Of a DNA stretch of 64,000 nt, positions 1 through 64,000 are shown piece after piece (the stretch's first letter is position 1; each line of letters starts with the position of its first letter). The translations under genes were made by a program, and so were the position numbers. This DNA comes from Sordariomycetes sp. S80-01Y (taxonomy: Eukaryota; Ascomycota; Sordariomycetes). The stretch lies in assembly GCA_037042185.1 (NCBI GenBank), contig JAXQJY010000031.1, forward strand, positions 620,001 through 684,000, written 5' to 3'. The notes below the pieces were generated by a model. It had not been told where the DNA came from. It searched no databases and saw only the letters and a list, made by a program, of their open reading frames with translations.

Positions 1-1475
1 GTAGGCGACGTCAAGCGCGTGCTTTCAGCTGATATTTGAGGTCTTCTAATCCTTCGTGTTTAATCAGAGAGTGGTTATTAGGACCTGTCTCACGGACTCC
101 TTGCTGTAATTTCCCACCCTGGGAAATAGCATTCGAAGGGGTGTTTTACCTGGCATTAGCGTGGCTTGGTAGACGTTTGTTACGAACGCTTCAAGTGCCT
201 GATTCTCTTGTTGGGAAATCGACATGGACATGAACATCAATGGAACTTTTCTAGAGCTGGGCTTCTTGACGTACTAAACGCTTAACTGTGCTCGTGCTTT
301 GTGCTGCAGGTGAGGTCGACAACCCACGCTTACTGTAGCCATTTTGACTCCTTTCACCACCGCGCCACAAAATTCATCTTGGAAGCTGAGGTCTCCCCTG
401 ATTTCATCCACTGTGACGGTGGGAGACGCCGCAAGGGTCGCGTGCTATACCATAACGTTATCGTCGCCATTCTCACGGAGCCATGTGACAGCGAAATTTC
501 CACGCAAGGAGTGAACAGGGCCAAGTAGAACCCGGCTCACATGCCTTCGGATGTAAGTATCCTGTAGAATGAAATGCTTTCTTCGGCCTCTCGCGAATTT
601 ACAGGAATACGCTCGCACCACCTTCAACCCGCCTCCCGGCTTCCTTTGGTCCGGCTGCCGGATTGATCATCAATTGTCAGCCGAGTGTAAGCCCCGCATC
701 CGATCCCGCACCCGATGGCTCGGACAGTCCGTACTGCATGTTCCGATGAGATGATTTGCCCATAACCAGATTTCGGCTTCCTCAAGGTTTGAGTGCGGCC
801 GGACGGTAGTTGCACTCTTCCAACACATGCCAAACATGAGCCTGGCCATGCAACGGATCACGACAAGACCCGAAGACAATCCGCAGAGAAAAGTTTAACA
901 AGGCATAATTTGTTCTTGACTTTTTCCTACGAGCCCGTTTTGGCGACACTGGAGCAGCACCGAGCCAGACGACAAGAGCTACGGGATTAGGGCGGTTTTA
1001 GGTTCGGCTCGCTCACTACCAATCAAGACTCTGCTATACTCAGCGAGTATTCCAACAAAGTGGTGTGTAGGTCCTAAAAGACTAAGGTGCAAAGTCGCCC
1101 GGCACCTCGCTTGGGAAAGGTCGGTGTCTGCCGGGAAGACCGGCCACCCTTCGCCAGCTCCCCGTCATTGGCCATCACTCACATGTACTAAAGTAATCAA
1201 CCCTTGCGAACGAAGATCCCCCCACCATAAACACAATAAGACACTTACCCAATTGGACCTATGGCAAAAATGGAGGACGACTGACTTGGGCTCTTTCAGT
1301 CCACCCGCCTGCTCACCCCCTATACACCATCACCACCCAACCTATATAGGCTGTCGCTCTTACCATAGCCGCTGTCCTTGTCACCGTCATCGCCATTGCA
1401 AATATTCAGCCATAAATTCAGCCCTTTAGGTGGTCCCGGCCGGCCGCTTAGGGCGTCAAGCCGGCGTGTGCCAGG
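1..1475. other. intergenic / 5' flank, no gene seen
   Basis: No convincing coding region is visible; open frames are short and overlap one another on both strands. A TATA-like TATATA lies at 1343-1348, about 130 bases before the start codon of the plus-strand regulator, so the right part is probably its promoter and 5' leader. Confidence 0.5.
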
Positions 1476-3614
1476 ATGCCCACTCGCAAGGTCAAACCGA
1501 GCGAACGCCGTCGTTGCAGCCGCGCCTGTAGCAACTGCAAACGACGAAAAGAGCGATGCGACGGCCATCTTCCCTGCCAGCGCTGCACGGAGAGAGGCAT
1601 CAGCGGCGACTGCAAGCTTGACCGGAGCCCCAGGGTGGCATCAGCGTTGCAGAGCCCTGACCCTGAGCTTCCTGACCCCGCTGGAGCCCGTCTTGAACAC
1701 ACAGGACAGTATGGATCCCAAGACCAGAATGCCCTGCTGTCCTTTCCTCACCTCTCGAGGATGATAAAGGACGATCGGGGCACTTTCATGTTTGTTGGTG
1801 ATGCGTCGAACTTGTGCTTCCTGCAGAACATTCGCCGCATAGTACTCAAACACTTCGGGCCGTGTCCGCTTGTGGACGATCCTCTTCGCCATTGCATGGT
1901 GGAAGCACATCCCAAGCGTAACATCAGCCTTGCTCAAGAGAGCACCATGTTCCCACCCCAAAGGCCAAGCTCGGAGGACATGGATTATTACCTAGTCTGG
2001 TTCCAACGCGCAACTGACTGCACTGTTCAGCTCTTCGATCCCTACCAGATACGGAAGGACATGTCACAATGGGTTCGGGACCCGGAAGGACCATCGAGCG
2101 CCGAGGTCGCTATCTTCCACTTGATAATCGCTATAGGCGCTCAAGTTGGGCCCGAAGACCGTGACAAGCTCGCTGAGCACCACTTCAACTTTGGCCGGTA
2201 CCTTATCTTGTCTGCTCTGATGGATGACCCCAGCATCGCTACCATCCAGTGCCACGTGCTCATCACCACGTACCTCCTGGCCAGCTCCCGCAGGAACGCG
2301 GCTTTTATGTATCTTGGAATAGCTGTGCGAGGCATGTATGCTCTGGGTCTTCATAGACGAGATGTGTCAGCCCTCTACGACCACGCCGATTTCCTCGTGC
2401 GGGAAAAGTCGTGGAAAGCTATTCGGATCATGGACCTCTTCATGAGCGCCTCCCTCGGCCGACCGCCCGCTACGACGGAGACGCGCGACACTACGGCCCC
2501 TGAGAACTATTCGGCTTCAAACGACCTCTGCTGGATATTTGAGAACATCCTCACGGGCATCTACGCAAAACGTGCCGTCACAAGCGAGAGCCTAGAGCGA
2601 ATTAGTGAGCTCCATCGGAAATGGTCCTCACGGTTCGCCGCCGACATAGAGGCAGATGGACCACGTCCCAACGGGTCCTTCTCTCAAGGAGATGACTTGG
2701 TTGCTAACATTGGCCTTATCCATTTGAAGGAAGCTTATTACTGGACCATAATACTGGTCTCAAGACCGTTCCTGGTCGAATATGCCTCGACGATATTAGA
2801 CCAAAGAAACCCAGAGGGATCCGCCTCCTCAAATTCAAACTCTTGGCAACCCTCATCATCACATTTCGTGGTGGTCCAAGCCTGTGTGGATTCTGCACTG
2901 CGCACAGCCGAGCTGTTGCAGCCTGTCGTATCATCGACCTTGGTCCCTAAGAGACTACCCTTTGTGGTGAACTCCGCCTTTGTGGCGGCACTGGTGCTCG
3001 GCCTCGCGCTTTTCGCTGATCTGGACGATGCTGAGCCCATCTCAGGCGGTTTTGAGAACTGTCGCAGGGTGCTTGTGAAATTCAGCAAACACGACGCCGT
3101 CACGAGGAGGTACCTGGCCATCACGGACAATCTGCAGAAGGCCTGCGAAGCCTCCGCACAGGCGCGGCAGAAGAAGAAAAACGATTCAAGGAATCGATCG
3201 ATCCGCAGGCTTTTTGGGAGCATTCACGACGATGCACCAACGAGTCCTCAGAACGCATCCGGTAAGCCTTCGACGCAGATGGAGGAGACGGCGATGCAGG
3301 ATGCGGGACCTCGCCCGCAACCCATCTCACCAGCAGTTACGGATTCTGCCAGCACGCGTGCTATACATGAGTCTTTGGCTCCCCAGACCACCGACACCGG
3401 CCATGATGCGCAAGTCAGCGCCTTGCAGGGCCAGCTCAGCCCCTTCACTGCAACGGGTGATGGCCAGAGTTTCGGCGGCCAGCCTCTGAACCTCTTGTCG
3501 CCCAGTACACTGTTATTTGGTGCTTTCGACGAAAGCATGCTCCTGCCGGTTGTGGATAGCAGCGCCGTGGACTTTGAAACTCCGGCGGGTTGGGACAAAG
3601 GGTTCCTACCTTGA
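1476..3614 (+). CDS. Zn(II)2Cys6 fungal transcription factor
   Basis: Probable nuclear, DNA-binding transcriptional regulator of 712 residues, intronless. The N terminus holds a binuclear zinc cluster with cysteines at 14-46 in the pattern C18-x2-C21-x6-C28-x5-C34-x2-C37-x8-C46, with the basic stretch KRRKER inside it. The middle region (about 190-460) reads like the fungal-specific transcription factor domain, including the VRGMYALGLHRRD segment typical of that fold. The C-terminal third is Ser/Pro/Gln-rich and ends in an acidic, hydrophobic segment that could activate transcription. The ATG at 1476 is chosen because the zinc cluster follows after 13 residues with no upstream in-frame domain. 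Target genes cannot be told from sequence; it is not in an obvious metabolite cluster. Confidence 0.9.
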   Translation: MPTRKVKPSERRRCSRACSNCKRRKERCDGHLPCQRCTERGISGDCKLDRSPRVASALQSPDPELPDPAGARLEHTGQYGSQDQNALLSFPHLSRMIKDDRGTFMFVGDASNLCFLQNIRRIVLKHFGPCPLVDDPLRHCMVEAHPKRNISLAQESTMFPPQRPSSEDMDYYLVWFQRATDCTVQLFDPYQIRKDMSQWVRDPEGPSSAEVAIFHLIIAIGAQVGPEDRDKLAEHHFNFGRYLILSALMDDPSIATIQCHVLITTYLLASSRRNAAFMYLGIAVRGMYALGLHRRDVSALYDHADFLVREKSWKAIRIMDLFMSASLGRPPATTETRDTTAPENYSASNDLCWIFENILTGIYAKRAVTSESLERISELHRKWSSRFAADIEADGPRPNGSFSQGDDLVANIGLIHLKEAYYWTIILVSRPFLVEYASTILDQRNPEGSASSNSNSWQPSSSHFVVVQACVDSALRTAELLQPVVSSTLVPKRLPFVVNSAFVAALVLGLALFADLDDAEPISGGFENCRRVLVKFSKHDAVTRRYLAITDNLQKACEASAQARQKKKNDSRNRSIRRLFGSIHDDAPTSPQNASGKPSTQMEETAMQDAGPRPQPISPAVTDSASTRAIHESLAPQTTDTGHDAQVSALQGQLSPFTATGDGQSFGGQPLNLLSPSTLLFGAFDESMLLPVVDSSAVDFETPAGWDKGFLP

Positions 3615-5110
3615 AGGATCTATCGGAGTTCTGCGGGCTAATCTATGAACCTCACATCGCATGGGAACTCAGAGCGACGCGCCTGAGATTTCCCGACATA
3701 TGACAAGGAGATCAATTGTACAAAGGATGGCGAGAGTAACATCAACGTGCAGTCAGATTTCGGAGAAGCTTATTATGGATAAAGACTGGAGCGAACATGA
3801 TCATACGCTTGCCATGCTCCATTTAGGTGCAATCTTATCATGAGTCTTATGGAGTCTGAGGTTCTGAGGGTGCTAGTATAACGAAGTTGTCCTAATCAAG
3901 GCAGGCTGTGTTCTGGATAATGAAACCACGCCATGTGGCTAAATGATGTTTTTGGCTGTCTATACCTGTGTATTGGGTCTGCTGAGTGCATGATACTTGC
4001 GACTAATCTAGTGACGGCTCCTTCATTGACAATGATGGAGCCGTACTTAAAGATGGGAGAGGGTTCAGTAGGCTGCAAATAAATATGAATATGATCGGGT
4101 CGCATAGGGAGTTGGTACCCAGTGAGCGTGGGGCTATCGAGGCTTGATATGAGGATGCTCTCAGGCAGTGGACTGGGCGTTCTGATGTTGATGCCAACAA
4201 GCCGAGATAGCAAAATGATGCAGCTCTATGACTGACATTGTATTAGATTGTAAAGTGTGCGGCGAAACTCTGCAAGCAGTCGCCATATCGTCCGCCTGGG
4301 GCATGTTCAGCTCGCGCATGAGAAAGACCGTCATACACTCAATGACCCCATCTGGTGGGAAGCCTCAAACGATTTCGCAAGCCAGCTCTGACTCAGGGTT
4401 GGGGATCTCTCCCTCCGGGCTTGGAATGGTGAAGGAGCATGCATGTTGCAGGCGGTCATTTTGTCAAGGACACAGAGTACAATGGTGTATAGCATCCCAC
4501 CTTTGATCCAAGGCTCTTAAATTCTGACCTCTGAGCAAGGTTATGTTAGATGGACTATTGACGGATCAGGAGCATCTTGATCACGTTCACTAGCGGAAAG
4601 TCTTCGAATAACCGGTAGGTCAATGAGATTTTGGGCTACCCAAAACTGACCCTGTAAAGCTTCTTGGAAGTTATCAATCATTTCCGCAGGAGTTTCTCGA
4701 TACCTCTTAGCTCGCACCTCTGAGCCCAACGGTCGGGTTTCTCTAACAGGGAGCTTCGGCTCCGATCGCAGGTCTCTAATTAGATCAAGCCCCAGAAATT
4801 TGGGCAGAGCGCCTTATGTATGCACCTCGCCCGCTCGCGATGTAACAGTGCGTTGGCGCTAAGTGCGTGAGAAGCAATGCAGGTTGCTTCAATAAGCAGC
4901 TGTTGGTTGGAGCTGCATATTCGACACGAACCCTGATCCCCCTTAGAAGTCTGGTGACTGAAATCATCATGTTCCTACACTTCTTATTAAAGTCTAGGCG
5001 TTTTTATTAAGGTCTCAAGCCGCCATTCTTTCCTCATCAACTGTCAACATCTTGAAACCCAGGTGTGGACACGCGTTCCCTGCCAACCAACACTCCCCAC
5101 ATCTCTCAAG
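3615..5110. other. intergenic, with possible decayed coding remnants
   Basis: About 1.5 kb between two plus-strand genes. Apart from the minus-strand remnant described separately (about 4250-4730) I see no supported gene. The last 70 bases before 5111 are a plausible 5' leader. Confidence 0.4.
4250..4730 (-). pseudogene. possible decayed protein-coding fragment, unrecognised
   Basis: Read on the minus strand, several neighbouring frames give protein-like but interrupted pieces. One runs FTIPSPEGEIPNPESELACE, meets a stop, then continues in the same frame into DGVIECMTVFLMRELNMPQA and on to about 4250. A second piece upstream (4541-4729) includes IDNFQEALQGQFWVAQNLID. No start codon, splice signals or domain could be assigned. 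It may be a relic of a host gene or chance open frame; I favour relic only weakly. Confidence 0.22.
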
Positions 5111-7060
5111 ATGGTTGCAGAAATCTGCAAGTTCAAGTACATTCTGGGCATCCCTTTTCGATACAACCAATGCTGCGCTTACCAGTCAATCGAAAATCCG
5201 ATATGCTGGGAGAAAATGCAAGATGTCGTCCCGGAAGCTGAGGCATACCTTGATTCTCTCATCCTAGGTCTTTTTTCGAAATCCAACCAGAGACAGGAGG
5301 ATAACCCAGATGTCTTTCAACATTTAGCCCTGGCTCTTGTTTGCGAGAAAAAGCATACAAATGCTGTTCCCTCACCTGGCGGAGCGCTATGCCAACATAG
5401 CTATCTTGCTTGGACCTTCCGGGAAAGACTGAACGATTGGCGGCGGCGGAACGAAGCAGATAGCTTTCACGAAGAAGAACAGCCAGGCGCTCCGCAAAGT
5501 GAGGTTTGCGACCTTGCTTCGGCCCTTCAAACCTTGACTCTCGATGCACAGCAGGAAGAACAACCAAATTCACAGCCGCAAACACCTGTGCGACGGAGAT
5601 TGCAACATCTTCCCAGGACGCCAAATACTCCTCCACTAGGTATTACTGCCATCGGATTGGATGAAGTCATTTCCACTCCGACTATTGGATCAGACGGCAA
5701 TCGATCGAGGAGTCGGTCGAGCTCAGGAGCCGCAGCCGTGGAAGAGTGCACGACTCCGAGACTGAACGATCCCATATTGAGCTCAAATGCGACGACTCCA
5801 TACTCCGACTATGGTTCGCCACTGTTCTCACCGGGAAGGCGAGGTTTTTTCGACCTGGATTCATCATTGAGGGAAGCGTCAACACCAATGACAGACTACT
5901 CTACGGATAGCAGTCATATCAAGAGCAAGAGACCTAGTGGTCAGATCAGGGGACGTCGTGAAGAAGAGCCCAGCCCTACGAAAAGGAAGGGCCAAACGGC
6001 ATGCAACAGGGCGGGCCGAAGCGATACAGCAAAGCGTGGTGGCCGAGCGACGACAAAGTCACAACTATCCGAAGACCTCGAGACGTTGGACGACAATGCG
6101 GCATCAAGCCCATCTCCTTCTCAACAGAGTACCGAGGAGATAGTGAAGAGAGCGATCAACAACTTGAGCCGTCCCAGAAGAGACACTATACGTTTCACCG
6201 TTGCCGAAGACGCCAGATTCGAAAAGGTTGCCCGGCGCGCCTCAGCCGTTCGGAACGGGAGCAATATAAGCGCAACAGACATACCCACGGCTTTGAAGAG
6301 TTTCGAGCTCATCAAATTCTTAAGAGGTATTGTGAGTGACAATGATCACAATGGGGGCTTCGTGTATTGCTTTGCGGATAAGGCATCTCCTGGATATCTG
6401 AAGATTGGAAGCGCGAGGCTACGAAATCAAAGGAATCTTGTCACGCACCCAGTTTCCGACCCGCCAGAGCGTGATGAAGATGTTTGGGCCAGGCTAAAGA
6501 AGCACGTCAGCACTTGTGATTTCGAACTCGAGCTCAAGTTTGTCGTGTTCATGCCGTGCGCTGTTGTTCGGATGGAGCGGCTCATACACCGAACACTTCT
6601 TAAAGAGAAGCGTTATATCGAGTCTGGGAATTGCAGGAGGTTCAGCTGCAAGAAAAAGCACGTGGAGTGGTTCGAGACGACGGTCGACGAAGCGTGGGAC
6701 GTCGTGAGCAAATGGGGGGCTTTCAGCAGGTTGAACCCATATATCGAAAATGGAAGCCTTGAGAAGCTTTGGTCGGACTATGCCGACAGCCGTTGCAAAG
6801 CGTTCCCAGAGCTGACAGGGAAACAGTGGGTGAATCAGCACCTGGTCAAGCTCACAGACCTGGAAATGCAGCGGCAGGAAGCAATTGAGATGGCAAGAAA
6901 TCTCTTGGAGTGCAGCAAGAGGCTAAGTAAACAATGGGGAGACTACAGGAGGGGAATGGAGGAGCTCGGTGGAAATCCAGCTCTGAGACGGGAGGATCGA
7001 CGAATTGATGAGCTAAATGCAATGTACTCGTGGAAGTATGGAAGTCTAGCCCAAGACTGA
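5111..7060 (+). CDS. T5orf172 (GIY-YIG-like) domain protein
   Basis: Protein of 649 residues, intronless. Residues about 405-530 match the T5orf172 family: a GGFVYCFADK strand, then YLKIG, a long conserved block ending in HVEWFE. T5orf172 is related to the GIY-YIG nuclease fold; the fungal members (for example fission yeast Mug113) have no well-defined function, so nuclease activity is only an inference. The first 120 residues are rich in Cys and His and may form a small metal-binding module; the middle (about 130-380) is Ser/Thr/Arg-rich and probably disordered, with basic nuclear-localisation-like clusters. I start at the ATG at 5111, which has a good context (tcaagATGg), rather than the in-frame ATG at 5063. 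Confidence 0.75.
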   Translation: MVAEICKFKYILGIPFRYNQCCAYQSIENPICWEKMQDVVPEAEAYLDSLILGLFSKSNQRQEDNPDVFQHLALALVCEKKHTNAVPSPGGALCQHSYLAWTFRERLNDWRRRNEADSFHEEEQPGAPQSEVCDLASALQTLTLDAQQEEQPNSQPQTPVRRRLQHLPRTPNTPPLGITAIGLDEVISTPTIGSDGNRSRSRSSSGAAAVEECTTPRLNDPILSSNATTPYSDYGSPLFSPGRRGFFDLDSSLREASTPMTDYSTDSSHIKSKRPSGQIRGRREEEPSPTKRKGQTACNRAGRSDTAKRGGRATTKSQLSEDLETLDDNAASSPSPSQQSTEEIVKRAINNLSRPRRDTIRFTVAEDARFEKVARRASAVRNGSNISATDIPTALKSFELIKFLRGIVSDNDHNGGFVYCFADKASPGYLKIGSARLRNQRNLVTHPVSDPPERDEDVWARLKKHVSTCDFELELKFVVFMPCAVVRMERLIHRTLLKEKRYIESGNCRRFSCKKKHVEWFETTVDEAWDVVSKWGAFSRLNPYIENGSLEKLWSDYADSRCKAFPELTGKQWVNQHLVKLTDLEMQRQEAIEMARNLLECSKRLSKQWGDYRRGMEELGGNPALRREDRRIDELNAMYSWKYGSLAQD

Positions 7061-7742
7061 AGTCTGGCGAAATCTGGCTGAAATTTTATGACGGTGCTAG
7101 CATAGAACTCGGTCTTCACTCAAGCAGCCATACTCAATATTTTGCATTTGCTTTCCAACAGATGATTGGGATGTCCATTGACCACCTTGATTGGCATGAA
7201 GAAGGTCGGACTCTTTCGACCGAAGACAATTCCGATACAAACTCTGCATAGTAGAGGACTGTCTACCCAAAATATGTTAGTCTTCGCCTATCAGACGCAG
7301 GTGCATTCCGTATAGTCCGAGGACATTTGGAGTACTTGCATGGCAATTTACATGAGCCCTTATTCGAATGTGTCTTATGCCACTAGCCTATTCAACTGGC
7401 GAAGACTCACCTCGCGCCTCATGATTAGCTAGAGCGTGGGAGCTGTTGGCATATCCGCATGCAAACGCCCGTCCCGAGACATGACCGGACCTGGCACGAC
7501 TCAGACTACCTGGATTGTAATGATACGGAACTCCGTGAGAAAACGCTCCGGGGCATGGCGCTATCCCTTGTTAAAGATACCTAGCACGATAAGACATCAA
7601 GATTTACTAGCATAGGTGGCCATCGGAAATGTATATATGATTTTCCTTTAGAAATCTATTGCCGCTTTTAGCAGATACTTTCATCGTCTGTCATTTAAAC
7701 TTCTCAAAAAGCCGATGCCTTTCCCTGACAATCCTAAATCAT
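7061..7742. other. intergenic between convergent genes, nothing seen
   Basis: Holds the 3' ends of the plus-strand T5orf172 gene and the minus-strand flavin oxidase. No additional coding, RNA or repeat feature recognised. Confidence 0.5.
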
Positions 7743-9299
7743 TCAAAGGTCAACACTCTGCGGGTTCCAGAACAGATCGCTCGGGTCGACCTCCGCCTTC
7801 ACCTCTCTCAGGCGTCCCAGGTTCTCATCAAAGTACTGCTCCAGCGCCTCATCCCTCTCAAGCTCGCTGTCAATGTAGTTGGCGTAGCGGCCCCAGGCCT
7901 CGCGCTCCAAGTTGTCCGTCAGGCTGTCCATCATGCCGTTGGCGAAGGCGATGGGGCCCGAGAAGCCGTCGTCGAAGGGGCTGCGCGGCGAGGCCGAGAA
8001 CTGGAACAGCCAAAGCTTGTCGCGGTGCGCGTAGCTGCTGTGCGTGGCGTCGGCCTTGACGATGCCCGAGTTGGGGTCGCCGTGCACGTCCATCTGCGCC
8101 CACCAGGGGTAGGCGTCAGGGGACGTGGCCGAGCTAAACATGTACTCGACGAAGGCCGTCATGGCCGACTCGGGGATGTGCTGGGTCACCAAGCTAGAAG
8201 TGTAGGAGTTGGCGTGCTGGATATGTCAGCATTGCGCAAGTCTAGAGGGTTGGTATATAGGACTTACCCCTTCCCATGGGTAGGTGACGTTCAGCGGGTC
8301 ACCGTAGGTCCAGCTGTTCAGCATCTCGATCCAGTCACCCTGCCTCGCAGTCGTTCTGTTGGAGCACCACTTCAGACCCAGAGGCTCGACGATGGGCTGA
8401 AGGGCCTCCCTCGCATCCTTCTCCGATCCGTGATACACAACTTCCAGGGCGACGGTGCTGCCCAGCCCGAGACGCATGTTCAGCTTCTCAGACAGCTTCC
8501 CATCCTCAAGCGCCTGCTGGAAACCTAACAGGCCCGCCGCAGCGTCCTCGGGCGTTCGCGAGGTCAGGTCAGTCATGATGCTGAACCAGGAGAAGTTCTC
8601 GGAGACATCGAAAGTTTCAATCTCGAAGTCGGCGACGATACCGAAGGATGAGCCTCCGCCACGCACGGCCCAGAAGAGGTCCTCATTCTCGGTCGCGGAG
8701 GCGTGGACAAGGCTGCCGTCGGCGAGGACGACGTTGGCACCGATCACAGCATCAAGCGCCAGGCCATGCGTGTGGGAGCTGAAGCCAAAGCCACCGTGAA
8801 TTACATGCCCGCCGACACCAACACTGGGGCAAGTACCGTGGGAGAAGCCCCTCTTGCCCTGGTTGTACAGCTGCAAGGCGGCGTACCCAAGTCTCGTGCC
8901 GGCCGTGATGGTGGCGGTGTTGTCGTCGTGCAGGGTGACCTCGTGGAGATGGTCAAGCTGAATTACGAGAGAGCCATCCTCACCACCCAGGCCCATGGAG
9001 GCGTAGCTGTGACCACCGCTCTTGGCTGCGACTTTGATGCCAGCCTCCACACCGCACAGAACGGCTGCCTGGATGTCCTCGGTCGAGGTAGCATACACGA
9101 CGGCGCGGGGCGTGATGGGCACGCGCAGGTTGTTCGGCTCAATGGCATCCTCCCAACTCTCGGAGCTCTCGTCCACGTAGTCCAAAGAGGCAGCCTCAAG
9201 ACAAGCATTGAGGCCTTCCTGACGGACGAAGAGGGATCTGTCGAAAGGCGATGCCCGCGCCATGACAGCCATGAGGAGGAGCGAAGCGGCGGCAATCAT
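7743..9299 (-). CDS. secreted FAD-linked oxidase (berberine-bridge / AA7 type)
   Basis: Exons 9299-8268 and 8216-7743; the 51-nt intron has a GTAAGT donor and CAG acceptor and joins WEG to HANSY in frame, giving 501 residues. A hydrophobic signal peptide (about 1-16, cut near ARA/SPF) predicts secretion. The FAD-binding PCMH domain carries both flavin-attachment residues, His97 in SGGHSYASMG and Cys157 in HGTCPSVGVGG, so the cofactor is expected to be bicovalently bound as in glucooligosaccharide oxidase. The C terminus ends in the BBE signature FWNPQSV. The family oxidises mono- or oligosaccharides, or tailoring substrates in secondary metabolism, making H2O2; the actual substrate is unknown. 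The start at 9299 is chosen because upstream in-frame residues are not conserved-looking and would bury the signal peptide. Confidence 0.9.
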
Positions 9300-9383
9300 G
9301 ATGAAGAAGCGAGAGTCAGTCGCGGACCCGGATGAAGCTGGCTGTTCTGACACATTTCTTCCGCGATCGTCAGGAGTAGTCGC

Positions 9384-9390
9384 ATTTATA
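9384..9390 (-). promoter_or_regulatory. TATA box of the flavin oxidase gene
   Basis: TATAAAT on the minus strand, 85-91 bases upstream of the oxidase start codon at 9299, a normal position for a fungal TATA element. Confidence 0.5.
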
Positions 9391-9602
9391 TGCCGACGAC
9401 CGCGCCGTCCAGTCTCAGCGGTACCGTCGGGGCGTAGCCTCCGCAACCTTGGCCCAGCCCCAGCCCCAGGCTTACTGTACCCCATGGCACCCACGTCTCC
9501 CCAAAGTGCCAATTACGATGACTCGGTGCTGTGGACGGCAGACAACCCTCCGCACGACCTTTCCAGGAGGGCAGAAGGAAGCACGGCCAGATCGCGAGTT
9601 GC

Positions 9603-10082
9603 TTAAATGAAGTCGATCACTCCCGCGAGCCCACTATCCGTGGTGCCGTCGCCAATGGGGGCTGTGATATGCAGTGTCGGACCGGCGATCCGCCTCCAGG
9701 TACCCCTGGCTTGGCCCGGGTCCTTGAGCACCTCCGCATCTCTTCCCGAGCTATCACTGAAAAGCGCCTCGAGCAGGTGGGAAATCGAAGAGAGCTTGGG
9801 AGCACGTTTGGTCCGGTGGATTCTCAGTTTCCTTAAATTACTGACGACCGGTGCATCGTAGTCTAACAAGATGTCTGCCGTTGATCCGTCAACCCCGAAG
9901 CCAGAAGTCTCTGGGAACCCCCGCCGGTAGAAGGCCAAAGACAAAGGAAGGTCCTTGAACCCGCTGTCGGCCATCTCTGCGCGCAAGGCCGCGTTCGACG
10001 AGGGTTCCTCACGCTCTCGCGGGTATCCTATACCGCTGTTCTTCTCCAATGATCCGAATGGCCAATAGACTACTAGGATCAT
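9603..10082 (-). CDS. hypothetical protein, weak
   Basis: An ATG-initiated open frame of 159 residues. No domain, signal peptide or membrane segment is recognised; the middle includes SISHLLEALFSDSSG and basic clusters. It lies upstream of the flavin oxidase on the same strand, so it could be a small orphan gene, a relic, or chance. No splice sites extending it were found. Confidence 0.22.
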   Translation of the reverse strand: MILVVYWPFGSLEKNSGIGYPREREEPSSNAALRAEMADSGFKDLPLSLAFYRRGFPETSGFGVDGSTADILLDYDAPVVSNLRKLRIHRTKRAPKLSSISHLLEALFSDSSGRDAEVLKDPGQARGTWRRIAGPTLHITAPIGDGTTDSGLAGVIDFI

Positions 10083-11369
10083 TGCAAAGCTAACCTCGTT
10101 GATATTCGCTTAGAGGGAAAGCTCATCCAAGTCGCTAAAAAAGAAAGCACTATTAAGATGAATATGAAGCATGACCAAGAGCTTCAGTTTGAGAGGCATA
10201 AAGCAGAACTCAACAGTGTGCCGGTGTCTTTTTCGGGTGAATTTCTTCACTAATGAAGGGTGGGCATGTCTCGATGCAGACCGCTTTGACGTGAAGATGT
10301 TTCGAATTATCCTTCGAGATCTATCAGACGCTCACCTCAATCGGGAGCTTATCAAAGTTAAGCTTGATCAACTTAGAGGAAATGCTGCAGTACCTGCGAG
10401 TACCGGGGGCTATACGGCAAAATCGTAGATGCGATGCAGGGGTTTCAATACGACCTAAGCAAGAGTGCTCATCGTTTGATCCAAGTAGATCGCAACGGCA
10501 ACCACCAATATAGGGTTTCACAGTAGGCCGCTACATGCGAACATTACGGACTCTGGCATGTCATTTAGATCTACCGAGTACCAGGGACAAAGGACTGCCA
10601 GGTAAGGCCATTTCAACACTCCTTTCGGAGCTTTCAAAGAGCTTCCGACATGACGGGCGGGTCTTGCTACAGAGCATGTTAAGGCTATTTTTTACTTCCT
10701 TTTTGAGTGGGTTACCCTTCTGACCAACGGACTGGTTCACGAGTGTGACTTTCCTGGTGAGAGCAGATTCGTATACAATGAGTAGCCAACGTCCGACTTC
10801 AGATGCTTTTCGCGCGGTATCAATTCGGCATGTCCTATCTGCGCAGAACAATGAACAGAGCCGTGTCTAACCTCTAAAACCCATCCTATGAAAGCGCACG
10901 CCCTTCCGATGTAGAATCCCAAGCCCGTGGGGAATGCGGGGTGGTCAAGAGGATTAGCCGGGAAGGGAAGCCCATGTAAAAGGTTGAGCGCCTGAAATTT
11001 GTGGGACCAACGTGGGACCAACTCATCCAACAGTGACGCCGGAGGGCGTCCTTTGTAGTATGAGAGAGAAAGCCTTCGTGCCATCTGACAGGTCTGGGGA
11101 GAGTGTCGGGGTTTAGAAAAACTACCACTCCCCAAGCTCGAGTCCGTCAGTAGTATGCCAGCCACAATTTACATCTATTCATCCAGCCAAAGTAACTGAT
11201 AGCCCTATCATTTTTTGACGTATCGCCGGCGTGTATTCAAAGTCTCCGCCAACTCACTGCCTCGCAACCCTCGCGTGGCATCGACTACGAGCGACGCTCT
11301 GAAGGCACCAGCCGTTACTTATCCCCATATCCCGCGTCCATACTAGGTCTGCTACTTTGATCCGCCAAA
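10083..11369. other. intergenic, nothing seen
   Basis: About 1.3 kb with only short overlapping frames. The last part is presumably the promoter and leader of the plus-strand aminotransferase. Confidence 0.45.
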
Positions 11370-12542
11370 ATGCCGCGCCGACGTCCTCATCGCCTACATC
11401 ACATCCAAGGCATTGGTGTTGATCAGATGGGCCAAATTGCGGATGCCTCAGACGCTGACTACCTACGTCTCGAGAACCTCGACGTCAACATTCCCCCTGA
11501 CCCAGAAGCTCTCGAATACAGCGAGGGCGCTGTCCGCCAAGACGAATACAACAGTTATCTGCCCTTCCTTGGCAAGCGCAGCTTGCGGGATGTGGCAGCC
11601 AGCCACGTTTCTCGCCTGTCAGGCGTCGAGTACTCAGGTGACCGCAATTGCATCATCTCCGCTGGGGGTCTGTCTGGCATTCTCAACGTGCTTCTCGCGA
11701 CGGTGGAGGAAGGCGACGAAGTAATCGTGACGGATCCAACGTACCGCGGGCTTACCAACCGTGTCCTGCTAGCTGGTGGAATCCCCAAGTTCGTCCATTA
11801 TACCTTCAGCGCGGGCAATGAGTGGAAATTGGACCAAGATGCGCTCCAAGCCGCCATCTCGCCCAAAACTAGCGCAATGCTGCTGATGTCTCCGTCAATG
11901 CCAAGTGGCGGATACTTTACCTCCAACGACTGGAGTCTGATATCCGAGCTGTGCGTTGAGAACAACCTGCTCCTCATTTTAGACACTGCAATGGAACGTC
12001 TTCTCTTTGATGGCCGCAGTGTCATCCATCCAGCTGGACTTCGAGGAATGGCGGAGCGGACGGTAACAATAGGGTCAGCATCTAAGGAGCTACGAATGAT
12101 TGGATGGAGAGTTGGTTGGATCGTAGGACCGGAAGAGCTTATGGGCGACGTCGCTGCCGTGTCAATGGCCAACGTCGTTGTCCCTGTCGGCATTGCTCAA
12201 GATGCTGTAGCGATTGCTCTGGACAGATCCAAGCATACGATGCACGACTATGTCGCAGAGCTTCAGGCGAGGAGGGACCTCATTGTGTCCGAATTAGGCG
12301 ACTTGCCAGTGGGTATTCCAGCCGGTGGATGGAGCTTGCTCTTGCGAGTAAGCGATTTTGGCATCGACGGTGCAACCTGTTCGCAGAAGTTGCTGGAGCA
12401 GGGCGTCTGCGCGACCGCAATGGATGGCTGGGGCCAGGTTCACGGGTCTCAGTATGTCAGATTTGTGTTTTCCAATGAGACGCTGGATCGACTGAGAGGC
12501 ATCGGCGACAAAGTACGGAAAGCCTTGGGCATATCTAGCTAG
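11370..12542 (+). CDS. class I/II PLP-dependent aminotransferase-like protein
   Basis: Intronless, 390 residues, close to the family's usual length. It has the fold-type-I layout: cofactor-phosphate loop AGGLSG (98-103), DPTYRG (122-127), the SPSMPSGG loop (174-181), the strand ILDTAM (203-208) with Asp205 for the pyridine nitrogen, the Schiff-base lysine Lys239 in SASKELRMIGWRVG, and an Arg364 (QYVRFVF) matching the substrate-carboxylate arginine. Unusually, the two positions that in aspartate aminotransferase contact the PLP O3' (Asn194 and Tyr225) are Met177 and Met208 here. The reaction is therefore uncertain: amino transfer, beta-elimination or another PLP chemistry. No targeting signal is seen, so it is probably cytosolic. 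Neighbours do not suggest a pathway. Confidence 0.85.
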   Translation: MPRRRPHRLHHIQGIGVDQMGQIADASDADYLRLENLDVNIPPDPEALEYSEGAVRQDEYNSYLPFLGKRSLRDVAASHVSRLSGVEYSGDRNCIISAGGLSGILNVLLATVEEGDEVIVTDPTYRGLTNRVLLAGGIPKFVHYTFSAGNEWKLDQDALQAAISPKTSAMLLMSPSMPSGGYFTSNDWSLISELCVENNLLLILDTAMERLLFDGRSVIHPAGLRGMAERTVTIGSASKELRMIGWRVGWIVGPEELMGDVAAVSMANVVVPVGIAQDAVAIALDRSKHTMHDYVAELQARRDLIVSELGDLPVGIPAGGWSLLLRVSDFGIDGATCSQKLLEQGVCATAMDGWGQVHGSQYVRFVFSNETLDRLRGIGDKVRKALGISS

Positions 12543-13492
12543 GAGCAGCGTGCTCGTGCACGTTTAAGTTTCTGACGTCCTACGGACACCCCGGAAAGAC
12601 ATACGCAACAGTCAGCGCAGCTTTGAACACTGTTTTTGGATAGCTAGTAGTTGCAGCCTGCAGCCAAGACCGCTTCCCGCTTATTGTGCGAGCCCGTCAG
12701 GCATCGCCTTCTCCAGTAGATGTGAGATCCTTTCAACGGTTTCAGGCATGGACAGGCACGTCAACCGGCCGATGTGAGGTCGCTGGAAGACTACGCTTCG
12801 CACGTTTGCATAACGACAGTACAAAAGCGTCGCGGGCCAGCCGGGCCTGGCCTCCTGGTTCTGCGCACGGCGATCTCGCGTGGGGGGAAAAAGCAGTGCG
12901 TCGTGATGCGGGATCTGAGATAGCAGATCTGGCCCAGAACCCTGGTGGCGTTTCGGATTGACGAGCCGGCGGAGGGGCAGAGGAAGTGGTCCTAGGCGAC
13001 GACGGGCGCGAATTGGGCCTCGTTTGGGGATGGTAAGCGCGCTTGCGCCGTATTACCACGTTAAGCTGCGGCTAAAGCCAAGAAGAGCCCAATTGAGCAA
13101 CCCAGGAGCTGCTGGAACTTGCCGCGGTCGATTGGCCGTCTGCTGGTCATTCGCTCTCGCCCCGATGTCGTGAGCCTGTGCCTCCCCGCTGGCTGTCTTT
13201 CACGAGCCAGTGAGCGTCTGGTTTTCTCGTCGAACAACCCTTTCCCATCGGCATCTCTGCGACTCATCCCGTCATGGCGTCTGCAGGGTGATGAGCCGAG
13301 GCAAGCTGATGCGTCGGGAAAGCTCACAGGCTAGGGGCTGGCTCAAGTAGACGTGCACTTCTAGGTTCGAGGGTGAGGCCTAGCCCCTTATCATCACGCT
13401 CTTCCGAGCATCTTCATTCATCAAGATCCCGCCTAGCCCGCACACCCCCAGGCGTAATCTCGGAGCGGTCCTCGCTAGGTACAGACAGCCAA
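12543..13492. other. intergenic between convergent genes, nothing seen
   Basis: Contains the 3' flanks of the aminotransferase and VPS8. A short imperfect inverted repeat (aggggct near 13335 and agcccct near 13382) is too weak to call a terminator or RNA. Confidence 0.45.
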
Positions 13493-16400
13493 TCACCCAT
13501 CCACAGGGCACTTGTATTCCCTCTCCCCCGACCCCCCATGCTCGTGCTCTAGTGCTGCATCCAAGCAGCTCTGGTGGTAGACATGTCTACAAGCCAACAC
13601 CACCAATGGCCCTAGCGGCGGATCCTTCCCTCTCCCCTGGCCCGTGACCTCTGCCTTTCTGTCCTCTTCATCCTCGCCAGCGACAGGCTTCTCTATGAGC
13701 ATGCTTGTTGGTCTGGTTGCCACACCCTTCCCCTTCCCTTTCGCACCTGGCTCGCCCCCGTGCCCCCTTGCCCGCTCGGACATCTTGGCCTGACGTTCCT
13801 TGTGGGCTGCATCCTCGATGGCTTGCTTATCCTCCCAAGCCTCAAATATCGCGCCCCCGCTCACACCAGGTCCCCAGACGCGACGACCGCAGGCTTCGCA
13901 GGTCGACCCTCTGGGCCGCCATCCGCGCTGCCGCAGCTCCACAGCCTCTTTCACGTTGACGTACAAGCTGCGGTCGAGAAGTCGATTCGAAAGACGCAAT
14001 ATTGACTCTTCGTACGCGTAGGCCGCAAAGATGGATGCCAAGACCCCACGTAGATCGGCGAGGTTTGGCGAGTCGGTAGCTGCTTGCGTGAGGAACGCAC
14101 GTAGGATGCGCAGGAAGGACAGGTTCGCGCCGGCGTTGGAGAGGACTTTGGAGTTGGGAAGGGTGTGCGAAGACGTGGCGGTGAGAAGCGAGGTGAATGT
14201 GTGCTGCACTAGAGAGCGCAATAGTGCGAGGAGTCTGTCGCCGTCAACCTGATCATCTGGTTCGCTTTGGGAGATGAAGTTGGTGATGGTCGGGGAGAGA
14301 TGCCGTGTCGTGCGGACGCAAGCATTAATGAGGCTGAGCCACAGCTGTTCGTCGGCGGATAACGTGTCGGAAGCTTTCTTGTTCTTCTGGACGACCGTGG
14401 TGCGTTTCGAGGTTTTCATCTGACCCTGGCAGAGCCAGATGCCGACATGCACGTAGTTCTGCAGGCTCTGTAGAAGCTCCTCCGTAGCGAAAGGCACGTC
14501 CGGAGAGGCGGCGTTGCCTTGCGTACCGCTAAGAAGACCTTGCAGTGCAGACTCTAGACTACCAAGATGCTTAATCAGGCGCTCCATTGCCTCTTTGATC
14601 TGACCATCCTGTGCCATGAGCACCACAGCGGCGTCGATCACACCAGTCTCTTCCATGGTCGGCAGGAGCTGATCCAATCGGAGGTTGGAAGCCTGGACTA
14701 TGCCGACGTAGTCTGATACGTGCGATGGCTCGTAGACGCACATGAGCTGTACGTACTTCTCGACCAGGTCGCGATCGGGGTTCTCCTGGTTGATAGAAGC
14801 ATCGCTGGGCTCAAGGAGAGCCTTGAGATATCCATGCTGGAGATCCTGCGCATCGTCTGCCGAAGCGAGTATTTGCCGGTGCAGCCCAATATCTTGCCGT
14901 CTTAGGGTCTGGGCGGTTTCCTCAGGGTCTAGCTCAAGCAAGTGTCTGGCGTGAATCCTAACTTGCTCCAGCACCTCCTGGACTTGTCGCTCGTTCAACC
15001 CACCGTGAGGTCGCAGGCAATCTGCAATACACTCAAAGACCTTGTCTTGGTCTTCCGGATCTTCAAAGTAAGTGGTGATGAGTCGTCCATATTGCTTCTC
15101 CACCTTGTAAGTTCTCTTCAGGATGCGGTAAAATCCGGCTTGCTTGAACAGCGGCATAAGATCTGTCATGTCCGACGGATGGTACACCGAGAGCAGGTAC
15201 TCAGCACTCAGCTGCGCATCTTCCGCGAGATCCTGGCCGGGGTAATTGCAAAGCCCAGTCAAAACCTTTGAGAGGGTAGAGCCCGAGAAGAGCAAGTACT
15301 GGGGGAACTTGGGTAGGTTGCGTGCGATGAACATGTCCAGATAGATTGTGTCTTCTGGCGCAAAGTCATTCGCGTTCATAACGTCGAGCAATATCGAGAC
15401 GATGTACTGCCGATTGATAGTCTGTCCGAAGATCTGCTCCTCGGGCATATCCATCCTGTTATTGGACTGTTTCTCTGGGGAGTCATTCAAAAATGAATCC
15501 TCAAAAGCTTCGTTCAGAGCGCTCAGCAGGCTCGGCGCATCAAACTTGAGAATCAGCCTCAAGTATGGAAACGACGGCTGGTCTTCCTCTTGTGGTAGTG
15601 TGAGAAATTCCTTCCCAGTCTCTTTCGGCCACGCGATAGTTTTGCCAGAGAAGAGAAACCAGTAGATTTCGGCCTTGGCCTTCGTCGCGGCGTCTTCATC
15701 CATGGGCTCCTCGTTAGGGTAGACGCGACCAGTGAGTGTATACGACAGATACGGGAATATCTTCAGGGCGTTGACGCCGAAATAATCTTCCCCGATGTCA
15801 ACATCCGCCCCGCCATTCGTGATGAAGGGAATGAGAAGGCTCAGCAGATCAATCATGGGCGTGATGTAGTCGCCAATGGCTTGGTTCCAGACGTACGTTA
15901 GCGCATCGTAGAGACCATGTTGCTTGCACAGAAGAGTCGTCTGGTCCAGATCTAGCGTGGCAGTCTCCATGTGGCAGATCATCTCCTCAAGCCGGCTTTC
16001 CCAGCCGCGCGAGACGAAATGCGAGATCAAGTCCTTGACGACGGTCGGTGGTGCCATTGTGATGGTCCGGTCGAGGATGTATGGCTCCAGCGTCTCCAGG
16101 AATATGCCCTCGACCCCGGCTTCTTCATACCACTCGTACATCTCATCGAAAAGGAAGTCGGTGTTGTCAGCACTCTGACAAGCAATGAAGCATGACTCCG
16201 CCAGCTGTCGCAAATGGCCGTTGTCCACACTTCCGGGTTTGCTCTGCCGTTGATTGAACGCGTACTTGAGCGATGCACCCATAATCTCCATGATCTTATC
16301 CTGCACCATACTATGCCGCAAGGTCGTATCCTCGGGGAGCCCCACTGTAAGTTTGTCGGCATCACCAGTGTAGTATGAAGTCGCTAGCTGGATGGCAGCG

Positions 16401-18263
16401 ATGTAGTCTCCGTTCTCCATAATCGCAATCAAGCGGTCTGCCCAATTCGACAGAGCACCAATGGAGACTTCGCCGAATCCAAGCAGGAAGATCCTTCCCT
16501 TGTATGCTTTGAAGCTCATGTAGAAGGCATCGCCAACTACACCATGCATCGTCGGATCTTCTTCGTCGAGATTCTCAACCAGAGCGTGTAGCTGGTGCGA
16601 AAACAGATCTACGTGAAAGACATGCTTCTGTATCAGATCAAAAGCCTCCGTTTGTCGCATACTCCAATCTTCCAGCACGATGAGCCGTTGGGAAAGAGTC
16701 AGAACCGTGAGCACCGAACGACTGAGCCACTGCACCGCGGCGATTGCTTCTTCGCACTTCCACCGGCTGCGCGCTTTGAACCTCAGCGTAGGCGGTTGGT
16801 CTTTGTCCTCACTCGGTATCTCATCAACGTCGAGGACTGTCAACACATTCGACCAGCAATATGCAAGCTTGCACCTCGAGATATCGCTGTTGGTGTGGGT
16901 ATCCGGGACTTTTAGCTTGACAGCAGGGAACCAAGCCAAACACCCGGTCATCGGGCTATGGGCTTGAACGTCCTTCGGTCGAGCAGACTTGTGCTGCGTC
17001 TGCGCCACCGGCGTCGTCGAAACGATGACAAGCAGGTAAGGAGTCAACATGGCCGTCAGACCCATCGTATCCGTAGCACGCTCAACATTGCCTAGCGGCA
17101 GCGGGGCGAAGGCCAACACTGTACTCGGCTTCAGCGTCTTGCCCGCAGGCAGCGGTGCATTCGGATAACGCCCTAGTATCCTGGTTGTCTTGACCGTTCT
17201 GCCAAGAGCGCCGGTTCCCCTCGTTGCTAGATGCGAGAACGCCATGCCCTTCTCATCGGCCGAGACCAACGCCGTATGTCTCGTCCCTAAAAAGCCTAGA
17301 TGGGTAATGGCTGCGTTGGCAATGTGTCCATCCGCAGTCCTATTCTCTGCCTGCTGCGCATCCAAATGCGGTATCGTAAGGAACGGCCTCGAGGCTCGAC
17401 TCGTGTCCCACGTGAATATGTTCCCGCTCGCATGGCCACCCGCGACCGTAGTATGGTCGGCTGAGATAGCCACACTCGTGATGGGACCGGATTCCACCGC
17501 CTTGGTCCCGGGTCCCAATATCATTTTGAGGTTCTGATTATAATCAAACATTAGTATTATCCCCTTGCTCGTCCCAAGCACAATCTGCGCCGAGACAGCC
17601 AAGCATGTCGGACTTCCAAAGTTCCTCTTCCCCGCCTCTGAGAACGCCTGTCCATTGAGCTTCTTCAGCTTCGTCCACCTCACCACCTCCCACGGAGGCG
17701 ATGAGGTTTCCGTCTCCGTCTGGTCGAGAATGAAGTTTGAGGAGATAGAGGCGTTGCGGGAGTGCGAACCAAGGAAGGCGGGAGAGGAGGGTCGAGGTGA
17801 GAGTGTTCCCGGCGAGCCGGTCGAGATTCGCGATTTGAAGCGGCGGTCGAAGGGGCGGAACGAGGGCGTTGGGCTGTGGAGTCCGGGGCGCGAGGCAACA
17901 GAGGGGAGGACACTACTGCCTGGTGAAGACATGAAGGAGCCCTGACACGTCAGCTACGCACATGGAGTCTGGTGATGAACCTACTTGAACTGAGGGCGTC
18001 TCGTCTGGTCCAGACAAGACCGAGTCTATAGGACTGTCCACCCTTCTTGGTGCCGCATCCACTGAGCCTCCAGCCATGGAGCTCATCTCTGAGCCTTCAT
18101 CCTGCTGTTCCTGCTTTGGCCGTTCGACCAGCTCACGCGGCGCAGCCTCATTCTGAGAGTCCAGCTGCGGCACGTCATCCGCCTCGAGCGCACTCCGCAC
18201 AGACTCTTCGTCGCTCGTGTCATTCGTCTCTGCCTTGGGCGGCTTATCTTCGGGGTCGGCCAT
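13493..18263 (-). CDS. VPS8: Vps8, CORVET endosomal tethering subunit
   Basis: Exons 18263-17985 and 17941-13493, giving 1575 residues. The intron is only 43 nt (GTAGGT donor, GCTGAC branch, GTCAG acceptor) and joins PSVQ to GSFMSSP in frame. Vps8 binds Rab5/Vps21 and, with the Vps-C core, tethers early endosomes. The first 140 residues are acidic and Ser-rich, probably disordered. Then comes a beta-propeller region (about 170-500, with VRWTKLKKLNGQ and GTSKGIILMFDY), a long alpha-solenoid, and a C-terminal RING-like zinc finger: CEACG near 1440, then ACRHVYHQSC and a final CPVD. The last canonical cysteine of the RING is an Asp, followed by Gly and the stop. The gene diverges from the GPALPP-type gene over 657 bases. 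Confidence 0.9.
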
Positions 18264-18920
18264 TGTGCCCGCAGGCTTCCCATCACTCCGAGGAGCTCTA
18301 TCGTATCGAGGTCATGCCGGGTTGGAGCTAGGTAGGTGTTGACGATGATGCGGTTGTGTATCTGGCTCCTGCTTAGAGTAACTATGAGAGGATCAGGTCG
18401 TCGATTGGGTGGCGATCGTGCTCTGGACGGCACGAAAGAGCAAGGGCAGGAGAGACGGCTGCTTGTGGTGGGTGAGACGCAGGCAATGGAGGTTGGGGAG
18501 CTCGGAGCTGGCGCAGCTCTCGGCGTTGCCCACATGCAGTATGCCAGGTACCCGAGGAAACTCCGGTCTAAGTCGCGAGAGACGTTGCGCCTGACAAGCA
18601 AAGTTTGGACGGAGAAAAGAACGAGTAGGCTTTGATCTGTATTTTTGGAAACTGTAAAGAGCCTTTTTCAACGTTGAGCCCAGTGATTTCAGCCACCTAA
18701 GTCTGGCCATGCCCGTTGCAACGTCCAAGCTCCGATCATCGAGTGGATCCCCGCCTATCGGGCGCGAGATCTGAGTGACGTCGCATTTGTTCCCCAGATT
18801 TGACCTCCGGCTTTCTCTGCCTCAAGCTCATCACAACCACGACCCGTATTCCCACCAAACATTGACCTCTCGCCTGTTTCTCTCTTGGGCTTCCGGAAAA
18901 CCAACAGTTAGATCGAAACG
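18264..18920. promoter_or_regulatory. divergent promoter region, VPS8 / GPALPP gene
   Basis: A 657-base interval between two start codons facing away from each other. No clear TATA element was found, which fits two housekeeping genes; the plus-strand leader just before 18921 is rich in pyrimidines. Confidence 0.5.
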
Positions 18921-19838
18921 ATGTCCTCGATAGGTCCCCAGCTCCCACCCCATCTCCAATCCGACCCCCAGCCATCGAAACGCAAATCCCCCTCCTCGCC
19001 AACCTCACCACCACCAGCAAAACGGGTCGCCAACGAGAACGAAATCGACCTCTCAGACTCAGACGACGGCTATGGGCCTCAGGCACCTGCATCTGCAGCG
19101 GCGCCACCAGCCTCTGTAGCAAAGAACGATGCTGAGATAGACCTGGATTCCGACTCAGACGACGACTACGGTCCCAAAGCGCCAGCCGCTCCCCAGCCGC
19201 AACCCACCACCCAGACTCAAGACGAGGATGAATCATCGTCGGATGATGACTACGGCCCCGCGCTGCCTACAGCACAAACGCGAAAGCCAATAGGACCATC
19301 CATGCCGCCCACAGCGGCCGAGGCAGACGAAGCGCCCAAGCGTGACGATTGGATGCTCGCCCCTCCACCCTCTGGCCCGCTGAGCGTAAACGACCCCTCC
19401 AAGATCGCAGCGCGGAGCTTCTCATCCAAGCCCGGAGGACCCAAGCCCCAGAGCGGAGCCAGCAGCATATGGACCGAAACGCCAGAGGAGAAACTGGCGA
19501 GGCTGCAGGCAAGCGTTCTCGGGAAGTCAGACCCGGCCTCCACGTCGTCGCAGCCCCAGAGCAAGCCAAGCCGGACGAAGGAACAGGAGGAGAGGGACAG
19601 GGAGACTAAGAAGAAGTTTGAGGCCGCCAGGGGCAAGAGCATGGTTGAAGAAGCCAGGGAGCGGAGGAAGGCTGGAGGGAAGGGGAGGGATGAGGTGGGC
19701 GACGACGACCCGAGCAAGAGGGCATTTGATCGGGAGAAGGACATGGCCATTGGCGGAAGATTCAGTGGCAAGGAGAGGAGGGAGATGATGGAGAGTGCAA
19801 AGGATCAGAGCAGATTCTCCAAGGGAACGTTCTTGTAG
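18921..19838 (+). CDS. GPALPP-motif / DUF3752 protein
   Basis: Intronless, 305 residues. The N-terminal half repeats short motifs of the IGPxLPP/YGPALP kind (IGPQLPP at 4-10, YGPQAP, YGPKAP, YGPALP, IGPSMPP) separated by acidic D/S runs. The C-terminal half is the DUF3752 domain: SSIWTETPEEKLARL, a charged helical stretch, and the ending RFSKGTFL, with KRAFDREKDMA before it. Animal GPALPP1 shares this layout; the molecular role is not established, though acidic, low-complexity composition suggests a nuclear protein. The ATG lies in a good context and the first IGP motif follows directly, which fixes the start. Confidence 0.8.
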   Translation: MSSIGPQLPPHLQSDPQPSKRKSPSSPTSPPPAKRVANENEIDLSDSDDGYGPQAPASAAAPPASVAKNDAEIDLDSDSDDDYGPKAPAAPQPQPTTQTQDEDESSSDDDYGPALPTAQTRKPIGPSMPPTAAEADEAPKRDDWMLAPPPSGPLSVNDPSKIAARSFSSKPGGPKPQSGASSIWTETPEEKLARLQASVLGKSDPASTSSQPQSKPSRTKEQEERDRETKKKFEAARGKSMVEEARERRKAGGKGRDEVGDDDPSKRAFDREKDMAIGGRFSGKERREMMESAKDQSRFSKGTFL

Positions 19839-20418
19839 GGCCTGCGACGTATTCGCCTAGCATATCGTGTGCATATCCGGTTCAAGTCAGCAGGGTTCTT
19901 GAGTGGCGCGTTAGCCTTGTTCACGCACAGATTCATTGCGATGCAAAAGTGATTTGTGATCATATCTTTCATTTACACCCCCTATAGACATCCCAAACAA
20001 AGGAAAAGAAACCGAGCGCCGAACCCGTCGCCAGACCACTGCAGCTATATAACAAAGCGATCATAAAGAGATGAATGAAACCCAAACTCCGTCGCTCCAT
20101 AAGCCTATAGCCCATCCTTCCCGAGCAAGAAACCCCGTAAAAGGGGCCAAAATGTGAAATCTCCCAAAAGTGATGCATGCCGCGTGAATGTTGTGTGGTG
20201 TGTGATGCGCGGTGTCTGTCGGCCTGAGGAAGATGGATTTCTCGGATGTATGTACAATGACAGTGTTGAGGGACAAACAGTTCGAGCGGTAAAGAGGTGT
20301 GAACTGAGATTGTCGCAATGGGAAATGGGGTGGGAGGGCGCCGCCGATGGTCGTGCCAACGACGGCCGAGCGGCAAAGGCGCAGAAATACACATGCATAT
20401 ATTCAACTAGCTGGCCAC
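19839..20418. other. intergenic between convergent genes, nothing seen
   Basis: Holds the two 3' ends of the GPALPP-type gene and the RING gene. Only short frames on both strands; no RNA or repeat recognised. Confidence 0.45.
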
Positions 20419-21881
20419 TCATGTCGCAGCGGTCGGCCTCGTCCCGGATTCCAGCTGCGATGGCGTGACGTCGTTGCTCGCGGGCGCGGGCTCGCTTGAT
20501 TCCTGATTCCGTCTCCGTCCAAACCTCATTGCCGAGCGAACAGAGCTCAGCATGCCGCCGTTGCTCGCCGGTGCCGTCTGCTCCGTGACTTCGGGGGTCT
20601 GCTGCGTCGTGGTGGGAGGCGTGGTCCCCGTGGGCGCAGCCTGGACTTCAGTTGTCTCGGCCTGTCCTCCGCGTCCGGATTGGGTCTGTTGAGTCTCGTT
20701 CCTCCGACTTGAGCCGCGGAAAACATTCGTCAACCGGGCTGGCAAGTTCAATCTCGAATTTGCCCTGGCATCGAAAGTCGCCTGCTGAGCTTCCTGCTCC
20801 GCAGTCGGACGTGGCTTAGGAACGTAGTAATCAGCCTTGCACAGCGGACAGCAAGCCCTCCGACTGGTCAACCAAGGATCAACGCAACCGGCGTGGAAGG
20901 CGTGTCCGCAGGTCAGGCCACGGACGTCGTCGTCGTCCTCGAGGGTGTCGATACAGATCGCGCAAGAGTCGCCTGGTGCTTGCATGCACTCGGGCGGCAG
21001 AGCAGCATCGATGTGATCGTCGTCGTCGGCGTTGTCGGAGCTGACACGTTGAAGTTGGTCATGGGACGGTCGGGGTTGCTCGCGGCTGGTACGGGCGAGA
21101 TCGCGAGACGGACGAGCAGAGGTGACGGCTGTAGCGTCGCCAGCTGCTTGACTTTCGATTGGGGCTGTGGTTTCTGGCTTTGTTTCCTTGGGCTTCTCGG
21201 CCTCGCCTATCCCGTCTTCAGAGTGTAGTCTGTCGTTGGCTGTCGTATCAACACCTGTTGTAGCGACCGTCCTTCCCGCTTCAGTACTCGTCCTCCCCTC
21301 GCCTTGCATGGAGATATCCGGCAAGATACCCTCTGCGTCCCTCAGGCTGTTGGCTCTGCTCTGACTGAGATCGACGCCTCCAGCGGTGGGGAGGCCCTCT
21401 CGCGCGCGCTCGCTGACCCAAGTCTTGTACTTCATCATGGGGAACTTGTCGTTGACCTCGTCCATTGTCATGAGCTTCTTCTCACGGCGACGGCGATGCG
21501 GCCGAGGCATGTTCTCCATGTTGATGGGCTCGCCATCCTCGCCATTGCGCAAGGCACGGTTGCGGGCATTGTAGCGGAAGCAGTACTTGACGCCGACGAT
21601 GATCCTGGCATTTGCGTTAGCATCCTCTCCTGTCCTCCATAATCGAACCCCAGCGGCTCCAGCAAGGCGTACCATAAGTTTGTGAAAACAACACCAAACC
21701 CAAGCGCTACGAAGAACAGCAACGGTGAGGAAGAGTTGTTGTCCCGGTTGTTGCGGTCGTCGTCATCGTTGTTATCGGCGGCGGAAGTCTCGGGGGAGGT
21801 AGAGTCCGTATTGGTGGCAACCTGGGCAACACGAGCTACAAGCCAAGCAGTGTCGCCCAAGACTTCATGCACGGCGGGCAT
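20419..21881 (-). CDS. membrane-anchored RING-H2 E3 ubiquitin ligase
   Basis: Exons 21881-21673 and 21604-20419, 464 residues. The 68-nt intron has a GTACGC donor, a perfect TGCTAAC branch and a CAG acceptor; splicing fuses FTNLW to IIVGVKYC and completes one membrane helix (about 52-78). The N-terminal 50 residues are Asn/Asp-rich; after the helix comes a basic cytosolic segment. The RING-H2 finger lies at about 284-325 (CAIC, then CGHAFHAGC, then CPLC). The last 130 residues are Gln/Thr/Pro-rich and disordered. Single-pass RING-H2 proteins of this kind act as ligases at the vacuole, Golgi or endosome; the exact compartment and substrates cannot be read here. Confidence 0.85.
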
Positions 21882-24800
21882 GGTGACGGTGGTTTGGCCT
21901 GAAGCCTACGATGCTTGCTTTGAATCGGTTCGCATCCGGCGGCTGGTGGTTATTGAGGCGGAGTGAGGGTGAACGGCATTTGAATTGGCGTCGGGGGCCT
22001 TTCGATGAAGGAAATCTGCAGGAGATGGATTGGCGCTGGCCGGGCGATGGGCCAGATGGTGAAGGGTCAAAGTCGGAGGCGACGGTGAGATGCGAGGGAA
22101 TGGGAAAGCGGAGGAGAGTTGCGCTTGGTGCGGATAAAGAGGAGGGTGAAGCACTGGGAACGGCCGGAATGGAGGGCCTCCGGGCTACAAGTTCCAGGTT
22201 GTGCTGGGCAGGCCACTGGCACCGCTGAGATCAAGACCCAGCGCTGCGGCCAGCTCTTTGAGACCTGACGGGAAGTCGCACTGTGCCCCCCCGGACCGGC
22301 TGGGGCTCTCGCTTCTGATTCGACCGAGACAAAGATGGAGGGTGAGCGTGAGCTGCAAAACGGCCTATAAGTGGGTGTGTCTCTGCCAGGACGTATCGGC
22401 GACTTGGCCGTGGGCCGGGCGAAAGCCTGGTGGCTGGTACCCGATACCAAGAGGGGCGGGACGACGCAGCGGATTGAGTTGCGCTCGAGATGCGATAGTT
22501 TTGCGCAAAGAGGTCGAGACGCGTAGTTGGATTTTAGCAGACAGTCAGAGTTCATTCACGGTTCACAAAAGGTATTGATCCATTAGATATAGTCGTGATG
22601 GACGAAGAGTCGTCGTCATAGCAGAGCGAAGTATTTCAAATATACACTAGCAGTGCCCCAGAGACCATGGCCAAATCGGATCGCCGCAGGCCTGACTCGT
22701 TGCAACGCTGAGATGGATGACGAGGAGATGAGTTGATGTCAACGCGAGGCCGACAACGGAAGCCATACACATCTTGCTGCTTCACACCCAACCACCGCAG
22801 ACATTCGGACTGCGCCCCGACTGCGCAACTTTACCAAGAGAAATACGCGGAGAGGTTGCAGGGGAATTATTTGGAAGAGGCGTTCCCAGCTCGCCTGGAA
22901 GAGGAAGCTGGCGTCCTGGACCCTTCGCCCGGCTCCAACGCATTCTTCCCCCTTGGCATCCGGCGTCTCGCACACGAGCTGACCTGCCAATACTCCGTTA
23001 TGGCGAGACCCTTCCCACCGCGCATGAAGCATCAAGGGTCCTCGCGATGGTGGAAAAGACTCAGCTCCGCAAGCAATGAGGCTTGGACGTCACGATGGTG
23101 CTCCCGCTTCCAAATGTTTGTAGATGCGAGCCAAGCTGGGCGTCCTATGCCTGGCGTCGGCGGATGCTCCGACATGCTCTGAAAGGCGCACCAGGCCGGC
23201 TAGGGACCGCACCTCGTGGCGCTCGTGTCGCTTGACGGACGACCGACCATGTTCGCGAAGCTGGCAGCCGGCCGCACCGCTTCAATTCTACGTGACCTGC
23301 TTGTACCTGACACGGGATGGCACGAATGGACAGCCACAGCGGCCTCCCGCGCATCACCGTCACCCTCACCATGGCCATGGCCATCAGCATCCCCCCCAGT
23401 ATTCTCAGTTTCCGCCCTTACAGACTTCAAGCCGAGGGAGGCAAGTCGGGACGAGGCACGCAGCCCTCCATCCCAAAAGCTTGTTCCCCATCCAAAAGGG
23501 CTTTTTGTCTGCCAAAGCTGGTCGGACGAGGACTCCTCTTCCCCTCTCGCCGGCGCACGACTGGCGCTGAGGCGAACTTGAAGGGGTGGGGGTGGAGCCG
23601 CGGCACCGTGTCTATGCACGCGGGCTCGAACTGTACGTTAGCGCCGATTCTGCGGATGCTTCCTTGCTGAGGAATCACAACCAGCCCTTTTTCATCGACT
23701 ACAGCCACCTACAATACCCCGGCTGCCGTACGGAGTCGATGATTTGAGTTGCTCCGTCGTCCGACAAGCATCTCATTGCTCGAGTTGGGAGGAACTGTGT
23801 GAGGCAATGGCTCGCAGAACGACAGGATGAGACATTGAAATGAAGTCAAATGAGCGGATTGGGGCGTCGGTAGCAGAAGAAAAGTGAACACAATTGTGAG
23901 CACAAGATCTGCGCCGCCGTTGTCGTCGCCGGCTTCAGCTGTCGTCGATCAACGACTCGGAGCCATCATCATCCCGCTTCCACGTTGCAGCGCGACCTCT
24001 CAATGCCGAGAACCATCGTGAACACCGCCCTTCGTCTGTCGCAGGCTGCCGTGGAAAGTCAAATCCTGTCATACGCGCGTTTCGTCCCTGGCACTAATCA
24101 ATCCCCTCTCGCCGGACGCGCCGGATGAGACTTCGCAAACCCTGAGGCTTAGCGAGCACGCGCGCACGCTGCTGACAGCCGGACCGGCGTTGAAGCTTGC
24201 GGCGTCGACGTTGGCATTTTGACTCCCGTCTTGCCGAGTGTCGTCACCGAATCCGATACGCTGTGGGCAAGCCTCTTGCGATTGACTCTGAGCAGAGAAG
24301 ACATCGCGTGTCGGGTCCGACTGCGTAGTTTGCTCGGCACCGCGCGGTCTAGACCTCGTTGTACTCGAAAATGTTCACCAGCCGAGCATCTCGTGAGAGC
24401 GCCCTAGGATTGAGGCGAAGCTTAATGTGATGCAGCTGAAGATATGCTGGCGCTGCTCGCAGCTCAGGTCTGAAACGCCAGCACATCAGTGACATGCAAC
24501 GCCTCCCGTCTGAACTGGACCTGGGCCTATGATCCTGCGCCCCTTCCAGACCCTGGGCGACCGACAAACAGGCCATGCGCGTTCATCCTCTCCTGGCATG
24601 CTGACGACTTCTCAAACTTTTTGACGTGCGGTGATGGAGAGGGACGGCAATGACACATTCGACATGAGCTCATGTGCCAGAGCTCGAGCTACTGCGGACA
24701 GCGCCGATCAGATGCAGCTTCGTTACAATGCATCACCCCATATCAAATCCCGAGGTCGTCCTTTGCGGGGACAGCTCAAGCTAGTAGGCTCGCGTTGATG

Positions 24801-25495
24801 TCAGCTGGTTGCATGGCAGGGGCTGCGATAGCGATATCACTGCCATTCTGGTGTGATTCTGACAAATTGCAATTCTTCGCACTGTCGTGGCTGATGATGG
24901 CAGGCATCTGAGTCGAATGCATTCCGGCCGGGCTTCACCGGTATCTGAGTCAATCTGGCCGCCGCGAGGTATGCGGTCTAGGCAGCTCGAACTTGTGCAT
25001 ATCTTCGAGATGCCTTCTATCGCGGGCCTCACGACGTTGCCTCCTGGAACCGGCAATGACGTTGCACCGACCTGATTGTCAAGCTGCAGTGTCAGTCCAG
25101 GGTTAACAAAGCCAACACCTCCTCGCTCCTCTTTTCTCTCATCCTTGGTTTTGAAGTCAATGCCAAGGAAGCGCTCTTATTGTTGGGCTCGTGCTCTACA
25201 TACCAGCGGGCTGCGGGTGCTCTTCAACGACACCAGCCGCCTCGCGTGGGAGTGAGACACTCTCAGCCCCTGTAGAGATTGAAGAGCACTTCCGGCTGTG
25301 GCGAGAGCATGAGAAGGCTGGTGATGGGCTTATAGGGAGACGAGTGTCTACTGCTTAAGAGCACTTGATAGAGGAATCAAAGCAACTTCAACTCTCAAGC
25401 GAGGAAGGTGCAAGCAAGCTAGAGCTCACCATTTCTTCCCACTACCTCGACTACTGTATCCTCAATCTGGTCCAGACAAGACCAGCGTCTTCAAG
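21882..25495. other. long gene-poor interval, nothing supported
   Basis: About 3.6 kb. Open frames of 100-160 codons exist on both strands at 22.2-23.6 kb, but they overlap each other, lack domains and have arbitrary composition, so I do not call them. No tRNA cloverleaf, transposon ends or long repeats were recognised. The final 70 bases before 25496 look like a pyrimidine-rich 5' leader. Confidence 0.4.
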
Positions 25496-26294
25496 ATGAA
25501 GCCGTCAAACATGACCCTACCCATAGCCCTCAGCGACCGCTATGCCTACCACTCCTCCCACGGATACTATCTCAACAACAACATATGGGGGTCCGAGCCC
25601 TCGGCCATCAACAACCAGATCACAACCATAGACGGAATCTCGAAGGCGGGCGTAAGCTGGCATGTAGACTGGACCTTCCCGGGCTCGTCATTCAATTCTC
25701 GCAGTTCTGAGGACCCGACTTCAGACTACGAGGTCAAGTCCTATCCCTATGCCGGCCTTGAGCTCGGCGAGAAGCACCTCATAGAGGACATTGACAGCCT
25801 ATGGGCAAAAGCCGAATGGGATTATGCTTGGTACGGCGAGGAAGGGCGCGCCAACGTTGCGTTTGATCTGTTCACGAGCGAGGATAAGGACAGGGAGATA
25901 TCAGGGGGTGACTACGAGCTCATGATTTGGTATGGCCCACTTCCGTATGCTTTTGCTTTCGACGGTTACTAACAGACTTAGGCTCGCTGCGTATGATGAA
26001 GCCCACCCCATAGGAGACCTGCAATGCAAGGTCATCATCTGCGGCACGCCATGGAATCTCTACATCGGGTACAACGGCGAAACCAAGGTCTTCAGCTTCG
26101 TCGTGCCCGAAAACACGCGGAGGAAGAGCTGGGAGGGCGACATCAAGCCCTTCTTCTCGTACCTGGAAACGGATCATGGGTTTCCCGCGGACGAGCAGTA
26201 TCTGACCGCTTTTCAATTCGGGACGGAGACGTTTATGGGCGCAGGCCGATTCGGTGTTTGGTATTGGATGGGTAATGCGAAGTATCGGGACTAG
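25496..26294 (+). CDS. GH12 endoglucanase-like protein without signal peptide
   Basis: Exons 25496-25929 and 25982-26294, 248 residues; the 52-nt intron has a TTACTAAC branch and splits the Trp145 codon. The fold is glycoside hydrolase family 12 (endo-beta-1,4-glucanase or xyloglucanase): NNNIWGSE near 28, SWHVDW near 54, the nucleophile Glu141 in YELMIW, and the acid/base Glu227 in FGTETF. Both catalytic glutamates are present, so an active enzyme is likely. Family members are normally secreted, but this one begins MKPSNMTLPIALSDRYAY with no hydrophobic leader. The sequence upstream looks like a 5' leader and I found no upstream exon coding a signal peptide. It may act inside the cell, leave by another route, or the start may be misplaced. 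Confidence 0.85.
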
Positions 26295-26437
26295 GTTCGA
26301 GTGCTCGTTCGGCGCACGGAGTATAGGGGTATAGACAGACATAGACATCTCACGATAGGCCATGAATCACGACAGGAATAAGACATTTTAGACGTTTTAA
26401 GCCGTTGAGTGCCTCATGTTGCCCATACGCAAAGCCT

Positions 26438-27280
26438 TCACATTTCTCCACACTGAGAGATAACGATATCCAGGTTCGGCACATCTTTGCCCCTGTACCC
26501 CGTCTTTGTAGCCTCCATCTTCTTGACGACATCCATGCCCTCAAAGACCTTGCCGAAGACGACGTGCTTGTTGTCCAGGAACGGGGTCGGCACCGTGGTG
26601 ATGAAAAACTGCGAGCCGTTCGAGTTAGGCCCCGCGTTGGCCATGGACAGCAGGCCCGGCTGGTCGTGCTTGATGGTGAAGTTCTCGTCCTCGAAGGACT
26701 TGAAGCCCCAGATGCAGGTCGAGCCCGTGCCGTCGCCGTTCAGGAAGTCGCCGCCCTGGCACATGAAGTTTGGGATCTGCGTCGTCAGCTGGGTGCGCCA
26801 TGTGCTGTTGCGTCTCTGTCCTTGTCTTTCCTTATGGCATATTGTGGTTGACGGGCGGCGGCGCAAGAGCCAGCGTTGAACACAATAGCGAAAGAGATAG
26901 ATGGACGGGAAAGATCATGGAGAGAACATACAATGCGATGGAATTTGCTCCCCTTGTAGCCCTGCGGCCGGCCAGCCGAGTTCTTCGATTCGCCCGTGCA
27001 GAACTGGCGGAAGTTCTCGGCGGTCTTGGGGGTGACGTCCTTGAAGAGCTCAAGGGTGATGCGTCCGAGCGGCTCGCCTAATGTTGTCAGCATCGATCCT
27101 TGGGGGGGATGCCCGCAGGGAGGGCGCATGGGTGGTGAGCGCGAGAGGATGCGTACCGCCAAGCGTGATGTCAAAGAAGACTCTGCAAATGCGTTAGCGG
27201 CAGCGATACTGGCATTGATGAAGCCTCAAAAGAGAGACTTACAGGGGATTCCCCGACTCGGGAAGCTTTGTTGGCGGCAT
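26438..27280 (-). CDS. cyp3: peptidyl-prolyl isomerase H-type cyclophilin
   Basis: Exons 27280-27243, 27182-27157 (only 26 nt), 27077-26932 and 26776-26438; 182 residues, all joins in frame. It is a single-domain cyclophilin, closest by eye to PPIH, the U4/U6-U5 snRNP cyclophilin: [12 protein letters not shown] at the start, [13 protein letters not shown], and the identical-looking tail ISQCGEM. Catalytic residues are present (FHRI with the catalytic Arg, [23 protein letters not shown]). The Trp that in cyclophilin A contacts cyclosporin is Phe here ([12 protein letters not shown]). No signal peptide or organelle signal, so nuclear or cytosolic. It converges with the GH12 gene, 143 bases apart. 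Confidence 0.9.
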
Positions 27281-28066
27281 TGTTACTTGTGTGATGTTTG
27301 TAATGGTGAGGTTGGATTTTGCGGCTATGAGAGGTAAGGTTGATGTTGTGAGTGAGGCTAGCCTGGTTGCATGACAGAAAGATGCGGCATCGCCACTCCC
27401 AAAATGGGCACCCACTGAGCGCTCTATTTCCGCTCGGGCTTTTGACACTAGGTACTAATGTCGCAACATACAGACGCGATCACGCCTAAAAACATCGTGT
27501 GCGAATCATTTTCATCTGAATCAGAACAGTTAGTATTATACGGCCCCATGCTTCTAAACTTGACTTCAGCGAGGTTTGTGCGTCAGCTCCGGCGGAAGGC
27601 TACCTCGGAAGACTGGATTGGCATGTCTTTCCTGTCATTAGAGAGAGTAAACATCACAGTCAAGGCATAAGAATTGGTATAGTTCCAAAAGTTTTTAGTA
27701 AGTCTGTTTATATTTTGCTACGGCATGGCAGGCCTTCAAGTTCGAGACCCCAAAATTCCTAATCAAATGCCGAATCGCCAAACACCGTACCATGCAAGCG
27801 TGCTGTGCCTATCCATCAAATGCATCTGCGCGTCCGAAAGAGTGTGTCGCCGGGTATCCCCAAGCCTAAAGGACCGTCTTTCGCGCCTTGCTTTTGTGCA
27901 TGCATGTCCCGTCGCGTAGCAAGCTTCCAGAGCGCTTTGCGTCCAGCACGTGTCATCTTTCCTTCCCGTCCCTATGGTATGTACAATCAAGAAGCGGGCT
28001 TATCGGTGGTGGGCGTAGAGCCATCATCCCTGGTGTTTTGTCCAGGGAGTTGTGTAGGTGAGGTGT
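27281..28066. other. intergenic, nothing seen
   Basis: Upstream flank of the cyclophilin gene and 3' flank of the next minus-strand gene. No supported gene or repeat. Confidence 0.45.
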
Positions 28067-29578
28067 CTAGGCAAGATCGGCGCGACGAGCGACGAAGTAT
28101 CGACCTGGGGTAGGTGGGCGCGCAATACCAGGGGCAACAGGGGAGGTCCAGTTGGAAGGCAGGCCGCGTTGAGCGAGCTGAGGAGAGGGAGTCGGTGCGT
28201 AGCCGGAGCTCGAGCTCTCATCGGCGCTGGTGGTGCGGGTTGAGGTGGCCATCGTGGTCGGGACTTCAGTCTCGAGCGTTAACATAGTAGTGGCAGCAGC
28301 GCTAGAGGGTGCGTCGGCCCAGACAGTCGTGACCTGGGTCTCCATCTCAACAACTGTTTGGGTGGATGTGGGCTCGCATTTGGTGGGCTCAGAGTCCGGG
28401 AGATCAGTGACAGTCTTGGTGACAGTGACGGTAACAGGGTCCGCAACAGGAACTTCAGGGGCGACTGAAGTTGGTTCAGGCTGAGCCGGGGTGTCGGGAA
28501 CAGCAGACGAGGGCAGCGGCTCTGGGAGCTCGGGATTGGCGACAGGCATAGAAGGCGAGGGCTCGGCGCCGCTACCATCTCCGGCCTTAGAGTCCGGGAT
28601 CGCAACAGCAAAGTTATCGTCCTTGAGCTGCTTCTCGATAGCCTGGGTGTAGACCTTGGGTTCGTCGGCCGAAGTATCTTCAGCAGTGGTTTGAGTGTCA
28701 GCCTTGGTAGAATACCCGCCCTTCTTGACAACCTTGACGTCGATGGTGGAGGTGTAGCCCTCAGGAGTTGTGAGGACATCGGAGTCAAAACCAACACCCT
28801 TGTCTCCACGCGCGAAGGCGCCAGACCAGGGGAAAGAGCCGTCAGCAGTAGCCTGCATGTCCATCGCATCGGGATTAAGAAGTGGCCAATCCCAGTACCA
28901 GTAGATGGTGTACTTGCTACCAGGCTTGAGGTCATCTGGAAGCTGAACATCGGATTGACAAGGAAGAGTCGTGGTAGCCTCGATACCAAGCATGGCGGAG
29001 CGCTCTTGGGAGACTGGCTTGCCGTTGCCTTCGAAGCATTGGCTGTCGTCGTAGTTGCGCGTAGCAAGGAGACGGCCGCGCTTGTCGCCACCAGTGCCGT
29101 CCTTGTTCCACTTGAGATGAATGTCCCAGATTTTGTCGTGGTCAGTAGGATCAGAGGTTCCGTAAATGTAGAGGGTGCCGCCGTTGAGAGGCTTGCCGTC
29201 CTCAACAGTAGTGACATGGCCGTTCTCGAGGTGTTGGAGAGCGATGAAGTCGCCGGGCGCAACTTCAAGAACTTCGTTGTCGGGGGTCTTGGTCGAGAGG
29301 GGATCTTTGTTCATGGTCTCTTCGCCAGTCCACTTGCCCTCAGAAGGAACTCGGTTGATGTAGGTCGCATCAGTCACGACACCAGGCTGCTCCGCAGAAA
29401 GACGACGGAAGCTGCCGCCACGAGGGAAGCCAGGCTCGCCGAGAAAGTTGCGCGTAGAAGGGTCTATCCTATAAACCGACTCGACCCACGAGTGCGCATG
29501 GACCAGGGTGGCAGCGAAAGAGAGCAGAGAGACGAGCAGCCGGAGGCCAGCCCGCGGCATCGTCTTGAAAGGCTGCAT
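28067..29578 (-). CDS. secreted LPMO-like protein with N-terminal histidine
   Basis: Intronless, 503 residues from the ATG at 29578; the frame is open further upstream but that part is not protein-like. A signal peptide (1-28, ending LVHA) leaves His29 as the mature N terminus (HSWVESVYRID), the arrangement needed for the copper histidine brace of lytic polysaccharide monooxygenases. Residues 29-300 form a globular domain with a second candidate brace histidine in ENGHVT and paired cysteines (SQCFEG, LPCQSD). From about 300 on the chain is Pro/Thr/Ser/Val-rich, with TVTVTKTVTDL and much likely O-glycosylation, but with no hydrophobic tail for a GPI anchor. It resembles the DUF7492 group of fungal secreted proteins. 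Oxidative polysaccharide cleavage is an inference. Confidence 0.65.
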   Translation of the reverse strand: MQPFKTMPRAGLRLLVSLLSFAATLVHAHSWVESVYRIDPSTRNFLGEPGFPRGGSFRRLSAEQPGVVTDATYINRVPSEGKWTGEETMNKDPLSTKTPDNEVLEVAPGDFIALQHLENGHVTTVEDGKPLNGGTLYIYGTSDPTDHDKIWDIHLKWNKDGTGGDKRGRLLATRNYDDSQCFEGNGKPVSQERSAMLGIEATTTLPCQSDVQLPDDLKPGSKYTIYWYWDWPLLNPDAMDMQATADGSFPWSGAFARGDKGVGFDSDVLTTPEGYTSTIDVKVVKKGGYSTKADTQTTAEDTSADEPKVYTQAIEKQLKDDNFAVAIPDSKAGDGSGAEPSPSMPVANPELPEPLPSSAVPDTPAQPEPTSVAPEVPVADPVTVTVTKTVTDLPDSEPTKCEPTSTQTVVEMETQVTTVWADAPSSAAATTMLTLETEVPTTMATSTRTTSADESSSSGYAPTPSPQLAQRGLPSNWTSPVAPGIARPPTPGRYFVARRADLA

Positions 29579-32168
29579 GGTGTCGCTTGTTGCCTGCGTC
29601 GATAGAAAGTGTAAACAGATTGTTCGCGATGAGATGCGGTTTTTGATGCTGAAATGTCTCGCCAGGAGAGGTCCGCTGCTCTCGAGATGATCCCCTGCGC
29701 TGTGTTGTTGTTTGTCGCGCTCAGGAGAGCTCAAGTTGCGGCGGGGATGACCAAGAAGTTTGTTGCTGGTGCAAAAGGAAAGAAAGAAAAAAAGAAGTCG
29801 TAGATTGAAGAGAATATGAAAGCCTAAGTAGCCCTGGTCAGCGAAATTGTTCGCCAGCGAGAAGTCGAACAAGCTGAGGTCCAGGTGAAGTGGTGCAGAA
29901 CAGAGGGGTGAACTCACTCTGAGGCCTGGAGATTGATCCAAGGACAGCGATGCACTGCAGTGAATGCGCGCGCGAAGCTAGCCTACACTCACAGGGCGCT
30001 TGGCCTATTTTCCGCTGTGGTTCAGGGAGCTAGTCGGTGAAAGGCCGCAGACTAGAAAGGTTGGGTGCTCCGTGAGGGAAGAAGGTCGTGACGTGTGGAC
30101 AGCTCAGAAGGGACCGTTGAACGGCAAAAATGACGAAGATGGGTTCTGACAAGAGATAAACGACCGGCGTTTGTCCTCTTCAGCCCAGCTGGCGTTGATG
30201 AAGGTGCAACACAAAGGAAAGGTAGATAGTGGGAGGTTTGTTGGACATGGTCGAGGAGGCGATCAGCGGCGCATGATGCGGACTACACGTGGTGTCGAAG
30301 TCGCTACGGCTAGTAGGAACACATGTCAAAAGGAGAAGATCTGAGCAGGTGAAGTAGTATTCAAGAAAAGAAGGGACTGCAGGTGGGAGCGATCCGGGAG
30401 AGAAAGCTTTTTCTTTGCCGGGCGTCAAGCAGGCCGCCCGGGAAGCCGGCAGCAAGCAGGCAAGGCACGGCGATAGACGCGACCGACGGAGGCCTAGTCA
30501 TGGCCAGTCCTGCGGTCGCACGAGGCCCGGTCTGGAGGGAAGCAGGTCGCTGTTTCGCGCGGCCACGGATGTTTCTTTGGACGGGACGTCGTTGAATCTG
30601 AAATAGAACGGCCCCTAGCCGCGCAGAAGTATCCTCCCTGGAGATTTGGGCGAGGAGGTACTTAGCCCCACTCTGCGCACGTTGCAGAAGCGTCGCGCCG
30701 GGAAGGAGCGACTGGCTCACATTCGTCGATTGGCGCGCCTTCCCAAACTCGGACCATCTTGGGGTGATCCCCGATCTTTGCATCGTTCCTAATGCACGAG
30801 TATCTTATGGACGTTGTCCGCTCATTCATTTGCTGTTGACAATTGCCGTTCCTTGTTTCCTCGCGGCTGCTGTCACTGCGCTCCAGTCTTTGTGCGTTTC
30901 ACAGCCCAACGGTGGTTTATGCGCGTCATTCCCCTCACAAGACCTTCGTGTTTGGCTACGCGCCCGTGGAAACATCGACCGTGTCAACCGCCCGCCCACA
31001 ATCCGATCTTCCGGGCGACTGTGCGTCGTCATGCGCCGGCCTCGTGCTACTGCGTCGCGGACCTTTCCTGCATGCAGAGTCGACATGGTTCGGATGGGTT
31101 GGCCATCTTGACACGTCAAGACTCGCACTAGCACAGGTGTGGAACCGCAAGTGGTTAGGGAAGACGATGATGATTGAGGCAGCTGGCTAGCTGCTTCGCC
31201 GAAGGATGTGACGACGCATTATGGTACTACTTTGGCCACGGCAGGCTCCTTAAACTCGCCGCTCCTACACAGCCCCTCAGAACTGCCACGAGATGGTCCT
31301 CTCCGTCTCTCTTGATGTTCTTCACGTCGTTGTTGAGCGGTACAGGCAGCTCAAATAAAGAGCCCCAACTCTGTTCGCGCGGCAATCCTTGCCCTGAGCC
31401 TAGTTCGTTTCTGCTGTTCCAAAGATGTCCTCACGGCGACACGGTCCTGCGGCTCGTGATAGGCAGTGGACAAGATAACCGTAAAAGGGTTGGGCGACTT
31501 GCAAGATCTCGGGCGCTGTGATGGCACCGGAGCTCCGAGACGAGTTCCCTCTTGATACTGATGACTCTCCTAAGCAACGAAGGACTCCAGTAAACTCTGT
31601 TTGGATATCCCCTGTATATCTTTCGATAGGTTTTCCATCCACATCTTGTGTGCAACTGGATGCGTTTTCTCGATCCCAAATAGAGCCATCATGATCCAGT
31701 CGGCGTCATTTCCCTGGAACTCATGTTTCGTGTGCTGAAATAAGAACTCAAGAACTCAAGACGCCTCACATAAACTTTCATGTCTGGAAAAGACTCTCCA
31801 ATTATGGTGCAGAGCTCCCCGAGCAAGTGCAAGTCGGAACAGGCTTATTGACAACTGGACTGGCATTGCGTATATTTGATGGGTGCTCCTGGATGCTACT
31901 ACCCTGCGGCCTCGCGGTCGAGCAGTGGTTGAAAACGAACTTCCGCTTCCACATTTTCTCCTCCTCCGTATGGGCCTTTGTTGAAATACATCGGTCGGGG
32001 GCGGTGCTGTCGAGCATGGAGTTTTCGCGGGGTTCGATATTCTTGTGTTCACGGGGTCTAGCGTTGGAACCAAGAGCATAATTTGCGTGTTACCACGTTA
32101 TGCAAAATCCGAGAATGGTTTCCAATTTATGTGGAATGGCTCATTTTGATCTATTCTAAGGTGTGCCC
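29579..32168. other. intergenic, nothing supported
   Basis: About 2.6 kb. Contains the promoter of the secreted protein gene and the 3' flank of the MDR gene. Several frames of 100-140 codons overlap on both strands without domains or splice logic and were not called. Confidence 0.4.
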
Positions 32169-33377
32169 TCAAATCTTGATAACAACCTTTCCGCTGTGCT
32201 TGCCCGAGTAGAGGTAGTCAAAAGCGGCAGGGGCTTCGTCAAAGTCGAAGACCCTATCAATGAGGGGCTTCAAAGACACCTCGTGGTCGGAGAGAAACTT
32301 GCTGAGCTGCTGATGCTGAACCTTAGAGCCGACAGCAATTCCCCTATAAAGCAAAAGTGATCAGTATTCATCTACGTGTGAGGGCTAGAGCATTGACAAT
32401 ATACCTCAAAGTTGCCTGTTTCATAAGCAGAGGGGTTATAGTGTCTGGGAACTGAGCCGTCTCGAAGCCGCCAAGGAAGCCGATTAGGGAAACATGGCCT
32501 CGGCGACCGAGAGATGCCAGGCTCTGGGCGATTGTAGTAACACCCGCGTTTTCCAGCACGAGATCAGCGCCTTTTCCGTCAGTAAGCCGCTGGACCTCCT
32601 CGCCCCATTTCGGTGTAGTCTTGTAGTTGACTGTCAAAATGTCCTGGTTATCGGGCTTAAGCTTCCGGACTTGTTCCAGCTTCTCGTCGGAGGAAGAAGT
32701 GATGATCGGTGTGATACCGGCGTTCCAGCATAGGAGTAAGCCAAAATAGCTAACACCGCCAGTACCTATTTGCTCCCGTCACTTTATGCTTCTTAGGAGC
32801 AGGAAGTTCTTCTTACCTTGCAGTACTGCTGTTTTCCCTCTATTCTGGGTCTCAGGGAGGTTCAAGGCATCCCATGCGGTCACACCAGCACATGTGATAG
32901 TAGAAGCCTGAGATCGTCTTAGTCTTCAACTCGCCCAGTGTACGATCATATACGGACCTCTTCCCAAGACAGATGCGAGGGCAGTTGGTAGAGGTGCTTC
33001 TGGTCGTAAACGGCATACTGCCGTAGGATACCATCCACCTCACCGCCCAGCGCGCGAACCTTGATCTCGGTGGCTGTCTGGTTCTCGAGATCAAAGATGG
33101 GCGCGACTTTGTCACCGGGTGCAAAGTCCTTGACGGAAGACCCGACCTTAAGCACCTTGGCAGCACAGTCAGAACTAGGCACGCCGTTGTCCCGGGCCCC
33201 GGCAGGATATTTCCCGTGGAGTATAGCGACGTCTCTGTAGTTCAGAGACACCGCATGGATACGTATCAGGACATCGTTAGCCTGGAGCTCAGGTACATTT
33301 TCCGTGAACTTTTGCAGCGTGAGCGGCAGAGCACCAGTAGTGCGTCGCCAAGCTTGGTAGGAGTCGGGGGCTGTCAT
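32169..33377 (-). CDS. MDR-family NAD(P)-dependent oxidoreductase
   Basis: Four exons: 33377-32958, 32907-32817, 32765-32405 and 32343-32169; introns of 50, 51 and 61 nt; 348 residues. Medium-chain dehydrogenase/reductase of the zinc-independent quinone-oxidoreductase-like branch. The N-terminal GroES-like domain has VLIRIHAVSLNYRD and VPSSDCAAKVLKVG; the Rossmann domain has the glycine motif VLQGTGGVSYFG and VLENAG; the C terminus ends SGKHSGKVVIKI. The structural zinc cysteines of classical alcohol dehydrogenases are missing. Such enzymes reduce quinones, enones or aldehydes with NADPH in the cytosol; the substrate is unknown. The ATG at 33377 starts MTAPDSYQAW, the usual N terminus of the family. 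Confidence 0.88.
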
Positions 33378-34819
33378 GTTGAGTGCTGCTATCGAGCAGT
33401 GGTTGGTGCGGTACTCGATGAACAGAGGGATGGGCCTTGCAGACAATTTATATGCGAGTAGGCAAGTTGCTTGAGGGGCTATTTCGGTGAGTCGAATACA
33501 CCATTTGCGGACAATGGCATGTAATCGGCGGAGTTAGTGGGTACCGCTGCGTAGAGCACCACCCGATGTGGTAAATATCTATGGGAGGTTTAGTAATGTC
33601 ACCATCTGCCGCTAGCGCCAAATCCTCACCGAATAGGCGCTGCCCCCCAGCTTTTTTTACTCGTACGTTTTCACCTTTCCCACGCAACTGAGCAGTTCTG
33701 TAGCCCTTTGAGAAAACCAGTCCAATCCACTGGCATAGCGGCTTCCATCTTGCCCACGCACGCACGCACGCACGCACGCTCTTCCTTTCAACTTTGCGAG
33801 AGAAAAGCCGATAGTCTGCACCGAAGTCATCATTGCAATCAGCCTTGGCATAACAGTGCTCACGCCGTTGGCAGCCGTTGGCAGCCCTTGTAGTACGCTG
33901 CTCAGTCGTTTCCAAGCGAATCCAGGCTCAGCGAAAAAGAAGCTTCTGCGCCACTCCGGCAAGGACGCAAAGAATCGATCACAACAAGTACGGAGTACGT
34001 CGTCACCTCTATTAATTTACAATGCGGATCCTGTCATTTTGCAAAAATTTCGATACACGGCTATGGGTTCTTCACATGCTGAATGCAATGCTAGTTCCCC
34101 AATGTCCGTGGGCCGCTAGTCCACAGTTCGTTGCAACCACAACTGCAACGCGGCGGCCAGCGCCGTTGGGATAATGGAATGGCGTTGACCTCGTCAATGT
34201 TCCACGAAGAAAAAAGAGGAGACAGCCGATCTACTGGTGCTTTGATATCCGCAAATTAATGGCACTGCAGCGGAGACCTCGGAATGGTTGATGGGCAAGT
34301 TGCTATGAGGCTCCTTTTTTCTACCATCGGAGAAGCACAGGTATCATGCGCTTCAAGGCATGATTTATGATTCATGATGCGGACATTGTGAGCGATGGTG
34401 GAGCCTTTTACTAATCAGCCCATAACATGGTCAAACATCAGTCAGCTAATCACGATGCCTGACGCTACATACTTTGCAATACTCATCGCTGCCCCTCGGA
34501 GCAGTCCTTTGAGAAAACACCGCGCAATGTCACTAGCTCTCTTTGACACCTTTGAGACTACTCGGCGTCAAATGTGACAATTCCCAAGGCCAATAAAAGC
34601 ACAGTCAAGAGTAACATCCCTGGCTTGGAAGGAAAGATAGCAAAGGCACCAGATGCCGTGAACGTCTCCAGATCTTTTCCATTCTCGTATGTTTGACCTG
34701 CTAATTGCCGAAAAACTTGCAGACGCGATCCTTCGGCTCTGTCACCTGTCGAGCCTCTTGAACCACCGGACCCCTTTTCCAGCGGTATCGCTTCGTTTCT
34801 GGACAGCGCTAAAAAACGT
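33378..34819. other. intergenic with a CACG microsatellite
   Basis: About 1.4 kb upstream of the MDR gene and downstream of the membrane-protein gene. It holds a short tandem repeat at 33755-33778. No supported gene; a frame ending near 34558 encodes a hydrophobic tail but lacks an ATG and overlaps the neighbouring gene. Confidence 0.4.
33755..33778. repeat. (CACG)6 microsatellite
   Basis: Six perfect tandem copies of the tetranucleotide CACG. Confidence 0.9.
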
Positions 34820-35857
34820 TCATACTCTACCTTCTGACCCCTTATCGTTAGCGGCTTCTTTACCCAAGGGATTTTTCTTCGCAAGCTTCTGCTTCAACGC
34901 AAATTTCACCTCCCTGATGACAAGAAACGATATCATCATCAGGGGATAAAGGGTAGCGAGGGCAAGGACAACCAATGTTCCCGTTGAGGTAACCTGCGCT
35001 GCCCTCTCGAGAGCCCGCCAACTGGACTTGGGCTCCCATGTCTCCGGAATCGCCAGAGCGACCTGAAAGCCAGCCATGAGTAGCGACAATATGGCAAATA
35101 CGAAAAGCAGAGGTCCGTAGACACGGGCGATCCGGTCGGCGTACTGCCCCTGCACGCGATGGTAGCACGACCGTCCCAGGAAAATCTTCGCCCAGAAGTT
35201 GAGTCTTGAGAGTCGCAGCTCTCCGTAGTGGAATCGCGGAGACACTTCGTTGTCGGGTATGCTCTCGAACTCGGAGAGGAACTTGATCAGGGAGCTGTAT
35301 TTGACCTTCTTCGGCACCAGACGTTGCCCATCTCGTTTGGCAAGGTCGAAATCTGATCGATGACAGATCAGGAAAGCATAGCTCCGTATGAATCCGGTTG
35401 CGGCTTGCCTGATCAGTTGTCTCTGGCTCGCTTCTATGGGCGACGAGTCCGAGCACAGGTAGCATTCCCAGAACGCGTGGGATAGGAGGAATTTCGGAAG
35501 CGGTTTTACAAAGACGCGGTCATAGTACCAGACAAGGTGTAGTTCTGGGTTCTCGGTGATGATAATCTGCCGGGCCTTCACAATTTGGCGGGAGAGGCTG
35601 CTGATGTGGGAGCTGTCGGGCGTGGCGAGCAGCCATAGCCTCGGCGCGAGGATGTTGAGATCAGCGGTGAGCAGCTCTCTCTTCAGAAATTCGCCGATAT
35701 AAGGGCTGGCGACATCAATGCGCGGGTGTTCAGGGATATAGTTCTTCGGCGAGTGCGATCCTGCCGACACCGTTCTCGTCAAGGCGTGGGTCGCGTGCGA
35801 TTGCTCCAGACCGTGGTAAAGCTCATCCTCCTTAAGGAACGGGCACTGCGGTGCCAT
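34820..35857 (-). CDS. DUF6601-like membrane protein
   Basis: Intronless, 345 residues. It matches by eye a conserved fungal family of unknown function (DUF6601 type), recognised from PRIDVASPYIGEFL and ELLTADLNILAPRLWLL near the N terminus, LHLVWYYDRVFVKPLP, and FHYGELRLSRLNFWAK before the membrane part. Two hydrophobic helices at about 243-268 and 292-315 anchor the C-terminal part, leaving a large soluble N-terminal domain and a short Lys-rich tail. Database entries of this family sometimes carry a misleading protease name; I see no catalytic triad. It is head to head with the NLR-like gene over 737 bases, which may mean shared regulation, an inference only. Confidence 0.7.
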   Translation of the reverse strand: MAPQCPFLKEDELYHGLEQSHATHALTRTVSAGSHSPKNYIPEHPRIDVASPYIGEFLKRELLTADLNILAPRLWLLATPDSSHISSLSRQIVKARQIIITENPELHLVWYYDRVFVKPLPKFLLSHAFWECYLCSDSSPIEASQRQLIRQAATGFIRSYAFLICHRSDFDLAKRDGQRLVPKKVKYSSLIKFLSEFESIPDNEVSPRFHYGELRLSRLNFWAKIFLGRSCYHRVQGQYADRIARVYGPLLFVFAILSLLMAGFQVALAIPETWEPKSSWRALERAAQVTSTGTLVVLALATLYPLMMISFLVIREVKFALKQKLAKKNPLGKEAANDKGSEGRV

Positions 35858-36594
35858 GATGATCTATGGCTAGCAAAATTTCGAGCCCGAGCAAAGTCAT
35901 TTCAGCCTTTGCCTTCCAAGTTGGATGCGCAGACTCGTCGCGTTAGTCTAGTCAGCTTCGCAGCTGGTGATTGGGCTGCATCTCGACGTGCAGAAGTACA
36001 GAAGGGCAAGCCAATCAATCAACCCTGTTCTCAGAGCCTGGCCAAGCTGCGACCCAGCGTACTAATGCAATTCCTGGCGCTTTGGACTCAAGTTACAAGT
36101 ACCTCTTAACACCCATCTGGTACATTTTGCTTGCAAGCTCTTCGTGAAGCTCTTTCGTGGCCTGTTGGCCTGGCTTGTAGCCTCAAATCGGGAGACGTCT
36201 TATTAGAAGACAATGGCAGAAGGCCAGCGAACACACGCATTCACATCGCTAGTTCAATTGTTCCAAGTAACACTAGTCGCCGCCGAGATTGACGGTATGC
36301 TATGCGTGGCCAGCGCAAGGCCTACGCCCCCTGTGCCACCGAAACCTACGCGCTGTCTGTTAGCGTGAGACTGCCTTGACGCCCTTCTTAACTCTCTGCG
36401 GAACACTGAAGACAAAAGACAAGGCTGACACCAAATACCGCCCCAAAGCGGGGTTTTTCAGTGAGCCGCATAGACAACAAATTCTTGGCTCGATTGTGCA
36501 TCCTGCGTCCTTCGTATCCTTAGATTGTATATATCATGTTTTCACCCCGTAACTAGTGCATGTCGTTAGATCGCGCACCGACGGAGTCAGAAAA
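35858..36594. promoter_or_regulatory. divergent promoter region, membrane protein / NLR
   Basis: 737 bases between two start codons pointing away from each other. A TATATAT at 36528-36534 sits 61 bases before the NLR start codon. Nothing else recognised. Confidence 0.45.
36528..36534 (+). promoter_or_regulatory. TATA box of the NLR-like gene
   Basis: TATATAT, 61 bases upstream of the ATG at 36595. Confidence 0.45.
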
Positions 36595-39500
36595 ATGTTT
36601 CTTGCACTTCTGTGGGGTCTCGTTATACTCTACGTCGTGGCTTCGATCTTCCGTGTCGTCGACTACCACCAGATCACTTCCGTCCTGGCTCTTCTGTTCC
36701 TCGGGCTCTTTGAAATTACACGGCGCCAGGAACTTCTGGTTAATCGGCTCTTGTGGGGTTTTCCTACAGTTCTTTTGGCTGTTGCTTGCCTTTACCTCTC
36801 TCCCGCTCAGGTTAAGCTCCTCGGCGGGCAGTCCGGTCAAGACCGATACCCAGACACCTACGAGCCAAAGAATGGGAAATCCGCAGTTGAGTAAGAGAAC
36901 TCGAACCCGCCCTGAATGGCAAACAGCAAGGTCACCCGATTCACTGACCTGCATCCGTAGCATTGTTGCCGTTCATGGGATTGGCTCGCACCCGGAAAAG
37001 GCTTGGGTTCATAAAGAGACCAGCTTCAATTGGCTCAAGGCGTTACCCGAAGAGGAAGGGATCAATGCACGCGTGATGATGTACTATCACAACACACAAT
37101 GGGAGTCCAAGTCTCTCGCTTTGTCTCTCGACGACGTAGCCCAACGCCTGCTGAAATCTGTCATATCTTGGAGGAGAAAGTCCGATCCCGTAAGTTCTAA
37201 TGAGATGCGCAGCGAGTTTCGGTTTCTGACCTTACGTCTGAGACACGGCCCATCATTTTTATAGGGTACAGTTTTGGGGGGTTGATTGTCAAGAAGGTAA
37301 GTTGCACTTGTTTGTGAAAGTATCAACACAATACTGACCACGTGCCCAGGCAATGATCCTGCACACTCGGAGGGAGACACTCGATGATAGCCTCATCGGC
37401 TTCTGCTTCCTAGGAACCCCTCACCATGGCTCAGGGCTAACTATGTTCGGCGAGATCCTGTCGGTTTTGGGCTACTGGACCGGGTCCAGCACGCGTCTGC
37501 TCCGGATAATGAGGAGAGGGTCACCTGAGAACGCCGACCTACATATGACATTCATGGATATGTTTTCGCACGTGCGAGGCAATATTCTCAACGTCCGGGA
37601 AATGGTACCGGAATACCTAGGGCCTTTTCCACTTACACAGGTGACAACTCTTCCTCCTCGAATGTCGTCAATCGCTGTTCCCTAACTCCTTCGCAGGTAG
37701 TTTCTGAAGTAGACGCCAATATCGACGTCCAGGACAGAGCGGCTCTCGCATCTGATCACAGGGGTCTGCAGAGGTTCCGATCAAAAGACGACGCGCTGTA
37801 TAAGATGATGCTGGATGACCTCAAGTTCCTGATCGAAAGGGTGCAGAGGTCATCTGGACGCATCGAGCAAGGTTCGTTCTCACGCATCCTGCCAATTTAC
37901 TAGGCATATACATTATCGATTTGACAGCCTGTCTTACCTATAAGCGCAGAGGTCACGGAGGAGTCTAGGCGTCAGACCCAGATCCTGAAGGGTATTCCAG
38001 ACGTTCCAGGTGCTGAATTCAAGCATGTCGACCAGCAAGCCCAATCTTGCACGCCCGGGACACGAGTAGGTCTGCTTCAAGACATCGAGAATTGGGCCTG
38101 CGATCCCAAGGAGCCGCGCGGGTTTTGGCTGCAGGGACTGGCAGGCACCGGGAAATCCACTGTTGCTCGAACAGTTGCCGGCGACTTTTCATGCGGAAAG
38201 TACAGAGATCGATTCGTCGTGGCAAGCTTCTTCTTCAAAAGGGGCGCCGGAGATCGCGCCACAGCCAGAAAGTTCACGACAACTCTTGCCAAACAGCTAG
38301 GGCGCCACGAGGACCTGAAGCGAACCCTCACCAATGCGTACGAGCAGAACCCCGGGGTAGATGAGCACGCGCTAGAATACCAATGGCGCCACTTGATTAG
38401 GGAACCTTTACTCAAGGCGATGGAGGCTACCGGTCATAGAACCGTCCTGCTCGTCGTAGATGCGGTTGACGAGTGCCAAAGGACGGGGATGGCCGGGAAC
38501 GAGGTCCTCGAGTTCCTCCTGGATGAGCAATACTTCGAGGGCCTGAATATTCGACTGTTTGTCACGTCGCGTCCCATGGTCAAGGAAGAGAGGACCGGGA
38601 TACACTCATTATTCAAGCTGCATAAGATCGATCCAATTATTGTGGAGGCTGACATACGCAGGTTCCTCGAGTTCAAATTCCGCAACGACTTCCACCCTCA
38701 GACTGGATTCCCCAGGAAGGAACACATCGATGCACTCGCTAGACGAGCAAGCCCATTGTTCATTGCAGCTGTGACGAGCTACAAATTCATCGAGGAGGAT
38801 GAGGCCGACCCTGAATATCAGTTCAATCTTCTGATGAAGACTACCAGAGGGTATGATACGGATGCAGACGTAGCTTCGAAAACTATTTCACAAGTGGAGG
38901 AGGAGCTGGACGATATGTATCTTGTTGTTGTGAAGCAAGCGCTCGGCAAGGGGAAACAAAGGGGCCGGGACACCATACTCCGTCGCAATCTTGAGCGATA
39001 TCAGATCATCATGGGCTCTTTGCTGGCGCTAAGGGATTCGCTCAACTACGTGGAGCTAGCTTTGCTTCTGTTCGAGGATCCGGACCGTGTTCGCACATTT
39101 CTCGGCTTCTTCCAGGCAGTTTTGCAAACGGGCGAGCTACCGAAGACCCCGCCGCCAACGGACGAGCCGCCTGAGCCGATTCAAATATTCCACCAGTCCC
39201 TGCCTGACTTTCTTTTGAATGAGGATCGAGTCAGAGCAGCTTGCGAATCTCAGACTGCCGAGCAACGCGTCGAGTTCAAAGATGTGTGGATAGACGTGAA
39301 AGTGCGCAATACGGCTCTGTTCTACAACTGTGTGGGCGTAATGGAGAGACTCATGGTGCCGTCAGATCCACTATGTACGCTGAATCATGATGGGATCATG
39401 GACATTTGCAAGCTTCGAGGGCCTGGTCAGAAGGCTGCTGCTATTTCCGAAAACACGCTCAACGAGGCCATTCCTCCACGCCTCCGATATGCCTGCAGAT

Positions 39501-42348
39501 ATTGGGTTACCCATCTTGTCGAAGGCACGCCGGAGGCAGACCAAAATCGCCTGTGGGACTTTCTGAGACAACATCTCCTCCACTGGATCGAAATTATGAG
39601 TTGTCTGGGCAGCTTGAGTGACACCATCGCACAACTGGACCAAGTAGAAAAATATTTAAATGTGAGTTTCAAAGTCCCCAACCTGACTCCAGGAGAGGCT
39701 TACGATTGACGTTTTTCAAGCGTGCGGGCAGCATCCACGGGGAATTGCTTGGTCTTGTTGCCGATGCGGGACGTTTCGTCCGATTCGGAAGAAACGGTAT
39801 TCAGGAAGCGCCGCTCCAAGTATACTATTCGGCCCTCATTTTTGCTCCCAGAAACTCCAAGGTGAAGCAGATGTTCGACAGAGAGATTCCTTGGATAGAA
39901 CTGCGGCCTAGTGTAGCAGAGGACTGGGATGCCAAGCTCATGGAACTCACAAACCATGAAAGTGATATAAGAAGCGTCATGTTTTCGGCAGATGGGGTGC
40001 GGATTGCCTCTGTTGACGTCGAAAATAACTTGCTTGTCTGGGTGGGCACCACTGGTGCTGTAATCTCGAGAGCAACGATTGGCAACCGGGAGTGTTTGGA
40101 TGTCTCTTGTAAAGACTTTCTAGCTTTTGGCAATGTCAAGGGGGAAGTTGTCATATGGGAAAACATGGAGAAGCGAAACCAGAGAACTTTGTGTGGACAT
40201 GAAGGTGGTATCGATCAGGTCCGCTTCTCTCCTGATGGGCAGTGGCTGGCCTCTTTTGACAACAAGGGAACGCTGATGCTGTGGGAAATAAGCAGCGACT
40301 TCCGCCGAGTGACTCTGCATGCTGAGATAGATGGACGTTGTAAGGGGATGGCCTTCAGCTCCGTTCAGGAGTCCGAGGGGCGAGCTGGAGAGATACTCTT
40401 TGCCGTGGCGATTCAACGGTTCGAGCCTGGTGACGAGCTGACGACCGTGACGGTGTGGAGCAAGCGTCAGGGAGTTGAATGGGAGATGTTCTGCGACTTC
40501 ACTTGCGAAGGGGCGCTGTCGAGTGATTTGATCTTCGCGCACAGAAAGCTCTTTTGCGCATTGTGGGTATACCCGACGAAAGACATCGCCATTACCGAGT
40601 GTGAGCTTGGTTCTAAAAAGCACGACATCCGGACCAAGGATCTTCAAGGGTACTTCGAGTACGTTAGCCGGGTTGAGTTCCTCGCGCGACCACAAGCCAA
40701 CCGAGACCAGATCGCTTGTATTGCTTGTGACTCAAACGGTAGCATGTGGCGTTACGACTTGGCTGGCAGCGGAGACAGGCATCTAAAAGCACAGGAATTT
40801 GAGGACTCTAAGAATGCACTGTTTTCACGAGTTTCCCCCGACTCTAGTCTCATAGCTGGCTCACTTTTGGACTGTTCCTGGTGCATGTGGAAAACCGACA
40901 CGGGGGAGCGCGTTACAAAGGAAAACGGTGTCGCCTACGGCATCCCCCGCATACCTCCAGTTTTGGCACCGTCGGGGTCAATCTTGGCAGTAGTGACCGG
41001 GATAAACTTGATCCAGCTATGGGACTGCGATCTGGCGCGTCGCCAGCGCCTGCAACCTCAAAGGCTGTCAACGAGCGTCAGCAGCTCCGTTCAGGCGGAG
41101 ACTGTCTCTGCTAATGGACAACGAGCGGCCGTTCTATTTCAGGTCGGTGATAAAAGCTTCAGCATCGAACTCTACGACCTTTCAACAGCCTACACTGCTA
41201 CTAGGGCGCTCAAACGTCTAGAGCCCCCCGTTGGGGTGGTTCGGGGGTTTCCGACCCTGCTCTTCTCACCGGACTCGAGCTGGATAGCATTGCGGAGCCA
41301 AGAGCAAGTCAGCTTGTGGAATTTGAATTCATGCGACGGCAAAGCCAGCCCCACCAGGACCATCGAAGCTACAAACAATGATTATTTTCACAAGCATTCT
41401 ATCGCCTTTTCGCTAGACGCGAAGTCAATCGCCTATTTGGATGGGGACGGAAAGGTGCTGGTGGCCAGACTCGATTCCCGGAGCACCGAGGCACGCCAAG
41501 TCCACGAGCTTGATTCCGACTCCCATTTCCTATCCTTGACGGCCTCCAGAAGCCGTTTCTACGTGGCTCAATATGGACTTCAGGCTGCCCAAGTCATCGA
41601 GTGTGGCCTTGATACCCCTTCTGTCCTAGTCTATCAGAGCGATCATGATCCAATGCACTCCATACTTGCTAACGATCGCTTGCATGATGGATTCTACTCA
41701 CCTGCTCGAAGCATGTTTGCTGTCCAGCAGCATGGACGCGGAATCCACATCTACAATTCTTCACCATCAGTCTACTACAAAAGCTTCCACCACCCGGGAT
41801 ATATCCAAACTTGTCATTGGTGCGATCGAGGCTGCTGTCTCTTCAATGAACGCTACGGTAGTCTTCAAATAGACCCAGAGTCCCCACCTCATGGGATATC
41901 TGACCCCTGCAAGCGGCTCCCAGTTTCCTCGGCTGAGTCGTCCAATTGGATATTATGGAAGGGGAAACCTTTTCTTTGGCTGCCTTCACATCACAACACT
42001 TCCGAGGTTAGCTTTTACAGCAACACGCTCGGAATGCGGCTCTCAAATGAGCCGACGTGGTTGAGATTCGGTTCCTCAATCCCAACTCTCCAAGCGCTGG
42101 TCGAGGAGCAGCCTCCCGAGTCCACTTATCTATTCCAAGAGATGACGGAGATGGGATACAACGAGTCTTTGGAAGATGCACGAGACGAGGCACGACTCAT
42201 GGAAGAGGACAGACGAGGCGGGCGACGAGAAGAGGAGCGACGAGAAGAAGAACGACGACTAGAGGAACGACGAGCAACAGAACAGAAACGACAAGAAGAA
42301 ATACTTGAACAAACACTATCTGCAAGGGTAGATCTATCGGACGAGTGA
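36595..42348 (+). CDS. NLR-like protein: membrane helices, hydrolase, NACHT, WD
   Basis: Seven exons: 36595-36890, 36961-37189, 37243-37296, 37350-37640, 37697-37871, 37950-39661, 39721-42348; 1794 residues, closing in frame. Residues 1-70 hold three hydrophobic helices (about 2-19, 27-41, 52-69). Residues 99-330 form a SesB-like alpha/beta hydrolase: DIVAVHGIGSHPEKAW, the nucleophile elbow GYSFGG (Ser185) and GTPHHGSG. A NACHT NTPase follows, with Walker A GLAGTGKST (411-419) and Walker B VLLVVDAVDE (about 514-523). From about 985 there are degenerate WD-type repeats (VMFSADGVRIASVD, VRFSPDGQWLASF), and the tail is an Arg/Glu-rich helix. Fungal NLRs with such domains sense non-self or act in heterokaryon incompatibility; NACHT oligomerisation is expected to activate the effector. 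Exon 1 is the least secure: its join (VD to IVAVHG) is clean, but the membrane helices are unusual for the family. Confidence 0.85.
42190..42300 (+). repeat. Arg/Glu-coding low-complexity tract in NLR tail
   Basis: Purine-rich imperfect repeat built on cgacga/gaagag units, coding the REE-rich helix at the C terminus of the NLR-like protein. Such tracts change length easily. Confidence 0.7.
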
Positions 42349-43351
42349 AGGAGATTTGATCGTCAAAATGCCCGAGGAGAACCAAAATGGCCAGCTTTGC
42401 CGTCTACGTGGACAGCAGTCTTCCGAGTCTTCGAGGAGAAACGACAGTTTCAACTTGACAGGAAATTGACGGGCGCTTTCTATCTGCAACATCGTCAATG
42501 ATAGAAACTAATAAAGACTTCAAGACACTTTGCTATAATAAACTTGTCCCCGAAAAGTGTGAATAGAGTGTGATGCACATAGTCAAGAAACATAAGCTCG
42601 TCTGGTCTGGTGTGTTTAGCGCTGAGTCTTGCGACTCTCAAGTTTCTTCGCTAGCGTGGGTTCGCGGCCGCGTTGTCCGTGGACGTTCGAAGCAGCAGCG
42701 TCACTGTAGTAAAAAGCCGAAACAAGATTGACGAAGCCCAATCGGTAGGGATTAGACTGATTCTCATTTCCTAAATTGAAGCAAAGAGACCAGATACATG
42801 GAGTACTTTGTTGTCGTTTTCAATGACACCGTCCAACGGCTGGACCCCGAAAAGGGGGCGTATCTGGTCTTCAGCTTCAATAGTGATTCGAGGGAACAGC
42901 AACCCTCCCCGTCATTTCTTCCATTCTTCCCTTCCTGAGTCTATCAGAACCATTACTCCAGATGACTGCATGCCCCAAATGGCTCTCAGAAGCAAGTGAT
43001 CGGGACCTAGTGAGCAGGGGACCATTTGGCCATTTTACATAGAACTTAGAGCACGAATGACCACCAGCGGAGTGTCACTGAGCTACCCCGTGTGCTGTTC
43101 TTGAGCCGACTCCGTGTATAGAGTTTCAAGGCCTCGAGAGCCACTATCACTAGTTGGAAGGCAGCAGCATGCATGTCTCCTGAATCAAACTCAAAGCATC
43201 ATGCTGATTATTAAGCCATCATCTAGACGATCGTATAGTCATATGCACAACCGACCCATAACGCCGATACCCTCCGACCCCTAGCCCAAGACGCCAATGA
43301 CACTTTCCTTTTACGCCTCCTTATCCCAGCATTGTTTGTTTTACCACCTTA
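42349..43351. other. intergenic between convergent genes, nothing seen
   Basis: About 1 kb holding the 3' flanks of the NLR-like gene and abaA. No supported coding or RNA feature. Confidence 0.45.
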
Positions 43352-46090
43352 TTACCAACCCGTTGAAACAGGAACGCCGCCATCCATGCCGTCGCCCCTC
43401 CGCCTCTTCATCGGCCTGGGGCTACCCTCTCCGTTCCTGCCAGTGTTCTGGCTCCATTGTACGGGATTCCACATTCCAGGCTGAGCATACTCGCCTGTAG
43501 GTGTCGTCGCCGGCGCCCCGGCGCCTCCAGTCCAAGAGCCCAGCGCGCCCATATCCCAGCCTTGCAGGCCTGCACCGCCGTGGTTCTCGTGGTGCTGGTT
43601 GTGGTTCGCGTTGGAGTAATCGACGCCTCCGAGCTGCGTCGACAGATCGAGAGATGTGCTGCCGCCCATGTAGGGGACTTGAGCAGACATGGGCTTCACG
43701 TCAGAGAAGCTCGAGACAGCTTGCGAGCTGTCGAAGTAGGGCTGGTGGCTCTGCGTTAGGCCGCCAGTCTGCTCTGCGCCGCAGCTCGATGGCATGAAGT
43801 TGCCTACTCCAGCATTGGCGTCGAAGCTGCCGCTTGCGGAGTAGCTACCATGCAGACTGGCACTGGGTGGCGGCGTTGCAAGACCGCTGGAGAAACCATC
43901 GAAGAGCGCCATGTTGCTCTGACCGGAGGGCATAGCAGCGAGCTGCACGCCTCCATCCCACTGGTTGAAAGTCTCGTTCATAGCGGCTGTCAGGTGCTGG
44001 CCTACGCTGGGTGTAGGGCTCATGACTGCATCGCGACCGACAACACCGCCTCCAGAAGACGGGTACACAAGAGCCTTCTGCTGGTGGTAGCGGCTCATCG
44101 GGTCGTTGACCGTGAGCCACCTCCATGTAGTGCCCGCGGGGCGGAAGACGGGGTTGTACTTGTACCACTGGTTCGTGGTGCTGAACCTCCAGAAGACGAT
44201 ACCCTGTCGGACCCAGCGCGAAGAGTCGGGTGCGCAGGACCAGAGCTCCTGGTACATGGCGACCTTGCAAATCAGGTCGCTACCGGTGGGCTCCCGCCTC
44301 GACCAGGCGTTGGCATCACCCTCAGAGTCAGATCGCTTGCGCTTGGAGCCGGCTCGGTCGGGGACACCTCCCTTAGAGGCGCTCCGCTTTTCCTTCTTGC
44401 GTTGATGCTCAGCATCGGGGTACTGAACTGCCATGGAGAGGATAGAAGCCCACTCGACGGCCGGGAAAGGGACGTGGATATCGGCGCGAGGACGAAGATG
44501 ACATTCGCAGTCACTCCGGGAATCCGAGCATCCTCGTCGGTGAATACCGCTCTCGTTTGTATACAGCTCAGGTTTTCCATCTTCGGCGTGCAGTTCATTC
44601 GGTCGTGTGAGCCTTGTGACGCACTTCCACCTGTGGTTCTGGAGGGTGGGCTGGGTAATGGCTACCTCGACAAAGCCGGTGAGCTCAGAGCCCGAGGGGA
44701 ACTTGGCGTGTTCGTGAAGATCAAGCGTGGCGCACATCTCAAGTAGGAGGCAGTCTTCGTCACGAGCCGGGAGGTCGAGGGAGTCGTACATCGCCGGCGC
44801 ATCCTTCTGCCATCGCCTCGTGACAGACTTGACACAAGCAGACGTGGTCCTGTCCAGCGACCGTGTGTACTCATGCAACAGCACATCCTTGCCGAGGACG
44901 TTTGGCGTGTCGTCGCAGTTCATGTACTTGTTCAAATGAGGGAAGGACGTAGTGTCCAGTGCGACATCATTGGCGTCATAGGCCACCTCGTCTCTGATTC
45001 GCACATCGGGCGAGGAAACGAAGATCTCGACAGTCTTCGGTCGCACTGCGATAGACGACTGCAGAGCGAGGAGGGTGGAGAAGTACTCGTAGTTTGGCTT
45101 GACGTCTGGGACGCGGCCCTCTGCGAGAGCGGTGAGGACAGGGTTTGACTTGAACGACTCTTGCTCTTCTTCCTCGTAAATGTCGTCCGAATTTGTTGTG
45201 CCAGGTTCCTTCTTCTCTTCCGATGGGAAAAGGAAGTGGACTGAATTGTCACGTTAGTCGCGGCCCAAAACGGACGAAGGACAAAGGGGCACTCACAGCA
45301 TCGCAGGTCTTCAAAGAACTTCTTGACGACCTGCATGTGACTAGATACCTGCTTGCGACCCATCTGCTCGATGCTGTCATTGCTGTTGTCGATGCGGAAG
45401 ATCTCTTTGCTACCGAGGAGGGCAACGCAGAGGACGAAGATGTACTCGCTGATGAGCATGTTGCGACCATGGAGCTTGCCGCCCATGCTGAACTTTCTCC
45501 GGCCCATGTGAGGCATTAACAAGACAGCTTTGATGCATCAGTCAGTATTGTTGGGCTTCTTGTCGACAATGGCCAGGATGGGTGAACTCACAGTCAACGA
45601 ATGCATCCTCCAATTCCGGCCGACGCCACACGCCACCCTTATCCTTTTGCGTGTCTTTATGCGCCTGCCTATTCCTGTACTGCCGGAACTGTGGCCAGAA
45701 GTACAACGGGTTGATACCCTGCCCTCCTCTTCTCTTGGTCGACGAACCGCCGCCATAGCCCCTCGATGCTGGCGACGGCCTAGACGTGTGCAGTCCCCTC
45801 AAGCAGTCAAAGCTCTGGCTAGGCACCACCGCAGACGACGGCGGCGGCGGCAGCTGCTGTTGATGCATGGAGCTCGCCGGCGACAGGATGCCAGCCGGGG
45901 ATGGGTAGGTGCATGAGGCAGGGACTTGGTGATAGTTCGGCTGCTGGGTGTGAATGGCGGTATTCCCGGTAGATTCGCGGAGGGGTAGGCGGGAGGCGTC
46001 GGGATGGTAGGGGCGGTAGTCCGTGTTGGCGGGCTGGGAGTGGGAATGGGTGAGGATGGGACGGGGCTGATAGAGTGAGGATGATGACAT
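43352..46090 (-). CDS. abaA: AbaA, TEA/ATTS-domain conidiation regulator
   Basis: Exons 46090-45592, 45527-45297 and 45240-43352; introns of 64 and 56 nt; 872 residues. The TEA DNA-binding domain spans about 155-236, interrupted by intron 1: WRRPELEDAFVDS, then MPHMGRRKFSMGGKLHGRN, LISEYIFVLCVALLGSKEIF and the recognition helix GRKQVSSHMQVVKKFF. In Aspergillus and Fusarium AbaA acts after BrlA to direct phialide and conidium development and binds CATTCY. Residues 237-600 are conserved AbaA sequence of unknown structure, and the C-terminal 250 residues are Gly/Ser/Asn/His-rich with a final basic cluster (PMKRRRGDG) that may be a nuclear signal. The start is the ATG giving MSSSSLYQPRPIL. Confidence 0.95.
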
Positions 46091-46143
46091 GGTGATGAGC
46101 AGGTGTACGCCCGGCCTCAAGCCAGAGCAAGCAGTGAACGAAA

Positions 46144-46316
46144 GGAATGACGAACAACCAAGCTCAGCTCAACCACCACAGGCCTCAGCTCAGTACTCGT
46201 GAGAAGGCTTTGCTGCGAGAGGCAAGGTTCCTCAGAGTGAGTGCAGCGCAAGAATGTCCAAGTGAAAGAGGTTGTGAAGAGAGAAATGCTGTCAGGAATT
46301 CGGAGTGGCAGGAATG
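46144..46316 (-). promoter_or_regulatory. cluster of three AbaA-type CATTCY sites
   Basis: Read on the minus strand, CATTCC at 46149-46144, CATTCT at 46256-46251 and CATTCC at 46316-46311, within 54-226 bases upstream of the abaA start. CATTCY is the published AbaA target, so autoregulation is plausible; six-base motifs also occur by chance. Confidence 0.4.
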
Positions 46317-46419
46317 GCCGATGATAGGTATATGTCCTTTTCACGAGTGCAGCAGAGTGTGCCCATCTGATAACCTCCCGTCCATGGCGACTGGTATGAA
46401 GGATATCGCGTTGTGTTCA

Positions 46420-47000
46420 AGAGGGGGTGCCTTGGGTCGACTGTTCCCCTTTCGATTCTGCTCAGTAGTGGGATATAGATCCAAGACCCAGCTCAGGGTG
46501 GACCTAATAGCGAGCAACGAGGGGAGCAGCAGCAGCAGCAGCTTGGCCAGGCAAACGTCCCCTGCCGTGGACCCCATCTTGTTATTCCCAAAGGGGTGCA
46601 GAAGGGGGGGCGTAGGATATCGACGGCCCGGAGTCTATGTTGACCTCCCCACATCGTCCAGAAGGGGACTGACGGGGGTGGGCGCGCGCGATGGGTGCAT
46701 GCATGCGCAGTTGACAGCTAGATGTTGCGGGCCAAGACGACGCCGGCAAAGAGCTCAGCTGCGCTGCAGATGTCCGACAAGATGGTGGGTACGTGGAGGG
46801 AGACATCGACGCCGGGGGGAACTTAAGCAGGCATCATCGAGCCAGATGTCTCCGATGTGGGCGAACAGGCCAATCGAACCCCCTGTTCATATCCATTACC
46901 ACATGGCGGTCCGTCGAATGTTATTATGAGGGAAGCCTGGCCAGGAGAGGTGCTTTTGGCGTATGCAAGGGAGAGAGATCTATGAGGGGGGGGCGAGGGG
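46420..47000 (+). promoter_or_regulatory. cluster of BrlA-response-type elements
   Basis: Matches to (C/A)(G/A)AGGG(G/A) at 46420-46426, 46518-46524, 46966-46972 and 46994-47000, all on the plus strand, with one more in the other orientation near 46445. About one match would be expected by chance in this length with both strands counted, so the region is modestly enriched, as expected if BrlA activates abaA. Confidence 0.4.
46525..46542. repeat. (AGC)6 microsatellite
   Basis: Six perfect trinucleotide copies in the abaA upstream region. Confidence 0.85.
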
Positions 47001-47361
47001 CGGCGCGCGCGCGACAGATCAGGATGTCTCACTATGGGGCGTGCTGAAGAAGATGGCAAAGACGAAACACGAGAGCTGGTATGTGGGAGAGATGAAGATC
47101 AGACATGAAGAAGCTCATGCGCCTGCAATGCGAGAAAATTGAATTCGTGAGCTGAGGCCGAGATCTGGTTCATATCACGACCCTCACCGCGCGGTAGCCC
47201 AAGTGGCCAAGAGCCGCGACGACATCGCGGCCAATGTTGCGCTGCACACCCTTGCCAAGGGAGGGCCAGGGGAAGGCGGAGGGTGAAGAGACACTGATAG
47301 CTTAAGCGACAACCGTCTTCCAGGCACGAAGCCAAAATGATGTTTAGCCCTGTCCTCCATA

Positions 47362-50183
47362 TCAACCCTCGAACTCGTCCTCGTTATTGTCCCCAATATT
47401 GACCTTCTGCCTCCCCTTGCCTGTGAGCTGCTGAAGGGCCATTTTATTGGCCTGCCCTCCGACTTTGCGCTGCATCTTCTCAATCTCTTCTTCGGCATCG
47501 ACCGCCTCAGCCTCCGCAAAGTCGAGGACGAGCTTGCGGCCTAACAAGTGTGTGTCCTTGAGGGAGTTTAGCGCGTTCTCCGCTTCGCGGGGCGTGACGA
47601 AGTCGGCAAAGGCGAACCCCCTTGCGGTATGGTCCATCTTCTTTGGAACGCGGACGGATCGCAGCTGGCCGTAAGTCCCGAATAGCGCCCGAATGTCCTT
47701 CTTGCTGGCCTGGAAGGGTAAGTTCTTGATGATGATCTTTGTCCGTTGGCCAGCAGCCTTCTTGGCCTTGTCGTCCCGCTTCCTTTCTTCCGCGGCGTCG
47801 AGACCACGGTGGGACGCTTTGACGGTTAGCGTGTGACCGTCGAGGACGTAGCCGTCCAAGGCCTTGATCGCCTGGTGGGCCTGGTCCTTGGTGCGGAACT
47901 CCACAAAGCCAAAGCCCATGCTCAGTGTCTTGCCAGGCTTTTTGGGATCCGTCTTGGTCTTCACCCTGGCGGAGACGAATCCGTCCAACGAGGAACAGAT
48001 CGCTGCCAGCCCGTCCGTGGTCGTGTCAAAGTTTAAGTTGCGGATAAAGAGCGAAGTGGTGTCCGCCACCTCTTCCGGCTCCGCTTTATCGCCGCCTGAC
48101 AGCAGCTCGCCAGCGTTTAACTTTGACGCACCTGTCGGCCGATCACTCGCCGTCGGGGCTTGACCCGATGTGTCGCCTGGGAAGAGATCTTTGGGCGCCT
48201 TCTCCAAAAAGAGCATACTACTCTTCATCCGGCGATAGGCTAGCCTCTCGAACGCCGACTTGGCATGGTTGGCCTGGGCGAATAGCACGATGGCAATGGT
48301 TCCACTGGGGGGCATCAGGACCTTAAGCACCGGGCCGGACTCCTCGAACAAGGTTCGTAGCTCCTCGATCGTAGTGCCGTACGGGAAGTTCTTCACCAGG
48401 ATGGCCCTGTCGCCCCGCCTGTGCGATTTGAAAGCGTCAATGTCGACACCGTTGGCCACAAAATAAGCTTTGGTGTCCTGGATGACTGAAGTCTCCGCGA
48501 TGGCCTGCTTGACAGCCGCATCGGATGAGGTAGGGTCGAGCATCTCCGACTTTGAGACACCCAGCCGGTTGGCGACCGACTCATTGACTGCGTCCTGGTT
48601 CATGTACAGGCTGTTCCAGTTGAAGGTAGTGGAGGCTGCCTTTTGCCTCTTGCGAATCAGGTTCTGCTTCTTCAAGGGCAGCTTGGAGATTTCGAACTCG
48701 TCGAGCTCATCGCCCCGCTTGGCGCTGCCAGGAATGATGTGGATGATGCGTCCCTGAAACGTCGCCCCGTCCATCGACTGGAATGCATCGACAGCATCCG
48801 ATGGCTCTGCGAAGACAATGAAGCAGAACCCCTTGCTGGAGCCTGCTTTGCTCGCGGGGATGTGAATCTAGAGTACGTCAGTACTGAATGCCGACAATGT
48901 GTGACAGACAAGTGAGGGCATCGTATGGCTGATCAGACGATCGAAGCATCTACTAAAATATTCGCCAGGGTTCGCATCATATGCAGAGCATAAGCTGTCC
49001 CTATCTGGGTTCATCACGGAAGCCGAATGTGGGTGAGTGACAAGAGAAAACAACGAACCTCTGATATCGTGCCAAACTTTTCGAAGCTGTCAGCGATGTC
49101 TTCTTTGGTAGCCCCGTAAGGCAAATTGCGAATGAAGAGTCGAGATGTCCGGCGAATGGTGTCCACAGTGCTCTCGCCCTCGCCCTGTTCCTGGGGTACA
49201 TCCACGTCCATTTGTTCAGTGTCGCCCGTGGTTGGTTCACCATGAGACTCCTCAAGCGACGCTTCCCCATTCTGGTGAGGCGGTGATGACGTTGAGACCT
49301 CAGCTTGCTCTTTGGGAAGTTCATCCGGGTCCATGAGGTCGAGAAGACGATTCGTACGTGACCGTAGCCAGTCGTCGTCTGTCGCTGGAGGAGCTGGCGC
49401 GTCTTCAGAAGCTTCCAGATCTTCCTCGACTCCAGAATCCACTTTGCCTTGGTGCTCCTCTATGTCTTGCTTCGTCTTCTCCGCTGTCGTCGAGACCGTG
49501 GGCTGCATCCTTGGCGGTTGTGGCTTCATGGCTGAGGGCTCAGTCTTCTTCGGCAACTCCCGCTTCGAGGGAATCTGCTCGTACTCATCGTCACTCTCGC
49601 CCTCTGGAACATCGACTTGCGCCATCTCAGGAGCTTCAGTCGGTCCTTCAGCTAGAGCGCTTTCCTTCGCAGATCCCATGACATCCAGAAACTCCTTCAA
49701 TTTGGGGTCGGGCTTGACCTCCTCGCCCTTCCTCCTCTTCGAGACACTGTTCTCTTCGGCATTGTCCTCGGCGGATTTCCTCTTCGCCGGTTGTGATCCT
49801 GTTCCTGACCCAACGTCTCGGTCGCGCCCCTTCCGCTTGCTCAGACTGGGGTCTGAGATCTGGCATTCCTCAAGTCAGCAACACGCCACACAACAATACT
49901 GGGGGGGGCGTGTGACACTCACTGCTTTGGCCGGCTCGACCGAGATCTTAGACATGCGTACATAGGACTTGTTGAAGTACTTGACGGCCTTTGCGGCGTC
50001 TTCTGGGCTCTTGTAGCCGACATAGCCGATGCGTCGCTGGGGGATGAGCTTCACGTCCGTGACGTCGCCAGCGCTGCTGCCGCGTATTGTCGAGAGGTGC
50101 TTACGGAGTTCAGCTTCGGTGATTGAGGGAGGAAGGCCTCTAATGAAGATGCGCGAGGTCGGGGTTGAGGAGGGTTGTGCCAT
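47362..50183 (-). CDS. MRD1: Mrd1, multi-RRM pre-rRNA processing factor
   Basis: Exons 50183-49923, 49859-49059 and 48867-47362; introns 63 and 191 nt; 855 residues, the usual length. Five RNA-recognition motifs: RRM1 about 12-85 (RIFIRGLPPS), RRM2 about 325-405 (RLFIRNLPYG, with intron 2 inside it, then KGFCFIVF), RRM3 about 510-590 (AILVKNFPYG), RRM4 about 640-720 (SLFIRNLNFD, GFGFVEF) and RRM5 about 750-825 (KIIIKNLPFQ, RGFAFADF). A long acidic linker separates RRM1 and RRM2; the segment FNWNSLYMNQDAV between RRM2 and RRM3 is characteristic. Mrd1 binds the 35S pre-rRNA and U3 snoRNA in the nucleolus and is needed for early 40S cleavages. Exon 1 begins MAQPSSTPTSRIF. Confidence 0.93.
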
Positions 50184-52928
50184 TGTGAATTGGTCGAGGT
50201 TGGGAAGTTGGGAGGAAATTCTGGTGGTTGACAGAGGAAAATTCCTGCTATCGTTATCAATGTGGGGCTGATGTCATGTCTGATGGATGAGCTGAAAGCT
50301 ACCCTGGACAGTCATGGCAACGCGTGTTCTGCGTGCAGGTTGGACACGCCGACATCGACAGAGCACATTCAAAATACATATCACAGCTTAAATAAGGACT
50401 TTAAAATGACTGGAAGTGTAAGTCTGCAAGAGAAGGTGCCTCAGGCTGTTTGGTGTAAGGTGGATTAGATCTCATCGTCAGTGGAGGTTTATGGCTCCAG
50501 GAGCAAATGGAAACGGCAACGCGCGATCAGTTGTCAACAAATCTTCCAGGTATATTGCTTCACGGTACGGTTAAGTAAAAAAATACACGCGTTTGTTCAA
50601 CGAGCCAGATGGAATTTTGAGAACGGCAGACTTCATACAATCGCACCATATCCCACGTTCATGCTACGATTCTCTTACCTAATGCTCCTCCCACCCGGAA
50701 GCTTGTGCCTCTCCCCACGACGAACGTTGGGAGCCATCAAGATCCTGAAGCTTTCAAAGTCACGGCGCTGAACAAGCTTGCAAACTTCCAGCCAGTCAAA
50801 AGGACCCAATTTCTAGCTTTCGGAGTCTCGTGGGGCTGCATGGGGCCAGACAGGCGTCGGCGCTTAAGTCTGGTTGTTGACCAACGACGGGCCTCGCTCA
50901 CCGGCCATGCCCACCTCAACGCCGCATGAATTGCTCACACCGTGACCAAGGAGTCCAAGCAGACGAACTGCTGTGCCGTTTCCTACAGACCTTCTCCATC
51001 CTGCGACGCCTGCCGATGAGAAATTGGCTCCTTTTTGCGTTCTGCCTGCACGAAAGCCCGATGCAGTCTCCATTTGGCCGACGGTGACATATCAAATCCG
51101 TAGGGCTGTTGGCCGCGTGGCAGACTGTTGCTGGCTGAAAGGTAGCCTCAGGAGCGCAGCGAAGCCATGGGTCATCGCTCGGTCAGCCGCGCCATGGCAT
51201 CTGCTCTAGCTTTCCTTCTTGCTATTGTGCTAATGAGTAGCGTGGGAGTGGCTTGGTCGTGGAGCAGGGCCATCCATGGTGATCACACAGCGAAACGTCG
51301 GCCCACGGACTAGCATCAGAAAAGCTTGGTCGAAGCAATTGCTCCGATTGCCAGACGGCACAATTGGCAAACGCAAGACCGAGGTCAGGAGGGGAACAGG
51401 TGGTTCATGGCAGCCCCTGTCAAGAGGGAGGAATGAACCCGGCGATCTGGTCCCGGCGGCTTTGGCGCCACTCATAGGACGGTGCTGGTTGCGCTAAACC
51501 CCGCCGAGCCGGACCAGCGGTGGAGTTATTCTTGGGAACCAGAGGTCGATCAAGAGGGGACCAGAGGTCGAGCAAGATAAGTAATGTTCGTTGGCGGTCA
51601 AGCGTGGCCGTGCCGATGAAATTGGGCAGATTTTCCAGCACCTTGGGCGGCCATGAGCCTGAGAGACGTTGGGTGGAGTGGCGTGAGAGTGCCTTGAAGC
51701 GAGGTGTTGGTCGAGGCGTGGAGGTGCAGCACAGGAGGCAGTTGCTGGAGACTTGGACAGCCATGACTACCAACAAGCGCATCTCGCGCATAAGCCTCCG
51801 GTAGGGTTTCGACGCTGAAACGACGCAACTTGGCAAATCGCTCACATCGCCTTCATCTTGCAATGCTCCAGAGGCTACAAGAGCTACCTTGTAGAGGCCC
51901 GAGCCGTGTTCCTCTTCGCTAGTCCATTATCCTGAATTCGAGGAAAGAGAGATGGGACAAAAGAAAAGGGGTCCTTCCCTGAGAGCTTGGACCAGCAGCG
52001 GCGGGATCAATCAGGCAGCGCCGGGAGTGGATCCCCAAGGCCGGCCATCGAGGAAGGAGCGTCTGCCATTGGGCTTTCCCCAAGCCCATGCAAGTGTGCG
52101 TGAGCGCGTAGCCGCCCGCTCTTTAAGCTGGACCCACCAGCCGACACCACCAGCTCATGGCAATGGCCGGCCGCCTCTATCTCTCCCTCCTCCAAACTCT
52201 CCTCGATCCTCTTCCTTCGTTTCAACTCGCCAAACAAGCGCGAGCGGTCGTCTAGGTGGCCGAGTCTGCCTCACCTCCGGCGTTTTTCTTTGGAGAGAGC
52301 TTGGAGCTGCCACCTTGGAGCTCCCCTTAGCCGCGGTCTTCGTTGCGCCTCCACCAGGCTGTGTCTTAGACCCTGAGCTCGGCTCGCGACCCATTGCGAC
52401 TCTGGACCTTCGACATTGCCTCTTGCCTCGCTTTACTGTAGATCTGGTCCGTCAGTCCAGCACGGCCGCCCTCAAGTAGGCCGGGCTTAATTCTTCGCAT
52501 CGACGCCAGCTTCATACTATCGACGTGACCGACATCACGACCTTCCAGGCGCGCCGCCCGGGAGCCTCATATAAGGCTCCCCCGCCACTCGAGGTGGTCC
52601 TGTTCAAGAATCTATCTTGAGCAGTTCTGCAGCAAAAGTCGGACGGCCGCATTCACCTTCGTCACTGGTCTCATACCGCCATTGGAAATATGGCTCTTGA
52701 AGCTCCCCTTCGATCTTCTGTGCAGTTCCCGTTTGGCAGCCTACCCAGCATGTCGGCATCACCAGAGCGGGATGGCTTTAAGTCGCCCGGGAGAGTCGTG
52801 TACGAAACTCCACCGTATCTGTCAATTCGAGATGACAATCGCTGACCGTCACCAGCTCCTCGCCACCGCCGGCCACCGACTCGGCCTCACTTCGACCGAG
52901 CTCCGCCCAGCGCATCTCATCCAACAGT
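50184..52928. other. long gene-poor interval, nothing supported
   Basis: About 2.7 kb between diverging genes. Frames up to 175 codons (for example 51952-52479) have low-complexity, Pro/Ser/Arg-biased translations and no domain. The pyrimidine-rich 52.1-52.9 kb part is probably promoter and leader of the next plus-strand gene. Confidence 0.4.
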
Positions 52929-55135
52929 ATGCACGTCATGAGTCCTAGCGACATTGTTGGCCCGTCGCCCGTCACATCCAATGGCACAGAGACGACAGAG
53001 ATTGAGGACGATGCCACCGAGGAGGTGCGGCGGGCCTCCTCGGCTGATGAGTCGCCTGAGCGGCGGCGTTCAGAGGTACATCCATGAACCAAAGTTTACA
53101 AGTCGAAAGTGACTGACACCACCAAAGGCGCTCATGCTAACGACAAATCTGCCGGATAATTTCCGCCAGGGGGGTGAGGAAGCCGTGTCTGTGATACATG
53201 CACCAGAGAGCTTCGCCAGTTGGGTCAGTCAGATAGATGAAGCATGTGGGTGCGTGTACTGACCGAGGATAGAAGTCTGGTGAACCAAGTTCGAGATCTG
53301 AACAAAAAGAGCCTATCGGCAGGATCTCGCCAAAGGCAGATCAAACGAGCTTGGCAGCTCTGAACGGTGGTCAATCAAAGGTTGGCTCTCGCGTTACTTC
53401 GGTAAACTCATTGCTAACAAGGCGCAGGAGGACCCTGGGCCCTACCGACCACCTCTCTCGACCGACGTGATGCCAGTTCGATACAGCGTGGACAGCGCTA
53501 CGCCAAGGGCCCAGGACCTGCAGGACATGCTCAGCGACAGCAGTCGGGTACGGTCGAGCAGCACCAGCAGCTTGGAGAGTGAGTTGTGAATTGCCGAATT
53601 GAGTCATCTTCGCTGACAGTTCCAGAAATCGACGAGCAGACCGAGAACGAGGATAACGACGACGAGGATGACTTCGCTCACTTGCCACCTTTTCACCAAT
53701 CTGACGAAATCGCAAATCTTCGCACCGCTTTTCAAGAATGCTGGACGCTCTGCAACACGCTTGCGGGTCTCAGCTCAGTACATCGCTCGCGAGTCTTTCA
53801 CAGCTCGGGGACGCCTGACTCCCACGAGAGGGCATGGAGGACATGCTGGAAGCTGTGCCAGAAGCTGTACGACAGTGCACAGAACGATTCAGATTCGCTC
53901 AATGTCACTTTGAGCCTGGATTTGTGCCGGGACTTCTGTCAGGCGCTCTTTGATGTGCGGCATAAGAAGGATGAGCCGGCTGATTCTGTCCTACGCGTCA
54001 GCTTTGAGCTCAACAACCAGTAAGCTAATTCGCACGCTCATCTGGAATCCAACTAACAGCGTCCAGTCTCTATAGTGCACAAGACAGCCGGAATCTCCCT
54101 GAGCCTTTCCGCGAGAGGACACTCGACTTTTACATTACGCTCTGTCACCGTTTGATGAAGCAACGAAGCGACATCGCCGATGAGACAGATCAGTTGCTGC
54201 GGGCATGTTGGAGCCTGGCAGAAATGCTCTTCAGTCTACGACAGAACCGACGAGACGGCAGACCTCCCGATGAAGAGCTTTTGAGTTCGGCGGTGCAAGC
54301 GTGCTGGGATCTCATGGACATTTTCCGTCACGGCTGGACCCAGATTCACCCCGACCGCAGCACGCCTCGACCTGGCCAATCTTTCTTCACTCCTTCGGAA
54401 CGGGCAGAAAGCCGAACGTCAAACCGCTCATCCCGCTCCAAGCGCTCAAAGGCTGAGCGCGAAAGCGTGAAGTCTAGCCAAAGAGTCAGAGAGGAGCAAT
54501 CGCGGAAGCAACAACCTCAGTTCGTACCTGAAACACCAGTGACTGAATTCGAAGACACCCCCATATCACCTGCATCTCGCTCCCCTCAAATGCCCAACAT
54601 CATGGTCCTGGGCACGACAACTGGCGACTCCAACCGCGGGGGCCGCTGGTCCAGCAACGCTTCCAACCTCTCCTCTTACTCTCAAAGTACTCATAGCAGC
54701 ACCCGCACCTCCAGCACCGCCACCACAACCGCCGCTACCGAAAACCCAGATTTGTCGCGCGCAAAGATGCTTGTCCTTCGGGCGGCGATGAATCTTGGCT
54801 TCAACCGCGATACTATTACCGATCCCAAATCCGGGTCCATGATTTTGCAAAAGTTTGTCCAGAACCTTCCAGTCGGGTCCTTCGGCTCGGCCTCCCAACA
54901 CGCCACTCTCCTCCAACAATACAAGAACTCGGTCCTAACGGACGCGATCATCCCTCGGCATCACATACTGCCCATCAAAGGCAAGAGGGCATCGGCCCAT
55001 GAAATGGCGAGAAGCATCCATATAATCAGCCAGAGCTCGACGAGGTACTCTTATCTGAGGGAACTGTTCAGGTTTGTGTTCCAGTTTCCAATTGAAGAGG
55101 TGGATTCACGACGAAATGTCAGCATTGTTGTCTAG
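52929..55135 (+). CDS. conserved-looking fungal protein of unknown function
   Basis: Best model has five exons: 52929-53075, 53128-53249, 53340-53578, 53626-54019, 54067-55135; 656 residues. The first, third and fourth introns (52, 47, 47 nt) have good donor, branch and acceptor signals. The second (53250-53339, GTGCGT to GGCAG) is a guess: some intron must remove three in-frame stops between DEACG and the later SERWSIKGWLSRYFGK, but other donor/acceptor pairs also keep frame. The protein starts with a Ser/Glu-rich segment, then ESFASWVSQIDEACG, a strongly acidic tract (TENEDNDDEDDFAH), and a helical core with repeated ECWTLC / TCWKLCQKLYD / ACWSLAEMLF motifs. A Ser/Thr-rich linker and a conserved-looking end (LRELFRFVFQFP) follow. 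No family with known function recognised; a start at 52938 is equally possible. Confidence 0.7.
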
Positions 55136-56387
55136 CGAGTTACATGGCGCAAGCCGGCAAGGCTGTGGGTTTTCCTTTGAGTGTTTTCTAGCCAAGCAAT
55201 CCCGGGAGCGGGGAACGATTTTGTCAGCACCATTTGAGCCATATTGTTAGCGGAGGGTATCACGAACATTGCCCCACTTTTACCCCTTTATCCCCGACCC
55301 TCCCTCCCCCTTTTTCCAGATAATGAAAATTCACATCTTTCATATCACACCCTCCCTGCCAACCGGCTATCGACCCATCTGCCTTCTAATTTATATTTTG
55401 ATTTGCTGGTATTTTGGGCGACGCTGAAGATTGTATACGAGCAGGTTGTGGCAGGCGTTGATTGTATTTGAAGCCATCTTATAGTATTAGATACCCTCAT
55501 CAGGCACACAGAAGTAAGTTGAGAGAATGGGAGAATGTCACGCAAAACAAACCTTCACAGAGCCGCTGAACGTGAGATCCTCTCTGTGCCTAGTGGCCGC
55601 GGTTCCCCTAACGTCTTCGGAGTGGTCATCAGATGTCGACTTAGATATTGGAACGTGTGTCCTTTGACAAGTTGATTCTTGGATGGCAGGGACGTGTCTA
55701 TAAGCGTTTTTCTGGGAAATCACTCAACTTTCGTCAGCCCGGTGCAGCCATCGAGCAAGACAGTTTCGAGAGCACGAGCACATACGGTGGCCTGTCGTCG
55801 CGGGCGACAACACACACAATAGCACCGCCGTGTGGATTCAAAACTGCAAGGATCATGATGAGCGTCAACCTTTTCCTTGCTTCCAATATTCAGGATAAAG
55901 GAGAAAGCAGTAATCAAAGGCGTAGATAAATTGCTTCTGTACCCGCGACGCAAAATTCGTGGCGAGCGTAAACTCTTTTTCACAACGTCGATGCTCGTTG
56001 CTGGCACCAAATCGTGCTTGCAGGTCAGAGACACGCATGGTGAAGCTCAAATACCTCTCCATTGTATCTTTAGACAATCTATGATACTACCAGATCGCCC
56101 ATAGCTCCCCAAAGCTACTGTCTGAACTTCCATGAGCAAAGAATATCATAGCCAGATCCCAGCCCCAAGAACCGGTCCCCGGCGCCCCCAAAGCCATTCT
56201 TTCCTGTTCCACAGCCCAACCAAAAGCCATACTTTGGATCTCTGAATACCAATCTTAGATCTCCCGGAAGTAATAACGCCGAAGTAAAACTTTTCCGCAC
56301 CAATAGAATAATCCCAAGCGCACCACTGAATCAAAACCAAGACAGAACACCAAAACTAAAAACCAAAAACTAAAACCACTATAACAT
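55136..56387. other. intergenic between convergent genes, nothing seen
   Basis: About 1.25 kb with the 3' flanks of both neighbours. No supported gene, RNA or repeat. Confidence 0.45.
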
Positions 56388-57601
56388 TCAGAAATTAAAC
56401 GTCAGAGCCGGGTCGATCGCCATAACACTCGACGGCAGCTCCGAAAATCCTGGCTGGTCACCAAAGGTCTCGTCGGGGTCTAGAAATTAGCCAAAGAAAA
56501 CCAAAACTATTCTAAAACTTACCAGAACTGAACATACGATCGTACAAAGACCAGCTGGGATCAGCTGGGCTGGCGCCAGGGGTCTCACCGAGCGTGGAGT
56601 CGAAGATCTCAGTCCACTGCTCGGCGGTCAGGGGTTCAGCGCCGGCAACGTCTGAGTCCTCGACCTGAGGGGAGAGCTGCTGGAGCTGCTGAGCTTGAAA
56701 GGGCGAAAAGTAGGGGTTGATGGGCTCGGGCATCTCCATAGGTCCGGGGTCGGACTGATAGCCGGGCGGGAGGTAGGGGTTGGCATCGTCGGGGACACCG
56801 CTGGCGGCGGTCGCAGCAGCGTACGTCGCCTCAGTAAGTTCCGGGAGGGAGAGTTGTCCCTTCCCAGATGTCAGTGCGTGCAGACAGTCGTGGGTAAGAG
56901 CAACTTACAGAAGGATACCTCAAACCAGCCATTACAACGGCCATCACTCGATCAGGGCCGCCAAGCTCCGAGTCCGTGATATTCTCAGGAAGTGGAGGTC
57001 CTTTGGGAAGATAGGCAGCAGGGATGGCAGCAGGCCCAGTATTCATGGGCTCTCCAGCCTGAATCTTCTTCGCGCGAGGCTTCCTGGTCCTTCTGGTCGG
57101 TGTGCCGCCATTCTTGCGGGCGCGAGCGCGAGTCTCGGGCTTGAGAACAGCTGGGGGAGCGGGCTGCGGCGCAATATCGGGACGCGGGGGCGGGGGCTGG
57201 GACTCGTTTAAAGATCTGTATACGTGAGCTGAGAATTGAATAATATAGGAGTTACTTACCCAGAAGCGCCCTGGCTGGCCCTCTCGGGGTCGGTGAGGAC
57301 GGCAGGGTGATCCTTGAGCCACTGCGCATACTCCTCCACAGGGCGGCCCTTCCAGTTCCACATTGGAGTGCTGAGGATTTTTCAGTGACTGCCGAGATCA
57401 TAGATATGGGGAGAGAGTTGAGGCTTACCCGAAGCGAGGGTCCTTGCAATACTTGTTCTTGGCGTATCGGACGTTGCCGTCAGTGGCGTCCGGGACCATC
57501 TCCTTCCTGTACTCGATGGCGATCTTGGGAGCCTCAAGGCCCCTGACCATGTGCAGGAGGATGAACTCGATCTGTTCAACGGTGTATCTTGGCATAGGCA
57601 T
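56388..57601 (-). CDS. nuclear-looking protein with HTH-like N terminus
   Basis: Five exons: 57601-57429, 57370-57260, 57215-56909, 56859-56523, 56479-56388; introns of 58, 44, 49 and 43 nt; 339 residues, in frame throughout. The first 57 residues (YTVEQIEFILLHMVRGLEAP, then VRYAKNKYCKDPRFG) look like the helical Myb/SANT- or HTH-like modules at the start of many fungal proteins that sense or bind DNA. Then comes TPMWNWKGRPVEEYAQWL, a Pro-rich segment, and a basic cluster TRRTRKPRAKK that could be a nuclear signal. The C-terminal half is acidic, Gln/Pro-rich (QAQQLQQLSPQ) and ends with aromatic/acidic motifs resembling activation domains. A transcriptional role is inferred only from composition. 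A second ATG two codons downstream is equally possible. Confidence 0.72.
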
Positions 57602-59437
57602 CGTGTTCGAGTGTAGGAGGTAGTAGTCTGTAGCAGTGAATGGTGAGTTCAAGGTTCAGTCCATAGAGCTGCGAAATCAAAGGAGCGGACCTGAGTGTCG
57701 TGTTCTATGGCAAGCTGTCGCTGGCAATTAAGGCTTTCAGAGTCTCTGTCGAAGAGCAGTGTATAAATAGCTGTTATAAAGTGAGTCTGGAAGTCACAAA
57801 CCCAGAGAACCACAGACCTTTTCACCCTTTGTCGAAGCTGGTGAGTATAAAGTGGTCGCTGGTAGCAGAAGTTCGTCAAAGGCAGAGGCAAGAAATTTCA
57901 AAGATTGCGAGTGTCTAGAGAACGAGGAATCAGCTCCCGAACAGCAAACAGGTCCCTTTAATAAGGGTTCCAGAACGAAGGGGAGGGACGTGAACCCCCG
58001 AGTTACGCGAAGCGAAGAGTCGAGACGACAGATACGTAGCCACGGCCCATGACCGCCTGTTCCGCGCTGGCGGTCAATGTTGCTCTTTCGTAGCGAGCTA
58101 CATGATTCCTCGTCTCCTTTAGGTGGTACTTGGGACGCGTGAGGGGAGCTTAATAGGGTGCTCAGCGGGGACCGGGGTCGCGGTGCTCGGTGAGCACGCG
58201 GCAGGTGAGGAGTGCTTTTGCCGAGTGACGTCGGGGATTGATGGAAGTCAGGGACGACTCAGGGGGCAGAGGGAAGATGATGAGGCTGTTCAGATAGCAG
58301 GTGACTTCGTGTTGGGATTGAAGTGGCTGTTCTAAAGGCTGATGGGCATCAAGACAAAGGCGAGAAACGCGGCATTGAGAGACAGGATACTTCCAATTTC
58401 TCGAATCTGCGCACTTGAATAGATATACGCCACTCTTTTCTTGCTATTGAAGTCCCCAAAAAGCGTTCTATGCCGCCATTGATGATATTATGGATCTTGT
58501 GGCTGGCAGGCCTCCAGAAGAACGAGCCGGACTATCGCTGGACAGAGAGTGGAACAGCTGCAGCATCCCACCACCCACTACTACTTAGCACCAAGGACTT
58601 CCTAGATCACTCGAGTTAAGTGTCTGCCACTCCATTAGGCAGATAGCGTACGCATCCAGTAGCACAAGCTCATCAAGCCGTCAGACCATACGTGGCTGCG
58701 CCACAAGGGGTGGAGCGGTGAAGCCATCGCAAGATCCCCATAACCGAAGAAAAGTACCCAAGATCAGAGATCGCGACTTACCGCGGAAGCTTCAATCAGT
58801 GGTGGTCAGCGCTCCAGTATTGCAAGGCCACGAGCAGCCAGTGGACAAGAGTCGTGCCTTGCTGATGATGTTCAAGCCTTGCTCGGCTTCGCTGCAGGGC
58901 TGACGATTCAATGTAGCAAAAGGTACATGCATGCATTACCGCACAGAGCAGGACGATTGTTCGCAGTACCGTTTCAGTTCTCTCCCCTGCCCTGTTTGGT
59001 CCTGGTCTGAATGGGTGGCGGGGCAGTTTGCCCTCCTCCCAAGATTCATCTCGTTCGATGAGTGTCTCCCTTACGGCGTCACCTGGGAAGTCTCAGGCTT
59101 GACTCATTTCATTTAAGCAAACGAGGAGGCTGTTCGTGATCGATGTCTGATGATTGCGGCTGTCATGACGTGGACTTGTTCATTCACGATTGGACACATG
59201 ATGATGTTGGGGTGGCCTGACCGTCGTCTAGTCTCGAGTTGCCACGGGGTCTGAGTCCTCGCTGCGTTGCCAAATCATGTCTCATGTCTATTGCTCGTTT
59301 CTAGTGTCTATTTTCCTTTCTCGTGTTTCGTATGGCTGACCTGTCCAAGATGCTGAATCTATCTTCGAGTCCCCACGACCGCCCTCACCAACATTGGACA
59401 TATCGTCATCCACTCTTCAATCAAATACTCGTCCTTG
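57602..59437. other. intergenic, nothing supported
   Basis: About 1.8 kb upstream of the HTH-like gene and downstream of the methyltransferase gene. No gene, tRNA or repeat recognised. Confidence 0.42.
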
Positions 59438-60577
59438 TCAGCTCTCGCGCCCGAAGATCCCCAACCAGCACTTCACCGCCCCGCCGTTCTCCCAGTCATC
59501 CTCCCCGTCCAACAAACCGTCATCCACAACTGCCAGCTTCCTCTCCGCCATTGCGCTTACGAACTCACTCTTCAGCCGCTCCGTCGCGCCATCCCTGAGC
59601 GGCACCATGACCACCGCCCTCGGAGCTGCCGTCGCAGCCGAAGATGGTTTTGCAGCAGAATTGCCATTCGAATGTTGAGAAAGCTGAAGATTCTCGTCGA
59701 TGGCTGAGGCGAGCAAGCCGGGGTGGACATCGTCGTACAAGGGGTCAGCGACGAGGACAATCTGTAAGACTCATCATCAGCTCAATCATCCCCCGACGCG
59801 GTCCACACTTCATAGCTGATCCTAGGCATATTCACAGGTCGGAAGCAAACTCACCGGGAACCGTTCGCCGTCGAAAACCTCCTCGTCTTTCTCCCCGCCC
59901 CACGTTAGCGCGCCAACTCGCAAGCTCCCTCCCCTTTCCGAGACTAGAGACTCGTTTGAAGCGGCGTTTGCTCGCAGATTAGGGACGATATTGGGCAGAT
60001 CGCTGAGGGTGATGGGTACGCCCCAGAGAGCCGCGGCGGCCAGGCCGAGAAGACCCGTGCCAGATCCGAGCTCCAACACTCGCGGCCTGTTGTCGTTCAC
60101 AAAGAAGCCGGACAGACCAGTCGATCGTAGCGTAGGTAGATGTCTCGACAGAACATACGAGCTGCCCCAGGTCTTGAACCCCAAGGAATCGCCAGTCAGC
60201 GCCGGCTCCCGAATCACAACCTCAATCTCGACGCCCTTGCTGTCGACAAAGGGCCACTTGCGGATCAGCTCGCCCATGGCCGTCCTCCCGCATCTCTCTG
60301 ACATGCGCTTGCTCGCCAGCTCCCAGACCTCCTCTCGTTCCTCGTCGCCGAGCCATTCCAGGGGTGACTTGATGATCTGGCTGAGGTAGCGTGTTATGTC
60401 ACCTCGCCTCTGAGAAGCAAGAGACTCCTGTGTTGATAGAATCTCATGGCGGGAGGCCGAGTGTGACCAGATCGGGGGTTGAAGGGTCAGGAGGTTGAGC
60501 GTGCTGGTGAGTGAGCCGTACGGAGGTTTTTGGTAGATCTGGGGAAGGTCCAGCGTCTCTATTTGTTGAGAAGCCAT
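59438..60577 (-). CDS. family-16 SAM-dependent protein methyltransferase
   Basis: Exons 60577-59855 and 59761-59438, separated by a 93-nt intron (GTGAGT, TTACAG) that joins RFP to IVLVAD in frame; 348 residues. Seven-beta-strand methyltransferase of the MTF16 / Rrg1-Efm2 group: a helical N-terminal extension, KTWGSSYVLSRHLP leading into motif I (VLELGSGTGLLGLAAA), the acidic TLSDLP after motif I, and motif IV VADPLYD, whose Asp-Pro-Leu-Tyr is typical of protein lysine methyltransferases. Yeast Efm2 modifies elongation factors; the substrate here is not known. Expected cytosolic, with no targeting signal. The start gives MASQQIETLDLPQIYQKP, matching the family's N-terminal extension. Confidence 0.85.
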
Positions 60578-61754
60578 GGTGTTATTCCCGGAGTAGGGGG
60601 TATCAAAGGTCCAGGCCTTTGAAGGGGCGTAAAAAGTGGCGTGGAATGGACGATGCCACCAGAAAAAGGGGTGCCGGCACGAAACCCCTCCTACCTTTCC
60701 TCCCCTTTTACCAAGACCTCAACAACGATGCTTCACCGTCAACTTTACCACTCCGATGCTGCTATCACTTCAATCAATATAGAGCGCTGCATGTACATGG
60801 TTCGAAGGAGTAGGTCGTCAATGCACGTATGTATGTGAGGTCTAAATTTTCCCGCGCGGCAGATCTACAAGTGGTCGAGGCTATCGGAGCCTCAACCCCA
60901 CCATCTTCCCGTTTCGGGGATGCAGGGTCTGGACCCTTTGATCGACAGTGTCCCCCTTCGATCTTCCGGCACCCCGTGGGAACAAAAGACATGGCTTTGC
61001 ACGTTGACACCGCGATATATTTTCCAGGCTGGATCTGCGTGGTCTAATGGCTCGAAACTTGCTGAGAAACCTTTATCTGGTTTCTCACACTATTATTTGC
61101 TCCAGTTGCTTCACCTGAGGAATGATCATGGAATGGCTCAAACCTTCACTGCGTCAACGTTGTGACAACGCGGCCCCTGCTCAAGCCACACGCTTGAGAG
61201 ACTCAAGAAACATCAGACAATAAACACGTGTGTCGGATTCCTTTTCAAGATTCTGCCTCTGGGGTTCGACACCACCCTTAAATGTTTCTACGCATAAGTG
61301 CAGGGTAGTTTGTCAATGGTGCCCCCCACGTCACTCCCACGTGCTCCCGAAGCTCCCGTCATGACGGAAGCCTCACCTCAGTCAGCACTGCTCACTCGAT
61401 ACGGCGACAGTCTTTAGCTGGGAGCTCGTAATATCACTGATTGAGTAGAGGCACACTCGGGAAGATCACGTAGCTCTCGGTGCATGATGTGAATGGACTT
61501 TGTGAATTCTCATACGCGTCGGGGCGTAGTGTGCCCCGCTGTCTCTGCAGGTCTCTGCCTTCTCTCTGTCTCGATGCTAGTTTTCCTGTCCGTGCCTGAA
61601 CGCCTTGCCAAAGTGATAAGGTAAATCTAGAGCCAACCCGTCCCATAGCCGATGCCGCCGCCTATGCTACCTATACAAAAAACAAACCCAGATGTGAGCA
61701 TCTGACCACGATGATCTCTGATGCAGTCGGCTGCGGCATCGCAAGACGCCGCGC
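60578..61754. other. intergenic, nothing seen
   Basis: About 1.2 kb between the methyltransferase start and the 3' end of the ELL-like gene. No supported gene or RNA. Confidence 0.45.
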
Positions 61755-63869
61755 TCAGAGCCGCACCAAGTCCTGATCATCGTAAATCTTCTGCTTCATC
61801 TTCTTCAACCTCTCGTGCTCTCGGAGCAATTCGTCCACCTTGTTCTGCGGTGGGTGCGTCATCCGGGCAACCTCGCGATGAAGAGCCTCATATCTAATAT
61901 ACTGGCTCTTGAATCGCTGGGCGCGCTGGATGAGCTGATCCCGATACTGGCGCTTGGCGGCGGGAGCAAGCGAGTCGTCGTTGGCCTTGCGTTTCTTAGA
62001 GGCGGCGGATAAACGATCCTCGTTGGAAGAGGACGACATATCCGAGGCGTTGGTCGGGGGCGAGGAAGCCAGTGGCGATGACTTGGTCGGCGACGTGTTC
62101 TTATTGTTGTAGCGCGAGTAGTCGCGCGGGGGCTGTGGCTTCATCTCCGGCCGCTTCCTCTGAGGTGCTGGAGCGGGCTTCTCCATCTTGTTGCGTTTCG
62201 CCAAGGGAGCCCCAGAACTAGAACTCGAATCATCGCCGTCATCCTCCGCCGGCAGCGGTCGCTTAGCAGGCTTTGCAGCAGGCTTCGTAGTTGCCTTGGA
62301 AGCGGAAGCAGAAGTGGAAGAAGGAGCCTTGGCCTTCGTCGCAGGTTTCTCCGCGGGCTTCTCAACGGGCTTTGTGACCGGCTTGGGCTTGGGGGCGGCT
62401 GGAGCGGGCGCCTCGTCTCCGGAAGAATCTGAGTTCTCGACGATTTCGGCGGACAGGACTTTCTTGCCATTTGACGGAGCAGCCTTGGGCTTGCTGGGTG
62501 ATGTCTTGGGAGTGGCAGCTTTGGTCGTGGTGGTACTCTTGGTCTTGCCTAGCAGGCGTTTGACCTGAGCCTCTTTCCCGTTGGGCTTCTTGCCTTTGGT
62601 CGATCCGACTCGAGCCATGCTCTCTCCGCCCTTCGAACGGTCGCTAGCAGTGTCGTCGTTATCTTTGGAGGAGTTGGAGTTCTCGTCCGTTCGATTGGCA
62701 GCAATCTTTCCAAGCTTGGCAGGGGCCGCAGCAGGACCCTCTGCAATACGCTTCTGCACCTTGCTCAGACTGGCACCCTTGCCTTGACCACGCTCGTTCT
62801 TGGGTACGAGCTTCTCCCAGATGGGATCCGAAGGAGAGATCCTAGCCTTATCGAACTTCTTGGGCGCGGCGTTGATGACAGCCTGCCGATCGTCCTCATC
62901 GTAGTCATAGTTCCAGACATCAAGCTCCTGCCATGCCTTGTCCCTCAGCTCCCACTTGCCGGACTTCTGGTCCGCGACCTTCTCCAAGGCCTTGTTGAAA
63001 TCCTCAGGCCGGCCTTGCCACTTGTTTCGGAGATGATCGGTACTCTGGGGCTTGACGGCGAGCTCATGAACGAGCGGGGCGCGGTCGAGCTTCGCCTGGT
63101 CGGCCAAGCTCCCGTTGGAGGGATTAGGCGACTTGTTGTGGCTAGGCGAGGCGATGGGCTTGAGAGCAGGCGAAGCCGAGAGACCGCGAGCAGCCGTCTT
63201 CTTCAGGTCGTCACGGTGCGACTTGGTGGCGGGCTTCTTGAGGAAGGCATTCTTCTCATCGGTGTCACGGCTGGATGCAGAAGAGCTCTTCTTGGCTGGA
63301 ACGTTCTCGATGCGGGGCTTTGGTTTGTTGGGTTTGAGACCGTTAAGGTACTTGGGGTTGGTGAATAGATTTCCCATCGTCGGAACTGGTGTGGCTTCTC
63401 TGATATTCTTGAAAGGTTGTGTCAAGAAGAGGTCGTAAGGGAGTTCGTCTTCGGTCGATGATGGAGATGGAGGAGGGATCCGGTGCGATTCGCTGCCATA
63501 ATGAAAAGTCTGGTGCAGAAGGTCAATGACTATTCTTCAATTGTTCCGAAAGCTTGAATGGAAAAATTGTGAGTGACCAGATCGCCTTGCCTTAGCAGTT
63601 GCTGAGGTGAGTTTGAAGTAAACTCCAGGTCAACCTGCACCAGTCGAGGGATTCGCCAACGTCCCAATCACCTAGGCAAGCTATGCACAGAGAAAACTTA
63701 CTGGATTGGCCCCGAGGGCCAGTGTGATATCTCCACCTTGTTGGTGACATCGGATCATACCCTCAATAACATCGTCACTGAGGTCGAGGGTGAAGGCCTG
63801 CTGGGTCTTGGGTTCCGGGTCAGGAACGCCCAGCAGGACTCCAGCCTCTGGAATCTTGAGGGAATTCAT
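61755..63869 (-). CDS. ELL-like RNA polymerase II elongation factor
   Basis: Exons 63869-63702 and 63509-61755; the 192-nt intron (GTAAGT to ACCAG) joins LGANP to TFHYGSESHR; 640 residues. The N-terminal region (MNSLKIPEAGVLLG, FTLDLSDDVIEGMI, then FHYGSESHRI) fits the ELL domain, which stimulates elongation by RNA polymerase II. At about 190-270 there is a second conserved block (LRNKWQGRPEDFNKALEKVA, ELDVWNYDYDEDDR). The centre is a long Lys/Pro/Ala/Ser-rich disordered linker with nuclear signals. The C terminus (FKSQYIRYEALHREVAR, then ELLREHERLKKMKQKIYDD) resembles the occludin/ELL helical bundle. The assignment rests on overall layout; a divergent chromatin protein is the alternative. 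Bases 63870-64000 are upstream flank. Confidence 0.68.
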
Positions 63870-64000
63870 ATTGAGCGTGTAGCTCGATGCTTCGATCGAA
63901 CCGATAGCAGTGAGGACAAAGTGTTGTTATCCAAAATGTTGAGACTGCGTAGAACGTTTCCGTGGAAATAGAGTTCGGAGGTTTGAGTGGCGGAGCGGGA

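What the first reader, a model, noticed from the sequence alone, without database searches (positions are those of the whole stretch)
36595..42348. Membrane-anchored hydrolase-NACHT-WD receptor
The splice model brings three hydrophobic helices from exon 1 in frame with a SesB-like alpha/beta hydrolase bearing a GxSxG serine, a NACHT NTPase and WD-type repeats. Known fungal SesB-type NLRs usually begin directly with the hydrolase. A membrane-tethered version would place an inducible lipase/esterase at a membrane, suggesting activation by oligomerisation and local lipid attack. This is the best candidate in the window for an undescribed immune or incompatibility architecture.
Basis: partly seen in the sequence, partly recalled or inferred. 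Interest (0 to 1): 0.72.

Follow-up and report, generated by a model that had tools for sequence, protein, structure and literature searches.

The report
Fungal immune-type receptor with membrane anchor
This fungal gene most likely encodes a known type of self-defence receptor (lipase-like enzyme, ATP-driven switch and WD repeats) whose first exon adds an unusual hydrophobic stretch in front of the enzyme, which could hold it at a membrane.

Summary
A seven-exon model (36595-42348, 1794 aa, phases consistent) joins a 98-aa hydrophobic exon to a SesB-like hydrolase (DUF676), a NACHT NTPase and WD repeats. Whether exon 1 belongs was tested inside the same genome: of 14 other SesB-type genes readable at that point, 10 have an acceptor at exactly the same codon position (mean 0.43 genes at 180 control offsets), 9 of the 10 with a GA|GT donor, so intron 1 sits at a shared phase-2 place. 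Exon 1 scores as coding in the helix frame, not in the frame that would run unspliced into the hydrolase. The claim that such receptors begin with the hydrolase is not borne out here: 10 of 14 show an upstream exon, and five share another ~100-aa module. The hydrophobic exon itself is the unusual part: no other match in this genome, none in Pfam, none significant in PDB. SesB-NACHT-WD receptors are known, and human SERAC1, with the same lipase type, has a putative transmembrane domain. Helix number, topology, location and activity are unproven. A new variant of a known kind, perhaps made by exon exchange.

The parts
36595..36890 (+). Exon 1: 98 aa with two clear and one borderline hydrophobic segment; ends GA|GTAAGA (phase 2)
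   Evidence: no other match in the genome at E<=10, none in Pfam or NCBIfam; PDB two hits, best E 0.95
36891..36960 (+). Intron 1, 70 nt, GTAAGA...CACTGAC...GTAG; position and phase shared with paralogs
36961..37189 (+). Exon 2: start of SesB-like hydrolase (DIVAVHGIG)
37243..37296 (+). Exon 3: 18 aa with nucleophile elbow GYSFGG
   Evidence: same motif in paralogs
37350..37640 (+). Exon 4: hydrolase, continued
37697..37871 (+). Exon 5: hydrolase C-terminal part, candidate catalytic His in SDHRGLQRF
   Evidence: similar stretches in paralogs
37950..39661 (+). Exon 6: NACHT/NPHP3_N NTPase (GLAGTGKST; VLLVVDAVDEC) and the region after it
39721..42348 (+). Exon 7: WD-type repeats, charged C-terminal tail and stop

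Best explanation
The locus encodes a fungal NLR of the SesB-NACHT-WD kind whose first exon supplies a hydrophobic N-terminal anchor. Shown by sequence: the gene model is consistent, the exon-1 splice is at a position shared with paralogs, and exon 1 looks coding. Inferred: WD repeats recognise a ligand, NACHT oligomerises, and the hydrolase, which begins 28 residues after the last hydrophobic segment, acts on lipids or esters of the membrane it sits in, in a nonself or cell-death response. The anchor perhaps came by exchange of the 5' exon at the shared phase-2 intron, where other members carry other modules.
For: Model with consistent phases; Pfam domains; acceptor at the same position in 10 of 14 paralogs against a mean of 0.43 and a maximum of 4 at 180 other offsets, GA|GT donor in 9 of the 10; the other 4 of 14 have an uninterrupted Asp codon (GAC/GAT) exactly there; codon score of the helix frame 0.131 (98-codon windows of training ORFs mean 0.136, sd 0.087) against -0.115 for the frame that runs unspliced into the hydrolase (off-frame mean -0.117, sd 0.080); five paralogs share a homologous exon-1 module to which ours shows no blastp match.
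Against: No transcript data. Exon 1 has no homologue in any collection I could search, and no fungal collection beyond this genome was on hand, so conservation of the helices is untested. The middle segment is borderline. The loop before the last segment is the positive one (+3/-1), which by the positive-inside rule (recalled) would put the hydrolase on the non-cytosolic side if three helices span. The alternative frame also encodes a hydrophobic stretch (up to 1.92), and a reverse-strand frame over exon 1 is open and scores 0.146. Predicted transmembrane regions from faulty 5' extensions of fungal gene models are on record (two LRR cases in PMC2939053, passages). The catalytic acid is not identified.
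Confidence: 0.62

Rival explanations
1. Exon 1 is a separate small gene or an intron-retained product (99 aa, stop right after the donor) and the receptor starts elsewhere, for example by reading intron 1 through from an ATG in the other frame.
For: An open frame runs unspliced into the hydrolase (36557-37264); retention of intron 1 gives a stop at 36892-36894.
Against: That alternative frame scores as non-coding (-0.115), and intron 1 is at the place of the paralogs' intron.
Confidence: 0.1
2. The joined protein is real but exon 1 is not a stable anchor: a signal-anchor, a cleaved signal, or a hydrophobic segment that inserts only on activation, in the manner of HeLo helices.
For: First segment starts at Met1 and is very hydrophobic (2.54); the second is borderline; charge pattern ambiguous.
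Against: Two clear hydrophobic segments within 70 residues fit an integral anchor better than one cleaved signal (inference).
Confidence: 0.22
3. A receptor gene that is no longer functional, kept open by chance.
For: None found; the repertoire is large (29 NACHT matches at E<=0.001), and large families often hold dead members (general knowledge).
Against: A model of 1794 codons without a stop, with Walker motifs and GxSxG present; introns were chosen to keep it open, but the two largest exons are open over 1712 and 2628 bases.
Confidence: 0.05

Closest known systems
SesB-like/NACHT/WD40 fungal NLRs (e.g. NWD4 of Podospora anserina)
   Same: SesB-type hydrolase, NACHT and WD repeats in this order (NWD4: PMC3321046, passages; SESB-LIKE/NACHT/WD40 rows: PMC4986451, passages)
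   Different: Hydrophobic exon before the hydrolase; not mentioned in the passages I saw
Human SERAC1
   Same: SesB-type serine lipase domain in a protein with an N-terminal putative transmembrane domain (PMC6687635, passages; link to sesB in PMC4986451, passages)
   Different: Single transmembrane domain (32-54), lipase at 396-540 of 654 aa; that it has no NACHT or WD is recalled
Other SesB-type receptors of the same genome (15 genes, L030-L044)
   Same: Hydrolase; intron at the same place in 10 of the 14 readable
   Different: Other first exons; among the 10 of 15 whose main long ORF I scanned, ankyrin repeats in 6, TPR in 2, WD in 1 (L037), no repeat family at E<=1e-5 in L031

Membership tests
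Fungal SesB-NACHT-WD NLR | SesB/DUF676-type hydrolase with GxSxG | tested here: met
   DUF676 23.5 bits (cut-off 20.3; 27.4 for the hydrolase alone); GYSFGG in the translation
Fungal SesB-NACHT-WD NLR | NACHT NTPase with Walker A and B | tested here: met
   PF05729 over cut-off; GLAGTGKST and VLLVVDAVDEC seen in the translation
Fungal SesB-NACHT-WD NLR | C-terminal WD repeats | tested here: met
   PF00400 47.7 bits with two stretches passing on their own; the rest of exon 7 is divergent
Fungal SesB-NACHT-WD NLR | Ligand-induced oligomerisation and cell-death or incompatibility role | not testable with these tools
   needs experiment
Membrane-anchored protein | Transmembrane helices | tested here: inconclusive
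   two clear and one borderline hydrophobic segment by Kyte-Doolittle only, topology ambiguous; structure prediction switched off
Active serine hydrolase | Ser-Asp/Glu-His triad | tested here: inconclusive
   Ser and candidate His placed by motif; acid not identified

The most novel reading that the evidence does not exclude
A constitutively membrane-embedded NLR lipase in which receptor oligomerisation clusters SERAC1-like enzymes on one membrane, created by swapping the 5' exon at an old phase-2 intron that acts as an exchange point for N-terminal modules in fungal SesB receptors.
Probability: 0.35. Interest if true: 0.6.

Novelty: new variant of a known kind. Interest (0 to 1): 0.4.

Why it matters
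Fungal NLRs are described as intracellular receptors (PMC9815663, abstract), and how SesB-type lipase domains act on cells is unresolved as far as I know. A member with its own membrane anchor would point to the membrane under attack and give a directly testable protein. The shared intron also suggests a simple route, exchange of the first exon, by which such receptors could change their N-termini.

Tried and rejected
Unspliced start of the receptor: rejected on codon score. Relatives of exon 1: own genome, only itself at E<=10, with a single candidate passing the first look, so diverged hydrophobic exons could be missed; Pfam and NCBIfam none; PDB two hits, best E 0.95, taken as chance; bacterial and archaeal genome contigs, 84 pattern matches and no relative at E<=1e-3. 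Fungal collections that would decide this were not on hand, and viral contigs were not scanned. Hydrolase against PDB: three hits, best E 0.22, not used. That the shared exon-1 module of five paralogs looks RRM-like is only my impression; Pfam gave nothing for the four of five scanned.

Literature: six searches that ran, listing 4 of 4, 15 of 19, 15 of 73, 15 of 35, 10 of 1442 and 10 of 41 papers; I recognised none in the listings as describing a transmembrane SesB-type fungal NLR. 'Transmembrane' occurs 0 times in the main texts of PMC9815663, PMC12258605 and PMC3321046 and 0 times in PMC4986451 (listing); in PMC10197012 and PMC12881547 it concerns HET-S, HeLo, MLKL and gasdermin membrane action; in PMC2939053 the places shown (12 of 14) use it for LRR proteins, kinases and method. 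I saw passages, not whole papers, and no supplements, so absence from print is not shown.

Full report
Observation. The window lies in a 30.9-Mb, 16-contig genome (G000, contig C14:620001-684000), fungal by gene content and intron style (my inference; species not given). A seven-exon model from 36595 to 42348 gives 1794 aa with all junction phases consistent and introns of 53 to 78 nt. Exon boundaries were set by eye. Pfam places DUF676 at aa 100-221, NPHP3_N/NACHT at 393-561 and WD40-type repeats from about 990. Exon 1 has 19-residue windows scoring 2.54 (aa 1-19), 1.58 (21-39) and 1.73 (52-70). Of 5000 random 98-aa stretches of 30 long ORFs, 438 had one or more segments at 1.5, 17 two or more, 0 three. 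That sample is mostly from receptor loci and may include antisense frames, so it is a rough control.

Does exon 1 belong? The hydrolase query found 20 matches in the genome at E<=1: four from this gene and sixteen from fifteen other genes, all fifteen fetched. The weakest are at E 0.04 (L043) and 0.17 (L044); both have a related start motif (IIAVPG, IVAVPG) and the acceptor. At the codon that begins the IVAVHG-type motif, 10 of 14 genes (L036 left out) have AG plus one base, so that the intron would end at the same phase-2 place as here; 180 control offsets gave a mean of 0.43 genes and a maximum of 4. Nine of the ten have a GA|GT donor, counted from GA 52-73 bases upstream; in L034 the candidate donor reads AA|GTGAGA. 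Two of the nine donors are weak by consensus (GTCAGG, GTACGG). The remaining four have an unbroken Asp codon exactly there. In our gene the join GA|C also makes Asp. This supports intron 1 independently of its own splice signals.

Codon use agrees. With 30 long ORFs as training (21466 codons), the helix frame of exon 1 scores 0.131 per codon (98-codon training windows 0.136, sd 0.087; off-frame -0.117, sd 0.080), and the frame that runs unspliced into the hydrolase scores -0.115. Against this, a reverse-strand frame over exon 1 is open and scores 0.146, though its synonymous-codon score is 0.003 against 0.088, and the alternative forward frame also holds a hydrophobic stretch (1.92). Gene models with a false 5' extension carrying a transmembrane prediction are on record in fungi (PMC2939053, passages), so transcripts are still needed.

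What is and is not unusual. Upstream first exons are common in this family: five paralogs (L035, L038, L040, L041, L043) carry one homologous ~100-aa module at this place (28-43% identity in the 9 of 10 pairs that blastp listed, one over only 25 residues and one at E 0.011; L035-L041 not listed), with no Pfam match in the four scanned. The 98-aa hydrophobic exon matches none of the five and nothing else in the genome. A look 600 bases upstream of 14 paralogs and 900 bases upstream of L042 showed hydrophobic stretches above 1.6 only in L038, some 550 bases upstream and before any in-frame ATG that I saw. So the anchor is a single case in this genome as far as these scans reach. The nearest NACHT relatives (43% and 33% identity) carry a short amyloid-looking N-terminus (L046) and a PNP_UDP-looking one (L047), both labels by eye, which fits the exchange of N-termini described for fungal NLRs (PMC4986451, passages).

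How it may work. Known: SesB-like domains are predicted lipases and frequent N-terminal domains of ascomycete NLRs (PMC4986451, PMC9815663 and PMC12258605, passages); SERAC1 carries one and has a putative transmembrane domain (PMC4986451; PMC6687635, passages). Inferred: WD repeats sense, NACHT oligomerises, the enzyme acts on the membrane that exon 1 inserts into. Open: helix number and topology. The loop before the last hydrophobic segment has +3/-1 charge, which by the positive-inside rule (recalled) argues against a simple three-helix arrangement with a cytosolic enzyme; two helices, or a hairpin, remain possible. The active-site acid was not found.

Verdict. Very likely a real gene with this exon order; a new variant of a known kind, with the membrane role unproven.

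Noticed in passing
L035, L038, L040, L041, L043 upstream of the hydrolase: A homologous ~100-aa first-exon module precedes the SesB hydrolase in five receptors and has no Pfam match in the four scanned.
   Followed up: partly
L046:1-1500 (C14:307439-308938): The nearest NACHT relative has a short N-terminus that looks to me like an amyloid signalling motif (NNSFTIGNNATYYVNYG), not tested.
   Followed up: no
L047 (C9:1929261-1933841, read on the reverse complement): The second nearest NACHT-WD relative has an N-terminus that looks like PNP_UDP, judged by eye.
   Followed up: no
34820-35863 (-): Divergent neighbour ORF matches DUF6601 (252.6 bits).
   Followed up: partly
37297-37349 and paralogs: Intron 3, right after the GxSxG exon, also seems shared in position with several paralogs, whose frames run into V after K-K/E/Q.
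   Followed up: no
42190-42348: Highly charged Arg/Glu-rich tail after the WD repeats, perhaps coiled coil.
   Followed up: no
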